Program-made: the position numbers and the translations under genes | Assembly (NCBI GenBank): GCA_036924855.1 | Contig: JBAGRP010000001.1 | Location: 930,001-994,000, forward strand | Direction: 5' to 3' | Source: Nitrobacteraceae bacterium AZCC 2146 | Lineage (GTDB): Bacteria; Pseudomonadota; Alphaproteobacteria; Rhizobiales; Xanthobacteraceae | Length of the DNA stretch: 64,000 bases | In this document: positions 1 through 64,000 of the stretch, piece after piece | How the letters are laid out: each line of letters starts with the position of its first letter | Numbering within the stretch: position 1 is the first letter of the stretch | The notes under the pieces: model-generated | Told to the model about the DNA's origin: nothing | The model's database searches: none | Seen by the model: the letters and a program-made list of their open reading frames with translations, nothing else

Positions 1-691
1 TGGTCGAGAGGCTGATCGGCACGCCTTCAAGGGCATAGCGCTCGGCCTGACGGTTCAACGGCTGATGCTGGCCGAACTTCTCGTACAGAACCATCGCGAG
101 CAGGCTCGGTCCCGCCCAGCCCCGCGCAATCACATGGAACGGCGCCGGCGCTTGGCTGATTTTCTCGCAATCCCGGCAGGTGAACTTTTCGCGCACCGTC
201 TCGACCACTTTCCACTGGCGCGGCACCGATTCCAGCGTCCGGGTCACGTCTTCGCCGAGCTTGCGCAAGCGATTGCCGCCGCAGCATTCACACGCCGTTG
301 GCGGATCGATCACCACGCGCTGGCGGGGAAGATGATCGGGGAACGTATTGCGTTCGGGGCGCGTGCGCGTAAATCCGCGTACAATTGTCGTCCTGGCGAC
401 GGCTCTCTCGGCCGCAAGCTCGTCTTCGGTGGCGTTGGCTTCCAGCTCTTCGAACGTCAGCGCCAACTGGTCGATCAGCCGAGACGAACGCTCTGACCGC
501 TGTCCGTAGATCTGGCGCTCGAGCTTGGCGATCCGTAATTTTTGCTGGGCAATCAGCGCGCTGTCTTCCGATGCCTTCGCATGGGCGACCGCGAGCTCCG
601 CCGCAATATCCAGCGTCTTCGCGCGCTCGGTCGCCAACGCCTCTTTCAGAGCGGCTATGTCGTCGGGAGGGGCGTCGGGAGCCGTGTCCAT
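1..691 (-). CDS. tnpC: IS66 transposase TnpC, C-terminally cut by window edge
   Basis: DDE-type transposase of the IS66 family. The 230 visible codons from the ATG at 689-691 cover the N-terminal part: an acidic start, a helical stretch rich in Ala, Glu and Lys (about residues 10-60) expected to form a coiled coil, the family's RQIYGQRSERSS segment, and a zinc-finger-like region with Cys pairs (CECC near residue 135 and CRDC near 175). The catalytic domain lies beyond the left edge. The frame is open throughout, so the visible part shows no damage. It lies 72 bp downstream of tnpB. Confidence 0.9.
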   Translation of the reverse strand, partial: MDTAPDAPPDDIAALKEALATERAKTLDIAAELAVAHAKASEDSALIAQQKLRIAKLERQIYGQRSERSSRLIDQLALTFEELEANATEDELAAERAVARTTIVRGFTRTRPERNTFPDHLPRQRVVIDPPTACECCGGNRLRKLGEDVTRTLESVPRQWKVVETVREKFTCRDCEKISQAPAPFHVIARGWAGPSLLAMVLYEKFGQHQPLNRQAERYALEGVPISLST

Positions 692-763
692 GCAAACGAG
701 AGAATCATAAATTCAGTGATTTGTGACGCCCTAAAATCCACGTGATCCAATATTTTATTTGGC

Positions 764-1111
764 TCAGCCGGCGCTCTGCGGTCGCCATGTTAGTTGCGGA
801 TTTCTCCAGTCGATCCCTTCCAGCATATAAGCCATCTGGGCCGCTGAGACCGACACCGCACCAGCGGATGCTGAGGGCCAGATGAACTTGCCGCGGTCCA
901 GGCGTTTGGCATAGAGCGACATGCCTAACCCGTCATGCCATAAAATCTTGACCAGATCGCCGCGGCGACCCCGGAAGATATAGAGATCGCCGGCATGAGG
1001 ATCGCGCTTCAAGCCCTCCTGAACCGTCAGGGCCAGACTTTGCATGCCGCGGCGCATGTCGGTGTGGCCGGTGGCGATCCAGACCCTGACGCCGCTCGGG
1101 ATCGGGATCAT
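764..1111 (-). CDS. tnpB: IS66 family accessory protein TnpB
   Basis: 115-residue IS66 Orf2 protein. It shows the family hallmarks GVRVWIATGHTDMRRGMQSL near the N-terminus, GDLYIFRGRRGDLVKILWHD in the middle and a C-terminal MLEGIDWR. Length is normal for the family. Its ATG overlaps the tnpA stop by 4 bp (ATGA), indicating translational coupling. The protein is required for efficient IS66 transposition but its biochemical role is unresolved. Confidence 0.93.
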   Translation of the reverse strand: MIPIPSGVRVWIATGHTDMRRGMQSLALTVQEGLKRDPHAGDLYIFRGRRGDLVKILWHDGLGMSLYAKRLDRGKFIWPSASAGAVSVSAAQMAYMLEGIDWRNPQLTWRPQSAG

Positions 1112-1533
1112 CGCCGCCTCAGAAGCTCAAGCACCCGCTGCAGTGCCTCGGCGTCAACATCCCGGTCAACGCGAACGCGACAGCCGCCGCTAAGCTCAAT
1201 CTCGATTATTCCGACTCTTGCACGCTGCGCAGGAGGCGACGACGGCGGCTGTGGTGTGCACGTCGAGGCCGGAGCCGGCGTAAAGGCGATCTCCACAGGA
1301 ACAAGCGCCGGCACGGCATCCCCGCTCAGCTGGTCTTCGCGCGCCAACCGGCGCCACGTGAACAATTGGCTCGCAGACAACCCATTGCGCCGAGCCGTCA
1401 CTGACACCAATCGTGGCCCGCCATAGCTCTCGGCAACGATCCGCTGCTTTTCCTCCAATGTCCAACGGCGTCGAGCGCCCGTCGAGACAACTTCCAGTCG
1501 GGAGACCTTCGAATTAGGCGTATGGTCAGTCAT
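1108..1533 (-). CDS. tnpA: IS66 family TnpA, HTH protein
   Basis: 141-residue first gene of the IS66 element. A helix-turn-helix spans roughly residues 24-65 (RRWTLEEKQRIV followed by SVTARRNGLSASQLFTWRR), typical of IS66/IS3 OrfA proteins that recognise the element's ends. The C-terminal half carries a proline-rich linker and then a basic tail. It is coupled to tnpB by a 4-bp overlap. The reading frame is intact. Confidence 0.9.
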   Translation of the reverse strand: MTDHTPNSKVSRLEVVSTGARRRWTLEEKQRIVAESYGGPRLVSVTARRNGLSASQLFTWRRLAREDQLSGDAVPALVPVEIAFTPAPASTCTPQPPSSPPAQRARVGIIEIELSGGCRVRVDRDVDAEALQRVLELLRRR

Positions 1534-1554
1534 ACGCCTATGTCTTCACCCTCC

Positions 1555-1589
1555 ATCGCTCCGCGCAAGGCGGCCCTCGCCGGAGCGAT
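1555..1589. repeat. Hairpin at the IS66 inner end
   Basis: ATCGCTCCG (1555-1563) and CGGAGCGAT (1581-1589) are perfect 9-bp inverted arms around a 17-nt loop. They lie between the tnpA start and the interrupted tail-fibre sequence, where a subterminal or terminal transposase site would be expected. Confidence 0.6.
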
Positions 1590-1591
1590 AC

Positions 1592-2176
1592 AATCAAAAC
1601 GCCACTTTCAGTATCGCATCGGCGAACACCTGGACCTACGTCACCGTCACGCTTGCCGCATTGACGACAGGGACGTGGCTGACCGATACGGGTGTTGGCG
1701 TCAATCTCCAGGTTTACTTCGCTCACGCAACGGTCGCGCCGAACAATGCCGCGACGAATGGAAATGTCGTCGCTATCACTGGACTTGTCGTGCTGCCGGG
1801 GATTCAGTTGCCAACTTCGGCAGAACTTCCGCAGTTGCTGCGGCCGGATGATGTTGAGTTGCCTCAATGCCAGAGGCTGTACTGGAAGGCCGCGTACCAG
1901 CGCTGGCTCTACATTCAGAGCGCATCAGGCGGACCAAACCTAGCTTGCGGGGTGACTGTTCCCATGCCTGTGCGGATGCGAATTGCTCCAAACTCTCAGT
2001 TGTATGACAACACAGGAGCCGCCGGTAAGTATACAAATTTCATCGGAACAAATGGCATTACTGGGACCGTGTTTAGTTCACTCACGGACAATGTCCACTT
2101 CGGTAGTGCCGGTGATCCGACGGCTACAAGCATCGTCAGTATGCTATTTTCCGCGACGTTCGATTCGCGGTTCTAA
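1592..2176 (+). pseudogene. Phage tail-fibre-like protein, 5'-truncated by IS66
   Basis: An open frame of about 194 codons with no start codon. It reads straight out of the IS66 end, so I treat it as the C-terminal remnant of a larger gene. The protein resembles the C-terminal carbohydrate-binding-like module of phage tail fibres: SANTWTYVTVTLAALTTGTW, an AATNG segment, then the hallmark LPQCQRLYWKAA (usually ELxxCQRYY) leading to a beta-rich end. No other phage structural gene is visible. The stop overlaps the convergent methyltransferase stop by 4 bp. An internal TTG at 1661 could give a shorter product, but no ribosome binding site supports it. Confidence 0.65.
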
Positions 2177-3399
2177 AATCTGAACGTCTCTTCAATATAA
2201 CCACGCCGCATCCAGTGGTGCTCCCTTGACGAGGCGGCGGCCGCGATCGACTTCGCAATCTCCCCTACGGTAAAGGGATTTGCTTCGTGATTGATCGACA
2301 AAAAGGCTTTTGAGCGCATCTTTATCTCAGAGACGTACCTCACGGCAGTGGCAGCTGACATTTCCGTGAGGGAGTCGACGTTCACGACTAGATCGAATTT
2401 GGTATCTGATCCAAAGAACGTTGCGGCTGGCAGAACTGAAATCCGATGCTCAGTGCTTTGCTCGCCGTAAAGAGCAATTGCATCTCCGCCGAGAGTTGCT
2501 CCGAGAAAGTATGCTTGAGCGATGTTCGTCATCGGCAGGTCGATGATGGTGTAATTGTCGATCCCGAAGTTTCGGGCGTAAAATGCTGTGCGCCCCGTAC
2601 CAGCTCCGATTTCGACAACTCTGACTTGTCCGGTGCCCGTGGTCTGTCGGATGCGCCACGCCTGATATAGGGCCTGCACGGCGCGGTAGGTCGCGATGCC
2701 GCGCGATGTCAGCAGGCCAGCTTCGTTCTGAAAGGGGTTAGGGAAAACGACCCTAAATCCAACGGCGTCATCGATGCTTTCGAGGAGCACTTCTAGCGGT
2801 GGAAATGAATCGGCAATGGATTCCGGGTTCGACATCCGCCGGACCCCAAGGGCCTCAGCAAAGCGAAGCAGATTGTCGTATATCCATTCCGCGCGCCATT
2901 GCAGAACCGGCGGGTCATTTGTCTCATCGGCTGTCAATGAATCGAAGCCGTGAAAAAGATGGTTACTCAGCGGATTGGCGAGCGCTGCGCCAATTTGTCC
3001 AATGCCGCCGTTGAGCAAGAGTCGATCGATGCCGCTCTTTTGCGTAGAGAATTCACTCAGCCATGCGGAGTCGGTTGGCCCAACTTCTGTTACGTGGGCC
3101 GCCCTGTAGGCCGTCTTGATGCGCTTGATCAAGTCGTCGGAAACGGCTGGGAAAGCATCGGATCGACCAACTTTAAGAGCCGGAAAATGATCAAAAGGTC
3201 GGTGCTGAACCGGCCCCATTTTCTGATAGGTAGGAGCCGCCGCCGTCGCGCGCAGTCGCGCTATCTCAGCCTCTTGCTGCTGCAATCTGATCTGCATTTC
3301 GCGGTAGCGCGGGAGGCGCGGATAGATCGCATTGGCGATCCGATGTCTGAGCGATCTGAGTGGGCTGCAGGCGAATCTGCCAGCCAAAATTGCGTCCAT
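2173..3399 (-). CDS. Putative sugar O-methyltransferase
   Basis: 408-residue protein of the putative sugar O-methyltransferase type. The SAM-binding motif VVEIGAGTGRTAFYARNFG lies near residue 258, followed by YTIIDLPMTNIAQAYFL and then NVDSLTEM, all characteristic of this family. An N-terminal helix (about residues 30-52) is rich in Gln, Glu and Arg. I chose the ATG at 3399 because GGGAG sits 7 nt upstream; an ATG at 3444 would add 15 residues without such a site. Codon use is less GC-biased than the core genes downstream, consistent with acquisition. Such enzymes usually modify O-antigen or other surface glycans. The substrate is unknown. Confidence 0.75.
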   Translation of the reverse strand: MDAILAGRFACSPLRSLRHRIANAIYPRLPRYREMQIRLQQQEAEIARLRATAAAPTYQKMGPVQHRPFDHFPALKVGRSDAFPAVSDDLIKRIKTAYRAAHVTEVGPTDSAWLSEFSTQKSGIDRLLLNGGIGQIGAALANPLSNHLFHGFDSLTADETNDPPVLQWRAEWIYDNLLRFAEALGVRRMSNPESIADSFPPLEVLLESIDDAVGFRVVFPNPFQNEAGLLTSRGIATYRAVQALYQAWRIRQTTGTGQVRVVEIGAGTGRTAFYARNFGIDNYTIIDLPMTNIAQAYFLGATLGGDAIALYGEQSTEHRISVLPAATFFGSDTKFDLVVNVDSLTEMSAATAVRYVSEIKMRSKAFLSINHEANPFTVGEIAKSIAAAASSREHHWMRRGYIEETFRF

Positions 3400-3458
3400 A
3401 TCGCTTCTCCCGTTTGAGGCGAGACCATACTTGGACAACCCCAAGACGTAAAGCTAGG

Positions 3459-3489
3459 TTGCGTCAATCGCGCTGGAACAACCTATAAT
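3459..3489 (+). promoter_or_regulatory. Possible promoter for the 56-residue ORF
   Basis: A perfect -10 box TATAAT (3484-3489) lies 21 bp before the ATG at 3510. TTGCGT (3459-3464) is a poor -35 candidate at a 19-bp spacing. The ribosome binding site follows almost at once, so any transcript would have a very short leader. Confidence 0.35.
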
Positions 3490-3509
3490 TTTCCTAAAGG
3501 GAGGCACCC

Positions 3510-3680
3510 ATGACGGGCGCGTCATTCGGCGACCTACGGCGATTGCGGCTGGTCGGGGCAGATCAGCCCAAGAGCGTCAAGCCGTCAGGCCTGCGGAGGC
3601 GTCAGACGAGCGGTGACGCTGTCTTGAGATCGGCGATCGGTAGCGCGCTGTCGTTTAGGACGGCGCCCTTATTCCGCTAG
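3510..3680 (+). CDS. Small basic protein, unknown function
   Basis: 56-residue ORF with a strong ribosome binding site (AAAGGGAGG, 5 nt before the ATG) and a TATAAT box just upstream. The product is Arg-rich (10 Arg) with no membrane segment. I do not recognise a family. The good initiation signals are the main argument that it is real. It stands alone between the methyltransferase (divergent) and a terminator-like hairpin. Confidence 0.4.
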   Translation: MTGASFGDLRRLRLVGADQPKSVKPSGLRRRQTSGDAVLRSAIGSALSFRTAPLFR

Positions 3681-3738
3681 GAACGTATTTAATCGCTGGC
3701 AGTTAACTTGGGCGCCGATCGGACATTTCGGCGCGTTA

Positions 3739-3785
3739 GGCCCCGCCCACACATCCCCTCTGTCCCCCCAAGGCGGGGCCTGTCT
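3739..3785 (+). terminator. Terminator-like hairpin
   Basis: GGCCCCGCC (3739-3747) and GGCGGGGCC (3772-3780) form a perfect 9-bp GC stem around a 24-nt C-rich loop, followed by TGTCT. There is no real T-run, so efficiency is uncertain. It lies downstream of the small ORF at 3510. Confidence 0.45.
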
Positions 3786-3945
3786 ATGCTCCGGTGACCG
3801 GAGGACCAGGGCAGACGCTCAACGCACAACGCCACCTGAGGCGGAATATGATCGCCCAGGGGCGTTGGCTAAATACTGGGCCCTAAAATCCCCCAGCGAC
3901 CATGTGTCGGGTCAAGCCGATGGAAGGTTCAAAGAAAAACTGCCG

Positions 3946-4152
3946 CTAATTGCTCTTCGGCTTGGTGGGCAACTGACTATCGCTTTCGCTTTCAATCCAT
4001 CGGCCGCGCAGCGTGTCCCAAGGGCGTCTCAAAAGAGGTGCTTGCTCCCGAATTACAGCAAGGCGTCTTTTACTAAGTCGGCGTTGGTGCCATTCATCGG
4101 CAAATTCGAGGAGGACAAACGCAAAAGAGATGCCTACGAGGACCTCTAGCAT
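3946..4152 (-). CDS. Small membrane-anchored protein, unknown function
   Basis: 68-residue protein with one N-terminal hydrophobic stretch (about residues 3-18, VLVGISFAFVLL) followed by a strongly basic, charged tail (HQRRLSKRRLAVIREQ). This fits a single-pass membrane anchor with a cytoplasmic domain. GGGAG lies 6 nt before the ATG. Overlapping plus-strand frames lack comparable initiation signals. No family recognised. Confidence 0.5.
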   Translation of the reverse strand: MLEVLVGISFAFVLLEFADEWHQRRLSKRRLAVIREQAPLLRRPWDTLRGRWIESESDSQLPTKPKSN

Positions 4153-4290
4153 GAAAGGCTCCCTGCCTGCGTCGCTGCAGGCGTGGTTAATCTAGCATTC
4201 AATCGCAAGCTGACATCGACGGCAAACCAGACGCGCAAAAGCGCCCCGCAAGGGATATGGATTTTAAGCAAACCTGCTCAACAGACGCAG

Positions 4291-4494
4291 TTAGAGAAAA
4301 AGCTTGTCGGTCGATTTGTCTAAGTGCTTTTCAGAGACGCGTGCATCCGCCAGGTGGCCGACCAGTTCGCCAGAAAGCTTGTATATCTTGAGGCCTTTGA
4401 GGTCATAGAGCCTGTTGCCCTTAAGGTCGAAAATCTTTGGGCCAAGCACCTTGCCAACATGGCTGCCGCTGCTGTTGAAGATGTTTCCGTCCAT
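4291..4494 (-). CDS. 4-fold beta flower-like small protein
   Basis: 67-residue protein made of repeated short beta units of the form IFxxxGxxxG: IFNSSGSHVGKV, IFDLKGNRLYDLKG, IYKLSGELVGHL. This matches what is known as the 4-fold beta flower fold. Function is unknown. I start at the ATG at 4494 because GGAGG sits exactly 6 nt upstream; an in-frame ATG at 4611 adds a stretch with no such site. It is likely cytoplasmic. Confidence 0.6.
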   Translation of the reverse strand: MDGNIFNSSGSHVGKVLGPKIFDLKGNRLYDLKGLKIYKLSGELVGHLADARVSEKHLDKSTDKLFL

Positions 4495-4579
4495 GACGGC
4501 CTCCGCTGTGGTTTCGCCCGAGCGCCTGAGTAAGGTTTGCGCCTGCCCGCCAGCAATAGCGAGACAATTCACGGGCGAC

Positions 4580-4735
4580 TCAGAACCAATCGCCAGGCGC
4601 GTATTGGTCAAGGATCAGCACGGCCAACGATAGCAGCAGCCCCACTCCGCAAAATATCGCGACCGGGACGAAACCGCTGGTCGAGGCTTTAGCCTGCGCG
4701 ACAACAATGGGTGCGATTTCTGTGGCTTCGACCAT
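4580..4735 (-). CDS. Small single-pass membrane protein
   Basis: 51-residue protein with one strong transmembrane helix (about residues 20-43: SGFVPVAIFCGVGLLLSLAV), a short acidic N-terminus and a short C-terminus ending GDWF. The start at 4735 is supported by GGGAG 7 nt upstream; a longer frame from 4864 is not. It is encoded 85 bp upstream of the beta-flower gene on the same strand and may be co-transcribed with it. Unknown function. Confidence 0.55.
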   Translation of the reverse strand: MVEATEIAPIVVAQAKASTSGFVPVAIFCGVGLLLSLAVLILDQYAPGDWF

Positions 4736-4915
4736 GCTCAGTCTCCCGGAGCCCGGGCTCGGGCCCAGACCATGGGTCACCGCCAGGCGCCAAAGGTTCA
4801 AAGCCCAACAACAATCACGTCTGGATGCATCCGGATGATGAGCGGCGACGCTAGGCAATGGCATTCTTGCCCGTGGTCGCTATTGTCGCCGATCACTCTG
4901 AACCAGGACGCTCAA

Positions 4916-5098
4916 ATGCTAAACGACCGAGAGAAAGTTATCGCTGCGTTGCGCGAGAAGCCGATGAAGATCTCCGAAGTCATGAAGCGGGCGAACATCG
5001 CCAATCAGGAGGCCTGTCAATCGCTCTTACTCAAGATGCGAGACGAAGGCTCCATCAAGTTTGACATCAATAAAGGTGTCTGGTCGGCGATTTCATGA
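4916..5098 (+). CDS. Small winged-helix-like DNA-binding protein
   Basis: 60-residue protein whose pattern fits a minimal winged helix: REKVIAALREKPMKISEVMKRANI (helices 1-2), NQEACQSLLLKMRDEG (recognition helix) and a C-terminal beta wing, SIKFDINKGVWSAI. Such domains resemble MarR/ArsR cores, here with no effector domain. The start at 4916 has AGGA 8 nt upstream. It may be a small regulator of neighbouring island genes, but no target is evident. Confidence 0.55.
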   Translation: MLNDREKVIAALREKPMKISEVMKRANIANQEACQSLLLKMRDEGSIKFDINKGVWSAIS

Positions 5099-5137
5099 GC
5101 GCCCGCGCTTCGGGGGGCGGAGCGCGCAAGGGGCGAT

Positions 5138-5515
5138 CTAAGTCCGGGCTTTCCAACCGGCGGTGAACGGCGCCACATGCTGCGTGTTGGTGTGCCAGTG
5201 CGGTTCGAAATTCACAGCGCCAACCCCGCCGCACTCTTCGCATAGCATGTGCCGCCCGATCTGCACCCACGTCAGCTCCTGCGGCAGCGTTGCGAGATCC
5301 ACAGTGGCCTGATGGCGGCACGCGCCTGTCAGGCAATGCACGCCGACCGTGACGAAGCCGTTCCGTATCCAGCTCGCCGGGCCGCCGGCCTGGTAGCTCT
5401 GGCGCCAGTGACCTGGAACCTTACGGGTGCGGACCGTCCCACGCTCGGTCAGCACCGCGATTGGCGTGGGCCGGAACGGTTGGTGGCCTAGAAAACGGAC
5501 GGGTTGGTTCGTCAT
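5138..5515 (-). CDS. Zinc-ribbon-like conserved protein
   Basis: 125-residue protein with two Cys motifs, CLTGAC (about residues 61-66) and CEEC (about 92-95), separated by HQATVDLATLPQELTWVQIGRHML. This spacing and the LDLATLP-type middle are typical of small zinc-ribbon proteins widespread in alphaproteobacteria. The C-terminus is His-rich. No enzymatic motif is visible. The gene is convergent with the winged-helix gene. Confidence 0.5.
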   Translation of the reverse strand: MTNQPVRFLGHQPFRPTPIAVLTERGTVRTRKVPGHWRQSYQAGGPASWIRNGFVTVGVHCLTGACRHQATVDLATLPQELTWVQIGRHMLCEECGGVGAVNFEPHWHTNTQHVAPFTAGWKART

Positions 5516-5734
5516 CCGCGCATCAAAGCGCAGCTCTGGTCAGTAGGCAAACCGTCCTAGATATTGGGTCCGGGAGAGTCGGGCGCTACCGGTCGTCCTC
5601 GCGGGTCGGCCGAGTTCCGAAATCTCGTTTCCGTCGGCTCGCCGATGAGCGACTCGCGGTTGACTAAGGTTTCCAATTACCGCAGGTTGCATTACAGCAT
5701 ATTAATCTTTTCCTCCCATAGCTTCTCCTGCAGA

Positions 5735-5750
5735 TTGACATATATGTCAA
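5735..5750. promoter_or_regulatory. 16-bp palindrome, candidate autoregulatory operator
   Basis: TTGACATATATGTCAA is a perfect palindrome. It spans the ATG (5744-5746) of the first gene of the three-gene operon that encodes an HTH protein. A binding site here would block initiation, and it is the natural candidate operator for the HTH protein encoded next. Its left half is also a perfect TTGACA hexamer. Confidence 0.55.
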
Positions 5751-6271
5751 CTTCCTATGATGTTCCGGCAGAATTGGCGGCGCTTGAGCAGGCCGGACAT
5801 CTCGTAACTTACAAGCCGCGTCGGCAACTGCCGCGGCGCAGGCTCTACTTGGGGTCTCAGGCTGTGAAAGATCTCACCGATACAAATTCGGCTTTCGCTG
5901 CTCTCGGCCTGCAAGGCAGGGTGCGAGATATCTTTGAGACATGGACAGTTGGCGGCCGAGTGTGGGCGGATGTGAAAGGGAAACCGCGATTTCTCAAGCC
6001 GATCTTCCCGCCAAAACCTGAAGTCTGGGAAATGCTCATGATTGAACCCGGAGCGCAGGTTAGAATATTCTTTGTCTTCGCTGAGCCGGATACAATCGTC
6101 GCAAGTCATATGCGGACCAGGTCGTTTCTAGGCAAGCGAAATTCTGAGAACTGGAAGGAAGCTAAGTCCGACTGCATGAGTGCATGGAATAAGCTTTTCC
6201 CTCATCCGCCCTTCAAGGGCACTAAAATTTATGACTACGTCACGGAGAATTGCGATGCCTTCGCTATCTGA
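5744..6271 (+). CDS. Candidate toxin-like protein of a three-gene HTH operon
   Basis: 175-residue protein. The central part (VWEMLMIEPGAQVRIFFVFAEPDTIVASH...LGKR) and the end (CMSAWNKLFP) resemble the beta-sheet core and helical tail of RelE/HigB-type proteins, although it is longer than typical HigB. It is followed by an overlapping HTH gene, the higBA order. I infer a toxin-antitoxin role but cannot name catalytic residues. No ribosome binding site is seen before ATG 5744, which lies inside a palindrome; initiation at TTG 5735 is an alternative. Confidence 0.5.
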   Translation: MSTSYDVPAELAALEQAGHLVTYKPRRQLPRRRLYLGSQAVKDLTDTNSAFAALGLQGRVRDIFETWTVGGRVWADVKGKPRFLKPIFPPKPEVWEMLMIEPGAQVRIFFVFAEPDTIVASHMRTRSFLGKRNSENWKEAKSDCMSAWNKLFPHPPFKGTKIYDYVTENCDAFAI

Positions 6272-6722
6272 ACTCGCACCTCTGACTCCAGAACAACGAG
6301 CTGACTATGGCGTAGCTCGTGCAAAAAGCATCGCGTTTGAAGCTGTACTGAATCTTTGGCGTCGTCGCCGCGACCAGGGGAAAACGCAGGCCGAATTGGC
6401 GAAGAGCCTTGGTAGAGATGAGGGGTGGCTATCAAAAAATCTAAGGGGTCCTGGCAATTGGACCATGAAAACATTTGGTGAATTGGTAGAAGCATTGGAC
6501 GGCGATATAGAAATCGTTGTGCATGGGAACGAGGATACTTTATCGACTACTGTTAATTCTCATGCCTATGCTGGCTATGAGCCTCAAGACAGAATTGTCT
6601 TAACAAGTCGCCTCTTTTCGCCTGTTCCGATGTCGACTGGAAGCGCGGCTCCAGTTGTTGGAGCGTCCAGTTGGATGACTACACACCCGCTTGTCTCCGC
6701 AACACCTTCGGTCAAATCATGA
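6255..6722 (+). CDS. XRE-family HTH protein, candidate antitoxin
   Basis: 155-residue protein. An HTH lies at about residues 40-85: RRRRDQGKTQAELAKSLGRDEGWLSKNLRGPG, followed by the helix FGELVEALDGDIEIVVHG. The last 65 residues are Ser/Thr/Pro-rich and probably disordered. The start at 6255 has GGAG 7 nt upstream and overlaps the preceding gene by 17 bp, so translation is coupled. Likely the DNA-binding partner that represses the operon through the palindrome at 5735. Its end overlaps the next gene (ATGA). Confidence 0.7.
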   Translation: MPSLSELAPLTPEQRADYGVARAKSIAFEAVLNLWRRRRDQGKTQAELAKSLGRDEGWLSKNLRGPGNWTMKTFGELVEALDGDIEIVVHGNEDTLSTTVNSHAYAGYEPQDRIVLTSRLFSPVPMSTGSAAPVVGASSWMTTHPLVSATPSVKS

Positions 6723-7144
6723 GTTCTCGGTCTGCATCTGTTTTAATCTGTGATGATCTCCTTATTGCCCTGAACGGCAAGTTCACAGCGGCAGGCATCT
6801 ACACTACGGACATTGGGATACCCGTTGATCGCGTCAATTTGGCGCAACTCGTATTCCTATTCCAGATTGAAACTGACATAGCTGAACCCTTTAGATCGTT
6901 AGCGCTGGAAGTCAGATTTCCAGGTGAACCTCCGCGGCGGACAGATGTTCACCTACAGGATGTCCCCCGCTGGGATGACGGGCGAACAAAAGTGAAGGCC
7001 CTCGTTCCGTTTTTGGTGCAGCAGCCAGTCCTTCGGCCCGGTGCAATAGAATCATTCTTGCTGCATGACGGACAGGAACTTCTCGCGGGTAGAAATTGGG
7101 TTACGTTGCAATCCGGTGTGGCTCCTCCGAGTGAGCCCTCCTGA
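6719..7144 (+). CDS. DUF6941-like protein, third gene of the HTH operon
   Basis: 141-residue protein starting at an ATG that overlaps the HTH gene's stop (ATGA). The pattern VLICDDLLIALNGKFTAAGIYTTDIGIP...LVFLFQIETD resembles the beta-sandwich DUF6941 family; I make this assignment from memory of the family's pattern only. No catalytic motif is evident. Tight coupling suggests it works with the preceding pair, perhaps as a chaperone-like or sensing partner, but that is inference. Confidence 0.5.
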   Translation: MSSRSASVLICDDLLIALNGKFTAAGIYTTDIGIPVDRVNLAQLVFLFQIETDIAEPFRSLALEVRFPGEPPRRTDVHLQDVPRWDDGRTKVKALVPFLVQQPVLRPGAIESFLLHDGQELLAGRNWVTLQSGVAPPSEPS

Positions 7145-7158
7145 ATGTCATAGGACGG

Positions 7159-7461
7159 TCATTGCGCAGGAGCGCGTGACTGTGATCTCAGGCCGTTCTC
7201 GCGGTCGATGCGGAGCCATTCGTTCGATGCAATTCGTTGAAACCGCCGCTCCCAAGACCCCAAGATAAAGACTACGCACGCGAACAATACGAACCCGATC
7301 GCCAGTGACGGAACGCGAGCGAGCCCTAAGTATACTTCGGACACGCCAAAGCCGGCAGCAAAAGCAAAATATCCGGCTACGCTCGGCTTGATATACGGTC
7401 GACCGACCAGGCGCATTGCCTCGCGCTCGGCTTCGACTGTGACACTCTCTTCATAGGTCAT
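7159..7461 (-). CDS. Small two-helix membrane protein
   Basis: 100-residue protein with two hydrophobic segments (about residues 28-46, VAGYFAFAAGFGVSEVYLG, and about 51-69, SLAIGFVLFACVVFILG) between a charged N-terminus and a basic C-terminus. AAGGGTG lies about 6 nt before the ATG. It ends 15 bp from the convergent third gene of the HTH operon. Unknown function. Confidence 0.5.
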   Translation of the reverse strand: MTYEESVTVEAEREAMRLVGRPYIKPSVAGYFAFAAGFGVSEVYLGLARVPSLAIGFVLFACVVFILGSWERRFQRIASNEWLRIDRENGLRSQSRAPAQ

Positions 7462-7543
7462 TATTCACCCTTAAATTCTGGGCCGCTTGCCATCTTCGCC
7501 TAAAACTGTGCTCCCCTAGCAGGCTACGCTGGCTGTGCTAGTA

Positions 7544-7575
7544 TGTCACCGGGTGCTCGCCGGGGGCCGGTGACA
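7544..7575 (-). terminator. Inverted repeat downstream of the 178-residue gene
   Basis: TGTCACCGG (7544-7552) and CCGGTGACA (7567-7575) form a 9-bp perfect stem with a G-rich loop, 13 bp beyond the stop of the minus-strand gene at 7589. No T-run follows, so it may be a terminator or a protein-binding palindrome. Confidence 0.4.
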
Positions 7576-7588
7576 TGAATGCCTGATC

Positions 7589-8125
7589 TCACCCAGACAG
7601 ATCATCATCAGTCAGAAGCTCAGAAAATCTATAGAGGCGAATAGCGGCTTCGCCGCGGTAGCTCTTTTCCGCCTCCATGAAAACATAACGGTATTTTCCG
7701 GCTGCCATCATTTGTAAGACTGGATTGAGGACATCAGCTGGCATGTGAAGGTTGGCTGAATAATCCTTGCCGCGATGCGAGATCCAGCCGACTGCTTTCG
7801 GCTGGTCCGTTGATTTACGCTCCGACTCCACGAGCCGATAGTCCGGGAAGCATGTGAGTTTAGCCTTCGCCGCAACTAAAGCTTTTGGCTGGAGAATTAC
7901 CCCCTCGATGACCAGGTGGCGGAAGTCATCATAGGGGCCGCTACTAAATTTCGTGACGGCGACGCCAAACATGTAGTCCCAATGCCAGTCTCGAATTTCG
8001 ATGACGTGATAAACGCGTTCGACGCGGGGTCTTCCAGGCGCCCGCTTTCGCTTTTTCGCTGGCGCAATATTTTTCGCTTGATCTTGTTGACCTGACACGG
8101 CCACCGCTCCAAACCGCGTGCTCAT
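7589..8125 (-). CDS. Conserved hypothetical protein with basic N-terminus
   Basis: 178-residue protein. The first 40 residues are basic and contain an AT-hook-like stretch (KKRKRAPGRPRVER). The rest looks globular, with alternating strands (VYHVIEIRDWHWDYMFGVAV, FRHLVIEGVILQP, YRYVFMEAEK). No recognisable domain. It lies 39 bp downstream of the excisionase-like gene on the same strand, so they may be one transcript. No clear ribosome binding site precedes the ATG. Confidence 0.5.
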   Translation of the reverse strand: MSTRFGAVAVSGQQDQAKNIAPAKKRKRAPGRPRVERVYHVIEIRDWHWDYMFGVAVTKFSSGPYDDFRHLVIEGVILQPKALVAAKAKLTCFPDYRLVESERKSTDQPKAVGWISHRGKDYSANLHMPADVLNPVLQMMAAGKYRYVFMEAEKSYRGEAAIRLYRFSELLTDDDLSG

Positions 8126-8164
8126 CGACCAGTGACGCTTCTGACAATCGGCCGCGTGCGAAAT

Positions 8165-8836
8165 TCACCCGAGTGTTCTTGCGCTCGCAATTCGTAACCA
8201 TTCGGCCTCGCCAGCGGGGGTTATCCCATAATATGGCACTCGATCGCCGCCGCGCTCCTGAACGATCTCAACATAGCCGCGAGCAGCAAGACGCTCCGTC
8301 GTGGCTAGGCCCGTTCCCTTGAAATAGCCGATGGCACCTTTGGCCTTGAAATATATCTCTAAGGCAGCAACTTCGAGCTTTCGCATCGGAGAGGCTTTAA
8401 CGATCGCCTCCCACTCACCATCAGCATAGACACGCATCCCGTTCGGATATTTCCCAACCGGCAATTCCTCCATGCCGATTTGGCCTGCTTGCCAGCGCTC
8501 ATACGCATTCGAGAGAGGATCGTCTGCCGATCTGCTGCTTTTGCCAAGTCTGTCGCCAAAACGTCGCGGTGGTGTGAGATCGTCAGAGATGTCGCTCGAA
8601 GGGTCGAACGTCGGAGAAGAAGTCGCGCGATCATCCCCGATTGCGTCGAATGCTTCGTCGAGACGGTACCGGTCCCAGATCACGCAACCATCGATTCGCT
8701 TGGGTTGCGGCATCCTGCCGTCGCGAACCATCTCGTCAAATTTCCCGACGGAAACCCCGATCCAATCGGACGCGGCTTCGCGTCGAAGGCCGCGGGGCGC
8801 ATAGGCCCGACTGGAAAGACTTTTGGAGCGCTTCAT
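8165..8836 (-). CDS. AlpA/excisionase-like HTH protein
   Basis: 223-residue protein. The N-terminal 70 residues fit a MerR-like excisionase/AlpA helix-turn-helix: LRREAASDWIGVSVGKFDEM, then DGRMPQPKRIDGCVIWDRYRLDEAFD. The middle is low-complexity. The C-terminal 80 residues contain a second winged-helix-like part (ERLAARGYVEIVQERGG...YYGITPAGEAEW). Proteins of this kind are common in phage-derived and integrative islands and regulate excision or island genes. I start at 8836; ATGs at 8845 and 8878 are alternatives. Confidence 0.6.
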   Translation of the reverse strand: MKRSKSLSSRAYAPRGLRREAASDWIGVSVGKFDEMVRDGRMPQPKRIDGCVIWDRYRLDEAFDAIGDDRATSSPTFDPSSDISDDLTPPRRFGDRLGKSSRSADDPLSNAYERWQAGQIGMEELPVGKYPNGMRVYADGEWEAIVKASPMRKLEVAALEIYFKAKGAIGYFKGTGLATTERLAARGYVEIVQERGGDRVPYYGITPAGEAEWLRIASARTLG

Positions 8837-8973
8837 GCTTGCCATGATCGCACACAGCCGCTGACGGGTGCCAGTCAACCGGAACTGTCTGCACGGAATT
8901 CACAGGCGGTACGCGCGCCAAAGCGCCCCGAGAGGGGAATGTTGATTGAAAAATAACCAAATCAGGTGCAGCG

Positions 8974-9253
8974 TGTCAGCGGGCCTAGAAAACCCTGACG
9001 CAAGATTGAGGCGCGCGACCCTTGGCGGGGGAGCGGCCTGACGACGCAATAGAGCTTTAGCGGGCTCGAAAACGTCTGAGGATGCACTTAGCGGTGCACC
9101 AACCTGGCCATTATGGCCGGGAGCGGTGCGCCATGTCCAGAGCTTAGCGGCTTAAAAGTGCATCGGCCTGTCTCTTGCGCAGGTTTTCTAGCTCCCGGCT
9201 GCCGGTCTGTTACCGGCGACGGCCCTAGAAAAGCCAACCGCAAGAGAACCATC
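8974..9253 (+). ncRNA. Structured leader, candidate riboregulator of the Tat gene
   Basis: Non-coding and densely self-complementary. Direct copies of CTAGAAAA-N6-CGCAAGA occur at 8985-9005 and 9225-9245. An inverted copy (CTCTTGCG 9172-9179, TTTTCTAG 9184-9191) can pair with either. The downstream copy contains the probable ribosome binding site AAGAG (9242-9246), 7 nt before the ATG at 9254, so that pairing would hide it. Inside the downstream structure GCCGGT/ACCGGC (9201-9217) forms a hairpin. Three small hairpins share the loop TTAGCG (9057-9062, 9088-9093, 9144-9149). GGCCATTATGGCC (9106-9118) lies inside a further stem. No family recognised; 8837-8973 upstream shows nothing definite. 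Confidence 0.55.
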
Positions 9254-9853
9254 ATGACGTTAGCTAGACCCATGTTTCCGCCGGTCGACCCGACCCGCCG
9301 GCGCTTCCTGTCTGCCACTGCTGGCCTAGCCGCCGGTGGCACCGCGATCGCGCTGGCAATCCAACCGGCGCGGGCCACAGCGGCTCCCCTGCCCGCGCTC
9401 AGCCCGCCATCCACGCCGCTGGACGGCTCCGAGGCGTCTCCAGCACTCCGCGCCGCGGCGCGGGCGCTGCAAGAGGCCAGCGATGCGCTGGACGCCGCCA
9501 AGGCGGCATTCAAAACCCAAGACGATCTGGCCGTCGAATGGCAGAATCAGAACCCGGCGCCCAGTGGCGACCGCCGGAAGCTGAAGCGATGGCACCGGCG
9601 CGCGCGTGACTACCGCGAAACGTCGGCCATGAGGCTGGCGTGGGATGCGCAGATCGCAGCCGAAGAGGCATTCGAGGCCGCGCAGGTCGAGGTCGCGAAG
9701 GTCAAACCGCGAGACACAACCGATCTCGTGTTGAAGGCGTGTCTGGCATTCGTTTTCGAGGAGCCAGGCAAACAGATCGGTTGGAACGCCCATGTCATCG
9801 CCCGGTCGGTGGCGCTGAGTCTCGCCAACATGGCATCGGCGGTGGCATCATGA
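9254..9853 (+). CDS. Tat-exported protein of unknown function
   Basis: 199-residue protein with a twin-arginine signal: RRRFLSATAGLAAGG near residue 15, then a hydrophobic stretch and an Ala-rich cleavage region near residue 38. The mature part is helical and charged, with an Ala/Asp/Lys coiled-coil-like section (residues 65-100). It belongs to a Tat-signal family that I recall as multi-copy in Bradyrhizobium-type islands, usually beside an acidic EPSLG protein, as here. Translation starts behind the structured leader. Unknown function; presumed periplasmic. Confidence 0.7.
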   Translation: MTLARPMFPPVDPTRRRFLSATAGLAAGGTAIALAIQPARATAAPLPALSPPSTPLDGSEASPALRAAARALQEASDALDAAKAAFKTQDDLAVEWQNQNPAPSGDRRKLKRWHRRARDYRETSAMRLAWDAQIAAEEAFEAAQVEVAKVKPRDTTDLVLKACLAFVFEEPGKQIGWNAHVIARSVALSLANMASAVAS

Positions 9854-10377
9854 GCACCCGCAAGCGCCCCGCAGCGCCAAAACCCGCGATCTACATCAAG
9901 ACGGACGTATCTCCGGAAACGCTCTTTCAGGCCATCGGCAGGCTGCGGAAAGAGGCGGCCGACGAGATTGACCGGCTTCTGACGTTTCTGGACAGCCTCG
10001 AGGATACCGACGTCGACTTAGGAATCGACGACGAGCCCCACGATCAGACGGGAGAAGACGACGAGGACGGCGTCGACAGCGAGCCCAGCTTAGGCTGGAC
10101 CGACTCGGGCGGAGGCGTTCTGTGCACCGGCCATTTCGACTTGGATGCCGAGGGCGAGGAACACGACGGCAGCGAGCCCGACGTCGACGACGAACCTTCC
10201 TTGGGCTCTTCTAACGACTATCACGGCAAGGGGACCGACTACGATCATATCGCGCCGGCGAACATAACCGACGCTGAAGGCCCGGACTACGACTTTGAAC
10301 CGTCGTTGTGTGGTGTCGGCAGTCATGTTGTCGGCGGCTTCGGCAACGACCGGGATCTTGAAGCCACCACGATCTAA
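9850..10377 (+). CDS. Acidic EPSLG-repeat protein
   Basis: 175-residue, strongly acidic protein. A basic start is followed by a helical segment (TLFQAIGRLRKEAADEIDRLLTFL) and then Asp/Glu-rich sequence with three copies of an (E/D)EPSLGW-like motif (SEPSLGW, DEPSLGSS, FEPSLCG). The ATG overlaps the stop of the Tat gene (ATGA), so they are translated together. The family is recognisable by the EPSLG motif but has no known function. No signal peptide, so it probably stays in the cytoplasm. Confidence 0.7.
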   Translation: MSTRKRPAAPKPAIYIKTDVSPETLFQAIGRLRKEAADEIDRLLTFLDSLEDTDVDLGIDDEPHDQTGEDDEDGVDSEPSLGWTDSGGGVLCTGHFDLDAEGEEHDGSEPDVDDEPSLGSSNDYHGKGTDYDHIAPANITDAEGPDYDFEPSLCGVGSHVVGGFGNDRDLEATTI

Positions 10378-10397
10378 GATCTCGACATTATAGCAGG

Positions 10398-10421
10398 GCC
10401 CGCCGGTTCACGCCGGCGGGC
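10398..10421 (+). terminator. Strong hairpin after the Tat/EPSLG pair
   Basis: GCCCGCCGG (10398-10406) and CCGGCGGGC (10413-10421) form a perfect 9-bp stem with a 6-nt loop, 20 bp after the EPSLG stop. No T-run, so intrinsic termination is plausible but not certain. Confidence 0.5.
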
Positions 10422-10452
10422 GTAGTGGGGCCCGTCTACGCAAGGTCGGCTT

Positions 10453-10632
10453 TCACGCCGCGTGATCTGTGGGCTCAGCGCGCGCGGTGATTTCTTTTGT
10501 AGGGCTCTCGGTCTGCGGACGATTTTCGGTAAGCTGCGAGACAAGGGGCTTTTCACGAGGAGCAAGTTCACAACGTGCGGCCCATCGCCGTTCAAACCGC
10601 CGCTGCAGGTCCAGCGGAATGTTGTTGCTCAT
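10453..10632 (-). CDS. Small conserved protein with NIPLDLQRRFERRWAAR start
   Basis: 59-residue protein whose start (NIPLDLQRRFERRWAAR) is a recurrent pattern in small Bradyrhizobium-type proteins; the rest is polar and probably disordered. The ATG at 10632 has AGGAG 8 nt upstream. An upstream ATG at 10683 lacks one. Function unknown. Convergent with the EPSLG gene. Confidence 0.5.
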   Translation of the reverse strand: MSNNIPLDLQRRFERRWAARCELAPREKPLVSQLTENRPQTESPTKEITARAEPTDHAA

Positions 10633-10689
10633 TGGAGACGCTCCTGGCCTCACGAATGCCCCAGGTTTCGTATCAACGCGCAACTTCCT

Positions 10690-10863
10690 TTAAGGTTCAA
10701 ACTTCACCACCCCAGGCAGAGTAATTGAGGTGACTAGCGCGCCGCTGACGGTGAGCCATCCAGCCTCCGGAGCCAGCAGATTAAAGCCCGAAAATTCGAT
10801 ACCGGCGCCATAGGTAAAGAGTGTACGTTTGAGTGTGCGCAGAAGTTCTTGTGATTTTAAAAT
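10690..10863 (-). pseudogene. Truncated gene fragment beside tRNA-Ser
   Basis: A 57-codon minus-strand frame bounded upstream by a stop (10864-10866) and lacking an ATG. It reads as protein-like sequence (LKRTLFTYGAGIEFSGFNLL, then WLTVSGALVTSITLPGVVKF) before TAA at 10690-10692. The lack of a start and the position 30 bp from the tRNA 3' end suggest a gene cut at an integration boundary. Family not recognised. Otherwise 10633-10894 contains nothing evident. Confidence 0.35.
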
Positions 10864-10894
10864 CTACGTAATATCAAATACTTAGTGGATTATT

Positions 10895-10984
10895 TGGCGG
10901 AAGGGGTGGGATTCGAACCCACGGTACCCTTGCAGGTACGGCGGTTTTCAAGACCGCTGCCTTAAACCACTCGGCCACCCTTCC
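10895..10984 (-). tRNA. tRNA-Ser (anticodon UGA)
   Basis: A 90-nt class II tRNA on the minus strand with encoded CCA. The acceptor arms GGAAGGG and CCCTTCC pair, followed by G and then CCA. The D-arm begins GGCCGAGTGG, the anticodon loop reads CTTGAAA (anticodon TGA), a long variable arm follows, and the T-loop is GGTTCGAATCC. Its 3' end faces the accessory region at lower coordinates, the usual orientation for a tRNA used as an integration site. Confidence 0.97.
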
Positions 10985-11218
10985 GTTGGACGCCCCGGAC
11001 TTAGCAAAGCCGCGGCAGGGGGGAAAGGGTTGATTGTCGGCCATCCGGCGCGGATGCGCACAGCATGCGCTCGCAGATTTCCGACGTGGGCGCCCTCCCC
11101 GCGAAACCCTCCTGAAACACGATTCTCCGGATCCGCCATGAACGCGATCTTCGGACGTCGCGACTGATCGGCAGGGACACAGCAACGGCGCATCGCGCCA
11201 ACCCAATGGAGAACGACC

Positions 11219-11491
11219 ATGTTTCGCAAACTGACTCGCAAACTGACTCTTGGATTGATCGCTGCGGCTGCGCTCGGTGCGGCCGCCCTCGCCCCCAGCG
11301 CCGCTTCCGCCCACGGCTTCGGCTGGCATGGCGGCGGCTGGCACGGTGGATGGCATGGCGGCTTCGGCCATCACGGCTTCTACGGCCCCACCCTGTATGT
11401 CGGCGGCCTCACCGACGACTGCCTGCAGCGCCGGATCGTCGAGACCCGCCGCGGACCGCGCGTGCGCATGGTCAATGTCTGCGCCTTCTGA
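11219..11491 (+). CDS. Small secreted Gly/His-rich protein
   Basis: 90-residue protein. The N-terminal signal peptide (LGLIAAAALGAAALAPSAASA) has an AxA cleavage site near residue 31. A Gly/His/Trp-rich stretch (HGGGWHGGWHGGFGHHGF) follows, then the conserved-looking end DDCLQRRIVETRRGPRVRMV with one Cys on each side. The His-rich stretch could bind metal. GGAG lies 7 nt before the ATG. Likely periplasmic; unknown function. A terminator follows at 11514. Confidence 0.7.
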   Translation: MFRKLTRKLTLGLIAAAALGAAALAPSAASAHGFGWHGGGWHGGWHGGFGHHGFYGPTLYVGGLTDDCLQRRIVETRRGPRVRMVNVCAF

Positions 11492-11513
11492 TTGCACACG
11501 TTGCATTAAGCAC

Positions 11514-11545
11514 AAGCCCCGGTCGCCGCTGCGGCCGGGGCTTTT
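11514..11545 (+). terminator. Rho-independent terminator
   Basis: AAGCCCCGG (11514-11522) pairs with CCGGGGCTT (11535-11543), followed by TT, 23 bp downstream of the small secreted protein gene. Confidence 0.75.
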
Positions 11546-11664
11546 GCCGCCCGAATCGGGCAATCGGGGCGGCGCTGTGGCCCCGCGGTGACAGCCAGTC
11601 CTGTAGAATCCCGCTAAGAAGGCCGAATTCGCCAGCATCTTGAGGGCGATGAAAGGCCTTCTTG

Positions 11665-12471
11665 ATGAAAACCCTTGTTCTTGCCGCGGTCCTCGCAGCA
11701 TCGGGCGCGGCTTCCGCCGCAGCTGCCGATCTGCCGGCGCGCGTCTGGACCAAGGCGCCCGCGGCAGCGGACGTGAGCTACAACTGGGGCGGCTGGTATG
11801 TCGGCGGCAACGCCGGAGGCGCCTGGGGCCGCAGCGATGCCTCCAGCGCGTTCGTCAACGGTACCGCGCCGATCGCCAACCAGCAGGCGGTGGCGGCCAC
11901 CTCTCCCCGGCTCGATCCGGACGGCTTCACCGGTGGCGGCCAGGTCGGCTACAATCACCAGGTCGATCGCTGGCTGTTCGGCGTCGAGGCCGACGCCAAT
12001 TACTACGGCCTGAAGCAGACGCGCAGCGTCACCGCCCCGGCGCCAATCGGCATCAGCACCTTCACGACCACCAATTCGGTGACCACCGACTGGCTCGTCA
12101 CGCTGCGTCCCCGCGTCGGCTATGCCCTCGATCGCACGCTGTTCTACGCCACCGGCGGCCTGGCCCTGACCGAAGTGAAATTCGGCTCGGCCTTCACCGA
12201 CAGCACCGGCCAGAACGAAGCCGCGAGCTTTTCCAAGACCGTGGCCGGCTGGACCGCCGGCGCCGGCGTCGAGCACGCCTTCACCAACAACTGGTCGGCC
12301 AAGGTCGAGTACCTCTATTCGGACTTCGGCAAGCAATCGGTCTCCGGCCCGGTGTTCGCAGGGCAAAGCCCGACCACCAGCATCATCGCCCACGACATCG
12401 ACCTGAAAACCAACACGGTGCGCGGCGGCCTGAACTATCATTTCGGCGGCCCGGCAGTGGCGCGCTACTGA
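11665..12471 (+). CDS. Outer-membrane beta-barrel protein (Omp25/RopB type)
   Basis: 268-residue protein with a signal peptide (LVLAAVLAASGAASAAAADLP). The mature part has the family pattern YNWGGWYVGGNAGGAWG at the first strand, then GFTGGGQVGYNHQVDRWLFG with GVEADANYYG, amphipathic strands such as WLVTLRPRVGYALDRTLFYATGGLA, and the terminal strand VRGGLNYHF before the last residues. These are small outer-membrane porin-like barrels abundant in Rhizobiales. I use the ATG at 11665 (AAAGG 8 nt upstream) rather than the overlapping TTG. A strong bidirectional terminator follows. Confidence 0.9.
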   Translation: MKTLVLAAVLAASGAASAAAADLPARVWTKAPAAADVSYNWGGWYVGGNAGGAWGRSDASSAFVNGTAPIANQQAVAATSPRLDPDGFTGGGQVGYNHQVDRWLFGVEADANYYGLKQTRSVTAPAPIGISTFTTTNSVTTDWLVTLRPRVGYALDRTLFYATGGLALTEVKFGSAFTDSTGQNEAASFSKTVAGWTAGAGVEHAFTNNWSAKVEYLYSDFGKQSVSGPVFAGQSPTTSIIAHDIDLKTNTVRGGLNYHFGGPAVARY

Positions 12472-12497
12472 TCGTCCGCGACGGCGTGATCGCACAA

Positions 12498-12525
12498 AAA
12501 AGCCCCCGCATATCCGGGGGCTTTT
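12498..12525. terminator. Bidirectional rho-independent terminator
   Basis: AAAAGCCCCCG (12498-12508) pairs with CGGGGGCTTTT (12515-12525) around a 6-nt loop. It serves the plus-strand Omp gene, and its T-run on the minus strand can serve the convergent gene at 12547. Confidence 0.85.
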
Positions 12526-12546
12526 GTATTTGCGGCCACGGTCTGA

Positions 12547-12786
12547 TCAGTCCGCCAGCGCCAGTACCGGCACTTCCGCCGATTGCTGCTCGGCCGATTG
12601 CTGCTCGATGGTGATGGTCCATTGCAGCGGCCAGCATGTCAGGTCCGGGCGAATCGCGTGGATGTAGCCGCTGACGAAAATGCCGTCCGCGTCGTTCTTG
12701 AAATGCTCATCGACCCGCTGGCCATGGAGATGCGCCATCCGGCAGCGGCGCATCTGGGCGTAGTCGGTGGTCTCGTACTTGGCCAA
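12547..12786 (-). CDS. Small conserved hypothetical protein, TTG start
   Basis: 79-residue soluble protein (KYETTDYAQMRRCRMAHLHG...) with no recognisable domain. Initiation at TTG 12786 is supported by GGAG exactly 7 nt upstream and by the lack of a well-placed ATG. The C-terminal part contains a perfect duplication giving EQQSAEQQSAE. Convergent with the Omp gene and sharing its bidirectional terminator. Confidence 0.55.
   Translation of the reverse strand: MAKYETTDYAQMRRCRMAHLHGQRVDEHFKNDADGIFVSGYIHAIRPDLTCWPLQWTITIEQQSAEQQSAEVPVLALAD
12578..12607. repeat. 15-bp perfect tandem duplication
   Basis: GCCGATTGCTGCTCG occurs twice in tandem (12578-12592, 12593-12607) inside the small minus-strand gene. 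It adds five residues in frame, as expected for replication slippage. Confidence 0.9.
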
Positions 12787-12982
12787 CGTCAGTCTCCGCG
12801 ATTACGATTGTACCCGCGAAGTGTCGGCCATTCACGGTTAACAAACTCTCAACCGGGAGTGTGGCGGTATCACGTTATTTCGGCGCCTGAAATTTTGCAG
12901 AAGGCCCGGACTTTACGCGATCGGATTCACCGCCGCTTCAAGAATCCGGAACAGATTTGGCGCGTATTATTCGGAGCGCCCC

Positions 12983-13171
12983 ATGTTCATCATCGCGAGC
13001 ATTTTCTCGATCGCCGCCGGTGTGTTCTACGCAGCCAGCGTCAACTCCACCGGATGGGCGAAGCAGGTCTGCCGCTACGGCGACGTGTTCTGCCTCAACC
13101 CGTCGTGGCTCGTCATGGCCGCTGCCGTGTCGGTGGTCTGGGCATTCTTCCTGCGCGTCGATCGGCTCTGA
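12983..13171 (+). CDS. Small two-helix membrane protein
   Basis: 62-residue protein with hydrophobic segments at residues 2-18 (FIIASIFSIAAGVFYAA) and 43-56 (LVMAAAVSVVWAFF). They are separated by a loop with two Cys (VCRYGDVFCL) that could form a disulfide on the periplasmic side. GGAG lies 7 nt before the ATG. Unknown function. Confidence 0.65.
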   Translation: MFIIASIFSIAAGVFYAASVNSTGWAKQVCRYGDVFCLNPSWLVMAAAVSVVWAFFLRVDRL

Positions 13172-13206
13172 GAAATTCGGGCAGAAGCAATCTTCGACAG
13201 CGCGGA

Positions 13207-13599
13207 CTATCGCGGTACCAGAAAATGCTCGTCCCACTCCTTGCGAGGCACTTCGGCGCCGAGCTGATAGGCGAACGACTTGATATCGAGTCCGTCGGGA
13301 CTGGTCTCGCAGGTATAGGAAAGCCGATACCACTTGCCGCCGCTGCGGATCGCACCGCCCGGCGCATGGATCCTGTCGCCGCGAAGAACGGTTTCCGCAA
13401 AGGCATAGGCGACGAATTCATCCGGTCGAAACCCCTTGTGCTCGCGGCCGACGGAGCCCATCGCACGGGCGTCGCAGCGCTGCTCGATGCGGGTCTCCGG
13501 TGACAGTTTCAGCATCTGCTCGGAACGGGATGGGGCGGCATGCGCAAACGAAGTCGCCGACGCAGCGATTGCTACGCCGATAAAACACAACAATTTCAT
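13207..13599 (-). CDS. DUF930-like periplasmic protein
   Basis: 130-residue protein with a signal peptide (KLLCFIGVAIAASATSFAHA). The mature domain (LSPETRIEQRCDARAMGSVG, then GFRPDEFVAYAFAE, GGKWYRLSYTCETSPDGLD) matches the pattern of DUF930 proteins of rhizobia. Two Cys in the domain may form a disulfide. I start at 13599, which places the signal peptide at the N-terminus; an in-frame ATG at 13641 gives a longer basic leader. Function unknown. Confidence 0.7.
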   Translation of the reverse strand: MKLLCFIGVAIAASATSFAHAAPSRSEQMLKLSPETRIEQRCDARAMGSVGREHKGFRPDEFVAYAFAETVLRGDRIHAPGGAIRSGGKWYRLSYTCETSPDGLDIKSFAYQLGAEVPRKEWDEHFLVPR

Positions 13600-13671
13600 A
13601 AGTTTAAGCCGGCGAGTTGATGCGCTTTGTGAGTGATTCAATCGCCATCAGGCTAGCACGTTCGCGCCAGC

Positions 13672-13702
13672 AAAAAACCCCGCTTGAACACCGAGCGAGG
13701 TT
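13672..13702 (-). terminator. Rho-independent terminator
   Basis: On the minus strand AACCTCGCT pairs with AGCGGGGTT (one mismatch) and the stem is followed by a T-run, TTTTTT (complement of 13672-13677). It lies 25 bp beyond the stop of the gene at 13727. Confidence 0.8.
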
Positions 13703-13726
13703 ACAAAGCCGCAATGTCTTCTTCGC

Positions 13727-13984
13727 CTAGCCGATGCGGTCGTAGGTCAGCAGCTGATGGAATTCGGAGGGCGCGAACTGTCGACCGCCGAGGCCTGAAA
13801 TTCTCACCTGCCATCCAGCATCGTTCAGCACCCGCGCCTGCGCTACCGCCACGTCCGGAATGATCCGGTGCGTCACCAGGCTCTGATCGTCTCGGGTGGC
13901 GTGAATGGTGAAGATCTCGCCCCGCCCCGGCGGCACCGGGTCCGCGGGCAATTCAAGGCCGCCATTCGAGATCATCGTCGCCAA
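13727..13984 (-). CDS. Small conserved hypothetical protein, TTG start
   Basis: 85-residue soluble protein (ISNGGLELPADPVPPGRGEI...) with short beta-like stretches and no recognised domain. The TTG at 13984 is preferred because GGAG lies 7 nt upstream. The nearby ATG at 13975 is too far from it. A clear terminator follows the stop. Confidence 0.5.
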   Translation of the reverse strand: MATMISNGGLELPADPVPPGRGEIFTIHATRDDQSLVTHRIIPDVAVAQARVLNDAGWQVRISGLGGRQFAPSEFHQLLTYDRIG

Positions 13985-14070
13985 CGGAATTCTCCATCGC
14001 TCGCCGTATGCCTGAGTTCATACTGCAACGGCATGGTTAATGAATTATTACCGTGACGGCCGTAACCTCA

Positions 14071-14319
<249 letters not shown>

Positions 14320-14331
14320 CTATGAGAGGGA

Positions 14332-14356
14332 AACGTGCCGGGGACCGACTGGTTCC
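14332..14356 (-). promoter_or_regulatory. EcfG-type (general stress) promoter
   Basis: On the minus strand GGAAC (14352-14356) and CGTT (14332-14335) are separated by exactly 16 bp, matching the alphaproteobacterial sigma-EcfG consensus GGAAC-N16/17-CGTT. It is placed correctly for the gene starting at 14307. Confidence 0.75.
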
Positions 14357-14422
14357 GCCTGGGAACGCGACTTAAAAGATCTGTAACGAGCATCGGCTAC
14401 GCCTGCACCGTGCGAGGAAGCC

Positions 14423-16252
14423 ATGTCCGATCGTAGTTTGCCGTCGATCCGGCCGGCGCCAGATCAAGCCGCCGTAAATCCGTATGTGCTCATGATCATG
14501 CTGTGGATCGCGACTGCGGTAGCACTTGGGCTGCCCGCCATCCGCGGCGGGGTATTCGATGCGATGTCGACCGACGACGCGATGCGGCTGGCCGAAGTCC
14601 GCGACCTGATCGCGGGGCAAGGCTGGTTCGATCTGGTCCAGCACCGGCTCGATCCGCCGGGGCTCCTGATGCACTGGTCGCGCGTCACCGATGTGCCGCT
14701 CGCCGCCATGATCCTGCTGATGAGGCCGGTGCTGGGAATTCACGGCGCGGAGGCCGCCACGCTGTTCGTGTGGCCGCTGCTGCTGTTCGCCGCCACGCTG
14801 CTGTCGGTCGCGGCCGTTGCGCGGCAGCTGTACGACCGAGGCAATAGTGCCATGGTGGCGATGGCCGCCGCCATTTTGACCGTGCTGTCGGTGCCCGCTC
14901 TGATTCATTTCCGGCCCGGCGCCATCGATCACCACAATGCGCAGATCGTGCTGTTGCTGGCGCTGTTGCTATTCGCATCGCAAATCGAGCGCAGCGCGAT
15001 GAAGGCTGCGTTCGGCGGCGTGATGGCGTCGCTGTCGCTGGCGATCGGCCTCGAGATGCTGCCGGCCATCGCTGCAATCTGTCTTGTGGTGGCCGGCCTG
15101 TTGATCTGGCGCGGCGCCGATGTCCGACGACAGGTTGCGGCTTTCGGCGCGGCGCTGGCGCTGTCGACCCTAGCGCTCGCCGCGGCGCTGATCCCGCTGC
15201 CGTCGCTGGCGTCACCGGTTTGCGATGCGATGGGCGGACCGTTTCTGCTGCTCGTCGCCGGCGGCGGTGTCAGCCTGATGACGGTCGCGGGCATCGATCG
15301 CTGGCGATCGTCGCTGGGCCTGCGGCTGGCCTCAAGCGCGATCGCCGGCGTTCTGCTGATCGGTGCGTTCTTCAAGCTGTATCCGGGCTGCATGGCATCG
15401 CCCTATGCCCAGGTCGATCCGCTCCTCGCATCGATATGGCTCGACCGGGTCGCGGAATCCATGTCGTTCGCCGCCATGCTGGAACTGGCGCCGCAGCAAA
15501 TCCTGGCCTTCTACGGCTTTCCCTTGCTCGCGCTGGGCCTCGCCATTGCGGCCCTGATCCGTGGCGCGCCGGCTTCTCGGTTCCGATTTGTGCCAGGCGC
15601 CGTCACGCTGGCGGCGCTGATCGCCACCAGCCTGTGGCAGGTGCGCGGCGCCGCTGCGGCGACCATCATCGCAGCGCCGATCTTCGCCGCCAGCGTTGCC
15701 AGCCTATGGCCCCGGCTTGCCGAGGGACGCAAATGGCTGCTGGTGACCTTGATTGCTTCGCCCGCGAGTTTGGGCGGCCTCGGCGTCGCGGCGCGTCCCC
15801 TGATCGATGCGATCCTGAAACCGCCGATGACGATGGCGGCGCAAAATCCCACGGCATCGTGCCAGACCGTATCGGGCGTGGCGCCGCTGGCGCAATTGCC
15901 GCCGGGCCGCGTGATGGCGCCGATCGATCTCGGCCCCGCGATCCTTGTCGCTACAAAGCATTCCATCTTCGCGGCGCCCTATCATCGCAACAATGACGGC
16001 AATCTGGCGATGCTCAACCTGATGCGGGCGCCGCTTGCGGCGGTGCCGCAGATGCTGCGCGACCTCCGGGTCGATTACGTCGTGCTGTGCCCGGCCGCGC
16101 CCGAGCAGGCCAGTTTCGCCAGATTATCGCCTGACGGCCTCGCGGCCCGGCTCGGTCGCGGAGAGAACATCGACAGGCTCGAGCCGTTGTCGCTCGATGC
16201 CGCCACACCCCTGGCCGTCTGGCGCGTGCAGCCGGCAAAGCCGGCGACCTGA
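14423..16252 (+). CDS. GT-C-like polytopic membrane protein
   Basis: 609-residue protein with about 11-12 hydrophobic segments from residue 20 to about 450 and a soluble C-terminal part. After the first helix comes STDDAMRLAEVRDL, an acidic pair in the first external loop, then GQGWFDLVQHRLDPPGLLMHWSRVTDVP. This arrangement is seen in GT-C glycosyltransferases and oligosaccharyltransferase-like proteins that use lipid-linked sugars. Later, HFRPGAIDHHNAQI resembles another conserved loop. I infer a role in envelope glycan modification; donor and acceptor cannot be told. Confidence 0.6.
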   Translation: MSDRSLPSIRPAPDQAAVNPYVLMIMLWIATAVALGLPAIRGGVFDAMSTDDAMRLAEVRDLIAGQGWFDLVQHRLDPPGLLMHWSRVTDVPLAAMILLMRPVLGIHGAEAATLFVWPLLLFAATLLSVAAVARQLYDRGNSAMVAMAAAILTVLSVPALIHFRPGAIDHHNAQIVLLLALLLFASQIERSAMKAAFGGVMASLSLAIGLEMLPAIAAICLVVAGLLIWRGADVRRQVAAFGAALALSTLALAAALIPLPSLASPVCDAMGGPFLLLVAGGGVSLMTVAGIDRWRSSLGLRLASSAIAGVLLIGAFFKLYPGCMASPYAQVDPLLASIWLDRVAESMSFAAMLELAPQQILAFYGFPLLALGLAIAALIRGAPASRFRFVPGAVTLAALIATSLWQVRGAAAATIIAAPIFAASVASLWPRLAEGRKWLLVTLIASPASLGGLGVAARPLIDAILKPPMTMAAQNPTASCQTVSGVAPLAQLPPGRVMAPIDLGPAILVATKHSIFAAPYHRNNDGNLAMLNLMRAPLAAVPQMLRDLRVDYVVLCPAAPEQASFARLSPDGLAARLGRGENIDRLEPLSLDAATPLAVWRVQPAKPAT

Positions 16253-16277
16253 GCACGCTCCGTCATCCTCATTGCGA

Positions 16278-16982
16278 TCAGTCGAGGCCGCGCTCGCGGC
16301 TGAGCCGCACCATCTCCTCGATGAACAGCGCCTTCTGCTTGTCATCGAGGCTGGCGAACAGCGGCTCGGCGGCGTCGGCGACGTTGCGCTGATCGACGGC
16401 GCGGTCGTTGAGGAACTGGGCCTCATTACGCATCTGCTCGATGATGTCGTCCGGGGGATCGCGCTGGGCGCGGGCAATGCGAAGCTTCAGACGATCGGCG
16501 CCATTGTTGCCGAGATAGTGCATGGCGCTGTTGAAGCCGGACCAGTGCTTCTCCTGCTCGGGCGTGAGATTCAGCGACGTCTTGATCCGGGCGATGTTGG
16601 CATCGCTGTTGGCGACCACCTGCTCGGCAGTGAGTTGCGGTTCGGGCGCCGGCTCGGCGCCCTTCTTGCCTTTGGCGCCCTTGGCCACCCTGGTCGCTTT
16701 CGCGCCGGGCGCCGCTCCGGACACCGGCCCGCGGACATTGCTGTTACTGGCGGGCACGCCGAGCACGCCGCCAACCACGCCGACGACGCCACCGATCGCA
16801 CCGCCCAGCACGCCGCCGATCGGTCCCGCGGCCCTGTTGCCCTGCTTGGCGCCCTGCTGCACGCCCTGCACCAGTCCCTGCGCCTGAACGGTTGCAGCGT
16901 TCGCCAGCAGCACGAGGGCGCTGACGCCGAGAATGAGATGCAGTTGGGAGCGCATGCGCATCGGCAGTGTCCGTGGGATCAT
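16278..16982 (-). CDS. LTXXQ/Spy-type periplasmic protein
   Basis: 234-residue protein with an N-terminal signal-like helix (LHLILGVSALVLLANAATVQA). A Gly-rich hydrophobic stretch follows (GGVLGGAIGGVVGVVGGVLG) that could be a membrane-associated hairpin, then a Lys/Ala linker. The C-terminal helical domain contains LNLTPEQEKHW and a second helix pair, the LTxxQ signature of the Spy/CpxP family of envelope-stress chaperones. I start at 16982, where GGAG lies 6 nt upstream; 17039 is possible but less supported. Convergent with the GT-C-like gene. Confidence 0.65.
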   Translation of the reverse strand: MIPRTLPMRMRSQLHLILGVSALVLLANAATVQAQGLVQGVQQGAKQGNRAAGPIGGVLGGAIGGVVGVVGGVLGVPASNSNVRGPVSGAAPGAKATRVAKGAKGKKGAEPAPEPQLTAEQVVANSDANIARIKTSLNLTPEQEKHWSGFNSAMHYLGNNGADRLKLRIARAQRDPPDDIIEQMRNEAQFLNDRAVDQRNVADAAEPLFASLDDKQKALFIEEMVRLSRERGLD

Positions 16983-17186
16983 CAGGTTCTCCAAAAATCT
17001 TGTGCCTTCGCGTTGCAACAAGCCAATCACGTCGATCATGCGGACATTATCGTTTTCGGCGCGATCAAGTCCACCGTTCGCGCGGCAACCACTGTGGACC
17101 TCGCCGATCCCGTCCTGTTAAATAAGGCAAGCGCCACACGGAACCGTGTCGGCGCATAAAAACGAAAAATGCTTCAAGGGGTGAAA

Positions 17187-18176
17187 ATGTCGACCAACAA
17201 GAAGAAACTGCTGATCACTGAATCGATGTCGCAACAGGGTTGGGCGCTGTTCAACGAGCGCGGCGATATCGAGACCGTGCAATTTTCCAATCTGATTTCC
17301 GCCGCCGATTTTTCCGCACTGCTGCAGCAGCAGGCGCCGGTGCATGGCGTGGCGCTGGGCGCGACGCGGTTCGGCGAGCCGGAACTCGAAGCCTCCCGGG
17401 ACATGAAGGTCGTGGCGCGGATCGGCGTCGGCTATGATTCCGTTGATGTCACGGCGCTGAGCAAGCACAAGGTGCCGCTGATGATCGCCGGCACCGCCAA
17501 TTCGCCGTCGGTCGCCGAGCAGGCGCTGTTCATGATGCTGACGCTGGCGAAGCGCGCCGCGGAACTGCATGCGCTGGTCAAGGATGGCAAGTGGAGCGCG
17601 CGGCTCGGGCTGCTGCCGTTCGACCTGTTCGGCAAGACCGTGCTGATCCTCGGCTTCGGCCGCATTGGCACCCGCACCGCCAAGCGTTGCCTGGCGATGG
17701 AAATGACCGTGCTGGTCTACGATCCCTATGTGTCGCCCGACACCATCAAGGCCGCCGGTTGCGAACCGGTGGCCGATCTCGACGCAGCGTTGCCGCGCGC
17801 CGATTTCGTCAGCATCCATTGCCCGAAGACGAAGGAGACCACCGGCCTGTTCGACGCGGCCCGGATCGCGCGCATGAAACCGTCGGCCTATCTGATCAAT
17901 ACCGCGCGCGGCGGTATCGTCGTGGAAGCCGCGCTGTATGACGCACTGGTGACGGGAAACCTCGCCGGCGCTGGACTCGATGTGTTCGAATCGGAGCCGC
18001 CGCCGTTCGGCCACGCGCTGTTCGAACTGCCCAACGTGATCATCGCGCCGCATGTCGCCGGCGTCACCCGCGAGGCGCTCGACCGGATGGGCCTGCAGAC
18101 CGCGCGCAATATGTTGAGTGTGCTCGACAGCGAGCCGATCCGGCAGAACGTCGTTAACGCAGACGTGCTCGGCTGA
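17187..18176 (+). CDS. D-isomer-specific 2-hydroxyacid dehydrogenase
   Basis: 329-residue NAD(P)-dependent dehydrogenase of the SerA/GyaR superfamily. The Rossmann motif ILGFGRIGTRTA is at residues 154-165. The catalytic triad is visible as Arg241 (NTARGG), Glu270 (DVFESEPP) and His289 (APHVAG). It lacks the C-terminal ACT domain of long phosphoglycerate dehydrogenases, so it probably acts on a small 2-hydroxy acid; the substrate is open. The start at 17187 follows AAGGGGTG. An amidase gene follows 67 bp later on the same strand. Confidence 0.9.
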   Translation: MSTNKKKLLITESMSQQGWALFNERGDIETVQFSNLISAADFSALLQQQAPVHGVALGATRFGEPELEASRDMKVVARIGVGYDSVDVTALSKHKVPLMIAGTANSPSVAEQALFMMLTLAKRAAELHALVKDGKWSARLGLLPFDLFGKTVLILGFGRIGTRTAKRCLAMEMTVLVYDPYVSPDTIKAAGCEPVADLDAALPRADFVSIHCPKTKETTGLFDAARIARMKPSAYLINTARGGIVVEAALYDALVTGNLAGAGLDVFESEPPPFGHALFELPNVIIAPHVAGVTREALDRMGLQTARNMLSVLDSEPIRQNVVNADVLG

Positions 18177-18243
18177 GGCTGCGGATTGCTGGCGCGGTCC
18201 ATCCGCGCTAGCAATCCCTTCCCTCCTTTCGAGTGTCCCCTGC

Positions 18244-19668
18244 ATGTCTTTCAAGGAATACGGCGCCTACGACGCGCTCGGTCTCGCCGAACTGGTTCGC
18301 ACCAGACAGGTCAGCGCCCGGGAATTGCTCGACGAGGCCGTAGCGCGCACCGAGCGGGTCGATCCTGACGTCAACGCCGTCGTGGTGCGGCACGACGATT
18401 ACGCGCAGCGCCAGATCGACAACGGCCTGCCCGATGCGCCGTTCACAGGCGTGCCGTTCCTGCTCAAGGATCTCGAACTGCTCGACGGCACCCGCACCAC
18501 CTTCGGCGCCAACCTCTACAAGAACAGCGTCGCCGATCACACCGGCACCCTCGCACAGCGTTTTCTGAATGCCGGGCTGACCATCTTCGGCAAGAGCGCC
18601 AGTCCCGAATTCGGCTTGATGCCGACCACGGAATGCCGCCTGCACGGCCCGACCCGCAATCCCTGGAATCTGGACCACTCCTCGGGTGGCTCGTCCGGCG
18701 GCGCGGCGGCGGCAGTGGCTGCGCGAATCCTGCCGGTAGCGCATGCCAGCGATGGCGGCGGCTCGATCCGGATTCCGGCAGCGGCCTGTGGCGTGTTCGG
18801 CCTGAAGCCGACGCGGGCGCGCAATCCGCTCGGCCCCGACAAGGCGGAAGGCTGGGGCGGCTTCTCCTGCGGCCATGTGGTCAGCATCAGCGTTCGCGAC
18901 AGCGCGGCGATGCTCGACGCCGTCCACGGCCCGGAGCCCACCAGCCCCTATATGGCGCCGGCACCCGAGCGTCCGTTTCTCGATGAAGTCGGCCGCGATC
19001 CCGGCCGGCTGCGGATCTTCTTCACCGACAAGTCGCCCTATGGCGACGCGATCGATCCGGAGATCGCCGCTGCGGTGCGCGATGTCGCGAAAATGCTGGC
19101 AGGCCTCGGCCACCATGTCGAGGAACGCGCGCCGGCGCTGCCGACCGATCCGGCGCTGGTGATCTCCGCGGTCGTCGCCGCCAACACCGCGGCGACGGTG
19201 CGGCTCGCCGAGCAGAAATTCGGCCGCGCGATGACGTCGGATGATTTCGAGAAACTCACGCTCGGCAGCGCGCACAATGCGCGCAAGGCCAGCGCGGTCG
19301 ACTACGTTGCTGCACTGCAGAATGCGTTTCAGATCTCGCGCAGCGTTACTGGCTTCTTCGCCGACTGCGATGTCTTCCTGGCGCCTACCCTGTGCCTGCC
19401 CCCGGTACGGATCGGCGAGATTGATACCATGTCCGACAATCTCGGCCAGATCCCGCCGCTGCTGCGGCGCTACATGCCTGGTACCAGCATGGCCAACATG
19501 TCCGGTCAGCCCTCAATGTCGGTACCATTGGCGTGGAACGGTAATGGACTGCCGCTCGGCATGATGTTCACCGCGCGGTTCGGCGATGAGGCCACGCTGT
19601 TGCGCCTGGCCGCACAACTTGAGACCGAGCGTCCCTGGAAGGATCGGCGTCCGCCGGTTTGCGCCTAG
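18244..19668 (+). CDS. Amidase (amidase signature family)
   Basis: 474-residue amidase-signature hydrolase. The Ser-cisSer-Lys triad is visible as Lys75 (PFLLKDLE), Ser150 in the Gly/Ser-rich SSGGSSGGAA motif and Ser174 (GGGSIRIPAA). GVFGLKPTR follows, as in the family. Length matches single-domain amidases. No signal peptide, so it is cytoplasmic. The substrate cannot be told from sequence. It probably shares a transcript with the 2-hydroxyacid dehydrogenase upstream. Confidence 0.9.
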   Translation: MSFKEYGAYDALGLAELVRTRQVSARELLDEAVARTERVDPDVNAVVVRHDDYAQRQIDNGLPDAPFTGVPFLLKDLELLDGTRTTFGANLYKNSVADHTGTLAQRFLNAGLTIFGKSASPEFGLMPTTECRLHGPTRNPWNLDHSSGGSSGGAAAAVAARILPVAHASDGGGSIRIPAAACGVFGLKPTRARNPLGPDKAEGWGGFSCGHVVSISVRDSAAMLDAVHGPEPTSPYMAPAPERPFLDEVGRDPGRLRIFFTDKSPYGDAIDPEIAAAVRDVAKMLAGLGHHVEERAPALPTDPALVISAVVAANTAATVRLAEQKFGRAMTSDDFEKLTLGSAHNARKASAVDYVAALQNAFQISRSVTGFFADCDVFLAPTLCLPPVRIGEIDTMSDNLGQIPPLLRRYMPGTSMANMSGQPSMSVPLAWNGNGLPLGMMFTARFGDEATLLRLAAQLETERPWKDRRPPVCA

Positions 19669-19765
19669 AAACAGCCACAGCTACTATCAACAAGGAACTA
19701 CACAGCGACTTAAGAGTCGGTGTGGTATACTATGTATCTCTGTAGTTCTGCCGGGGGACAAATTT

Positions 19766-20227
19766 TTGACTCAAAGCGATCCGACCGATAATGCACTCGC
19801 GGCGATCGCGAGCATTCTCGATCATTCCAGTGAAAAGCCGGACGACAAGGCGGAAGGGGAGTCAGAGACTCCGTCTGACTCTCAGCCCCCCACACCTGTT
19901 GCGGAAGAAGCGGAAGAAGAAGCCGCTCCCGCTTTGGTCGAGCCGGTCGGTGTCGAGCACTATTCGAAGCTAGGTCCCGGCCCGCTCGATGCCATCCGGT
20001 TTCGCTGGACCGCGCGGCGCGACGACGACGGCAACTATTTCGTCGACGAGACCATCGGCCCGAATTCGCGGCCGCTGGTCCTGGGCCCGATGCCATCAGA
20101 CGAAGTCGTCAAATTCATCGATGATCGCGAGCGCGAGGCGCGTGCGCGTTTTGAAGCGCTGAAGACCGAGATGACGACGGGCCATCGTGCGCCGGATCGT
20201 GATCGGTATGACGACAGTGAGAGTTGA
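19766..20227 (+). CDS. Conserved hypothetical protein, TTG start
   Basis: 153-residue protein. The first 70 residues are acidic and low-complexity (EEAEEEAAPA). The C-terminal half looks folded: LDAIRFRWTARRDDDGNYFVDE, then SRPLVLGPMPSDEVVKFIDDREREAR. No ATG begins the frame; TTG 19766 has GGGGGA 8 nt upstream. Unknown function. The region 19669-19765 before it contains TATACT (19726-19731) but no matching -35 box. Confidence 0.55.
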   Translation: MTQSDPTDNALAAIASILDHSSEKPDDKAEGESETPSDSQPPTPVAEEAEEEAAPALVEPVGVEHYSKLGPGPLDAIRFRWTARRDDDGNYFVDETIGPNSRPLVLGPMPSDEVVKFIDDREREARARFEALKTEMTTGHRAPDRDRYDDSES

Positions 20228-20333
20228 GCTCGCGCTTCTTCCCCGATTGAACCGTGCGATCCTCCCTGTAAACTGAACGCAACGCGCACGCCGCCTGGCA
20301 GTCGACGCGAGAAACGTTTGGGGAGAAAACATC

Positions 20334-21116
20334 ATGGTTCGTATCGTGGCTGCATGGCTTGCCGCCTGCTTTTTGCTAACGGCGCCGTTGCATGCCCAGA
20401 CGCCTCTCCCTTCTCGGCTCGATGACATCATCTCCCGCGGCACCCTGCGGGTCGGCCTGACCGGCGACTATCTGCCATTCAGTTCGTTCGATCCGGCGAC
20501 CACGAAGTTCAGCGGCTTCGATGTCGAAATGGCGGAGCAGCTTGGCCAGGCGCTCGGCGTCAGGATCGATTATGTCCACACCAGCTGGCCGAAACTGTCT
20601 TCGGATTTCGCAGCTGATCAGTTCGACATCGCGATGGGCGGCGTCTCGATCACGCTGGATCGCCAGAAGAAGGGATTGTTCTCGACGCCGATCATGCGCG
20701 AAGGCAAGACGCCGATCGCGCGCTGCGTCGACAAGGACAGGTTCGATACCATCGCCGAGATCGACCGGCCGGGCGTCCGCGTCATCGTCAATCCCGGCGG
20801 CACCAATGAGCGTTTTGCGCGTGCGCAGATCAAGAACGCCGAGATCACGGTCTATAACGACAATGTCCGCATCTTCGACGAGATCGCCAAAGGGAATGCC
20901 GACCTGATGATGACGGATGCCTCGGAGACCAAGTATCAGCAGAAGCTGCATCCCGGCGTGCTCTGCGCCGTGCATCCCGACAAGCCGTTCGACTTCGCCG
21001 AAAAGGCCTACTGGCTGCAGCGCGATGTCGCGCTGAAGGCCTTTGTCGACCAGTGGCTGCACCTGATGCAGGAGAACGGCAGCTTCCGCGCCATCACCAG
21101 CCGCTGGTTCGAGTAG
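20334..21116 (+). CDS. pheC: Periplasmic cyclohexadienyl (arogenate/prephenate) dehydratase
   Basis: 260-residue protein with a signal peptide (VAAWLAACFLLTAPLHA) and a periplasmic binding-protein fold. It carries the stretches that set PheC-type dehydratases apart from transport binding proteins: TLRVGLTGDYLPFS, DIAMGGVSITLDRQ, GVRVIVNPGGTNERFARAQI, DLMMTDASE and CAVHPDKPFDFAEKAYWL. PheC converts prephenate or arogenate to phenylpyruvate or phenylalanine in the periplasm. An amino-acid-binding-protein role is the alternative, but the motif match is close. Confidence 0.8.
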   Translation: MVRIVAAWLAACFLLTAPLHAQTPLPSRLDDIISRGTLRVGLTGDYLPFSSFDPATTKFSGFDVEMAEQLGQALGVRIDYVHTSWPKLSSDFAADQFDIAMGGVSITLDRQKKGLFSTPIMREGKTPIARCVDKDRFDTIAEIDRPGVRVIVNPGGTNERFARAQIKNAEITVYNDNVRIFDEIAKGNADLMMTDASETKYQQKLHPGVLCAVHPDKPFDFAEKAYWLQRDVALKAFVDQWLHLMQENGSFRAITSRWFE

Positions 21117-21131
21117 TTTCGCGCGCGCTGA

Positions 21132-21539
21132 CTAGCCGCCGACCGGGCCGGCATAGTCCTCGTCGGTGACCTTCTCCATCCAGGTCGCAAAGCTGCCGTC
21201 GAGGGATTCCTGCATGGCGATGTGGGTCATGGCGTTGCTGGGTGCCGCGCCATGCCAGTGCTTCTCGCCGGGCGGAATCCATACGGTATCGCCGGGCTTG
21301 ATCTCGCGGATCGGCCCGCCCACGCTCTGCACCCGGCCGACGCCGGAGATCACATACAGCGTCTGGCCGAGCGGATGGGTATGCCACGCGGTGCGCGCGC
21401 CCGGCTCGAAGGCGACACGCGTCGCCACCAGCCGCGCCGGGGTTTCCGCCGCGATGATCGGGTCCTGAAACACCGTGCCCGTAAAGTAGTCCTGCGGCGC
21501 GCGGCCCGTTGGCCGCGAGCCTGCGTGATGGATCTTCAT
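21132..21539 (-). CDS. Cupin-domain protein
   Basis: 135-residue single-cupin protein. Metal ligands are visible: His53 and His55 (TAWHTHPLGQTLYVISG) and the second-motif His residues in PPGEKHWHGAA. This type is similar to small cupins annotated as carboxymuconolactone decarboxylase partners or mandelonitrile lyase-like enzymes. The specific reaction is unknown. GGAG lies 8 nt before ATG 21539. Convergent with pheC. Confidence 0.8.
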   Translation of the reverse strand: MKIHHAGSRPTGRAPQDYFTGTVFQDPIIAAETPARLVATRVAFEPGARTAWHTHPLGQTLYVISGVGRVQSVGGPIREIKPGDTVWIPPGEKHWHGAAPSNAMTHIAMQESLDGSFATWMEKVTDEDYAGPVGG

Positions 21540-21557
21540 GGCACGGTCTCCTCTGTA

Positions 21558-21658
21558 ACCCTCATGGTGAGGAGCGCGTCTTCGCGCGTCTCGAACCATG
21601 AGATGTGTGGCCCTCATCCTTCGAGACGTGGCCCGGTGGCCGCTCTTCAGGATGAGGG
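21558..21658. repeat. Bradyrhizobiaceae-type palindromic intergenic repeat
   Basis: A nested palindrome between two minus-strand genes: CGTCTCGAA (21587-21595) with TTCGAGACG (21620-21628) at the core and CCTCAT/ATGAGG-type outer arms. The wording (CCCTCATGGTGAGGAGCG...CAGGATGAGGG) is a repeat I know as abundant in Bradyrhizobium and Rhodopseudomonas genomes. Confidence 0.75.
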
Positions 21659-21673
21659 ATATCCGTTGGTGCG

Positions 21674-22372
21674 TTACTTCTTCGATGCCGCGTAGCGCGC
21701 CTTGGTTTCGGCGTTCATCGGATAGAGGCCCGGCAGCGATGCGCCGTTGTTGACCTCGTCGACGATCCACGCCTCCATGCGCTCCTGCTCGGCGCCTTCG
21801 GCGAGAATGAGATCGAGGAACGCCTTCGGGATCACCACGGCGCCATCCTGGTCGGCGACGATGACGTCATCCGGGAAGATCGCGACGCCGCCGCAACCGA
21901 TCGGTTCGCCCCAGCCGACGAAGGTCAGGCCGGCCACCGACGGCGGCGCGGCATAGCCGTCGCACCACACCGCCATGCCGGTGCCGAGCACGCCTTCAAG
22001 GTCGCGCACCACGCCATCGGTGATCAGCGCCGCGACGCCGCGCTTGACCATGCGGGCACAGAGAATGTCGCCGAAGATGCCGGCGTCGGTGATGCCCATG
22101 GCATCGACCACGGCGATGCAGCCTTCGGGCATCGCCTCGATGGCGGTGCGGGTCGAGATCGGCGACGACCAGGATTCAGGAGTGGCGAGATCTTCGCGCG
22201 CCGGCACAAAGCGCAGCGTGAAAGCGGGACCGACCAGGCGCGGCTGGCCGGGGCGCAGTGGCTTCGCGCCGCGCAGCCAGACGTTGCGCAGTCCCTTCTT
22301 CAGCAGAACCGTGGTGATGGTCGCGGTGGACACGCGCGACAGGGTGGCGATGGCTTCGGGGGTCAGGGACAT
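21674..22372 (-). CDS. RraA-like / HMG-aldolase family protein
   Basis: 232-residue member of the RraA/4-hydroxy-4-methyl-2-oxoglutarate aldolase family. Family segments include STATITTVLLKKGLRNVWLRG at the start, CIAVVDAMGITDAGIFGDIL, the catalytic-site GVAALITDGVVRDLEG, and FPDDVIVADQDGAVVIP at the end. In aldolase members the Arg/Asp of the DGxxRD segment binds metal and substrate; here VRD is present. Whether it is an aldolase, a decarboxylase or a regulator cannot be decided. Start at 22372. Confidence 0.8.
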   Translation of the reverse strand: MSLTPEAIATLSRVSTATITTVLLKKGLRNVWLRGAKPLRPGQPRLVGPAFTLRFVPAREDLATPESWSSPISTRTAIEAMPEGCIAVVDAMGITDAGIFGDILCARMVKRGVAALITDGVVRDLEGVLGTGMAVWCDGYAAPPSVAGLTFVGWGEPIGCGGVAIFPDDVIVADQDGAVVIPKAFLDLILAEGAEQERMEAWIVDEVNNGASLPGLYPMNAETKARYAASKK

Positions 22373-22611
22373 GGACGCAGGGCTCTTTGGGTCAGAGGAG
22401 GATTGGCGGCGCATCTTGCGGCGGAAAGCCATCGCGTCAAGCCACGATTTCGCGGCATGCGGCATAGGCATGCATCGCTGGCGATCACTCCGGCTTATCG
22501 CAGTGATGCGCATTAATTTATTGAAGTCGCTCGCTTATTTTCAGATTGCGAATTCCACTGGCGGATAAAACGCGCTATGCGTGGAATATCCAACACAGAT
22601 GTTGTGAGGCC

Positions 22612-23340
22612 ATGGTCGCAGCTCTCTCTCCGCCCCGCATTCTGCCCAGCGGCGACGCCGCCATTACCGTGGAGTTCAGCCGCACCATCGACGCGGAGGC
22701 GAACCGGCGGGTGCTGGCGCTCGACCGGCTGGTGGCCAGCGACGCGCTCACGGGCGTCACCGAGACGGTGCCGACCTATCGCTCCCTGCTGGTGCACTAC
22801 GATTCCCTGCAGATCGGCTTCGAGGCGCTCGGCGACAAGCTGACCGAACTGGCGCTGCGGCCGCTGCCGGAAGCCACGGCGACGCGGCGCTGGCGGATTC
22901 CTGTCGTCTATGGCGGCGAGAACGGCATCGACCTCGAGGACGTCGCCAAGACGCTGAACATCACCCCGGACGAGGTGGTGGCGCGCCATGTCGGCGGCGA
23001 CTACCGCGTCGCCATGATCGGCTTCACGCCCGGCTGGTCGTATCTCAGCGGCCTGCCCGATTCGATGCAGATGTCGCGGCGGCAGAATCCGCGGCTGCTG
23101 ACGCCGCCCGGCACGATCTCGATCGGCGGCATCCAGACCGGCGTGCAGTGCCTCGCCGGCCCCAGCGGCTGGCACCTGCTCGGCCGCACGGCGGTGCGGA
23201 CCTATCAGCTGCATCGCGATCCGATCTTTTTGCTGGAGCCCGGCGACGCCGTGACCTTTTCCGCCGTCGATGAGAAGACCTTTGCCGAACAGGACCGCGC
23301 CGCCGAAGGCGGCGAATTCGTTGCCGAGCTGATGTCATGA
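22612..23340 (+). CDS. pxpB: 5-oxoprolinase subunit PxpB
   Basis: 242-residue KipI/allophanate-hydrolase subunit 1-type protein: PSGDAAITVEFSRTID at the N-terminus, the central RRWRIPVVYGGENGIDLEDVA, and the conserved IGFTPGWSYLSGLP and NPRLLTPPGTISIGG segments. With PxpC and PxpA it forms the ATP-dependent 5-oxoprolinase that opens pyroglutamate to glutamate. Its stop overlaps pxpC by 4 bp (ATGA). The gene order B-C-A is the usual one. Confidence 0.92.
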   Translation: MVAALSPPRILPSGDAAITVEFSRTIDAEANRRVLALDRLVASDALTGVTETVPTYRSLLVHYDSLQIGFEALGDKLTELALRPLPEATATRRWRIPVVYGGENGIDLEDVAKTLNITPDEVVARHVGGDYRVAMIGFTPGWSYLSGLPDSMQMSRRQNPRLLTPPGTISIGGIQTGVQCLAGPSGWHLLGRTAVRTYQLHRDPIFLLEPGDAVTFSAVDEKTFAEQDRAAEGGEFVAELMS

Positions 23341-24377
23341 GCAAGCTTGTCGTCACCTCGGTCAGCCCGGGAACGTCGGTGCAGGACGCCGGCCGGTTCG
23401 GCGCGCAACGCTACGGCCTGGTGCCATCAGGCGCCGTCGATCGGCTCGCACTCGCGGCCGCCAATGCACTGGTCGGCAACGAGCTGTTCGCCGCCACGAT
23501 CGAGTTGGGGCCGCTGAACTCCGTTCTTACCGCTCGGGGCGGTGCCGTGCGCGTCGCTCTCACCGGCGCGACGCGGCCGGCCGATGTCGCCGGCCAGCCG
23601 ATGGCGGTGAATACATCAGTGACAATCGCCGACGGCGAAAGCCTCAATATCGGCGTCGTTCGATCAGGCACGTTCGGCTATCTCGCCATCGAAGGCGGCG
23701 TCCGCGGTGAGCCGATGTTCGGCAGCCTCGCGGTCAATGCCCGCGCCGGGCTCGGCAGCCCCTATCCGCGCCCGCTGCAGTCCGGCGACGAATTGCAGGT
23801 GGCCGCCGCCAGCAGTGCCAACGAGAAACGCATCGATCTGCCGGCGGTTGTTGAAGGACCGATCCGCGTGGTGATGGGCCCGCAGGACGACGAATTCGAC
23901 GACGCCAAGGAGCTGTTTCTGAGCAGCGAGTGGAAGATCTCGGCGATGAGCGACCGGATGGGCTATCGGCTAGAAGGACCCGTGATCAAACATCTGCACG
24001 GCCACAACATCGTCTCTGACGGCACCGTCAATGGCTCGATCCAGGTGCCCGGCAACGGCCAGCCGATCGTGCTGATGCCGGACCGCGGCACGACGGGCGG
24101 CTATCCCAAAATCGCCACGGTGATCTCGTCTGATCTCGGCCGCTTCGGCCAGACCCAGCCGGGCCGCGGCTTTCGCTTCAAGGCGATCTCCATGGCAGAG
24201 GCGCAAGCCGAGTATCGCGCGACCGCGGAACTGCTGCGCAGCCTGCCCGGCCGCGTCCATGATGCCAACATCCTGATGCTCGACATCAAGGCGCTACAGT
24301 CAGCCAATGTCGCCGGCGTCGCGATCAACGCGATGGACGCTACGACCTGGCAGGTACATGCAGCCGCGCAAGACTGA
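23337..24377 (+). CDS. pxpC: 5-oxoprolinase subunit PxpC
   Basis: 346-residue KipA-type protein (biotin-dependent carboxyltransferase-like fold). Visible segments: SPGTSVQDAGRFGAQRYGLV, GAVDRLALAAANALVGN, GTFGYLAIEGGV, then DRMGYRLEGP and DRGTTGGYPKIATVISSDL near the C-terminus. It is the large structural and catalytic subunit of the PxpABC complex. Coupled to pxpB by ATGA and followed 31 bp later by pxpA. Confidence 0.92.
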   Translation: MSKLVVTSVSPGTSVQDAGRFGAQRYGLVPSGAVDRLALAAANALVGNELFAATIELGPLNSVLTARGGAVRVALTGATRPADVAGQPMAVNTSVTIADGESLNIGVVRSGTFGYLAIEGGVRGEPMFGSLAVNARAGLGSPYPRPLQSGDELQVAAASSANEKRIDLPAVVEGPIRVVMGPQDDEFDDAKELFLSSEWKISAMSDRMGYRLEGPVIKHLHGHNIVSDGTVNGSIQVPGNGQPIVLMPDRGTTGGYPKIATVISSDLGRFGQTQPGRGFRFKAISMAEAQAEYRATAELLRSLPGRVHDANILMLDIKALQSANVAGVAINAMDATTWQVHAAAQD

Positions 24378-24408
24378 ATCGAAAACTCACTGACGGAAGA
24401 GCACGACA

Positions 24409-25176
24409 ATGAACATCGATCTGAACTGCGATCTCGGCGAAAGCTTTGGCATGTGGGAGATGGGCAACGACGCCGCGATGATCGACCTCGCCACCTCCGT
24501 CAACATCGCCTGCGGCTATCACGCCGGCGATGCCGATACGATGCGCAAGACCGTAAAGCTCGCCAAGGCCCGCAACGTCAGCATCGGCGCCCATCCCGGC
24601 TATCGCGACCTGCACGGCTTCGGTCGCCGGCCGATCGTCGGACTGACGGCGCTCGAGATCGAAAACCTGGTCGCGTACCAGATCGGCGCGCTGCAATCGA
24701 TTGCCGCCATGGAGGGCTACAAGGTCACCCATGTGAAGGCGCACGGCGCGATCTCCAACGTCGCCTGCGAGGATGACATGACCGCCCGCGCCATCGCCGC
24801 GGGGATCAAGGGCGTCGATCGCAATCTGGTTTTCGTGGTGCTGGCGAATTCAAAGCTGGTCACCGCCGGCGAAGCCGCCGGGCTGCCACTCGCGCATGAG
24901 GTGTTCGCCGACCGCGCCTATGAGGACGACTCCACCTTGGTGTCGCGCAAGAAGCCGGGCGCCGTGCTGCACGATCCCGTGTTGATTGCCGACCGCGTGG
25001 TGAAGATGGTGCAGGACGGCGCGGTGACGACGATCACCGGCAAGGTGATCAAGATGAAGATGGACACCGTGTGCATCCATGGCGACACGCCGGGCGCGGT
25101 GGAGATCGGGCGCCACGTGCGCGACGCGCTGAAGGCCGCCGGCATCGACGTGAAGCCGTTCAAGGTGGCGAACTAG
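24409..25176 (+). CDS. pxpA: 5-oxoprolinase subunit PxpA (LamB/YcsF family)
   Basis: 255-residue LamB/YcsF protein. The family start is intact: [12 protein letters not shown], then the metal-site stretches [14 protein letters not shown] and [17 protein letters not shown], and later VKAHGA and [20 protein letters not shown]. The His and Asp residues of these motifs build the active site. GGAAGAG precedes the ATG. It completes the pxpBCA operon. Confidence 0.95.
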
Positions 25177-25198
25177 AGTTTTACCGAGAGCAATGTCC

Positions 25199-25278
25199 GT
25201 CATTGCGAGGAGCGCTTGCGACGAAGCAATCCAGCCCTTCCGTGCGGCTCTGGATTGCTTCGCTGCGCTCGCAATGAC
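25199..25278. repeat. Bradyrhizobiaceae-type palindromic repeat
   Basis: Nested perfect inverted repeats: outer GTCATTGCGAG (25199-25209) with CTCGCAATGAC (25268-25278), inner CGAAGCAATCCAG (25222-25234) with CTGGATTGCTTCG (25250-25262). It lies between the convergent ends of pxpA and the sulfonate operon and may act as a terminator. The consensus is familiar from many Bradyrhizobium intergenic regions. Confidence 0.85.
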
Positions 25279-25293
25279 GACGCGACGTTTCTG

Positions 25294-26235
25294 CTACAGC
25301 CCGGCGCCCTTGCCGATCGCGTCGGCGAACGAGCGATCGACGAGAGTGGACGCATCGAGCTTCTGCTTGATCAGCCCCGCGCGCAAATAGAGATCGATGG
25401 TCTTCTGCTCGTCGGCGACCACGCTGTCGTCGATCGGCGCGATGCGGATTTTGGCGCGGGTCAGCCAGTTCAACGGCACCGACGGCGCGACGTTCATCAG
25501 CTTGCCCCAAGTCTCGGCGTAGCTGTTGGCGTTACTCAGCGCCCAGATCCGGGCCGCGGTCAGGCGGCGCAAAAAGTCTTCCAGCTCGGGCCGCTTGTCG
25601 CGGATCGCATTGGGCGTCGCGACCTGCAGGCTGAGGCCCGCCGACAGTCCTTCCGCGGTCAGGACGCGGCGCGACTGGAACAGCACTTCCTCCTGGCTGA
25701 CATAGGGCTCCCACGTCGACCACGCATCGACCGAACCGCGGCTATAGGCGACCTTGGCGTCGGCCGGTGCGAGAAACACGATCTGCACGTCGGCCGGGGT
25801 CCAGCCCTTCGACTCCAACGCTGCGAGAATCAGCTGATGCCCGATCGAGCCGCGGCCGGTGGCGATCTTCTTGCCTTTCAATTCGTCAAAACTCTTGATC
25901 GCCGAATCCTTCGGCACCAGCACAGCAAGTCCCTCTTGCGTCTGCCGGATGGCGCCGATCGCTTTCACCGGCACATTGGCCGCCGCGGCAAAGGTGAACG
26001 GCGCGTCGCCGACCAGGCCGGTCTCGATCGCGCCGGCGCCGAGCGCTTCCAGCAGCGGCGCGGCGGCCGGAAATTCCTTCCACTCGATCTTGTAGGGCAC
26101 ATCCTTGAGCACGCCGGCGGCCTGCATCACCGCCTGCGAATTCCCCTTCTGATCGCCGACGATCAAGGTTGTCTCTGCCTGGGCGGATGACAGCGCCGCG
26201 GCAATCAGCCCGGCGGCGAGGACAAGACGTTTCAT
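25294..26235 (-). CDS. Aliphatic sulfonate ABC transporter binding protein (SsuA-like)
   Basis: 313-residue binding protein with a signal peptide (RLVLAAGLIAAALSSAQA). NMT1/SsuA-like features: LIVGDQKGNSQAVMQAAGVL, GLVGDAPFTFAAAANVPVKAIGA, GRGSIGHQLILAALESKG and SRGSVDAWSTWEPYVSQEE. It presumably delivers sulfonates to the permease encoded upstream in the same operon. Its ATG overlaps the stop of the monooxygenase gene (ATGA). It is the last gene of the operon and the second binding protein in it. Confidence 0.85.
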   Translation of the reverse strand: MKRLVLAAGLIAAALSSAQAETTLIVGDQKGNSQAVMQAAGVLKDVPYKIEWKEFPAAAPLLEALGAGAIETGLVGDAPFTFAAAANVPVKAIGAIRQTQEGLAVLVPKDSAIKSFDELKGKKIATGRGSIGHQLILAALESKGWTPADVQIVFLAPADAKVAYSRGSVDAWSTWEPYVSQEEVLFQSRRVLTAEGLSAGLSLQVATPNAIRDKRPELEDFLRRLTAARIWALSNANSYAETWGKLMNVAPSVPLNWLTRAKIRIAPIDDSVVADEQKTIDLYLRAGLIKQKLDASTLVDRSFADAIGKGAGL

Positions 26236-27332
26236 TCTGCTGCAACTCCCTTGGCGACACCGCGCTGAGCAATCAGCTCGCGCGTGCGCGGAATCAATTC
26301 GCGACCATAGTCGATGGCATCGATCAGCGGATCGAAGCCGCGAATGAGAAAATGGCTGACGCCGAGATCATAGTAGTCGGCGAACACCTCGGCAACCTGC
26401 TCGGGCGTGCCGACCAGGGCGGTGGTGTTGCTATTGGCGCCGGTGAGCTTTGCGATTTCGGTCCACAGCCGCTTGTCGATGCGGGTGCCCTGCTCGGCCA
26501 GCGCCAGCAGCCGCCGCGCGCCGGCGGTGGCGTGGCCGTCGGCCGGCTTGCGATAGCCGGTCTTGTCCTGCAGCGCGGTGGCGCGCGCAAGAATGTCCTC
26601 GGCCTTGGCCCAGGCTTTCTCCTCGGTGTCGGCGATGATCGGCCGCACCGACAGGCTGAAGCGCGGTGTCGGCCGGCCATGCTTTGCGGCGGCCGTGCGC
26701 ACGCGCGCGGTGACGTCGCGAACCTGCGCATAAGATTCGCCCCACAGCGCAAAGGTGTCGGCATGCTTGCCGGCGACCTCGATCGCCGCATCCGACGCGC
26801 CGCCGACGAAGACCGGGATGCCCTCGGGGTGATACGGCTTGATCTGCGAGAAACCGTTCTCGACCTGATAGTACTTGCCGGCATAGTTGAACGGCTTTTC
26901 GCTCGTCCATTCGGCCTTGATGACGTCGAGCCATTCATCGGTGCGGGCGTAGCGCTCGTCCTTGTCGTCGATCGTATTGCCGTCCTGCCGCAGCTCCGTG
27001 GCATTGCCGCCGGTGATTACGTGCAGCGACACGCGACCGTTGGAGAACTGGTCGACCGTCGCCAGCTGCCGCGCCAGCAGCGTCGGCGCGGTGAAGCCCG
27101 GCCGCTGCGCGATCAACACCTTCAGCTTCTCGGTGACACCCAGCACGTGCTGGCCGACCTGCAGCCCGTCGGGAATGGTCGAGTGAAACGCCAGCAGCGC
27201 GCGATCGAAGCCGGCCAGCTCATGGGCCTTGGCGACGGTCTCGATGTAGGGACGGTCGAGGATCGGCCCGCTACGGACAATGGTTTCCGACGAATTGTTG
27301 TTGGTGATGAAGCCGATGAATTCGATGGACAT
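26232..27332 (-). CDS. ssuD: FMNH2-dependent alkanesulfonate monooxygenase
   Basis: 366-residue bacterial luciferase-like TIM barrel of the SsuD group: EFIGFITNNNSSE, FDRALLAFHSTIPDG, KLKVLIAQRPGFTAPTLLAR, NGRVSLHVITGGN and the flavin-site segment IPVFVGGASDAAIEVA. It oxidises sulfonates to aldehyde and sulfite using reduced FMN. The ATG at 27332 has GGAG 6 nt upstream. No flavin reductase gene (ssuE) is in the operon, so FMNH2 must come from elsewhere. Its place between two transport modules fits sulfur scavenging. Confidence 0.88.
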   Translation of the reverse strand: MSIEFIGFITNNNSSETIVRSGPILDRPYIETVAKAHELAGFDRALLAFHSTIPDGLQVGQHVLGVTEKLKVLIAQRPGFTAPTLLARQLATVDQFSNGRVSLHVITGGNATELRQDGNTIDDKDERYARTDEWLDVIKAEWTSEKPFNYAGKYYQVENGFSQIKPYHPEGIPVFVGGASDAAIEVAGKHADTFALWGESYAQVRDVTARVRTAAAKHGRPTPRFSLSVRPIIADTEEKAWAKAEDILARATALQDKTGYRKPADGHATAGARRLLALAEQGTRIDKRLWTEIAKLTGANSNTTALVGTPEQVAEVFADYYDLGVSHFLIRGFDPLIDAIDYGRELIPRTRELIAQRGVAKGVAAE

Positions 27333-27359
27333 AGATATCTCCATTCTCGATGGGTTGAA

Positions 27360-28544
27360 TTAGATGCCGAGGGCGAGACGGCCGGCCGAGATGCGCGTGG
27401 CGTCGTCCTGCGGGGTGTGAACGCGGCCGCACATCACATCGCGAAAATGCCGTTCCAGCGGATTGGCGCGGGTCAGGCCGTGATTGCTGGTCAGCGACAG
27501 CGCGTCCTCGACGGCCGCAACAGCGTTGTTGGTGACGGTAAGCTTGACGATGTTGGCCTCAGTCACCGTCAGCGTGACGCCATCATCAATGTCGCGAGCA
27601 AATGTATCGAGCAGCCGCGCATTGACGGCGAGTTTGGCCTCGATGCCGCCAACGATCTCCTGCGCCCGCGGCAGCGTCGCCAGCGGTGCACCCAAGCTCG
27701 ATGGCACCCGGTTCTTGAGAAACTCGACCACCCAGTCCCGTGCCGCACGGGCAACGCCGTCATAGACCGCGCCGACCAGAACTGCCTGCACCGTGGCCTG
27801 GGTGAGATCCGACGCCAGCCATTCCGCGGGCTTGCGGACATCGACTTCATGATCGAGCGGAAACACCACGTCATCGAATACGACGTCGTGGCTACCGCTG
27901 GCGCGCAGGCCGAGGTGGTCCCAGGTCTCGACGATGCTTGTGCCCGGCAGGCCGGCGGGGACCAGAAACAGCCCGACCCGCACTTCCGGCTCGTCGGTCT
28001 TCGCCCACACCGTGTACCATTTCAGGATCGGCGCGCCGGTCGAATAGATCTTGCGGCCGCTGAGCCGCCAGCCGGTGGCGGTGCGCTTCGCGGTCGTGGC
28101 CGGCAGGCCGCCGCGTGCCGGCGAGCCCAGATCCGGCTCGACCCGCAGCGCGTTGACCAGCGCAAGGCCCTCGACGGTTTCCTTCGCCAGTCTGCGCGAC
28201 AGATGTGCCGGCCAGCGCGTGCTGCCCGCGATCACCAGATGATGGATGTAGTGCATCGACAGCACCAGGGCGGTCGAGGCATCGGCCTTGGCGATGATGC
28301 CCACCACGCGCGCGGCATCGCTGACGCCGCCGCCCGCGCCGCCGAGCACCTGCGGCACCGTCAAGGCCAGCAGACCGGCGTCCGACAATTCCTGAAAGTT
28401 CTCGAATGGAAAGCTCGCGGAGCGATCGTGCAACGGCGCGCGCTCGGCAAAGCCGGGCGCCAGCAGATTGGCCTTGTCGAAGACGGTCGGGGCTGCGTCC
28501 ATCGCCTGCTCGTTGCGTTTGAGAGTGCCGAGACTGCTCACCAT
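27360..28544 (-). CDS. Acyl-CoA dehydrogenase-like oxidoreductase (SfnB/DszC type)
   Basis: 394-residue flavoprotein of the acyl-CoA dehydrogenase fold: an N-terminal helical domain (FENFQELSDAGLLALTVPQVLGG), a middle beta domain (GWRLSGRKIYSTGAPILKWYTVWA) and a C-terminal helical domain. In sulfur-starvation operons such proteins (SfnB, DszC-like) use reduced flavin to oxidise organosulfur compounds rather than acyl-CoA. Embedding between ssuB-like and ssuD-like genes supports that reading. The usual acyl-CoA dehydrogenase catalytic Glu cannot be identified confidently. Overlaps the ATPase gene by 7 bp. Confidence 0.75.
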   Translation of the reverse strand: MVSSLGTLKRNEQAMDAAPTVFDKANLLAPGFAERAPLHDRSASFPFENFQELSDAGLLALTVPQVLGGAGGGVSDAARVVGIIAKADASTALVLSMHYIHHLVIAGSTRWPAHLSRRLAKETVEGLALVNALRVEPDLGSPARGGLPATTAKRTATGWRLSGRKIYSTGAPILKWYTVWAKTDEPEVRVGLFLVPAGLPGTSIVETWDHLGLRASGSHDVVFDDVVFPLDHEVDVRKPAEWLASDLTQATVQAVLVGAVYDGVARAARDWVVEFLKNRVPSSLGAPLATLPRAQEIVGGIEAKLAVNARLLDTFARDIDDGVTLTVTEANIVKLTVTNNAVAAVEDALSLTSNHGLTRANPLERHFRDVMCGRVHTPQDDATRISAGRLALGI

Positions 28545-29332
28545 GTGGCGTCCAATCCCAATAAACCAAGGATGTGGCGGCGAAGTTCCGCTAGATGGGC
28601 ATCGCCGCGATGCCGCGGATAGGGCCGGTCCACGACGATATCCGCCTTGATCTTCGCCGGACGGTCGCTGAACACGATGACGCGGTTGGCGAGGAACAGC
28701 GCCTCCTCCACGTCATGGGTCACCAGCAGCGCGGTAAAGCCGCTGCGCTGCCACAACGAGACCAGTTCGGCCTGCATGGTGATCCGCGTCAGCGAATCCA
28801 GCTTGCCGAGCGGCTCATCCAGCACGAGGATCTTTGGGTCGTTGACCAGCGCCCGCGCCAGCGCGACGCGCTGCGCCATGCCGCCGGAGAGCTGGTGCGG
28901 AAAGGCATTGCGGAAGGTCGAGAGCCCGACCAGCTCGATCGCGGCATCGACGCGATGGCGCTGGGACTTGAGAATGCCCTGCGCTTCCAACCCGAGCGCC
29001 ACGTTGTTCCAGACATGGCGCCACGGAAACAGCGTCGGATCCTGAAACACCACTACGCGCGACGGATACGGCCCGGTGATCGGCACGCCGTCTTCGCGCA
29101 ACGATCCCGCGCGCGGCGGCTCCAGCCCCGCAACGAGGCGCAACAAGGTCGACTTGCCGCAACCGGACGGTCCGAGCAGCGCCACGAACTCTCCGGGCGC
29201 GACTTTGATGCTGACATCGTCGAGCACCGGCAGCACCTTGCCGTCGATGTCGAAAGCGTGGCTGACGCCGTCGATCTCGAGCGACGCGCCGGCGGCAACA
29301 AGAGCCTGTTCGACCCGTGCGAGCGCTACCAT
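28538..29332 (-). CDS. ssuB: Sulfonate ABC transporter ATPase (SsuB-like)
   Basis: 264-residue nucleotide-binding subunit. Walker A GPSGCGKSTLLRLVAG is near residue 54, the Q-loop is VFQDPTLFPW, the signature is HQLSGGMAQRVALARAL, Walker B is ILVLDEPLGKLD, and the H-loop is LLVTHDVEEAL. The pattern is that of SsuB/TauB-type importers. I start at 29332, which overlaps the permease stop by 7 bp; a longer frame reaching 29773 runs through the permease gene and is not credible. Confidence 0.93.
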   Translation of the reverse strand: MVALARVEQALVAAGASLEIDGVSHAFDIDGKVLPVLDDVSIKVAPGEFVALLGPSGCGKSTLLRLVAGLEPPRAGSLREDGVPITGPYPSRVVVFQDPTLFPWRHVWNNVALGLEAQGILKSQRHRVDAAIELVGLSTFRNAFPHQLSGGMAQRVALARALVNDPKILVLDEPLGKLDSLTRITMQAELVSLWQRSGFTALLVTHDVEEALFLANRVIVFSDRPAKIKADIVVDRPYPRHRGDAHLAELRRHILGLLGLDATW

Positions 29333-30366
29333 TTGACGACCCCCTTCTGCCAGACCAGCAGATGGTCGCGCACCTTGAACAGCAGCGTGATCGCACCGGA
29401 ACACAGCAGCGACATCACGATCAGCGCGGCATACATGTTGGCATAGGCCGCCCAGCCCTGCGCCCATTGCAGGTACCAGCCGAGCCCGGCCTTGACGCCG
29501 ATCATCTCGGCGACGACGAGCACCGCGAAGGACGAGCCAAGCCCCATGAACAGGCCGACGAAGACATGCGGCAGCGCCGCGGGGATCGCGACCTTCAGCA
29601 CCAGGAACGAGGGCTTTGCGCCAAGCGTGCGCGCGACGTCGTAATAGGCGCTGCTGACGCTGGCCACCCCGGACCAGGTCAGCACCGTCACCGGAAAGCC
29701 GGTAGCCAGCGCGATCAGGAACGTGCTGGCGCTCCAACTCGACGGAAAGGTGAAGAACGCAATCGGCAGCCATGCGGTGGCCGGCAGCGGGCCAATGAAG
29801 CGCAGCACCGGATGCACCCAGTAGCCGACGCCGCGCGACCAGCCGATCGAAACGCCGGTGAGAAAGCCGACAGCGGCGCCGATGAAATAGCCGCCGAGCT
29901 GCAGCTTCACCGAGGCAAACACGCTGTCGAGCAGTTTTGGCAGATCGTCGGTGTAGACCTCAACAATCGATTGTGGCGGCGGGAAGAATGGCAGCGGCAG
30001 CCAGCCGAATTTTGCGGTAGCGACTTCCCACAACGTCAGGAACAAGCCGAGCGCGAGCAGCCACGGCGCGCGCTGCTGCAACCCGGCGCCGAACTTGCCG
30101 AGCAGTTCTCGCGCCGTCGTTGCGACTACAATGCCGGCGGCGATGGCGAACGCGGTGTAAGCGACGGCCTCGGTGCGCGGCCAGTCGCCGATATCGGGCC
30201 ACCAGATGCACGACAGGCCGAAAGCCAGCCAGGCAAGCCCTGCCCCGACACCGGACACACTGAGACGAAGCTTGCTTGCGAGCTGCAACCCACCGTCACT
30301 GGCGACCAGAACGGTCTCGCAATCCGCGCCGAACGGCGCGGCGTCAGACGCCGAATACGTTGGCAT
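29326..30366 (-). CDS. ssuC: Sulfonate ABC transporter permease (SsuC-like)
   Basis: 346-residue permease with an extended N-terminus carrying about two extra hydrophobic segments (residues 40-85), then the BPD_transp_1 core of about six helices. The cytoplasmic EAA loop is seen as YYDVARTLGAKPSFLVLKVAIPAALPHVFVGL. The extra N-terminal region makes it longer than the usual 250-280-residue SsuC. It overlaps the upstream binding-protein gene by 23 bp and the ATPase gene by 7 bp, so the transport module is translationally coupled. Confidence 0.9.
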   Translation of the reverse strand: MPTYSASDAAPFGADCETVLVASDGGLQLASKLRLSVSGVGAGLAWLAFGLSCIWWPDIGDWPRTEAVAYTAFAIAAGIVVATTARELLGKFGAGLQQRAPWLLALGLFLTLWEVATAKFGWLPLPFFPPPQSIVEVYTDDLPKLLDSVFASVKLQLGGYFIGAAVGFLTGVSIGWSRGVGYWVHPVLRFIGPLPATAWLPIAFFTFPSSWSASTFLIALATGFPVTVLTWSGVASVSSAYYDVARTLGAKPSFLVLKVAIPAALPHVFVGLFMGLGSSFAVLVVAEMIGVKAGLGWYLQWAQGWAAYANMYAALIVMSLLCSGAITLLFKVRDHLLVWQKGVVKW

Positions 30367-31441
30367 AGATGCGCTCCGCGAATTTCGACGTGTCGGTGCT
30401 CGGCTTGAACACCGAGACCGTTTTCAGATCGTCGGCATAGCCCTTGAGCTCCCGCTTCAGCTGATCGCCAACGGGATGATGGTGATGGGTATGGTATCGC
30501 ACCATGCGCTGCAGATCTTCCAGGCTTGCGGCCTTCGGCGCATAGGGCTGGAACGAGGCTGCCGCCTTGTCGGGATTTTGCGAAGTGAACATCGCGGCAT
30601 CAAGCAGGGCCTGAGTGATCGCCCGCGCCACCAGCGGCTCCTCGCGCACGAGGCTGCCGCGGAGGCCGACGATGCAGCAGGTCTTGTCCTTGTATTCGCC
30701 GTCCAGATTGGAGGCGACTTCCTTGTAGGCGGTGTCTTTCAGCCAGAGGTCGGCGATCGGATCTGACGCGAGCACCGCCTGTGCCTCGCCCTTCTCGACC
30801 GCAAGCTGCAGCAGATTGCCCGGATATTGCCGCCAGTCGACCTCCTTGTTCGGATCGATGCCTTGCTTTGCGAGCTGGATCGAAAAGAAATTCTTGTCCG
30901 GTCCGGCGAGATCGCCAACCGCAACGGCCTTGCCCTTGAGATCGGCGAGCTTGTCAACGCCGGAATTCTTCTTCGCGAGCACCCGCATGCAGCCGCCATG
31001 GGTGCCGGCGGCGATCTTGACGTCAAAGCCCTGCTCCAGCGGTTTCAGCCAGCGCAGCGCCATGCCCAAACCCGCGTCCGACTTGCCGGTCGCGATGGCT
31101 TCGAGCAGTTGATCGGTCGAGCCGCTGTAGTTGACCAGTTCGACGTCGAGATTCTGTTTCTGGAAGAAGCCGTGATCGATCGCGACCGGCAGCGGCGCCA
31201 GGCACACCGCGCCGGCATTCCACGACAGTTTCAGCTTGCGCGGCGCGCCCGTCAGGGCCGGCGCTTCGGAGGACGTCTTGCAGATCGGGAATTCGGAAAA
31301 GTCGATCGGCGACGCCGGGAGGAATGGAAAGGCCTGCGCGCCAAGTACACCGAGCGGCGCGGCGAAGGCCGCGGCGGCGCCTGCGCGCAGCAGGGTGCGG
31401 CGGTCGAGCAGCGAAGCGCTCTTGTCACGATCGTTCGACAT
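30344..31441 (-). CDS. ABC transporter binding protein, Tat-type signal
   Basis: 365-residue NMT1/SsuA-like binding protein and first gene of the sulfonate operon. The N-terminus has a twin-arginine-like signal (LLDRRTLLRAGAAAAFAAP). The mature part shows LSWNAGAVCLAPLPVAIDHG, GSTDQLLEAIATGKSDAGLG and a His-rich run (YHTHHHHPVG, about residues 305-315). It was probably exported folded, unlike the Sec-type binding protein at the operon's other end. AGGAG precedes the ATG at 31441. Confidence 0.85.
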   Translation of the reverse strand: MSNDRDKSASLLDRRTLLRAGAAAAFAAPLGVLGAQAFPFLPASPIDFSEFPICKTSSEAPALTGAPRKLKLSWNAGAVCLAPLPVAIDHGFFQKQNLDVELVNYSGSTDQLLEAIATGKSDAGLGMALRWLKPLEQGFDVKIAAGTHGGCMRVLAKKNSGVDKLADLKGKAVAVGDLAGPDKNFFSIQLAKQGIDPNKEVDWRQYPGNLLQLAVEKGEAQAVLASDPIADLWLKDTAYKEVASNLDGEYKDKTCCIVGLRGSLVREEPLVARAITQALLDAAMFTSQNPDKAAASFQPYAPKAASLEDLQRMVRYHTHHHHPVGDQLKRELKGYADDLKTVSVFKPSTDTSKFAERIYANVFGV

Positions 31442-31547
31442 CTTGTCTCCTGCTTGCAAGCGGCACAGCACTGCCGTCAGCGCAACGCGTGATGTTGCTA
31501 CCCGGGCCTGTCCGAAGTTGATGGTTTGAAAAAAGACGTTCAGTTTT

Positions 31548-31566
31548 CGAGAGTTTCCGACTCTCG
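31548..31566. promoter_or_regulatory. Inverted repeat upstream of the sulfonate operon
   Basis: CGAGAGT (31548-31554) and ACTCTCG (31560-31566) are perfect arms with a 5-nt spacer, about 107 bp upstream of the operon's first ATG. A LysR-type (Cbl/CysB-like) site is a reasonable guess. The rest of 31442-31753 shows no gene and no convincing promoter boxes. Confidence 0.4.
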
Positions 31567-31753
31567 CTCTCGCGAAACCAGTGTCTGAAAGATGCGCGGG
31601 AGTACCGTTTTCGTCAATGAAATGGAATTTTGAATGTGCGGGGGTTCGGAGAGTTTATCTCCAACTTCATCTGGCTTCGCGGTGCAACAGTTCCGATACC
31701 GCGTTTACCGTCGCGCGCGCATCGACGCGGCGCCGATCAGCACCGGCGCATTG

Positions 31754-31906
31754 TCAGAACGGATGGACCGAGAGCGTGCCGAACACGATGGCGGCGATCA
31801 GCGCGAAGGCGCTGTAGAGCGCGAAGGTGTGGATCCGCACCGCCGAGCGCCCCGACAAGGTGCGGGCATGAATCTGCAGGCGGGCTTCCGCGGATAGTTC
31901 GCGCAT
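31754..31906 (-). CDS. Small single-pass membrane protein
   Basis: 50-residue protein. A polar start (RELSAEARLQIHARTLSGRS) leads into one transmembrane helix (ALYSAFALIAAIVFGTL) and a short tail ending HPF. GGAG lies 7 nt before the ATG at 31906. I recall near-identical small proteins across Bradyrhizobium genomes. Function unknown. Confidence 0.6.
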   Translation of the reverse strand: MRELSAEARLQIHARTLSGRSAVRIHTFALYSAFALIAAIVFGTLSVHPF

Positions 31907-32107
31907 CGTCGTTCTCCAGGACGTCATCTTGCGCCTAAGCAAGTGCCGATCCGGCCGACATGCAAGTGGAGCGACGAAATAGCGATGCGGATACCGTCGG
32001 GGAGTCCGTTCGCAGATGAAAATTCTCCGCGAGGATTCCTTGCGAGAATTTTATTCGCGAAGATTTGAGGCATTGGCGGTATTTGGGGCGGTAAGCTAGT
32101 CCGCCCC

Positions 32108-33706
32108 TCAGTACACGTCCAACTGGAACCGCCCCTTCTTCTTGAGGTCGCCGACGAACAGCACCGCCTCGTCGGTGGAGCGGGCGCCAAACTGCGCGAC
32201 GATATCGACCAGCGCGCGTTCGACGTCCTTGGCCATCCGCTTGGCGTCGCCGCAGACGTAAACGTGAGCGCCGTCGGCGAGCCAGGTCCAGACGTCGCGG
32301 CCGACTTCGCGCATGCGATCCTGCACGTAGAACTTTTCGCCGGAATCGCGCGACCACGCCAGCGACAGTCGGGTGAGAAATCCTTCGCTCTTCATCTCGT
32401 TGAGTTCGTCGGCATAGAAGAAATCCGACCCGCTGCGCTGATGGCCGAAGAACAGCCAGTTGCGGCCCGGCGCGTTGGTCGCCTTGCGGTCATGCAGGAA
32501 AGCACGGAACGGCGCGATGCCGGTGCCGGGGCCCACCATGATGATCGGCGTCTCCGGATTTTCCGGCAGGGCAAAACCATGCGCCTTCTGGACATAGACC
32601 TTCAGCTCGTCGCCGGGCTTGATGCGGTCGGCGAGGAAGGTGGATGCGAGGCCGTGGCGCTTGCGCTTGCCGATCACATAGCGCACGCAGTCGACCGTCA
32701 GCGAGAGTTTTCCCGGCGTCGCATTGTGCGACGACGAGATCGAATAGAGTCTGGGCTGCAGCGGCTCCAGCGCCTCGACAAAGGCTTCCGGGTGCGGCCG
32801 CACGTTGGAGAATTTCTGCAGCGCCGCCATCACGTCGAGCGTCGCCGCGTCGCCATCCGGGTCCTCGCCCTGCGCCAGTGCCCGCGCCTTGGCGCGCTGA
32901 TCGCCGCCGGTGATGTAGGAGATCAGCTCGAACAGGCTATCCGGCGCCGGCGCCAGCGAGACGTCCTCGCGCAACACCTCGCGCAGCGTCTTGCCGCGCA
33001 CTTGCGTGGTGTGCGAGGCGCCGAGCAGCGCGATGATCTGGTCGACATGGCCAAGATCGTTGCTGGCAAAGATGCCGAAGGAATCGCCGACGACGTAATC
33101 GAGCCCGCAGCCCGAGAGATCGAAATCGATGTGCCAGGTTTCCTTCTCCGAGCCCTTGCCGTTGAGCAGCCGGCGCGACAGGAAGGTCGCTGGCGCCGGA
33201 TTGTCGCGGGAGCGGCCGAGCGTCGAAGGATCGGGCGCGGCAACGGCAACCGGCTCTGCTGCGGTCTTCGCTGCAGGCGCGGCTGCGCCCGGCGCCTTCT
33301 CCAGTTCCTCGTGCAGCGCCTTCAGCATCCGCGCGGTTTCCTTGCCGCCGGGGACGCAGAGGTTGAGCCGCGGTTCGGCCTTGCTGGCGATCGCGTCGGA
33401 ATAATCGTTGCAGTTATAGCCGCACTGGCCGCAGTCCTGCTGCGCCATCGCCGCCATCATTTTTCGTCGCAGCGGCTTGCCCTCGGCGAGCTTCATGCGA
33501 TCGGCAATCGGCATGGTCTGGTCGTGCCACGGCGCGCCGTCATCCTCCTCAGGCATGACGGCGGCGCCCTGCTCCGCCGACAAAGGCGCCGGCGCATCCG
33601 ACAGCAGGCCGGCGAAGAAGCCGTTCAGCCAGGAGCGCTGCGCTTCGGAAAACGGCGCGGAGGACGGAATGATCTCGACTTTTGGAGGCGGCGTCATCTG
33701 GTTCAT
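32108..33706 (-). CDS. CysJ-like flavoprotein reductase with N-terminal Fe-S domain
   Basis: 532-residue reductase. The N-terminal part carries Cys92, Cys95, Cys99 and Cys117 (CGQCGYNC then LC), a [4Fe-4S] site in place of the FMN flavodoxin domain of normal CysJ. The FAD/NADPH module follows: RLYSISSSH (FAD), GPGTGIAPFRAFLHDR (NADPH pyrophosphate) and HVYVCGDAKRMAKDV (adenine end). It should pass electrons from NADPH through FAD and the cluster to the siroheme reductase encoded just upstream, whose stop it overlaps (ATGA). Usually annotated as sulfite reductase subunit alpha; context favours nitrite. Confidence 0.8.
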   Translation of the reverse strand: MNQMTPPPKVEIIPSSAPFSEAQRSWLNGFFAGLLSDAPAPLSAEQGAAVMPEEDDGAPWHDQTMPIADRMKLAEGKPLRRKMMAAMAQQDCGQCGYNCNDYSDAIASKAEPRLNLCVPGGKETARMLKALHEELEKAPGAAAPAAKTAAEPVAVAAPDPSTLGRSRDNPAPATFLSRRLLNGKGSEKETWHIDFDLSGCGLDYVVGDSFGIFASNDLGHVDQIIALLGASHTTQVRGKTLREVLREDVSLAPAPDSLFELISYITGGDQRAKARALAQGEDPDGDAATLDVMAALQKFSNVRPHPEAFVEALEPLQPRLYSISSSHNATPGKLSLTVDCVRYVIGKRKRHGLASTFLADRIKPGDELKVYVQKAHGFALPENPETPIIMVGPGTGIAPFRAFLHDRKATNAPGRNWLFFGHQRSGSDFFYADELNEMKSEGFLTRLSLAWSRDSGEKFYVQDRMREVGRDVWTWLADGAHVYVCGDAKRMAKDVERALVDIVAQFGARSTDEAVLFVGDLKKKGRFQLDVY

Positions 33707-35490
33707 GCGGACACCTGTTCGTCGGCGAGCCTGCGCAGCGTTTCGCCGTCATGGCGGCGCGCAAAGGTCAGGAAGGTTTCTTCTGACGACGCACGATTCG
33801 ACATGTAGGCCTTGAGTAGTTTCTCGACGACGACCGGCGCGTCCTCGGCCTTGACGTCGTGATAGACCTCCTGCCCGACATCGGCGTCGGGGCCAAACCC
33901 GCCGCCGGTGAAGACATGAAAGCCATCGACGGTGTCATCACTGTCGCCGACTGCAACCCGCGCGCCGATCATGCCGATGTCGCTGATGTAATGCTGCGCG
34001 CAGGAATGGTGGCAGCCGGTGAGATGGATGTTGATCGGCGTCTCGACATCAACCCGCGGGTCGCACCAGTCGGCAATTCTGGCCGCGGTGCGCTTGGTAT
34101 CGGCATTGCCGAACTTGCAGCCGGCGCGGCCGGTGCAGGCGATCAGGCCGGCACGAAGTTCGGTTGTCTTGATCGCCAGACCGATCGCCTCGATCGCGGC
34201 CGTGGCCAAGGCCACCTTGTCGTCGGACACCCCAGGAATGAGCAGGTTCTGCCACACTGTGAGCCGGATATCGCCGTCGCCGAGATCGGCTGCGATCTTG
34301 GCGAGGCCACGCATCTGTTCGCAGGTGACCATGCCCAGCGGCAGCGCGACGCCGATCCAGTTCAGCCCGTCCTGCTTCTGCTTGTGGACACCGATATGGG
34401 CGGTGCGGTCGAACGCCGGCCGCGGCAGCAGAGCTTCCGCCGGCACGCGGGTGAAAGCGTGCCCCATCTTCTCCTCAACGAGCACGAGAAACTTCTCCAT
34501 GCCCATGCCGTCGATGACGTATTTCAGCCGCGCCTTGAGCCGGTTGGTGCGGTCGCCGAGATCGATGAAAACGCGGACGATGGCGTCGGACACCTTCGTC
34601 GCGTCGGCCGGCCTGACGATGATGCCGGTATCGGTGGCAAAATCCATGTGACCGGTGATGCCGCCGATCCCCAGCTTGAACCAGATGCCGGGCTCGACGC
34701 CGAAACCATCCTTCACCTCGACGGCGGCGAAGGCGATGTCGTTGGTATCTTCCAGCACCGCGATCTTGCCGGCGCCGTCGAAGGCGACGTTGAATTTTCG
34801 CGGCAAGCCAGTCAGCGAGCGATCGTTGAGAATGTGATAGTGCCACTCCCGCGCATAGGGGCGGGTATCGAGCAGTTCCTGCGGATCGATGCCGGCGGTC
34901 GGCGTGCCCGTGACGTTGCGGATGTTGTCGGCGCCGGAGCCGCGCGAGCACAGGCCGAGATCCTGGATGCCCTCGATCAATGCGACAGCGTTCTTCGGCG
35001 GGATTTCCCGCACCTGCAGATTGGCGCGCGTGGTGACGTTGGAAAACGGCCCGCACAGCGGCTCAATCAGGTCGGCCAATCCTGAGAACTGCCAGTGCTT
35101 CATGATGCCGTTGGGAATCCGCAGCCGGCACATATAGGAATCCTGCGTCGGTCCCACATAGAACAGGCCGTAATAGCGCCAGCGGAAATTGTCGGCGGGC
35201 GACGGCCTGGAATCGGCCAGCGCCTGCTCCTTCAAGCGCGGATAGGCATCAAACGGATGTTCCTCGCGCTTCCACTTCTCCTGATCGACGAGCTTCTTGC
35301 CCGACGCGATCGTGCGGTCCTGCGCCTTGACGTGCGGCGCTTCGGGACCTGTCGGCTCGGCATTGGCCTTCGAAGCAGCACCGCCGCCAAGACCGCGGCC
35401 GACGCGGCTGATCTGCAGGCCGGTAGAGAAACCTTCCAGGTAGCGCTTCTGTTCGTCGGTGAAGTCGACGGGAACGGTTTCGATTTTCAT
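33703..35490 (-). CDS. nirA: NirA/CysI-type siroheme nitrite (or sulfite) reductase
   Basis: 595-residue siroheme/[4Fe-4S] reductase with two ferredoxin-like half-domains. The cofactor Cys are residues 452, 458, 493 and 497 (CTGRAGC and GCHHSC), the C-x5-C...C-x3-C signature. The siroheme-binding stretch SRGSGADNIRNVTGTPTAG is intact. Family members reduce nitrite or sulfite with six electrons. The adjacent nasTS genes and the sigma54-like promoter argue for assimilatory nitrite reduction. The 363-bp upstream gap (35491-35853) would form a leader of about 180 nt. Confidence 0.85.
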   Translation of the reverse strand: MKIETVPVDFTDEQKRYLEGFSTGLQISRVGRGLGGGAASKANAEPTGPEAPHVKAQDRTIASGKKLVDQEKWKREEHPFDAYPRLKEQALADSRPSPADNFRWRYYGLFYVGPTQDSYMCRLRIPNGIMKHWQFSGLADLIEPLCGPFSNVTTRANLQVREIPPKNAVALIEGIQDLGLCSRGSGADNIRNVTGTPTAGIDPQELLDTRPYAREWHYHILNDRSLTGLPRKFNVAFDGAGKIAVLEDTNDIAFAAVEVKDGFGVEPGIWFKLGIGGITGHMDFATDTGIIVRPADATKVSDAIVRVFIDLGDRTNRLKARLKYVIDGMGMEKFLVLVEEKMGHAFTRVPAEALLPRPAFDRTAHIGVHKQKQDGLNWIGVALPLGMVTCEQMRGLAKIAADLGDGDIRLTVWQNLLIPGVSDDKVALATAAIEAIGLAIKTTELRAGLIACTGRAGCKFGNADTKRTAARIADWCDPRVDVETPINIHLTGCHHSCAQHYISDIGMIGARVAVGDSDDTVDGFHVFTGGGFGPDADVGQEVYHDVKAEDAPVVVEKLLKAYMSNRASSEETFLTFARRHDGETLRRLADEQVSA

Positions 35491-35680
35491 GGGCGCGACG
35501 AAGCTCCTGCGGCCACAACCTGTGGCGTCAACGGGGAAACGGAATGCGACCGCGCAGGATCAGGTCAGCGCAACGCGCCGGCTTGAGTTCTGGAGAGCGG
35601 TCCGATCAGCCTCGTTGCTGCGGAAATCCATCTGGGGACGCGGCCGGCGGGCATCTGCGAACGCCGGCACCTTAGGAGCA

Positions 35681-35697
35681 TTCAATTCCCGTGCCAG
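35681..35697 (-). promoter_or_regulatory. Sigma54-like promoter upstream of nirA
   Basis: The minus strand reads CTGGCACGGGAATTGAA, against the RpoN consensus YTGGCACGrNNNTTGCW. The -24 part is perfect; the -12 part has TTGAA for TTGCA. It lies about 190 bp before nirA, leaving a leader with a 7-bp GC hairpin (GCCGGCG/CGCCGGC) soon after the expected start. A long leader also fits NasT-type RNA control. Confidence 0.55.
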
Positions 35698-35853
35698 AAC
35701 GTGTGCGCTGCAATAATATCGTTAAATCAGCAGTTTGCGGGATCGAAGGCGCTATTGCGGGGCGCCCGCACGGCGGCATTTGCCAGCGTTTTGAACGCAG
35801 CCGCCCAACAATTAGCCGCCCGCCCCTGCTGCCCAAGCGCGAGGCGGCAGGTC

Positions 35854-37026
35854 TCACGACTTCATGTGGGCGATTTCGAACGCCGCCAGATGCGCGGCGA
35901 TGTTGTCGGGATCGAAGGCCGGCCCGGCAAAGGCGCCGACCGCGTCCGGCACGTCATTATTGACGCTGCCGGGCACGCCCAGCGCGGCATCGTAGAGATC
36001 CGGCCGGAATACCGCCTCGGCGGTCTTCAGCGCCTCGGGGCTGATGGACGACTGTCCCCAACGCACCATCTGGGCGTAGAGCCACGCCGCCTGGCGGGGA
36101 TCGGGCCGCCCTGCCCCTTCGCGCCCGACCAGCAGGTAGCGGCGGCTTTCGCGCATGGTCCCATCCGGCGAGATCTTGAGCCGGCCGTCCAGCGTGCGCA
36201 GCAGCACCTCCGGCGAGACGCCGATCCGTTCCGGCTGCGCCAGAATGCGTGCTGCTTCGTCGCGATTGTCGGGGTTTTCGATGAAGGCGGCAGCGGCGCA
36301 ATGGGCGCGCGTCAGCGCCGCCAGCACCTCCGGATTCTTCTCCGACCAGTCCTCGCGAACTGCCAGCACCTTCTCCGCGGCGCGCTCCAGAATGTCGGAC
36401 ACGAAATGCAGGATGTGGCCGACGCCGAGATCGACCGCGACCGAGTTCCACGGCGCGCCGACGCAGAACGCATCGACATGGCCGTTGGCGAGGCTGTTCA
36501 CCATGTAGGGCGGCGGCAGCACCACGAGACGGACGTCCTCGTCGGGGTCGACGCCGCCGGCGGCCATCCAGAACCGCAACTGGTAATTATGGGTGGAGAA
36601 CGGGAACGTCATGCCGAAGGTCAAGGGCTCGACGCCCGCCTTGCGCCGTGCCGCAACCACGCGCGCCAGCGCCAGCGCCGTCACCATCGGGTCGAGCGGA
36701 TCGCCATCGACCTCTGCCATCAGGGCCGCGTGCAGCAAGGGCGATACCGTGATGGCATTGCCGTTGAGGCCGAGATTGAACGAGGCGACGATCGGCACCT
36801 TCACATGGCCGAGCCCGAGGCTGGAGGCGATGGCGACCGGCGCCAGCAGGTGGGCGGCATCGAACAGGCCGATATTGAGCTTGTCGCGGACATTCGACCA
36901 TGACACCTCTCGCACCAGCGTGACGTCGAGGCCTTCGGCGGCGGTAAATCCCTTGTCGACGGCGACGATGAGGGCTGCGGCGTCAGCCAGCGGAATGAAT
37001 CCGATGTGAAGCGGTTGACCGGTCAT
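35854..37026 (-). CDS. nasS: Nitrate/nitrite sensor protein NasS
   Basis: 390-residue cytoplasmic NrtA/CmpA-like binding protein without a signal peptide (starts TGQPLHIGFIPLADAAALIV). Typical segments are EVSWSNVRDKLNIGLFDAAHLLAP, FPFSTHNYQLRFWMAAGG and DAFCVGAPWNSVAVDLGVG. NasS binds nitrate or nitrite and otherwise holds NasT inactive. Its ATG overlaps the nasT stop (ATGA), giving the standard nasTS pair. Confidence 0.9.
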   Translation of the reverse strand: MTGQPLHIGFIPLADAAALIVAVDKGFTAAEGLDVTLVREVSWSNVRDKLNIGLFDAAHLLAPVAIASSLGLGHVKVPIVASFNLGLNGNAITVSPLLHAALMAEVDGDPLDPMVTALALARVVAARRKAGVEPLTFGMTFPFSTHNYQLRFWMAAGGVDPDEDVRLVVLPPPYMVNSLANGHVDAFCVGAPWNSVAVDLGVGHILHFVSDILERAAEKVLAVREDWSEKNPEVLAALTRAHCAAAAFIENPDNRDEAARILAQPERIGVSPEVLLRTLDGRLKISPDGTMRESRRYLLVGREGAGRPDPRQAAWLYAQMVRWGQSSISPEALKTAEAVFRPDLYDAALGVPGSVNNDVPDAVGAFAGPAFDPDNIAAHLAAFEIAHMKS

Positions 37027-37613
37027 TTCAGCAACTCCGCTGCGGTGATGATCGACTGCGCGATATCGCCGATTTTCTTTTTTTCGCGCATCGCCGTCGA
37101 ACGCAGCAATACGTAGGCCTCCTCTTCGGTGAGGCCTTTCAGTTTCATCACGATGCCCTTGGCACGATCGATGATCTTGCGCTCTTCCAGCGCCGACTTG
37201 GTGCGGTCGAGTTCGTCCTGCAGCTTCGAGAAGGCGTTGAAGCGCGAGATGCACAGATCCAGAATCGGCTTGATGCGCTCCTTCTTCAGCCCGTCGACGA
37301 TATAGGACGACACGCCGGCATCGACCGAGGCACGGGCCGATTCGGAATCGCTCTGGTCGACGAACATCGCGACGGGACGGCGCACCGCGCGGCTGACCTG
37401 GAACATTTGTTCCAGCACGTCGCGGCTGGGGTTCTCCAGGTCGATCACGATGACGTCGGGATCGAGCGCATAGATCCGCGCCAGCAGGTTTTGCATCTCG
37501 CGGATGTGCTGGACGTCGACATAGCCCGCCTCGCGCAATCCCTCTTCGAGAATGGCGGCCCGGATCGGGCTTTCGTCGACAATGACGATTTTCGGAGACG
37601 AATCGGCAGCCAT
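37023..37613 (-). CDS. nasT: ANTAR-domain antiterminator NasT
   Basis: 196-residue regulator. A receiver-like domain occupies residues 1-120 (KIVIVDESPIRAAILEEGL, DPDVIVIDLENPSRD) and a C-terminal ANTAR RNA-binding domain residues 130-190 (LEERKIIDRAKGIVMKLKGL, EEAYVLLRSTAMREKKKIGDIA). NasT binds leader RNA and prevents termination in nitrate-assimilation operons when NasS releases it. Divergent from rimO; 113 bp separate the two starts. Confidence 0.93.
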   Translation of the reverse strand: MAADSSPKIVIVDESPIRAAILEEGLREAGYVDVQHIREMQNLLARIYALDPDVIVIDLENPSRDVLEQMFQVSRAVRRPVAMFVDQSDSESARASVDAGVSSYIVDGLKKERIKPILDLCISRFNAFSKLQDELDRTKSALEERKIIDRAKGIVMKLKGLTEEEAYVLLRSTAMREKKKIGDIAQSIITAAELLK

Positions 37614-37726
37614 GAATTGCTCGCATTCCCTGCAAAGCCACCCATAGCACGGGCGCGCATGGCTTAAAGCCTTGTATTTATGGGCAAATGGGACTAGCTC
37701 CTGCCCTTCAATCAGGCAGATCAAAC

Positions 37727-39052
37727 ATGCAACAGGCCGCCGCGCCCAAAATCTCCTTTGTGTCGCTGGGATGCCCCAAGGCTTTGGTGGATTCCGAACG
37801 CATCATCACCCGGCTGCGCGCCGAAGGTTACGAGCTCGCGCGCAAGCACGATGGCGCCGACGTTGTCATCGTCAATACCTGCGGCTTCCTCGACAGCGCC
37901 AAGCAGGAGTCGCTGGGCGCGATCGGCGAAGCCATGGCCGCCAACGGCAAGGTGATCGTCACCGGCTGCATGGGCGCCGAGCCCGAGCAGATCGAGGCGG
38001 CCTATCCCGGCGTGCTGTCGATCACCGGCCCGCAGCAATATGAGAGCGTGCTCGATGCCGTGCATCGCGCGCTGCCGCCAGTGCACAATCCGCATCTCGA
38101 CCTGATGCCGCCGCAGGGCATCAAGCTGACACCGCGGCATTACGCGTACCTCAAGATTTCCGAAGGCTGCAACAACCGCTGCAGCTTCTGCATCATCCCG
38201 AAGCTGCGCGGCGATCTGGTGTCGCGCCCGGCCAACGAGGTGCTGCGCGAAGCGGAGAATCTGGTGAAGGCCGGCGTCAAGGAACTGCTGGTGGTATCAC
38301 AGGATACCTCGGCCTACGGCGTCGATGTCAAATACGCGACCAGCCTCTGGAAGGATCGCGAGGTCCGCGCCAAATTCTTCGATCTCGCCAGGGAGCTCGG
38401 CGAACTCGGCGCCTGGGTGCGGCTGCAATACGTCTACCCCTATCCGCATGTCGATGAGGTCATCAGCCTGATGATATCGGGCAAGGTGCTGCCCTATCTC
38501 GACATCCCGTTCCAGCACGCCAGCCCCGAAGTATTGAAGCAGATGAAGCGCCCGGCGGCGCAGGACAAGACGCTGGCGCGGATCAAGAAGTGGCGCGAGG
38601 AGTGCCCGGATCTGACGCTGCGCTCGACCTTCATCGTCGGCTTCCCCGGCGAGACCGAGACCGATTTCCAATATCTGCTCGACTGGCTCGAGGAAGCGCA
38701 GATCGACCGCGTCGGCGCGTTCAAGTATGAATCCGTCGCCGGCGCACCGTCCAATGCGCTTGGCAATGCCGTGCCGGAAGAGATCAAGCAGCAGCGCTGG
38801 AACGCCCTGATGGCGCGGCAGCAGGTGATCTCGGCCAAGCGCCTGAAGCGCAAGGTCGGCACCAGGCAGCAGGTCATCATCGACGAGGTCGGCCCAACGG
38901 TGTCGAAGGGTCGCTCCAAATTCGACGCCCCGCAGATCGACGGCGCCGTCTACGTCTCCAGCCGCCGCCCCTTGCGCGTCGGCGAGATCGTCACCGCCAA
39001 GATCGAACGCGCGGATGCGTACGACCTGCACGGAAGCGTATCGGGGTTTTAA
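37727..39052 (+). CDS. rimO: Ribosomal protein S12 methylthiotransferase RimO
   Basis: 441-residue radical SAM methylthiotransferase. The N-terminal MTTase domain has Cys16, Cys52 and Cys81 for one cluster; the radical SAM motif C148NNRC152SFC155 binds the second. Further family stretches are [41 protein letters not shown] and [12 protein letters not shown], with a C-terminal TRAM domain. It methylthiolates an Asp of ribosomal protein S12. I start at 37727; an upstream in-frame start adds 13 residues. Confidence 0.97.
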
Positions 39053-39061
39053 CCACTACAC

Positions 39062-39091
39062 TTGACACGACCGGGATTTCGGCTGTATGGC
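39062..39091 (+). promoter_or_regulatory. Promoter for the argD leader
   Basis: TTGACA (39062-39067) is a perfect -35 box. TATGGC (39086-39091) at 18-bp spacing is the best -10. It lies 10 bp after the rimO stop. The predicted start is at about 39098, directly at the ATG of the leader peptide, so that transcript would be nearly leaderless. Confidence 0.5.
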
Positions 39092-39098
39092 CGCATCC

Positions 39099-39188
39099 AT
39101 GAACTTCAACCGGACCACTTCCCGCGCTGGACTCCGTCGTCGCTCGTTCGACGACGCTGGGTCGCGCCATGTCCGACGACAACGCTGA
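39099..39188 (+). CDS. Arginine-rich leader peptide upstream of argD
   Basis: 29-codon ORF in the rimO-argD gap, beginning MNFNRTTSRAGLRRRS. Nine codons are Arg (positions 5, 9, 13-15, 23, 26, 27, 29; 31%). It starts almost at the predicted transcript start, has no ribosome binding site, and ends inside the second of three consecutive hairpins upstream of an arginine-pathway gene. That is the architecture of a ribosome-mediated attenuation leader. High GC raises chance Arg content, so translation is inferred, not shown. Confidence 0.45.
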   Translation: MNFNRTTSRAGLRRRSFDDAGSRHVRRQR

Positions 39189-39243
39189 ACGCCTGACGTT
39201 CAGCACGTTTTCGAGAAGGCCGCACCCACAGTGCGGCCTTCTC
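39135..39243 (+). terminator. Three-hairpin attenuator-like region before argD
   Basis: Perfect stems in series. A is CGTCGTCG/CGACGACG (39135-39142, 39149-39156). B is GCTGAACG/CGTTCAGC (39184-39191, 39197-39204). C is GAGAAGGCCGCA/TGCGGCCTTCTC (39213-39224, 39232-39243), followed by GCGTTT and probably the terminator. The 5' arm of A can also pair with a second CGACGAC at 39174-39180. Alternatively, C simply terminates rimO transcripts. Confidence 0.55.
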
Positions 39244-39284
39244 GCGTTTGGGGCCGCCTGTTCATTCCACCGCAGGAGACCACC

Positions 39285-40481
39285 ATGAATATCGCCCTAC
39301 ATCCGTTCGACGCCCTGATGGATATCACGCCTCGCCCGCCGACCGTCTTCGTCAGGGGCGAAGGCGGCTGGCTGTGGGACGACACCGGCAAGCGCTATCT
39401 CGACTTCATTCAGGGCTGGGCGGTGAATTGCCTCGGCCATTCGCCGCCGGCGATTGCCGAAGCGCTCACCGCACAGGCCAAGCTTCTGCTGACACCGAGC
39501 CCGGCATTCTATAACGCGCCCAGTCTCGAACTGGCTCAGGCGCTGGTCACAAGCAGCTGTTTCGACCAGGTGTTCTTTACCAATTCCGGCGCCGAAGCGA
39601 TCGAAGGCGCCATCAAGCTGGCCCGCAAATACGGCGCCCTGCACCGCAATGGCGCTTACGAGATCATCACCTTCGACGGAGCGTTTCACGGACGCACGCT
39701 GGCGGCGATGTCGGCGTCCGGCAAGAAGGCATTCGAGCCATTGTTCGAGCCCAAGGTGCAGGGATTTCCCAAGGCGCGGCTCAACGATCTGGACTCCGTG
39801 AAGCAGCTGATCGGAAACAACACCATCGCCGTGATGCTGGAGCCGATCCAGGGCGAGGCCGGCGTGTGGCCCGCGACCGATGAATTTTTGCAAGGCTTGC
39901 GAGAACTAACGAAGCAACACGGCCTGCTGCTGATCGTGGATGAGATTCAAACCGGCATTGGACGCACGGGAAAACTGTTTTGCTACGAACAGGCCGGCAT
40001 CGTCCCCGACATCATGGCGTTGGGAAAAGGACTCGGCGGCGGCGTTCCACTCGGCGCCCTGCTCGCGACGGAAGCCGCGTCCTGCTTCGAGCATGGCGAT
40101 CAGGGCGGCACCTTCAACGGCAGCCCGCTGATGTGCGCCGCCGGCCTCGCGGTGCTGAACGAAGTCGGACAGTCCGATTTTCTGAAATCGGTGACCGACA
40201 ACGGCCTCCATCTGGCCAGCGAGCTGCAGCGGATTTCGGCGCGGCACGGCCTCGGCGGTGTCCGCGGCCAGGGATTACTGCTGGCGCTGGATCTGAAACG
40301 CCCGATCGGAGCCGCCGTCGTCGCCTGCGCGCTGGAAGAAGGCCTGCTGCTGAACGCCCCGCGGCCAGATACGCTGCGTTTCATGCCGGCGCTGAACGTG
40401 ACGCGGGAGGAGATCGCGCTGATGATCGCGCAGCTCGACGCTATCCTCGGAAAGCTCGGCGTCGCGAGGTGTGTAGGCTGA
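39285..40481 (+). CDS. argD: Acetylornithine aminotransferase-type enzyme
   Basis: 398-residue class III PLP aminotransferase. The PLP Lys248 (ALGKGLGGG) and Asp219 (VDEIQTG) are present, with [18 protein letters not shown], the GAFHGRT loop and [13 protein letters not shown]. Length and segments fit ArgD, which makes N-acetylornithine in arginine synthesis; an ornithine- or succinylornithine-type role is possible. AGGAG precedes the ATG. A 39-codon frame from 39169 ends in an ATGA overlap with this start. No argF follows. Confidence 0.88.
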
Positions 40482-40486
40482 GAGCT

Positions 40487-40640
40487 CGTGTCCCGGACGC
40501 GGTGCAGCCCGGCGATGCGAAGCATCGCTAGGCTTCACGCTGCTCCGCAGATCCGGGGACCCACAACTACAGTTCAGACGGATGGGCCCCGGATCAGCAG
40601 CGCACCACGCTGCAAGTGCAGCGCGTTGCGCAGCATCCTC
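40487..40640. repeat. Bradyrhizobiaceae-type intergenic repeat
   Basis: The stretch after argD contains the familiar pieces TGTCCCGGACGCGGTGCAGC, CGCAGATCCGGGGACCCA and GGGCCCCGGATCAGCAGCGC with partly inverted arms. Together they make a decayed copy of a repeat common in this family. It fills most of the 194-bp gap to the convergent qor gene; no other element is seen there. Confidence 0.6.
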
Positions 40641-40675
40641 AGCGATGCCCTTGCATCGCTTGGGGGCACGAGGCC

Positions 40676-41650
40676 TCACGTCCTCAGAATCGAAGCCCCG
40701 GTCGTCGAGCGGCTTTCCAGATCGATATGCGCTTTCGCAGCGTCCTTGAGCGCGTAAGCGTGATTGATCGGGACGTGCAGCTTGCCGTCGATCACAGCGG
40801 AGAACAGCGTGTCGGCGCCTTCCAGCAGTTCCGAGCGCTTGCCGACGTAGTCGTTGAGTTTTGGACGCGTCGCGAACAGCGAGCCGTGGTTGTTGAGTTC
40901 GGCGATCGCAAACGGCGGCACCGGGCCCGACGCATTGCCGAACGAGACCCACATGCCGCGCGGCCGCAGGCAGGACAGCGAGCCGGGATAGGTGGTCTTG
41001 CCGACGCCGTCATAGACCACGTCGCAAAGCTCGTTGCGGCTGATCTGCTTCACCCGCGCAACGAAGTCCTCGTCGTTGTAGTAGATGACGTGATCGCAGC
41101 CATTGGCCAGCGCCAGCTCGCCCTTCTCTTTGGAACCGACGGTGCCGATGACATGGGCGCCGAGCGCTTTGGCCCACTGACAGGCCAACAGGCCGATGCC
41201 GCCGGCGGCGGCATGGATCAGCACGCGATGGCCGGGCTCGACCTTGAAGGTCTTGTGCAGCAAATACCAGACCGTGAGGCCCTTGAGCATCAGCACCGCG
41301 CCCTGCTCGTAGGTGATGCGGTCGGGCAGCTTGACCAGCCGATCGGCGGCAAACACGCGCTCGGTGGCGTAGCTGCCGAGATTGGAATAATAGGCGACGC
41401 GGTCGCCGGGGTGAAAACCGGTGACGCCGGGGCCGACCTCGACCACCTCGCCGGCAGCCTCGTTGCCGGCGATGAACGGCAGCTGCGGTGCCTTGTAGAG
41501 GCCGTTGCGGAAATACACGTCGATGAAATTGACGCCGATGGCGTGCTGCTTGACGCGGACCTCGCCCGGGCCCGGCGCGGGGACATCGACAGCTTCATAG
41601 ATCAGGGCTTCGGGACCCCCGACTTGGTGAACGCGCACGGCCTTGGTCAT
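40676..41650 (-). CDS. qor: NADPH:quinone oxidoreductase
   Basis: 324-residue zinc-independent medium-chain dehydrogenase of the Qor group: GPGEVRVKQHAIGVNFIDVY, FIAGNEAAGEVVEVGPGVTGF, LHKTFKVEPGHRVLIHAAAGGIG with the nucleotide-binding AAAGGIG (about residues 148-154), then CDVVYDGVGKTTYPGSLSCL. It reduces quinones with NADPH, usually as protection. No catalytic zinc Cys is visible. GGAG lies 8 nt before the ATG. Confidence 0.9.
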   Translation of the reverse strand: MTKAVRVHQVGGPEALIYEAVDVPAPGPGEVRVKQHAIGVNFIDVYFRNGLYKAPQLPFIAGNEAAGEVVEVGPGVTGFHPGDRVAYYSNLGSYATERVFAADRLVKLPDRITYEQGAVLMLKGLTVWYLLHKTFKVEPGHRVLIHAAAGGIGLLACQWAKALGAHVIGTVGSKEKGELALANGCDHVIYYNDEDFVARVKQISRNELCDVVYDGVGKTTYPGSLSCLRPRGMWVSFGNASGPVPPFAIAELNNHGSLFATRPKLNDYVGKRSELLEGADTLFSAVIDGKLHVPINHAYALKDAAKAHIDLESRSTTGASILRT

Positions 41651-41744
41651 CGATCATTCTCCTCTGCGTTTCTTATGCGCCAAGCGATAGCCGACAAGCC
41701 GTCCTTGTCAACTGCGCAACGCCCGCAAAGCCGCGGCCGCGCGG

Positions 41745-42467
41745 TCAGGCGCGCTTCCTGCGGTTGCCTCTGGCGAGCACATTGAAGAACTCCACAGCCG
41801 CCGAAAACAGGATCGCGAAGTATATGTAGCCGCGTGGAATGTGGAATTTGAACCCGTCCGCCACCAGTGCGACGCCGATCAACACCAGGAACGCCAGCGC
41901 CAGCATCTTGGTGGTCGGATGCTCGGCGACGAACCGCGCCACCGGGCCCGACGAGACGTACATCACCGCGCAGGCGATGATCACGGCGGCTATCATGATT
42001 TCGAGATCCTGCGCCATGCCGATCGCGGTGATGATCGAATCCAGCGAGAACACCATGTCGACGACGATGATCTGCATGATCACCCAGAAGAACGCGCCCG
42101 GCTTCGGCGTGTCGCCGCCGCCGCCATCGCGCGCCTCGACCTCGCCATGGATTTCATGGGTCGCCTTGGCGATCAGGAACAGGCCGCCGCCGATCAGGAT
42201 CAGATCGCGCCATGACAGCGCGGCGCTCCTGATGGTGATGACCGGTTCGGTCAGGCCGATCAGCCAGACCAGCAGGCTCAGCAGCAGGATGCGGAACACC
42301 AGCGCCAGCGCCAGGCCGATCTGCCGGGCGCGCGTCGCCAGCGGCTCCGGGATCCGCGACACGATCACCGACAGGAAGATCACATTGTCGATGCCGAGCA
42401 CGATCTCGAGCGCGGTCAGGGTCAGCAAGGCGGCCCAGGCTTCGGGGCTGGTGAACAATTCGATCAT
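41745..42467 (-). CDS. TerC-family integral membrane protein
   Basis: 240-residue protein with about seven hydrophobic segments. TerC family marks include ALEIVLGIDNVIFLSVI near the start with acidic Glu/Asp in a helix, DMVFSLDSIITAIGM in the second half, and DGFKFHIPRGYIY. Members move divalent metals (often manganese) or meet tellurite stress. The ATG overlaps the stop of pcs (ATGA), an unusual partner pairing. Confidence 0.9.
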   Translation of the reverse strand: MIELFTSPEAWAALLTLTALEIVLGIDNVIFLSVIVSRIPEPLATRARQIGLALALVFRILLLSLLVWLIGLTEPVITIRSAALSWRDLILIGGGLFLIAKATHEIHGEVEARDGGGGDTPKPGAFFWVIMQIIVVDMVFSLDSIITAIGMAQDLEIMIAAVIIACAVMYVSSGPVARFVAEHPTTKMLALAFLVLIGVALVADGFKFHIPRGYIYFAILFSAAVEFFNVLARGNRRKRA

Positions 42468-43192
42468 GGCGTGGAGGGCCTCAGCAGGCGGATGATGGCG
42501 TCACCGCAGACAATGTAAAAGGCAATCGCGCACAGCGCGAGCGTGACGGGCAAGGCGACGCTGAAATCCTGCACCAGTGTGACGATGGCGAGCACGGCCC
42601 ACAGCGCCATCAGCAACAGGTTGAGCTCGCGCAGCCGCGTCACCCGCACCGGATGAATCACGTGCAGCGGCACGAAGGTCAGCACGATCAATGCGAACAC
42701 TGCGAGGCTCGCGAGCCACGGCGGCGGATGCAGCAGGAACAGATAGAACGCCACGGCATTCCACAGTGTCGGGAAGCCGCGAAAATGATTGTCTGATGTC
42801 TTCATGCGGCGATCAGCGAAATACAGCGCGCTTGACACGACGATGGCGACGCCAAGCAGCATTGCCGTCCACGACAGCAACAGACCGCTGGCCATGATCG
42901 CATAGGCCGGCACGAACACGTAGGTGATGAAATCGACCACGAAGTCGAGCGCCTCGCCGGACCAGTCCGGCAGCACGTTGACGACATCGAGCCGCCGCGC
43001 GATCGGACCATCGAGAGCGTCGATCACCAGCGCCGCGCCGAGCCAGGCGAACATCGCGGCCCAGTGTTCATGCACGGCTTCCAGCAGCGCGATCAACGCA
43101 ACGCCGGCGCCCAGCGCCGTGAAGATATGCACGGCGAACGCCGCCGCTTTCGCGGTTCGGGATGGGGACGTTGGCGGGTTGGAAGCATCCAT
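42464..43192 (-). CDS. pcs: Phosphatidylcholine synthase
   Basis: 242-residue CDP-alcohol phosphatidyltransferase with about seven membrane segments. The catalytic motif is seen as DALDGPIARRLD followed by WSGEALDFVVD (D-x2-DG-x2-AR-x8-G-x3-D-x3-D). Pcs makes phosphatidylcholine from CDP-diacylglycerol and choline, a hallmark of rhizobial-type alphaproteobacteria. The start at 43192 gives the usual Pcs length. Divergent from the UbiH-like gene and coupled to terC. Confidence 0.92.
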   Translation of the reverse strand: MDASNPPTSPSRTAKAAAFAVHIFTALGAGVALIALLEAVHEHWAAMFAWLGAALVIDALDGPIARRLDVVNVLPDWSGEALDFVVDFITYVFVPAYAIMASGLLLSWTAMLLGVAIVVSSALYFADRRMKTSDNHFRGFPTLWNAVAFYLFLLHPPPWLASLAVFALIVLTFVPLHVIHPVRVTRLRELNLLLMALWAVLAIVTLVQDFSVALPVTLALCAIAFYIVCGDAIIRLLRPSTP

Positions 43193-43326
43193 TTGCCGGG
43201 CATTGCTATCAGGAATCGCGGTATTTGCACATCCGGGCTTGCGGCGTTCCGCCGCGAGAAGACCGTGGAACATTCCGCGGCCTCGGCGGTCTTGAAAAGA
43301 CCGCGGCAAACGCCGATTGTCAGGCC

Positions 43327-44526
43327 ATGACCGAGACTTCCAAACCCGACATTTACGATGTTGCCGTGATCGGCGGCGGCCCCGCCGGCCTGACCGCGGC
43401 GATCGCTCTGGCCGAGGCCGGCGCCCGCTTAGCGCTGGTGGCGCGGCGCCTGCCCTATGCGGACAACCGCACCACCGCGCTGCTCGGCGGCTCCGTGGAA
43501 TTCCTTCAGCGGCTCGACGTCTGGCGCCGCTGCGAAAACCAGGCGGCACCTTTGGTGACGATGCGGCTGGTCGATGACACCCAGCGACTGATCCGCGCGC
43601 CGGAAGTCAAATTCTCCTCCGAGGAAATCGGCCTCGAAGCCTTCGGCTACAATATCGAAAATCGCAAACTGATGATCGCGCTGGAAGAGCGCGCGGCGGA
43701 GTTGCCGAACCTCGCGCGCATCGACGATGAAGCCGACACGATCAGCCCCGACGACAGCCATGCGCTCATTCACACCAGGCAGGGCCAGTCGCTGTCCGCC
43801 AAGCTGATCGTCGGCGCCGATGGCCGGCAATCGCTGTGCCGCGAGGCGGCCGGCATCGAGGTCAAGCGCCGCGTGCTCGACCAGGCCGCGCTGACCTTCA
43901 ACATCGGCCACAGCCGTCCGCACCACAACATGTCGACCGAGTTTCATACGCCGCATGGGCCGTGCGTGGTCGTCCCCCTGCCCGGCAACCGCTCCAGCGT
44001 GGTCTGGGTTTCCGCGCCGAAGGAAGCCGAGCGGCTGACGGCGCTCAGTGACGACGACTTGTCCGCCGCCGCCGAAAGGCAGTCGCATTCGATCCTCGGC
44101 CGCGTCCAGGTCGAGCCCGGCCGGTACCTGTTTCCCCTAGCCATCGAGCAGCCGCGCCAGGTGGCGAAGAACCGTATCGTGCTGGTCGGCGAAGCCGCCC
44201 ATGTGCTGCCGCCGATCGGCGCGCAGGGCCTCAATATGGGCCTGCGCGACGCCGCGGATATCGCGGAAATCGTCGGCCATGCGATGCATTCAGGCGAAGA
44301 CATCGGTGCGTCGCCGGTGTTGTCGCGCTTCGAGAAAGCGCGGCGCAGCGACATCTCCAGCCGCACCTTCGCCATCGACATGGCGAACCGCTCGCTGCTC
44401 AGCGATCTCCTGCCGATGCAGATGCTGCGCGGCATTGGCATGCATCTGATGGGATCGGTCGGTCCGCTGCGCCGTCTTGCCATGCGCGAAGGCCTCGCGC
44501 CATCGTGGCGGCGCCCGCTCACTTAA
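43327..44526 (+). CDS. UbiH/COQ6-family FAD-dependent hydroxylase
   Basis: 399-residue flavin monooxygenase. The N-terminal dinucleotide motif is VIGGGPAGLTAAIALAEAG (about residues 13-31), the middle motif is IVGADGRQS, and the C-terminal FAD motif reads LVGEAAHVLPPIGAQGLNMGLRDAADIA, with Glu in place of the common Asp. These are the marks of ubiquinone-ring hydroxylases (UbiH, UbiF, UbiI, COQ6). Which ring position it hydroxylates is not decidable. Confidence 0.9.
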   Translation: MTETSKPDIYDVAVIGGGPAGLTAAIALAEAGARLALVARRLPYADNRTTALLGGSVEFLQRLDVWRRCENQAAPLVTMRLVDDTQRLIRAPEVKFSSEEIGLEAFGYNIENRKLMIALEERAAELPNLARIDDEADTISPDDSHALIHTRQGQSLSAKLIVGADGRQSLCREAAGIEVKRRVLDQAALTFNIGHSRPHHNMSTEFHTPHGPCVVVPLPGNRSSVVWVSAPKEAERLTALSDDDLSAAAERQSHSILGRVQVEPGRYLFPLAIEQPRQVAKNRIVLVGEAAHVLPPIGAQGLNMGLRDAADIAEIVGHAMHSGEDIGASPVLSRFEKARRSDISSRTFAIDMANRSLLSDLLPMQMLRGIGMHLMGSVGPLRRLAMREGLAPSWRRPLT

Positions 44527-44550
44527 CCTCTCCCCGCAAGCGGGGCGAGG
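44527..44550 (+). terminator. Hairpin after the UbiH-like gene
   Basis: CCTCTCCCCGC (44527-44537) and GCGGGGCGAGG (44540-44550) form an 11-bp stem with one mismatch immediately after the stop. The wording is a common short repeat in this family. No T-run. Confidence 0.5.
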
Positions 44551-44570
44551 GAAGCAAGGGCCTCTCCTCT

Positions 44571-45524
44571 CTACGGAAACGCGATCTGTCCGGTCTTCAG
44601 CAGGTACATCACGGATGTCAGCGTGATCACCGAGACGAAGGTGCCGATCAGCACCGCCACCGAAGCCGGTTCGATCCAGGTGTCGTACTGCCGGGCGATA
44701 ATGAAGACATTGAGCGCCGGCGGCAGCGATGCCAGCAGCACCGCGGTCGCCGCCCATTCCGGCGGAAACGGCCCGACCAGCAGCATCAGCGCGAACGCGA
44801 TCAGCGGGTGTAGCAGCAGTTTGACGCCGATCACGCCCGGCACCTCCCATGGCACACGCCCGAACGGCCGCAGCGCCACGGTGACCCCCAGCACGAACAG
44901 CGCCACCGGTGCTGCCGAGTTCTGCAGGAACTGCAGCATGCCGTCGATCGCGACGGGCATCTGGACATGGAAGGCGGCGGCCAGCGCGCCCAGATAGGCC
45001 GCGACGATCAGCGGATGCAGCACGATGTGCTTGATGACGATGCCGATGGTCGGCAGCAGCGGCCGCCTGTCGCCAGAAGTCAGCGCCATCGCCAGCGGCA
45101 CGATCGAGAACAGGAAGATGCTGTCGAAGCAGAAGATCAGCGCCGTCGGCACCGCCGCCTTGGTCCCCAGCACCGCGAGCGCCAGACCGGGACCCATATA
45201 GCCGATATTGCCGTAGCCGCCCGACAGGCCCGCCATCGCCGCCTCCCGGATCGATATCTTGCCGATCAGCCGCCCGACGAATGCCGACAGGAAGAAGGCC
45301 GTCGCGGTCGCCGCCGTGGTGGCGATCACGAATGGCAGGTTGTTGAGTTCCTCGAACGGCGTCTTCGCCATGATCCGGAAGAACAGTGCCGGCAGCGAGA
45401 CGTACAGCAGGAAGAAGTTCATCCAGCTGAGGCCGGCCTCGGGCAATTTCCTGGTCTTGCCGCAGGCGAAGCCGATGAAGATCAGCCCGAAATACGGCAG
45501 CGCGAGATTGAGGACATCCATCAT
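44571..45524 (-). CDS. AEC-family (auxin efflux carrier-like) transporter
   Basis: 317-residue membrane protein with about ten hydrophobic segments in two repeats. The start (VLNLALPYFGLIFIGFACG) and the conserved Gly/Pro-rich unwound helix segments (GGYGNIGYMGPGLAL) are typical of the AEC/PIN-like family, which exports or imports organic acids. Substrate unknown. A second ATG three bases downstream is equally possible. Convergent with the UbiH-like gene. Confidence 0.85.
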   Translation of the reverse strand: MMDVLNLALPYFGLIFIGFACGKTRKLPEAGLSWMNFFLLYVSLPALFFRIMAKTPFEELNNLPFVIATTAATATAFFLSAFVGRLIGKISIREAAMAGLSGGYGNIGYMGPGLALAVLGTKAAVPTALIFCFDSIFLFSIVPLAMALTSGDRRPLLPTIGIVIKHIVLHPLIVAAYLGALAAAFHVQMPVAIDGMLQFLQNSAAPVALFVLGVTVALRPFGRVPWEVPGVIGVKLLLHPLIAFALMLLVGPFPPEWAATAVLLASLPPALNVFIIARQYDTWIEPASVAVLIGTFVSVITLTSVMYLLKTGQIAFP

Positions 45525-45642
45525 GGGAAGGTATTTTCTTCGTTATTGGCCCCGGGACGGGCGGCAGGCAGGTCGGTGTGGGTGTCGTAATTCCGTCGTT
45601 TGCCTCTAGCATCGGCCACAATCCTGGTCTATTCGACCAGAC

Positions 45643-45975
45643 ATGATTAAAGCGCGGACCGCCAAATTTCAGATTGGACAGATCGTCCGGCACCGGATCT
45701 TTTCGTTCCGGGGCGTGGTGTTCGACATCGACCCGGAATTCAACAACACCGAGGAATGGTGGCTGTCGATCCCCGAGGAAGTCCGCCCCCACAAGGACCA
45801 GCCGTTCTACCATCTGCTCGCGGAAAATTCGGAATCCGAATACGTTGCCTATGTCTCCGAGCAGAACCTCTTGCCCGACGACTCCGGCAAGCCGATCCGG
45901 CATTCCCAGGTCGCCGAAATCTTCGTCAAGGACAAGACCGGCAGCTACCGCCCGCGCAATCCCTCGCTGAACTGA
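45643..45975 (+). CDS. hspQ: Heat shock protein HspQ
   Basis: 110-residue HspQ/YccV-like small beta protein: KFQIGQIVRHRIFSFRGVVFDIDPEF, then the family core QPFYHLLAENSESEYVAYVSEQNL. HspQ is a heat-shock-inducible specificity enhancer for Lon. A short palindrome CTGGTC-N5-GACCAG (45624-45640) touches the start region, but no clear RpoH promoter is seen. Confidence 0.92.
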   Translation: MIKARTAKFQIGQIVRHRIFSFRGVVFDIDPEFNNTEEWWLSIPEEVRPHKDQPFYHLLAENSESEYVAYVSEQNLLPDDSGKPIRHSQVAEIFVKDKTGSYRPRNPSLN

Positions 45976-46079
45976 GCTGCACGGCGTCACCTACGGACGC
46001 GATGCGCGCGTTCTGCGCAGCCCGGATGAATCGTAGCGCCGTCCGGGTTTCGCACCACGACACAGTCTTTCCCTCGTCA

Positions 46080-46129
46080 TTCCGGGACGCGCCTTCGTCG
46101 GCGACAGCCGACGAAGGCGCGTCCCGGAA
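46080..46129. repeat. 23-bp perfect inverted repeat with 4-nt loop
   Basis: Arms 46080-46102 and 46107-46129 are perfectly complementary (beginning TTCCGGGACGCGCC), forming a very stable hairpin or cruciform. The surrounding 45976-46329 (354 bp) has no credible gene. It holds further pieces of the same family of repeats (GGATTCCGGGCTCGC, GCGCCAATTGGCGCGCC) up to the ISAs1 insertion. Confidence 0.85.
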
Positions 46130-46329
46130 TCCATAACCACCACCATCGAGAATATGGATTCCGGGCTCGCTCGCAGCTGACGCTGCTCGCGCCCTCAGGC
46201 GCGCCAATTGGCGCGCCGGGGAATGACGGGCGTGGGCATAGAAGAAAAAATTCACAGCTGATGAACATTCACCCCACCCCGTATCGCTTCGCGCGATGCG
46301 CTACGCGATACGACCCTCCCCCTTCAGGG

Positions 46330-47528
46330 CAGGGCTATCGCATATGACTGATGAGGCTCATCAGGAAGGCATCGTCCCAGCCGGCGCGCTTGATCTTGCG
46401 ACGCATCGACTTGCCGTCGGGATGGGTCCGCAAGATATTAAGGGCGAGGCGTCGCAGGGTGGCGAGGTTTTCCGGTGCATGGTCTTTTCGTGCGCGGTTG
46501 CGATCCTCGCTCATGGCGACGTCGAGCACCCAGTGCAACTGGTTCTCGATGCTCCAGTGCGAGCGAACAATCGCAAGCAGCCGTTTGGCAGACACATATT
46601 TGGAGAGCAGAAAGTAGCGCACCACCGCAGGTTCGGCGGCCTTGCCATAGCCGCGGCGGCGCGAGGTGATGCGCCCCAGCGCCTTGACGCCGGGAAAGTC
46701 CTGTGTGGCCGCGAAGCGGGGATCGCGCAACACGGTGGCGCGTCGCGCCTCGTGCCGGTCGTGGGTGGAGGGCTCGATCCGTGCGGCAACGCTGCGCTCG
46801 CCGCTGCGCGCAAAGCGCCGGATGGCCGCGGCGAACAGCTTGCTCTGGTTGTTCTTCAGCGCCAGCACGTAATCGCCACCCCGCGCCTGCACCATGGCGG
46901 CAAAGCCGCGATGGCAATGCAGCGCATCGGCGGTCACGATATTGCCTTCGAGGTCCAGCAGCGCCAGTGCTTCCAGCACACCCGCGCTCTCGTTGCGACC
47001 GGGGGCCTTGCGCTGCGCCAGGCAGATTCGGGCCTCGACCGCCCAGACGTTGACCATGTGCAACGGGGTGCTGTGCCGGCCACGCTCGAACGCCCCGCGC
47101 AAAGCCTTGCCATCGACTGCCACCACACCTGTCAGGTTGAGCTTGTTGGCCTTGGCAAAAGCCGCGATAAAGCACCGGAATGCCTTCTCGAAGGCCTGCG
47201 GCGCCAGCAGGCGGAATACCCGGCTGAAGGTGTCGTGGCTGGGGATGCCGTGCTCCAGACGCAGCAGCAGCCGCAAAAACCCTTCCTTGCTCTGGCCGAA
47301 CTCGGCCATCTCCGCGCAGCTTTCCGCGCCGCTCAGCGTCGCGGCCAGCGCGATGAACACAACTTCAAGCAGATCGTGCCGCGCATTGTCCGCACGTGGG
47401 TCCGGCAATCGCCGGAAAACTCTCCTGAAAGCCTTCATCCGACACCTCCCGATGGTCAGGAGATATCTTCAGAATCCAAATCGTTAGGCTGCGCAATATG
47501 GAGTAAAAATCCATATGCGATTCCCCTG
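46330..47528 (-). mobile_element. ISAs1-family insertion sequence, complete
   Basis: Length 1199 bp. Terminal inverted repeats CAGGGCTATCGCATATG (46330-46346) and, inverted at the right, CAGGGGAATCGCATATG (47512-47528) match at 15 of 17 positions. Both ends are flanked directly by the 10-bp repeat CCCTTCAGGG (46320-46329 and 47529-47538), a target-site duplication of the size this family makes. The transposase frame is intact, so this looks like a recent, possibly active copy. Confidence 0.93.
46335..47438 (-). CDS. ISAs1-family transposase
   Basis: 367-residue DDE transposase. The N-terminal ISAs1-associated domain (LPDPRADNARHDLLEVVFIALAATLSGAESCAEMAEFG) is followed by the RNaseH-like core with VVAVDGKALRGAFE (first Asp), NIVTADALHCHRG (second Asp) and a C-terminal SHWSIENQLHWVLDVAMSED (Glu region). 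Length is full. The stop lies inside the left terminal repeat, as is common for compact insertion sequences. Confidence 0.95.
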   Translation of the reverse strand: MKAFRRVFRRLPDPRADNARHDLLEVVFIALAATLSGAESCAEMAEFGQSKEGFLRLLLRLEHGIPSHDTFSRVFRLLAPQAFEKAFRCFIAAFAKANKLNLTGVVAVDGKALRGAFERGRHSTPLHMVNVWAVEARICLAQRKAPGRNESAGVLEALALLDLEGNIVTADALHCHRGFAAMVQARGGDYVLALKNNQSKLFAAAIRRFARSGERSVAARIEPSTHDRHEARRATVLRDPRFAATQDFPGVKALGRITSRRRGYGKAAEPAVVRYFLLSKYVSAKRLLAIVRSHWSIENQLHWVLDVAMSEDRNRARKDHAPENLATLRRLALNILRTHPDGKSMRRKIKRAGWDDAFLMSLISHMR

Positions 47529-47585
47529 CCCTTCAGGGGAGGGTAAGGAAAGGAAGCGCGTGGCGCTTGGCATTCTCCATCCGAC

Positions 47586-47612
47586 AAAAAAAGGCGCTCA
47601 TTTCTGAGCGCC
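47586..47612 (-). terminator. Rho-independent terminator of the ialB-like gene
   Basis: On the minus strand GGCGCTCA (from 47612) pairs with TGAGCGCC around a GAAA tetraloop and is followed by seven T (complement of 47586-47592). It begins 24 bp after the stop at 47636. Confidence 0.92.
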
Positions 47613-47635
47613 CTTTCGTAAATCGTCGAAGCTGC

Positions 47636-48454
47636 TTACTTCGCGGCCGGATTGGCCGGCGGGGTGGTACCGGCGGGCGCCGCCGCTTCGAGCTTGGCGC
47701 GGGCTTCCGCGGCGCGCTTCTGCAGTTCTTCCTGCAGCTTCTTCTGGGTTTCCTCGAACACCTTCGGATCGGTCGGCGGGCCGTCATAGGCCTTGGCGAA
47801 TTCCGCCAGCGGCAGCGGCAGCGTGAGCGGCGCGCCGTTGGAATTGATCGCCTGGACGATCAGGTTCTGGCCCTTCTTGAGGTTGGCCAGCAGCTCCGGA
47901 GTGACTTCGTAATCGGACATGCAGCCATTGGCGAAGCAGATCACATAGGGGCTCTGCGCCGGCGCGTTGGCATCGACGATGACGCGGGTGCCGTGCACCA
48001 GCTGCATGCCGAGCGGCAGGGTGACGCGGAGAATCTTCTTCGGCTCGCCTTCCGGCTCGATGATGACGGCGGCGATGACCGGCTGGCCGGACTCGATGCG
48101 GCCGTCCTTGCCGGTGAAGCAGACCTGCTTGGCATTGGCATCCTGGCCCTTGAGGCAGAACTTGGTCCAGGGCGCATAGATCAGCTGAACCTGCTGCTCG
48201 GGCGGCTGGGCGCCGGCGGGCGGCGCACCGGCGGGAGGGGCGGCCTGGGCGCTGGGAGCGGCCGGGGCTGCCTTCGGAGCGGCTTTCGGCGCGGCCTTGG
48301 GAGCCGCCTTCGGAGCGGCTGCGGGGGCGCCCGGCGCGGGCGCCTGGGCGCGAGCGTCCGGAGCTATGAATGTGGCGGTCAGCGCAGTCGCCGCCAACAG
48401 GGCGAAAACCCGCCCGCGCGGCAACACCGACGCAGCCAAGAGACGGAAATTCAT
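47636..48454 (-). CDS. Invasion-associated locus B (IalB) family protein
   Basis: 272-residue exported protein. A signal peptide (LLAATALTATFIAPDARA) precedes a low-complexity Ala/Pro/Lys region of repeated PKAA units (residues 40-85). The IalB domain follows: YAPWTKFCLKG, KQVCFTGKDGRIESGQPVIAAV, ILRVTLPLGMQLVHGTRVIVD and PYVICFANGCMSDYE, with paired Cys likely forming disulfides. The C-terminal tail is helical and Lys/Glu-rich. In Bartonella IalB aids host-cell entry; in free-living rhizobia the role is unknown. I start at 48454 so the signal peptide is N-terminal. Confidence 0.88.
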   Translation of the reverse strand: MNFRLLAASVLPRGRVFALLAATALTATFIAPDARAQAPAPGAPAAAPKAAPKAAPKAAPKAAPAAPSAQAAPPAGAPPAGAQPPEQQVQLIYAPWTKFCLKGQDANAKQVCFTGKDGRIESGQPVIAAVIIEPEGEPKKILRVTLPLGMQLVHGTRVIVDANAPAQSPYVICFANGCMSDYEVTPELLANLKKGQNLIVQAINSNGAPLTLPLPLAEFAKAYDGPPTDPKVFEETQKKLQEELQKRAAEARAKLEAAAPAGTTPPANPAAK

Positions 48455-48678
48455 TGCGGAAAACCCTTTCTGAACGGTGGCGCCCGAAACCCGGAGGCGG
48501 CGCTGACTCTGACCCGTTGGCGGGTGTCTCGTTGCCAATTAAGGCAGTTACGTGACAGGCCGCGCCGTCCTCGTCAATTGCACGCCTTCAATACAGCGGC
48601 GGACGAAAAGATCAATGGCGACAACCGCATTTGATGCACGGCACACGAAGTTGATAGCGGCCATGCTAAAGTTCCTGT

Positions 48679-50538
48679 GTGAGCTGTCCCGAATCAGATC
48701 GAACAAATGCTCCCCGTATTTCGAGCTGGTCGCGCAGGGCCGGCTTCGCCATGGCACTGGCATTGATCGCAGGTGTCGCCTGCCCCGCCCCGGCATCGGC
48801 GGAGCCCAGCCACGCCATCGCCATGCACGGCGCCCCGGCCCTGTCCGCCGGCTTCACGCAGATGCCCTACGCCAACCCCGATGCGCCGAAAGGCGGACGT
48901 CTGGTGCAGGGCATCCTCGGCACCTTCGACAGCCTCAACCCCTTCATCGTCCGCGGCCTTGCGGTGCAGCAGGTGCGCGGCTTCGTGGTCGAGAGCCTGA
49001 TGGCCCGCGGTAACGACGAAGCCTTCACGCTGTACGGCCTGCTCGCAAAAACCGTCGAGACCGACGACGTCCGAAGCTACGTCACCTTCCGGATCGACCC
49101 GCGCGCCACCTTCTCCGACGGCAGGCCGGTGCTGGCCGAGGACGTGCTGTTTTCCTGGCAGCTGCTGCGCGACAAGGGCCGCCCCAACCATCGGCAGTAT
49201 TATTCCAAGGTGGCCAGGGCCGAGGCGCTCGACGACCGCACGGTGCGGTTCGATTTCGGCGGCGCGCCTGACCGCGAACTGCCGCTGATTCTCGGCCTGA
49301 TGCCGGTGCTGCCGAAACACGCCATCAATGCCGAGACGTTTGAAGAGACCTCGATGGCCGCGCCGCTGGGCTCCGGGCCCTATCGCGTCACCGCCGTCAA
49401 ACCCGGCGCAGCCGTCACGCTGACGCGCAATCCCGACTATTGGGGCCGCGATCTGCCGGTCAATCGCGGGCTGTGGAATTTCAACGAGATCCGGCTCGAT
49501 TACTACCGCGAGGCCAATTCGCACTTCGAGGCGTTCAAGCGCGGCCTCTATGATTTTCGCGTCGAGAACGAACCGCTGCGCTGGCACGACGGCTACGATT
49601 TCCCCGCCGCGCGCAGCGGCGAAGTGATCCGCGACGTCATCAAGACCGGTCTGCCGAAGCCGTCGGAATTCCTGGTGTTCAATGCGCGACGCCCAATCTT
49701 CGCAGACATCCGGGTGCGGCAGGCACTGACCCTGCTGTTCGATTTCGAATGGATCAACCGCACCTACTTCTTCGGTCTCTACGCGCGCTCCGCCGGCTTC
49801 TTCGCCGGCTCCGAACTCTCGGCCTACACCCGCACCGCCGATGACCGCGAACGCGTGCTGCTGCAGCCTTACAGCGCGCGCATCCCGGCCGACATACTCG
49901 ACGGCAGCTATCGCCTGCCGGTGAGCGATGGATCCGGCCGCGACCGCCCCGCTTTGCGCGCCGCGCTGACGCTGCTGGCGCAGGCCGGCTACAACCTCGA
50001 TGGCAACGTACTGCGGCAACGCGACACCAAGACGCCCTTCGCCTTCGAGATTCTCGTCACAACCCGCGACCAGGAACGCATCGCTTTGGCCTTCACCCGC
50101 GATCTCAAGCGCGCCGGCATCGCGGCTACCGTGCGCGCCGTCGATGCCGTGCAGTTCGACCAGCGCAAGCTGAATTATGATTTCGACATGATCCAGAATC
50201 GCTGGGACCAGTCGCTGTCGCCGGGCAACGAGCAGTCATTCTACTGGGGCTCGGAAGCCGCGGACAATCCCGGCACCCGCAACTACATGGGCGCGAAGGA
50301 CCCGGCGATCGATGCGATGATTGCCACCATGCTGGAAGCGCGCGACCGCGGTCCCTTCGTCGATGCGGTGCGCGCGCTCGACCGCGTGCTGATCGCCGGC
50401 TTCTACGCAATTCCGCTCTACAACGTTCAGGAGCAATGGATTGCCCGATGGAATCGGATAGAACGGCCTGCAGCCACGGCGTTGACCGGCTACCTGCCGG
50501 AAACCTGGTGGTCGAAGCCGACGCCAAACCGGAAGTGA
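48679..50538 (+). CDS. Peptide ABC transporter binding protein (YejA-like)
   Basis: 619-residue family 5 extracellular binding protein with a signal region (GFAMALALIAGVACPAPASA). Family stretches include YANPDAPKGGRLVQGILGTFDSLNPF, VTFRIDPRATFSDGRPVLAEDV, GSGPYRVTAVKPG, NPDYWGRDLPVNRGLWNFNEI and PSEFLVFNARRPIFADIRVRQAL, as in YejA-type peptide/microcin-C binding proteins. Start is GTG 48679; an ATG at 48751 would also leave a signal peptide. No permease or ATPase genes are adjacent; an ANL-like gene follows 4 bp later. The 48455-48678 gap upstream shows nothing definite. Confidence 0.88.
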   Translation: MSCPESDRTNAPRISSWSRRAGFAMALALIAGVACPAPASAEPSHAIAMHGAPALSAGFTQMPYANPDAPKGGRLVQGILGTFDSLNPFIVRGLAVQQVRGFVVESLMARGNDEAFTLYGLLAKTVETDDVRSYVTFRIDPRATFSDGRPVLAEDVLFSWQLLRDKGRPNHRQYYSKVARAEALDDRTVRFDFGGAPDRELPLILGLMPVLPKHAINAETFEETSMAAPLGSGPYRVTAVKPGAAVTLTRNPDYWGRDLPVNRGLWNFNEIRLDYYREANSHFEAFKRGLYDFRVENEPLRWHDGYDFPAARSGEVIRDVIKTGLPKPSEFLVFNARRPIFADIRVRQALTLLFDFEWINRTYFFGLYARSAGFFAGSELSAYTRTADDRERVLLQPYSARIPADILDGSYRLPVSDGSGRDRPALRAALTLLAQAGYNLDGNVLRQRDTKTPFAFEILVTTRDQERIALAFTRDLKRAGIAATVRAVDAVQFDQRKLNYDFDMIQNRWDQSLSPGNEQSFYWGSEAADNPGTRNYMGAKDPAIDAMIATMLEARDRGPFVDAVRALDRVLIAGFYAIPLYNVQEQWIARWNRIERPAATALTGYLPETWWSKPTPNRK

Positions 50539-50542
50539 CACA

Positions 50543-52045
50543 GTGACCGCACCCCACGCATCGCCGACGCTTGATGGTCTGTTCCGCCGCGTGCTGGGCC
50601 GCCAGCCGGAAGCGCTGGCGCTGGTCGATCCCGCCGACAAGATGCGCGTCACGGTGACCCCTCCGCAACGGCTGACCTTTGCGCAGGCCGACCGGGCAAT
50701 CTCGGCGCTGACCGCGCATTTCATCGGGTCCGGCCTGCCAGCCAATTCGGTGATCGCGGTGCAGATGCCGAACACGGTCGAATTCATGCTGACGGTGCTG
50801 GCGGCGCACCGCGCCGGACTGATCGTGGCACTGCTGCCGCAGCTGTTTCGACAGGCCGAACTGACCACGGCATTGAACCGCACCGGCGCCCGCGCCATCG
50901 TCACGTCGAGCAGGATCGATGGCGTCAGCCATGCCGACCTGGTGATGAATGCCGCCGCCGAGGCGTTCTCGATCCGCTATGTCGGTGGCTTCGGCAACGA
51001 TCTGCCGGAGGGCATGATGTCGCTCGACGCCGTTATGGCCGGCGAATTCGAGCCGCCGATCGCGGTGACGCAGGATGCGCGGCGCGCCGCAATCATCTCC
51101 TTCGACGTCACATCGGATGGTTTTCGCGCGGTGCCGCGCACGCATCTCAACCTGATCTCGGGCGGCCTCGCGGTGTTTCTCGAAAGCGGCCTGCCGCAGG
51201 GCGCCACCATCCTGTCGGCGCTGGTGCCGTCGTCCTTCGCCAGCGTGGCGTCGTCGCTGGTGACGTGGCTCTTGAGCGGCGGCGTACTGGCGCTGCATCA
51301 CCCGTTCGACAGCGACGTGCTGGAACGCGAGATCAACACCCAGGCCTGCGACGTGCTGATCGCGCCCGCGCCACTGGCGCAGCGGTTCGCCGAAGCCGGC
51401 CTGTTCGACCGCACGCCAACGCTGCGCCATGTAGTTGGCCTTTGGCGCGCACCGGAACAGGTCGCCACCAGCGCGATCTGGCAAGTGGCACAGGCCCCCT
51501 TCACCGACCTCTATCTGTTCGGCGAGGCCGGGCTGTTCGGCGCCCGCCGCGGCGCCGATGGCGTGCCGGTCGCGATCATGCCGGGCGCGCACGGCGCGCC
51601 GCGCGCGGTGGCGAGTTCATCGATCGCCGGCGAGATCATTCTGACGCCGAAAGGCACGCTCGGCCTGCGCGGCCCAATGGTGCCGGTGCTGGCCTACACG
51701 GCGCCTGCCGAATCCAGCCATTCGCTGATCCCCAGCAAGGCGATCGATTACGTCGATACCGGGTTTGCCGCGCGGCTGGATCGATCCACCGGAGCGATCT
51801 GCATCACCGCGCCGCCGTCCGGCATCATGGCTGTCGGCGGCTACCGCTTCCTGTCGCAGGACCTCAGCGAATGGGCGAAGCGGCTCGGCCAGAACGCCAT
51901 GCTGACCGCGCTGCCGGACCGCCTCAGCGGCTACCGCCTCGCTGGCCGCGCCAGCGACAATGCCCGGGCCCGCGACGCTTTGACCGAACTCGGACTCAAT
52001 CCATTGATGGTGGAAGCCTTTCGCGACCGCGCCGCGGCGGATTGA
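50543..52045 (+). CDS. Degenerate AMP-binding (ANL superfamily)-like protein
   Basis: 500-residue protein with the overall outline of an acyl-CoA synthetase: LTFAQADRAISALTAHFIGSGL, then VQMPNTVEFMLTVLAAHRAGLI. The catalytic motifs look lost. The ATP P-loop (normally TSGTTGxPK) reads ISFDVTSDGFRAVPRTH; the YGxTE motif reads YLFGEAGLFG; and no C-terminal catalytic Lys is evident. It starts 4 bp after the binding-protein gene, so it is co-transcribed. It may have become a binding or scaffold protein, or act on an unusual substrate. Confidence 0.65.
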   Translation: MTAPHASPTLDGLFRRVLGRQPEALALVDPADKMRVTVTPPQRLTFAQADRAISALTAHFIGSGLPANSVIAVQMPNTVEFMLTVLAAHRAGLIVALLPQLFRQAELTTALNRTGARAIVTSSRIDGVSHADLVMNAAAEAFSIRYVGGFGNDLPEGMMSLDAVMAGEFEPPIAVTQDARRAAIISFDVTSDGFRAVPRTHLNLISGGLAVFLESGLPQGATILSALVPSSFASVASSLVTWLLSGGVLALHHPFDSDVLEREINTQACDVLIAPAPLAQRFAEAGLFDRTPTLRHVVGLWRAPEQVATSAIWQVAQAPFTDLYLFGEAGLFGARRGADGVPVAIMPGAHGAPRAVASSSIAGEIILTPKGTLGLRGPMVPVLAYTAPAESSHSLIPSKAIDYVDTGFAARLDRSTGAICITAPPSGIMAVGGYRFLSQDLSEWAKRLGQNAMLTALPDRLSGYRLAGRASDNARARDALTELGLNPLMVEAFRDRAAAD

Positions 52046-52130
52046 ACGCATTCGACGGGTACCATTGACGCGGCATTAAGGACGCCTGCCGTAGCGTGCA
52101 CCATCCAACATCGCGTGCACCGGGTTCCTC

Positions 52131-53369
52131 ATGTCCGATCAGGCTCCTATCGTCGTCGTCTCCGCGCAACAGCCTGCCCCGTTTTCATCGGCCTTGACCT
52201 CCGGCAACATGTTTCCCCTGATCGATGCGACCTGGGGCGAAGCGCTGGACGCCGTGGCCCGGGTCCAGCCCGCAGCCGTGCTGGTGTCCGCCTCGGCGGA
52301 GGACATGCCGACCTTTCAGGCGCTGGCGAAACGGCTCGGCGCCAAACAGCCCTACGTGCCGTTGATCGCGATCGACCCGACCACGGCCCTGCCCGGCCAC
52401 GCGATTCCGTTCGGACAGACATCCGGCCATTTCGACCGGCTCAGTGCGCGGCTGCGCAACGCTCTGCGGGTGCGGACGCTGCACGCGACGGTGATGCGCC
52501 GGCTGACCGCCGAAAACGTTCAGCGCACATCGTTACAGACACCGGACCCGCTCGAAGACGCGACCGTGATGCTGATCGGCCGCGGCGCCGGCTATCCCGC
52601 ACTGTCGGTGGCGCTCGGTGAACGCGTCGGCGTGGTTGGCGCGCTCAGCATCGAGGCCGCGGCCAAGCATCTCAATACGCGCGATCTCGACGGCATCGTG
52701 GTCGGCGAAGGGTTCAGCCGGCGCGTCGTCGATGCGTTCCTCACCGTGCTGGCCGAAGACGCCCGCTTCCGCAATTTGCCAGTCATCGTCACCGCGCCGG
52801 ATCTGGCACCGAGCTACGAACTGGCCAATCTCGAAATGACCTCCGGCGACGGCGCCGATATCGCGGCCACGGCATTGCCGCTGGTCCGGCAGCATGCCTT
52901 CGAGGCGCGCCTGAGCCGTGCCCTGAAGGCGATCGACTCCGATGGCCTGCTCGACGCCAATACCGGATTGCTGACGCGCGCGGCGTTCGAACGCGACCTT
53001 GCCTCCGCCGTCTACCAGACCCAGTCGCGCGGCGGCGGACTCTCGGCCGCGCGATTTGCGTTCGAGAACATTCCCGAACGCGCGCAACGCGACGCCGCGC
53101 GGATTCTCAGCCGGCTGATGCGTCAGATGGATTTCGGCACGCTGCAGGCCGACGGCTCGATCGTCATGGTGTTCGCCGAGGCCGATCTGCGCAACGCCCA
53201 CATGATCGCCAAGCGGCTGTCCAGCGTGATGAAGCACACCATGCACGGCCCGAAGCGCGATGCGCGCAACGATCCGCATGTCACGCTGGCGACGCTGCTG
53301 CCGAGCGACTCCGCGAAATCACTTCTGGCGCGGCTGCACGAGGGCGCCACGCGTCGCGTGGCGTCATAA
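52131..53369 (+). CDS. Tandem receiver and degenerate GGDEF-like protein
   Basis: 412-residue protein resembling PleD/PopA architecture: two receiver-like domains (about residues 1-125 and 140-255; VSASAEDMPTFQ and DLDGIVVGEGFSRRVVDAFL), then a C-terminal GGDEF-like domain with the entry motif DANTGLLTRAAFERDLASAV. The active-site GGDEF is replaced by QADGSIVMVF, so cyclase activity is unlikely. The first receiver lacks a clear phospho-acceptor Asp. It may be a c-di-GMP effector or scaffold. Convergent with mfd. Confidence 0.6.
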   Translation: MSDQAPIVVVSAQQPAPFSSALTSGNMFPLIDATWGEALDAVARVQPAAVLVSASAEDMPTFQALAKRLGAKQPYVPLIAIDPTTALPGHAIPFGQTSGHFDRLSARLRNALRVRTLHATVMRRLTAENVQRTSLQTPDPLEDATVMLIGRGAGYPALSVALGERVGVVGALSIEAAAKHLNTRDLDGIVVGEGFSRRVVDAFLTVLAEDARFRNLPVIVTAPDLAPSYELANLEMTSGDGADIAATALPLVRQHAFEARLSRALKAIDSDGLLDANTGLLTRAAFERDLASAVYQTQSRGGGLSAARFAFENIPERAQRDAARILSRLMRQMDFGTLQADGSIVMVFAEADLRNAHMIAKRLSSVMKHTMHGPKRDARNDPHVTLATLLPSDSAKSLLARLHEGATRRVAS

Positions 53370-53381
53370 GGTTCCGAGAAC

Positions 53382-56300
53382 TCAAGCCGCCTTCTTGTTC
53401 TCCGCCAGATTGGCCAGCGCGCGCAAGATTTCGGTGGCGCCTTCGAGGCGCTCTTCCGGCGTTTCCCAGTCCTGCAGGAACACCACCTTCATGTCCGGAC
53501 GCACCTTGGCGGCCTGGCCATACTGGCGGATGAAGAACACCAGCCGGTCCGGCTGCGCGAACTTGTTGTCGCGGAAGGAGATGACCGCGCCCTTCGGGCC
53601 GGCATCGACCTTCTCCACATTGGCGCGGCGGCAATAGGCCTTGATCGCCGCGATCTTGAAGAGATAGCGGACTTCGTCGGGAAGCACGCCGAAACGGTCG
53701 CGCAGCTCCGCGGCAAAATTCTCGATCTCATCGTCGGTTTCGAGATCGGCGAGCCGGCGGTACAGCGACAGCCGCACCGCAAGATCGTTGACGAAGTCCT
53801 CGGGGATCAGCACGGGCATGCCGACGGTGATCTGCGGCGACCAGCGATCCGCGACCGGTTCGGACACGCCGGCCTTGAGGTTGAGGATCGCCTCCTCCAG
53901 CATCGATTGATACAGCTCGAAGCCGACTTCCTTGATGTGGCCGGACTGCTCCTCGCCGAGCAGATTGCCGGCGCCGCGGATATCCAGATCGTGCGAGGCC
54001 AGCTGGAAGCCCGCGCCGAGCGTCTCCAGCGACTGCAGCACCTTAAGCCGGCGTTCCGCATGGGCGGTGATCTTGGCCTGCGCCGGCAGCGTGAACAGCG
54101 CATAGGCGCGCAGCTTGGAGCGGCCGACGCGGCCGCGCAGCTGATACAGCTGCGCCAGGCCGAACATGTCGGCGCGATGCACGACCAGCGTGTTGGCGGT
54201 GGGAATATCGAGGCCGGACTCGACGATCGTGGTCGACAGCAGCACGTCGTATTTGCCGTCATAGAACGCCGACATGATGTCCTCGATGACGGTCGGCGCC
54301 ATCTGGCCGTGGGCGACCGCGACCTTCATCTCCGGCACATGCTTGTCGAGGAAATCCTTGACCTCCGCGAGATCGTCGATCCGCGGTACCACATAGAACG
54401 CCTGGCCGCCGCGATAGCGCTCGCGCAGCAGCGCCTCGCGGATCATCAAGGGATCGTGCGGTGCCACGAAGGTACGCACCGCCAGACGATCGACCGGCGG
54501 TGACGCGATGATCGAGAGATCGCGGACGCCGGTCAGCGCCAGCTGCAGCGTGCGCGGGATCGGCGTGGCTGATAGCGTCAGCACGTGGACGTCGGCGCGC
54601 ATCTGCTTCAGGCGCTCCTTGTGGGTGACGCCAAAGTGCTGCTCCTCATCGACCACGACGAGGCCGAGGTCCTTGAACTTGACCGACTTGCCCAACAACG
54701 CATGGGTACCGACGACGATATCGACGGTGCCCTCCGCAAGGCCCTTTTTCGTCTGCGTCATGTCCTTCGGCGCCACCAGCCGCGAGGCCTGCGCGACGTT
54801 GACCGGAAAACCGCGGAAGCGCTCCGTAAAGTTCTTGGCGTGCTGGCGCGCCAGCAGCGTGGTCGGCACCACCACAGCGACCTGCTTGCCTTCAAGGGCC
54901 ACGGCAAAGGTCGCGCGCAACGCCACTTCGGTCTTGCCGAAGCCGACGTCGCCGCAGACCAGCCGGTCCATCGGACGGCCGCTTTCGAGATCCTGCAGTG
55001 CCGCATTGATCGCGGACTGCTGGTCCTCGGTTTCCTCATAGGGGAAGCGCGCGCAGAACTCGTCATAGAGATGCGGCTGCACCGACGTCTTCGGCGCTTC
55101 GCGCAGGTGCCGCTCGGCGGCGATCTTGATCAGCTCGCCGGCGATCTCGCGAATCCGGTTCTTCAGCTTGGCCTTGCGTGCCTGCCAGCCAGAGCCGCCC
55201 AGCTTGTCGAGTTCGACATTGGTGGTGTCGGAGCCGTAGCGCGACAGCAGCTCGATGTTCTCGACCGGCAGGAACAGCTTTGTTTCGTTGGCGTAGCGCA
55301 GTTCGAGGCAGTCATGCGGTGCGCCCGCAACCTGCAGCGTCTGCAATCCGACGAAGCGGCCGATGCCATGTTCGACATGGACGACGATGTCGCCAGCCGC
55401 GAGGCTGGTGACTTCGGAGATGAAGTTGTCGAGCTTGCGGCTGGCCTTGCGCGGCCGCACCAGGCGATCGCCGAGAATGTCCTGTTCGCTGATGACGGCG
55501 ATGTTGTCGGTCTCGAAACCGGATTCCATGCCGACCACGGCCAGCATGGTCTCGTTGCGCGGCGTCGCCAGCACCGTGCGCCAGGAATTCACCGAGGTCA
55601 GGTTATGCAGCTTGTGGTCCTTGAGCATGCTGCCCATGCGGTCGCGCGAACCTTCGCTCCACAGCGCGACGACGACCTTCTTGCGCGCGCTCTGCAGCGC
55701 CTCGATATGCGCGACTACGGCTTCAAACACATTGACCGAGGTGTCGGCGCGCTCCGGCACGAAATTGCGGCCGGCCCGCGCACCGGCATCGACGACGCCT
55801 GCGCTTTGCTCCGGCACCGCGAACGGCGTCAGCCGCGCCAGCGCGGACTCGTCGAGACGCTTGTGCCATTCGTCGTCGGTCAGATAGAGCCGGTCCGGCG
55901 GCAGCGGCTTGTACAGCGCGCCGCCGCCGGGAATACCGAGCGCTTCCTTGCGGGCCTCGTAGTAGTCGTTGATCTGCTGAAAACGCTCGCGCGCGGCGTC
56001 CTCGCTCTGCGGTTCAATCGCAATTGGCGTGCCGTCGAGATAATCGAACAACGTGTCCATCCGCTCCTGGAACAGCGGCAGCCAGTGCTCCATGCCGGGA
56101 TGACGGCGGCCTTCGCTGACCGCTTCGTAGAGCGGATCGTCGCGCTCCGGCGCGCCGAAGATGGCCACATAGCCCATGCGGAAGCGGCGGATGGTTTCGG
56201 TGACCAGCTGGAATTCCGAGATCGGCACCAGATCGAGCGCGCGCATGTCGAGATGGGTGCGCTGGGTCTCGGGATCGAAGGTGCGGATCGATTCCAGGCT

Positions 56301-56900
56301 GTCGCCAAAGAAGTCGAAGCGCACCGGCTGATCCAGGCCGGCCGGAAACAGATCCAGAATGCCGCCGCGCACCGCATATTCGCCGGGCTCGCGCACGGTG
56401 GAGGAGCGATTGTAGCCGTTGTGCTCCAGCCAGGCGACGATGCTGTCCATCGGCACCACATGGCCCGGCGCCACCGACAGCGCCTGCGCCGCGACGACTT
56501 CGCGCGCGGGCACCCGCTGCACGATGGCATTGACGGTGGTCAGCACGATCAGCGGCTTCTCGCTGCCCTTGAGACGCGACAGTCTTGCCAATGTTGTCAG
56601 CCGTTGCGCCAGCACAGCGCCATGCGGCGAGACGCGGTCATAGGGCTGGCAGTCCCAGGCCGGAAACTGCATCACCGCAAGGTCCGGCGCGAAGAACTCC
56701 AGCGCCCGCGCCAGATTCTGCATGCGGGTGCCGTCACGGCAGACCACGGCGAGGCTCACGGCCGGCGGTTTTGGCCGCGCCGCGACGGCGCGGGCGAGAT
56801 CGGAAATGATCAGGCCTTCGGCACCCTCGGCGACATTGGCAAAGGTCAGCGCGCGACCGGACGCCAACTGCGCCGCAGGAGATACGGTCGGCGCTTTCAT
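53382..56900 (-). CDS. mfd: Transcription-repair coupling factor Mfd
   Basis: 1172-residue Mfd of full length. It has the N-terminal UvrB-homology module, the RNA-polymerase-interacting domain (LAAGDIVVHVEHGIGRFVGL, near residue 505), translocase Walker A GDVGFGKTEVALRA (about residue 645), Walker B VVVDEEQHFGVTHKERLK (about 750), QLRGRVGRSKLRAYA and a C-terminal domain. It removes stalled RNA polymerase and recruits UvrA. Its ATG overlaps the sdhE stop (ATGA). Confidence 0.98.
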   Translation of the reverse strand: MKAPTVSPAAQLASGRALTFANVAEGAEGLIISDLARAVAARPKPPAVSLAVVCRDGTRMQNLARALEFFAPDLAVMQFPAWDCQPYDRVSPHGAVLAQRLTTLARLSRLKGSEKPLIVLTTVNAIVQRVPAREVVAAQALSVAPGHVVPMDSIVAWLEHNGYNRSSTVREPGEYAVRGGILDLFPAGLDQPVRFDFFGDSLESIRTFDPETQRTHLDMRALDLVPISEFQLVTETIRRFRMGYVAIFGAPERDDPLYEAVSEGRRHPGMEHWLPLFQERMDTLFDYLDGTPIAIEPQSEDAARERFQQINDYYEARKEALGIPGGGALYKPLPPDRLYLTDDEWHKRLDESALARLTPFAVPEQSAGVVDAGARAGRNFVPERADTSVNVFEAVVAHIEALQSARKKVVVALWSEGSRDRMGSMLKDHKLHNLTSVNSWRTVLATPRNETMLAVVGMESGFETDNIAVISEQDILGDRLVRPRKASRKLDNFISEVTSLAAGDIVVHVEHGIGRFVGLQTLQVAGAPHDCLELRYANETKLFLPVENIELLSRYGSDTTNVELDKLGGSGWQARKAKLKNRIREIAGELIKIAAERHLREAPKTSVQPHLYDEFCARFPYEETEDQQSAINAALQDLESGRPMDRLVCGDVGFGKTEVALRATFAVALEGKQVAVVVPTTLLARQHAKNFTERFRGFPVNVAQASRLVAPKDMTQTKKGLAEGTVDIVVGTHALLGKSVKFKDLGLVVVDEEQHFGVTHKERLKQMRADVHVLTLSATPIPRTLQLALTGVRDLSIIASPPVDRLAVRTFVAPHDPLMIREALLRERYRGGQAFYVVPRIDDLAEVKDFLDKHVPEMKVAVAHGQMAPTVIEDIMSAFYDGKYDVLLSTTIVESGLDIPTANTLVVHRADMFGLAQLYQLRGRVGRSKLRAYALFTLPAQAKITAHAERRLKVLQSLETLGAGFQLASHDLDIRGAGNLLGEEQSGHIKEVGFELYQSMLEEAILNLKAGVSEPVADRWSPQITVGMPVLIPEDFVNDLAVRLSLYRRLADLETDDEIENFAAELRDRFGVLPDEVRYLFKIAAIKAYCRRANVEKVDAGPKGAVISFRDNKFAQPDRLVFFIRQYGQAAKVRPDMKVVFLQDWETPEERLEGATEILRALANLAENKKAA

Positions 56901-57187
56901 GCGGGCTTGTCCAGATTGCGGAACGTCTTGATGCGGTTGAACAGCGGCGTGAGATATTCCGGCGCCAGCTGCGCTTCGCCGGCGAAGGCCGAATAGAGGT
57001 CGGGATCCGGCAGGTCGATCAGATGTTCGAGCTGCGTCAGTTCGAGATCGGCGAGGATACCGATCTCGGCATCGGCGAAGCGGCCGAGAATCAGGTCCAT
57101 CTCGCGGGTGCCGCGATGCCAGCAGCGGAACAGCAGCCGCTTGCGACGGTCATTCAGGCCGTTACTCGATCGTGTCGTTCCCGTCAT
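56897..57187 (-). CDS. sdhE: Succinate dehydrogenase assembly factor SdhE
   Basis: 96-residue SdhE/Sdh5 protein: RRKRLLFRCWHRGTREMDLILGRF with the conserved RGxRE motif that contacts the flavoprotein, then ELTQLEHLIDLPDPDLY. It helps attach FAD to SdhA. Length is normal with the start at 57187. Coupled to mfd by ATGA, a neighbourhood usual in alphaproteobacteria (sdhE-mfd beside recG). Confidence 0.95.
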   Translation of the reverse strand: MTGTTRSSNGLNDRRKRLLFRCWHRGTREMDLILGRFADAEIGILADLELTQLEHLIDLPDPDLYSAFAGEAQLAPEYLTPLFNRIKTFRNLDKPA

Positions 57188-57374
57188 CTGCCCATCCCGT
57201 CCGAACGCCAAAAGCCCGGACGTGCCGGGCAGGCTGATATAGCGGTCGCCTCCTCCGATGTCAGCACCTATGGGACGCAATGCGGCCCTGCGCGCATTGC
57301 TTTCGCCCCGAAATGCATTCAAGTCTCGCAAATACCGTGGCCAGCTGGCCCCATATCGAGCTTCCGAGTCGTTG

Positions 57375-59474
57375 ATGCGCCCTGAACTGCTCAATCCGTT
57401 GTTCGTGCCGGTGACGAGCCTGTCCGGCGTCGGTCCGAGGCAGGACAAGCTGTTTCGCTACCTGCTCGACCGCAATGAGACCCCACGCATCGTCGATCTG
57501 CTGCTGCATCTCCCCGTCAGCGTGATCGACCGCCGCGCCCGGCCCAAGATTCGCGATGCGGAAGTCGGCACCGTGGTGACGCTGGAGGTCACCGTCGACC
57601 GGCACCGCCCGCCGCCCGGCGGCCGCTCGCGCGCGCCGCATCTGGTCTATGCCAGCGACGACACCGGCGATGTGGTGCTGACCTATTTCCGCGCCCATCC
57701 GGGCCAGGTCGAAAAGCTGCTGCCGGTCGGCGCGAAGCGGTTTGTCTCCGGCACTGCGCAACTGTTCGACGGCACGCTGCAGATCGTGCATCCCGACCGC
57801 GTTATCGATGAAGCCGGTTTTGCCAAACTGACCGGCATCGATCCGGTCTATCCGCTCACCGAAGGCCTCGCCTTGGGCTCGCTGCGCCGAGCCGTGGCGC
57901 AGGCGCTCACGCGGCTGCCGGCACTACCGGAATGGATCAGCCCGGAGGTGATCAGGCGCTGCAAGTTTCCGTCGATCGCCGAAGCCCTGAATCGCGTCCA
58001 TGTGCCGGCCGAGATGACCGACATCTTGCCGGAGGGCCCGTTCTGGTCGCGGCTGGCATTCGATGAACTCCTCGCAGGCCAACTGGCGCTGGCGCTGGTC
58101 CGCGCGCAGTTGCGCAGGCCCGCGGGTGACCGCAACGCCGGCGACGGTCATCTGCGCCGTCAGATCATCGACGCGCTGCCCTATTCGCTGACGCAGTCGC
58201 AGCAGCAGGCGGCAGCGGCCATCGCCGACGATCTCACCCAGCCGGTGCGGATGCTGCGGCTGCTGCAGGGCGACGTCGGCTCCGGCAAGACCGTGGTGGC
58301 GCTGCTCGCCGCCGCCGCGGTCACCGAGGTCGGCAAGCAGGCCGCCTTGATGGCGCCGACGGAAATTCTCGCGCGCCAGCACATCAAGACCATTGCGCCG
58401 CTGGCCGAACGCGCAGGACTTCGCGTGGCGATCCTCACCGGTCGCGAGAAAGGCAAGGAGCGCAAAAATATCCTGACGCGTCTTGCTGACGGCGAGATCG
58501 ATTTCCTGGTCGGCACGCATGCACTGATCCAGGACGACGTCGAGTTCAAATCGCTGGCATTGGCCGTAGTCGATGAGCAGCATCGCTTTGGCGTGCGCGA
58601 GCGGCTGGCACTGACCAACAAGGGTGCTGCCGTCGATGTGCTGGTGCTATCAGCGACGCCGATCCCGCGCACGCTGGTGCTCACCTATTTCGGCGACATG
58701 GACGTCTCCGAGTTGCGCGAGAAGCCCGCCGGCCGGCAGCCGATCGACACCCGCACGCTGCCAAGCAGCCGCCTTAGCGAAGTGATGGACGGCATCGGCC
58801 GCGCGCTCAACGCCGGCAAGCTGGTGTACTGGATCGTGCCACTGGTGGAGGAATCTGAAACAGTGAGCCTCACCAATGCCGAGCAACGCTTCGAGAGCTT
58901 AAAAGAACGCTTCGGCGAAAAGGTCGGCCTCGTCCACGGCAAGATGCGCGGCGCCGACAAGGACCGCGCCATGGCGCAATTCGCCTCAGGCGAAACCGGA
59001 TTGCTGGTGGCGACCACCGTGGTCGAAGTCGGTGTCGATGTGCCCGCGGCGACCATCATGGTGATCGAGAACGCCGAACGCTTTGGACTGGCGCAGCTGC
59101 ATCAGTTGCGCGGCCGGATCGGACGGGGCTCGGAGGCCTCGAACTGTTTGCTGCTCTACAGGGACCCGCTTGGCGAGATTGCGGCGAAGCGGCTGAAAGT
59201 CATCAAGGAAACCACCGACGGCTTTCGCATCGCCGAGGAAGATCTCAAGCTGCGCGGCGAAGGCGATGTGCTCGGCACCCGCCAGAGCGGGTTGCCGGGC
59301 TTCCGCATCGCCCGCTCCGACGTCCATGCGCAGCTGATCACGCAAGCACGTGACGAAGCGCTGCGGATCCTGCAGGACAATCCAAAACTGACCGGCGAAC
59401 GCGGCGAAGCGCTGCGCTGCCTGCTGTATCTCTATGAGCGCGACGAAGCCCTGCCGCTGATCGGCGCGGGCTGA
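57375..59474 (+). CDS. recG: ATP-dependent DNA helicase RecG
   Basis: 699-residue RecG. The N-terminal wedge/OB region starts RPELLNPLFVPVTSLSGVG. Helicase motifs are: I, RLLQGDVGSGKTVVALLA (about residue 295); II, LAVVDEQHRFGVRERL (about 400); III, LVLSATPIPRTL; and V-VI, FASGETGLLVATTVVEVGVD and LHQLRGRIGRG. It remodels stalled forks and Holliday junctions. I use the ATG at 57375; a longer frame from 57258 would overrun the divergent promoter region with sdhE. It ends directly against the convergent DUF502 gene. Confidence 0.97.
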   Translation: MRPELLNPLFVPVTSLSGVGPRQDKLFRYLLDRNETPRIVDLLLHLPVSVIDRRARPKIRDAEVGTVVTLEVTVDRHRPPPGGRSRAPHLVYASDDTGDVVLTYFRAHPGQVEKLLPVGAKRFVSGTAQLFDGTLQIVHPDRVIDEAGFAKLTGIDPVYPLTEGLALGSLRRAVAQALTRLPALPEWISPEVIRRCKFPSIAEALNRVHVPAEMTDILPEGPFWSRLAFDELLAGQLALALVRAQLRRPAGDRNAGDGHLRRQIIDALPYSLTQSQQQAAAAIADDLTQPVRMLRLLQGDVGSGKTVVALLAAAAVTEVGKQAALMAPTEILARQHIKTIAPLAERAGLRVAILTGREKGKERKNILTRLADGEIDFLVGTHALIQDDVEFKSLALAVVDEQHRFGVRERLALTNKGAAVDVLVLSATPIPRTLVLTYFGDMDVSELREKPAGRQPIDTRTLPSSRLSEVMDGIGRALNAGKLVYWIVPLVEESETVSLTNAEQRFESLKERFGEKVGLVHGKMRGADKDRAMAQFASGETGLLVATTVVEVGVDVPAATIMVIENAERFGLAQLHQLRGRIGRGSEASNCLLLYRDPLGEIAAKRLKVIKETTDGFRIAEEDLKLRGEGDVLGTRQSGLPGFRIARSDVHAQLITQARDEALRILQDNPKLTGERGEALRCLLYLYERDEALPLIGAG

Positions 59475-60248
59475 TCAATCCACCTGCGCCGGCATCTGCT
59501 TCGGCGCCGCGGTGTTGGCAACCCGCGCCGCGTTGGCCATCTCAGCCAGCGCTGCGATCTTCTTCTGCGGATCAGAGCCGGGCTGCACCACGCCAGCCGA
59601 CATGATCAGCGTCGCCGCGTCCTCGGCGGACATGTCGATGTCGATCACCTTGCTCTTCGGCACATAGAAGAAGAAGCCGGTGGTCGGGTTCGGCGCGCAC
59701 GGCAGGAACACCGAGATGTGCTCCTCCTGCCCCGGCAGGCTGTTGGCGATCTCGACGCTTGGTGCCTGCGAGATCAGCACGATCGACCACATGCCCGGCG
59801 ACGGAAATTCGACCAGGCCCACTCTGCGAAAACTCGATCCGTTGCCCGAAAACAGCGTTTCGAACACCTGCTTCAGGCCGCGATAGATCGCGCGCACCAC
59901 CGGCATCCGGCCGAGCAGTCTTTCGCCGAGATCGACGAGAGAGCGCCCAATCAGATTTGCAGTGAGGAAGCCAAGCAGTGTCAGCGCGACGAAGGCGACG
60001 ATCAAACCGGAGCCCGGAATCCCGTAAGGCAGATATTGCTCGGGACGATAGGCTTCGGGCACGAACGGCCGCACCAGCGCATCGACCCAGGTCACGAACC
60101 ACCAGGTCAGATAGAAGGTGATGGCGATCGGCCCGGCGACGATCAGGCCGGTAAGGAAGTAATTGCGAAGCCGGGCCATGAAGCCACGCGGCACGTCCGG
60201 CGGAGGGTCGCCGGCGGGCATGGTCGGCGGCAGGTCAGTGCGGTCCAT
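59475..60248 (-). CDS. DUF502-family membrane protein
   Basis: 257-residue protein with two transmembrane helices (LTGLIVAGPIAITFYLTWWF and IVAFVALTLLGFLTANLIG). The family's conserved soluble stretch follows: LGRMPVVRAIYRGLKQVFET, FRRVGLVEFPSPGMWSIVLI and FLPCAPNPTTGFFFYVPKS. DUF502 proteins are widespread in alphaproteobacteria and plants; the role is unknown. GGA lies 6 nt before ATG 60248. Adjacent, convergent stop with recG. Confidence 0.92.
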   Translation of the reverse strand: MDRTDLPPTMPAGDPPPDVPRGFMARLRNYFLTGLIVAGPIAITFYLTWWFVTWVDALVRPFVPEAYRPEQYLPYGIPGSGLIVAFVALTLLGFLTANLIGRSLVDLGERLLGRMPVVRAIYRGLKQVFETLFSGNGSSFRRVGLVEFPSPGMWSIVLISQAPSVEIANSLPGQEEHISVFLPCAPNPTTGFFFYVPKSKVIDIDMSAEDAATLIMSAGVVQPGSDPQKKIAALAEMANAARVANTAAPKQMPAQVD

Positions 60249-60455
60249 CAGTGTTCCAAATCCATTGGCGGGGGCGCGCATGATCGGCGCCGTCAGTCTT
60301 GAATGGGGATACTAACAGCATTTCACCAGTGCGGTGGAAGCCACCTTTGCTGGCAAACCCACACGCCCGGCTTAAAAGTCGGCGTTAAATACCTGAATCC
60401 GAGCAATTTCCGGCTCGGGCGGCGCCCCAACCGGCCTGCCTGCGACAACGCGGCC

Positions 60456-62282
60456 CTATTCGACCGTGACCGACTTCGCCAGGTTGCGGGGCTGATCGAC
60501 GTCGGTGCCCATCACCACGGCGGTGTGATAGGCCAGCAGCTGCACCGGGATGGCGTAGACCATCGGGGTGAAGGTCGCCGCCATGTCGGGCAACACGATG
60601 GTCACCAGCGAGTCGACGGGGGCCTCCTCGGCGCCCTTGGCGTCGGTCATCAGGATGATGTTGCCGCCACGCGCCGCGACCTCCTGCATGTTGGAGACGG
60701 TCTTCTCGAACACCCGATCGAACGGTGCGATCACCACCACCGGCATGTTCTCGTCGATCAGCGCGATCGGGCCATGCTTGAGTTCGCCGGCGGCATAGCC
60801 TTCGGCGTGGATGTAGGAAATTTCCTTCAGCTTCAGCGCGCCTTCCAGCGCCAGCGGATAGCTGGTGCCGCGGCCGAGATAGAGCACGTCCTTGCATTTG
60901 GCGATGTCGCGGGCGAGCTTTTCGATCTGCGGCTCAGTAGCCAGCGCCGCCGCCATCAGCCGCGGGATTTCGACGAGGCCACGCACCAGCTTGGCTTCAT
61001 CGGCATCGGACAATTCGCCGCGCGCCTTGCCGGCGGCGACCGCCAGCGCGGCCAGCACCATCAGCTGGCAGGTGAACGCCTTGGTGGAAGCGACGCCGAT
61101 CTCCGGCCCGGCAAGCGTCGGCATCACCGTTTCGCTCTCGCGCGCAATCGTCGATGTCGGCACGTTGACCACGGACAGCGTGTGCATGCCCTGCTCTTTG
61201 GCGTAGCGCAGCGCCGCCAGCGTGTCGGCGGTTTCGCCGGACTGCGAAATGAAGATCGCCAGATCGCCCTTGCGCACCGGTGCTTCGCGGTAGCGGAATT
61301 CCGAAGCGACATCGAGTTCGACCGGGACGCGCCCCAGCCGCTCGAACCAGTATTTTGCGACATAGCCGGCATAGCTCGCCGTGCCGCAGGCGGTGATCGA
61401 AATCCGCTGGATATCGCGGAAATCGAACGGCAGTTTGACCGGCAGCGCGACGTGCTCGGTGGCCATGTCGACGTAGCGCGCCAGCGTGTGGCCGACGACT
61501 TCCGGCTGCTCGTGAATTTCCTTGGCCATGAAATGGCGGTAGTTCGCCTTATCGACCATGAAGGACGACGCGCCGGATTTCATGACGTCGCGATGCACGA
61601 CATCGCCCTGCGCGTTGTGAACCACCGCGCCCTTGCGGTTCAGCACCACCCAGTCGCCATCCTCGAGATAGCTGATGTTATCGGTGAACGGTGCCAAGGC
61701 GATGGCGTCGGAACCGAGATACATTTCGCCGTCGCCGTAACCCACCGCGAGCGGCGAACCCTTGCGGGCGCCGATCATCAGGTTCTGGTGATCTTTAAAT
61801 ACGAAGGCCAGCGCGAACGCGCCGCGCAGCTGCGGCAGCGCCTGCTTCACGGCATCGGGTGGCGACGCGCCCTTCAGGATGTAGGAATTGACCAGATGCG
61901 CGACGACTTCGGTATCGGTCTCGCTGACGAATTCCGCGCCCTGCTTCTCAAGCTGGATGCGCAATTCGCGAAAATTCTCGATGATGCCGTTATGAACGAC
62001 GGCGACGCCGTCGGCGGCATGCGGATGCGCGTTGTTCTCGGTGGGCTTGCCATGGGTGGCCCAGCGCGTATGGCCGATGCCGATATGGCCGGCGAGCGGC
62101 GATCCCTTGAGCTTGGCTTCGAGGTTCTTCAGCTTGCCTTCGGCGCGGCAGCGCGCCAGATGGTCGCCTTCCAGCGTGGCCACGCCCGCGGAATCGTAGC
62201 CGCGATATTCGAGGCGCTTCAGCGAATCCACAATCTGGTCCGCAACCGGACCGCGTCCCAAAATTCCGACAATGCCGCACAT
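60456..62282 (-). CDS. glmS: Glucosamine-6-phosphate synthase GlmS
   Basis: 608-residue glutamine:fructose-6-phosphate aminotransferase. The N-terminal nucleophile Cys2 (CGIVGILGRG) and glutaminase stretches RGYDSAGVATLEG and HTRWATHGKPTENNAHPH lie in the first half. Two SIS domains follow (ACGTASYAGYVAKYWFE; SQSGETADTLAALRYAKE; STKAFTCQL), and the terminus is LAKSVTVE. It opens UDP-N-acetylglucosamine synthesis. With glmU close upstream on the same strand, the pair supplies the cell-wall precursor pathway. I start at 62282, since Cys must follow Met. Confidence 0.98.
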   Translation of the reverse strand: MCGIVGILGRGPVADQIVDSLKRLEYRGYDSAGVATLEGDHLARCRAEGKLKNLEAKLKGSPLAGHIGIGHTRWATHGKPTENNAHPHAADGVAVVHNGIIENFRELRIQLEKQGAEFVSETDTEVVAHLVNSYILKGASPPDAVKQALPQLRGAFALAFVFKDHQNLMIGARKGSPLAVGYGDGEMYLGSDAIALAPFTDNISYLEDGDWVVLNRKGAVVHNAQGDVVHRDVMKSGASSFMVDKANYRHFMAKEIHEQPEVVGHTLARYVDMATEHVALPVKLPFDFRDIQRISITACGTASYAGYVAKYWFERLGRVPVELDVASEFRYREAPVRKGDLAIFISQSGETADTLAALRYAKEQGMHTLSVVNVPTSTIARESETVMPTLAGPEIGVASTKAFTCQLMVLAALAVAAGKARGELSDADEAKLVRGLVEIPRLMAAALATEPQIEKLARDIAKCKDVLYLGRGTSYPLALEGALKLKEISYIHAEGYAAGELKHGPIALIDENMPVVVIAPFDRVFEKTVSNMQEVAARGGNIILMTDAKGAEEAPVDSLVTIVLPDMAATFTPMVYAIPVQLLAYHTAVVMGTDVDQPRNLAKSVTVE

Positions 62283-62482
62283 GCGGGTCAATATCTCCAG
62301 GTGGTATGAAAATGCCAGAAAGTCGCCGACTTCTCTTAACGAGAATCGCGAATACCTCGATACTCAATAATTATTGCCGATTGAGACAGCCTCAGGCGCC
62401 GCCGCTCGCGATTTTGTGCGACGGGTTTAATAAAGCATCAACGTCTTTGCTGAACCCTCCATATGGACCGGAGGCGACGTCC

Positions 62483-62716
62483 ATGACGGAAACGCGCGAG
62501 CCGAAGATCATCGCCCAGAGCTACTTTGCCTCCGCCCGGCCACGGCCGGTTGAGGCTCAGGGTAGCCGGTTGGCGCATTGGCCGCCACCGTTCCGCAGCG
62601 CCGAGGTCAAGAAGAAGATCATCAAGCAACCACATCCGCCGGACGAAGCACCCAACCGCGCCAAGCGCCGCGGCTGGCGGCTCAAGCGCGAGCTGTTCTC
62701 CGACGAAGAATCCTGA
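62483..62716 (+). CDS. Small basic hypothetical protein
   Basis: 77-residue polar, basic protein (EVKKKIIKQPHPPDEAPNRA, then KRRGWRLKRELFSD) between the glmS start and the glmU end, on the opposite strand. GGAGG lies 8 nt before the ATG. No membrane segment or recognised domain. Its stop is 18 bp from the convergent glmU stop. The same frame extends upstream to 62306, but initiation signals favour 62483. Confidence 0.5.
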   Translation: MTETREPKIIAQSYFASARPRPVEAQGSRLAHWPPPFRSAEVKKKIIKQPHPPDEAPNRAKRRGWRLKRELFSDEES

Positions 62717-62734
62717 CCTGCGGCTCAACCGCCA

Positions 62735-64000
62735 TCAGCTCGTTTTCGGCTTCTTGTCGTTCGCCTTCTGGTCGCGAAACCGTTTCGCCCAGCCTTCATT
62801 CGTGGTCTGCTGGCTGCGCTCCACCGCCAGTGCATCGTCCGGCACATCGCGGGTAATCACCGAGCCGGAGCCGATATAGGCGCCGACACCGATCTTCACC
62901 GGCGCCACCAGCGATGAATTGGAGCCGACAAAGGCGCCGGCGCCGATCGTGGTCTTGTGCTTGTTGAAGCCGTCGTAGTTGCAGGTGATGGTGCCCGCGC
63001 CGATATTGGCGCCAGCGCCGATATGGGTGTCGCCGATATAGGTGAGGTGATTGACCTTGACCCCGGCTTCCAGGATCGCGGCCTTGGTCTCGACGAAATT
63101 GCCGATCCGGGCGCCCTCGCCGACCGACGTCCCAGGCCGCAGCCGCGCATAGGGGCCGATCGAGGCGCTCTTGCCGATCGCGGCCTGCACGATGTGCGAG
63201 AAGGCATGGATCACTGCGCCGTCGGCGATGCTGACCCCGGGCCCAATGACCACGAAGGGTTCGATGGTGACGTCATTGCCGAACGTCGTATCGGCCGCGA
63301 GATAGACCGTCTCGGGCGCGATCAGGGTCACGCCGGCGTCGAGTGCGGCCTTCCGCAGCCGCGCCTGCATGATCTGCTCGGCTTCCGCGAGCTGGGCCTT
63401 GGTGTTGATGCCGCGCACTTCATCCTCGCTGGTTTCGATCACGGTGGCCTGCAATCCCATCGCGCGGACGATCTCGACCGCGTCGGTCAGATAGTACTCG
63501 CCCTTGCTGTTGGCCTTGCCGATCTTCTCGATGATCTGCAGCGCCGTCTTGCCGTCGAACGCCATCACGCCGGCATTGCACAGATCGACTTTACGTTCGG
63601 CGGCGCTGGCGTCGGCATGCTCGCGGATCGCCACCACTCGATCGCCTTCGACCAGCAAGCGGCCGTAGCCGGTCGGGTCCGCCGCGCGAAACCCCAGCAC
63701 CGCCAGCGCCGCACCGGCCTTCAGCGGCGCGCGCAAGCGCTCAAACGTTTCGGCCGAAATCAGCGGCGTGTCGCCGAACGCGATCAGGAGATCGTCGGCG
63801 CTGTTCGCGATGGCTTCTTTCGCAGCCAACACCGCATGGGCGGTGCCCAGCCGCTCGTGCTGGATGAAAGTCGCGGCATCCGGCCGTGCCCGCTTCGCCT
63901 CGTCCGCCACTGGCTGATGGTCGGGGCCAATCACGACGGCGAGCGACGAGCCTGCACCATACGGGGCGGCACCGAGGACGTGCGCCAGCAACGATTGGCC
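62735..64000 (-). CDS. glmU: Bifunctional UDP-GlcNAc pyrophosphorylase GlmU, N-terminus off the window
   Basis: The C-terminal 421 codons of GlmU. The uridyltransferase half is visible from about [10 protein letters not shown] ([42 protein letters not shown]), then the left-handed beta-helix acetyltransferase ([55 protein letters not shown]). The catalytic N-terminal loop lies beyond the right edge. It makes GlcNAc-1-P and UDP-GlcNAc, continuing the GlmS pathway. Confidence 0.97.

Follow-up and report, generated by a model that had tools for sequence, protein, structure and literature searches.

C4 is an unusual antisense RNA in that it is made from the same transcript as its own target; the GenBank record of phage P1 gives the order P1c4 promoter, a1, b1, 77-nt C4 RNA, a2, b2, icd, and ant. 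The C4 RNA carries two antisense stretches, b' and a', in the loop of stem P3 and in the joint after it, and C4-type RNAs are reported to be cut by RNase P at the 5' base of stem P1 (PMC5320573). C4 was described from Proteobacteria and phages, and c4-a1b1 from gamma-Proteobacteria and phages, in the survey of Weinberg (2010), whose Rhizobiales entries are flg-Rhizobiales, Rhizobiales-1, and Rhizobiales-2, with Rhizobiales-1 having no Rfam accession (PMC2864571). The C4 host orders of that survey, as repeated in the available part of PMC5320573, include no alphaproteobacterial one. Another RNA, sRNA-Xcc1 (RF02221), is an expressed RNA of 88 nt with predicted targets (PMC2996969) and is reported upstream of symE in integron cassettes (PMC12444791).

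The leader described here occupies positions 8974-9253 of the window, the whole 64,000-nt stretch of DNA that was analyzed and in whose coordinates all positions are given. It holds two copies of the direct repeat CTAGAAAA-N6-CGCAAGA (8985-9005 and 9225-9245), which are 240 nt apart and share 81% identity over 26 nt, and between both copies lies the inverted segment CTCTTGCGCAGGTTTTCTAG (9172-9191). Residues 8985-8994 form a perfect 10 bp with 9182-9191, while the downstream copy pairs with the inverted segment over 8+8 bp, with one more on the b side, as read from the sequence. A Shine-Dalgarno-like AAGAG is found at 9242-9246 ahead of the Tat gene, whose ATG start is at 9254, and three hairpins lie at 9052-9067, 9083-9098, and 9141-9152. 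All these elements are where a sequence-only reading had put them, and its proposal of one inverted segment with two alternative partners, 10 bp upstream and 8+8 bp downstream, is borne out, together with its claim that the downstream pairing covers the ribosome binding site. Of 2000 dinucleotide shuffles of 8974-9253, one contained a direct repeat of this gapped form, 91 a 10-nt exact inverted repeat, and none both; the fold of leader 8974-9280 was better than 100 of 100 shuffles (z -3.83). The comparative evidence from relatives is much stronger than these single-sequence tests.

Relatives were collected in several ways. When 18 genomes of the genus were searched at the DNA level, five gave matches, the window's own among them, and a protein search of genome contigs added a Tardiphaga MAG (L002) and Bradyrhizobium sp. 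CSA112 (L003). The covariance model R1, with a core of 139 positions and eight sequences, found a single copy in the genome of the window and, with E of 0.01 or less, hits in 69 of 391 family genomes, spread over 14 of 47 genera. With the broader covariance model R2, made of 78 sequences, and a limit of E 0.001, matches were obtained in 67 of 397 genomes at order level, 43 of 385 at class level, and 40 of 398 at phylum level; these three sets overlap, and each includes the window's own genome. Ten of 88 loci were left out of R2, eight as duplicates or near-duplicates (L016, L024, L040, L069, L083, L089, L091, and L092) and two that have no pairing sites (L076 and L079); the latter omission favors the reading given below, and both loci were kept in the family pairing counts. 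The wider set comprises 72 of the 77 loci fetched; the remaining five coincide with places of the first set. No similarity to the whole leader was found in plasmid and phage collections. One genome of the order-level set (G600) had seven matches to the RNA model.

The segment at 9115-9200 on the + strand, on which all parts of the cassette lie, folds with covariation into a three-stem P1-P2-P3 RNA of C4 shape. It comprises stems P1 (9115-9124/9191-9200), P2 (9125-9129/9160-9164), P2b (9141-9143/9150-9152), and P3 (9166-9170/9180-9184), and reaches this shape when folded alone (-38.7 kcal/mol, z -2.52); the slightly longer 9109-9206 folds likewise with a z of only -1.04. Just 5' of it stands hairpin P0 (9083-9098; double changes in 5 of 5 pairs, 97.5% of cells paired) and on its 3' side hairpin P4 (9201-9217; 6 of 6 pairs, 92.7%). 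Over the six helices, double changes, G-U pairs included, were seen in 32 of 33 pairs among 78 sequences. In the 78 distinct rows, 93.5% of cells were standard pairs vs. 70.9% in shuffles, of which 0 of 500 were as high, and this figure is biased toward pairing because the alignment was fitted to the structure. When partners were shifted by one to three columns, pairing fell to 32-47%. Without any prior structure, RNAalifold returned stems P0, P1, P3, and P4 and a P2 helix at nearly the same place from the eight-sequence alignment; P2b was absent from that result. The three hairpins had earlier been taken to suggest repeated sub-structures or protein sites, and two of them (P0 and P2b) do belong to one conserved folded unit, whereas the third (9052-9067, GAGC-TTTAGCGG-GCTC, between b1 and P0) was recognized by eye in near relatives only.

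The 143-nt piece 9080-9222 prefers another fold, in which 9081-9089 pairs with 9156-9164. This 9-bp pairing stabilizes an alternative precursor fold in the window copy, and the same complement occurs in L005; as a conserved switch it was rejected, with 4.20 bp matched vs. 4.03 bp mismatched over 78 loci.

The remaining parts of the cassette are arranged around this RNA. A promoter-like block, TTGATT...CAAATCAGG (8942-8966), lies upstream of a1; a similar block was seen by eye in many, not all, relatives, and phage P1 has its P1c4 promoter at the corresponding place. A sigma-70 consensus scan gave two sites on the - strand and none on the + strand, and a promoter at 8942-8966 is therefore presumed. 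The a1 site (8985-8994) is the 10-bp complement of a' and is carried in the loop of a hairpin, GUCA..GGG-a1-CCC..UGAC (8975-8999), with flanks that, by eye, are kept in the 30 of 73 loci inspected; b1 (8999-9005) is the 7-bp complement of b'. In the RNA itself, b' (UCUCUUGCG, 9171-9179) occupies the P3 loop and a' (UUUUCUAG, 9184-9191) the joint between P3 and P1, as indicated by both fold and pairing tests. Downstream, a2 (9225-9232) makes 8 bp with a' and is again held in a loop, that of GGC-a2-GCC (9221-9235; flanks kept, by eye, in the 30 of 67 loci inspected), and b2 (9239-9247) makes 9 bp with b' and contains the AAGAG of 9242-9246. Cross-swapping of the hairpin flanks gave 4.70 vs. 4.65 for a1 and 4.21 vs. 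4.22 for a2, a comparison that cannot show covariation because the flanks hardly vary.

The coupling of a'/b' with the two target sites was measured in a pairing test, in which b' and a' were taken from the structural alignment and paired as a then b, 2-22 nt apart, within 220 nt upstream and approximately 110 nt downstream. The same target with the b'/a' of other loci served as control, and rank 0-2 denotes that no more than two foreign a'/b' pair as well as or better than the locus's own. In the family set of 82 distinct cores, window included, the upstream site gave 14.89 bp matched vs. 10.29 mismatched (rank 0 in 63, rank 0-2 in 72) and the downstream site 13.63 vs. 9.80 (rank 0 in 53, rank 0-2 in 60), leaving 10 and 22 of 82, respectively, that did not stand out. 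Less than 1% of mismatched combinations among these 82 copies reached 14 bp. Both sites pass the pairing cut in 63 of 82 distinct copies (67 loci with duplicates), and these carry 49 different a'/b' combinations; in 59 of the 63, a gap of 6-10 nt separates the end of b2 from the start codon that follows. In the alignment of relatives, the repeat words vary between loci yet change together at all three places. The coupled change of a'/b' with both sites is thus observed directly, and the test that the sequence-only reading had proposed, covariation among relatives, finds both pairings kept through compensatory change.

In the wider set, the upstream site gave 14.28 bp matched vs. 10.15 (rank 0-3 in 58 of 72) and the downstream site 11.54 vs. 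9.51 (rank 0-3 in 30 of 72), the latter often being missing or only b2-like; the upstream site was also unclear in 14 of 72. From the rank counts of the two sets, the upstream site is general, and the full downstream site occurs mostly within the group of the window. Within a chosen subset of the loci without a downstream site, several (L165 and L168-L171) have only a b2-like word left, on the ribosome binding site. No pairing sites were found at the model matches L076 and L079 of the family set and L152, L156, and L158 of the wider set, and these may be false or different. The last three are R2 matches before ECF-type sigma-factor genes, without clear a/b sites, and are either spurious or cases in which the fold serves another purpose.

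At Rfam thresholds, the whole window yielded nothing but a tRNA. Under lax settings, two full-length sub-threshold matches were obtained in the leader, sRNA-Xcc1 (RF02221) at 9115-9208 with 26.2 of 53 bits and C4 antisense RNA (RF01695) at 9109-9206 with 18.6 of 45 bits, and in both alignments, the inverted segment falls on the P3 loop and the following joint. The sequence-only reading had recognized no RNA family, and this must be revised, as relatives do exist, being RNAs of the C4/sRNA-Xcc1 type. No match to c4-a1b1 (RF03163) was found up to E 5 in 8700-9500 or 8960-9260. C4 (RF01695) was found at gathering level in 0 of 55 distinct relative loci scanned, and RF01695 had no match in 149 genomes of the family; the control genomes likewise gave none, so that this zero carries no weight. 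A riboswitch or other known leader was considered and rejected, with no riboswitch family appearing at Rfam thresholds or lax settings; moreover, the variable bases would be the pairing bases, unlike those of an aptamer. The window RNA is a C4-like antisense cassette built like RF01695 and RF02221, and it is not filed under either since both thresholds failed.

The likeness to the C4 of phages P1 and P7 extends to the order promoter, a1, b1, RNA, a2, b2, and first gene; to the shape, in which P1 encloses P2 and P3, with b' in the P3 loop and a' in the P3-P1 joint; to the complementary partner sites, a1b1 upstream and a2b2 where the first gene has its ribosome binding site; and to AUUAUGG at the 5' base of stem P1, which phage P1 and the window share. 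The window differs in that its targets are Tat/EPSLG genes and not icd-ant, its own gene having no antirepressor domain; that covarying P0 and P4 belong to the conserved unit, for which phage P1 aligns a weak counterpart; and that a1 and a2 are held in GGG/CCC and GGC/GCC hairpins. The phage P1 piece itself scores 68.8 bits for C4 and 51.0 of 46.7 bits for c4-a1b1 in Rfam, and R2, which was built without phage P1, places the C4 position at the top of 12 places in 6 kb of that phage, with a weak match (11.1 bits, E 0.15; next 9.9). UAUGG at 9112-9116 fits the GGW/GGC sites of PMC5320573 and no more, so cleavage here is a prediction. The commonest 5' base of stem P1 in the family set is CCATTATGGCCGGG (12 of 88), and the loose AU-GG pattern is present in 56 of 88.

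sRNA-Xcc1 has the same shape as the window RNA, and three relatives exceed its threshold at the place of the R1/R2 match (L106 with 66.0, L077 with 53.7, and L073 with 53.2 bits), but the window copy reaches only 26.2 of 53 bits, and sRNA-Xcc1 is presented in the available parts of its accounts as a trans-acting sRNA with predicted targets only, not as C4-type (PMC2996969; PMC12444791). A search of 200 phylum genomes with RF02221 was over threshold in 30, including two of the window's family (G041 and G080) at R1/R2 places, and in none of the 14 control genomes, nor in the window's genome. R2 finds 25 of these 30 sRNA-Xcc1 loci (L177-L206; 26 matches), a recovery that is not fully independent because its 78 training sequences held L073 and L077; L185 is the same place as L106. 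In the 26 matches, the upstream sites gave 15.25 vs. 10.60 bp (rank 0-2 in 23) and the downstream sites 12.72 vs. 9.78 bp (rank 0-2 in 17). As RF02221 loci found by R2 pair with upstream and downstream sites, sRNA-Xcc1 may be read as C4-type. The a1b1/a2b2 partners in RF02221 loci also suggest a target for sRNA-Xcc1 and a clan with C4. The Acinetobacter group 1 sRNAs, which are C4-derived, are similar in that many C4-shaped RNAs with variable a' occur in one genome, whereas local a/b partner sites are not mentioned for them in the available part of PMC5320573, and in the window's group, both partner sites travel with the RNA.

The cassette is also found in phages. A pattern of the a1 hairpin, in which the RNA core was not used, matched 45 stretches of viral contigs, and R2 found the RNA just downstream on the same strand in 39 of them (40 matches); the viral copies that could be scored were at rank 0-2 in 37 of 38 upstream and 35 of 36 downstream. 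Six of the 39 viral contigs were examined for phage genes: L213, L241, L227, and L210 carry terminase, major head or tape-measure genes, and integrase genes occur in L213, L241, and L240. In tblastn with three integrases, a match lies 0.8-2.8 kb downstream, in the same orientation, at 12 of the 39 viral loci. The other sets, whose flanks are shorter than those of the viral loci, gave an integrase at 3 of 88 loci (in one case on the opposite strand), at 1 of 72 (there upstream), and at none of 25. When ten ORFs around the window copy were compared with PHROGs, only the divergent gene at 8165-8878 was matched, as a transcription regulator, so no prophage is recognizable from these ten. A tRNA-Ser gene (10895-10984) lies just to the right of the cassette, and a similar gene was seen by eye further right in L002; an island end at this tRNA was rejected, as its 3' end does not recur as an att repeat within the 80 kb on the left. 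In L163, a type II hammerhead ribozyme match (2888-2952; 66.4 bits, threshold 37) lies approximately 1.3 kb from the C4-like RNA.

The first gene behind the window RNA (9254-9853, + strand) encodes a protein of 199 amino acids with a Tat-type signal, the TAT-signal matches being below Pfam cut-offs, and otherwise of no known family; it has 98 relatives, hypothetical where named. The second (9850-10377, + strand) overlaps the end of the first with its start (ATGA) and encodes an acidic EPSLG-type protein with 303 relatives, of which the named ones among the 120 listed are hypothetical. Neither protein reached the cut-off of any Pfam family, and comparison with PHROGs, NCBIfam, and PADLOC listed no family for them under the limits applied. 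Many downstream genes in the window's group resemble Tat-signal or acidic EPSLG proteins, and the ones examined matched no family above a cut-off. Many listed relatives of the Tat protein match only approximately 10-25% of its length, at high identity, and in L038, a Tat-type start is joined to an EPSLG-type body. This looks like an exchange of different ORFs downstream of an RNA and a start that stay constant. Similar first residues, MTxxRPMFPP, were seen before different protein bodies at 9254-9320 of the window and in L038, L061, L210, and L236.

Among the 52 of 140 first ORFs that were scanned with Pfam, six TraM (PF09228), four Bro-N, two Rha, two AntA, and one P22_AR_N were identified, together with three sigma-70 factors, two RovC, and a single glycosyltransferase, FkbM methyltransferase, HNH, and others. 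Antirepressor-type proteins behind relatives were over Pfam cut-offs in eight of ten scanned. Eight TraM relatives or fragments were shown singly, including L082, L084, L085, L092, L113, L117, and one fragment; TraM is also present at L081, L083, and L088 by the count of the 52-protein scan and at L089 by near-identity only. The TraM loci (L081-L085, L088, L089, L092, L113, and L117) keep a1-b1 and have no clear a2-b2 near the start.

Taken together, the leader is most probably a C4-type antisense RNA cassette, whose released RNA, likely cut by RNase P, would repress the Tat/EPSLG genes. Transcription presumably begins upstream of 8985 and would yield one transcript that contains a1-b1, then the folded RNA, and then the Tat/EPSLG message. 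The segment 9115-9200 would fold into P1-P2-P3 and probably be cut free at the 5' base of stem P1, as RNase P does in phage C4. Acting in trans, the b' loop and a' joint would then bind b2 and a2, immediately ahead of the ATG of the Tat gene, and cover the ribosome binding site, and this pairing is predicted to silence both the Tat gene and the overlapping EPSLG gene. Alternatively, a1-b1, which lies at the 5' end of the transcript, may bind a'/b' and could act as a competitor or as part of a self-limitation. That b2 lies over the ribosome binding site and that the layout is the same as in phage P1 are observations.

The closest competing explanation, which is considered unlikely, is that the released RNA acts mainly in trans on other copies, as a superinfection or incompatibility control between related elements, with local repression being secondary. 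It would account for the diversity of specificities (49 combinations in 63 distinct copies), for the five genomes that each have two copies with different a'/b' (G107, G117, G276, G003, and G013), for the presence of the cassette in phage contigs, and for the many wider loci that keep a1-b1 without a clear a2; the C4 of P1/P7 is moreover reported to give heteroimmunity (PMC12197685). However, the window's group keeps a local target over the ribosome binding site, at rank 0-2 in the 60 of 82 given above, the window genome has just one copy, and some co-resident copies share a'/b' (L028/L040 and L081/L084 in G230, and L088/L089 in G223).

More doubtful still is the cis-only translational switch of the sequence-only reading, in which the segment stays in the leader and flips between the two repeat copies, with no RNA released. 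The two pairings on which it relies are strong as isolated duplexes (-27.2 kcal/mol for a1b1 and -24.4 kcal/mol for a2b2 in the window) and conserved, and of the two sites, the upstream one is present at more loci, so this part of the earlier model stands. Its other part, action in cis, fits poorly with the position of a' and b' in the joint and loop of a covarying RNA that folds alone, and with the C4 shape of that RNA, since the antisense segment of the best-studied relative is reported to be cut out and to act as a separate RNA (PMC5320573).

Activation of the downstream genes, as reported for the prophage RNA IsrK, which is described as activating anrP via orf45 translation (PMC12197685), is highly improbable; the leader of phage P1 does have a sub-threshold isrK match over its a1-b1 region (35.1 of 50 bits), but the spacing of 6-10 nt between the end of b2 and the next start codon, seen in 59 of 63 copies, is the geometry of a repressor. 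Finally, the idea that the repeats are a DNA feature, such as an operator, a recombination site, or the end of a mobile element, rather than RNA is scarcely credible given six helices with many compensatory changes including G-U pairs and sites that sit just before start codons, even though different ORFs follow a similar start in relatives, which makes recombination near the cassette likely.

A search of the open-licence literature for alphaproteobacteria, rhizobia, and broader terms found no description of this C4-like branch. The source of c4-2 is reportedly a 2017 paper. The branch may overlap with the Rhizobiales-1 motif, as that motif has no Rfam accession. The window RNA represents a form of the C4-type cassette in related soil bacteria and prophages that is largely missed by Rfam. 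Its full layout in many alphaproteobacterial loci, with three partners co-varying, makes the logic of C4, especially the part of a1-b1, testable by comparison and reporters. For sRNA-Xcc1, the C4-type reading offers a mechanism where targets have so far only been predicted (PMC2996969). Furthermore, the cassette points to uncharacterized prophage genes that are apparently worth keeping silent, and its many specificities could be a source of RNA regulators. More broadly, the chances are about even that C4, sRNA-Xcc1, and the window RNA form a single superfamily of antisense cassettes that are portable and self-targeting, have dozens of specificities, and are carried on prophages and conjugative elements across Proteobacteria. 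These cassettes would control antirepressors, accessory genes of lysogenic conversion (Tat/EPSLG), and TraM, and their a1-b1 would serve as an inbuilt competitor and determine the threshold.
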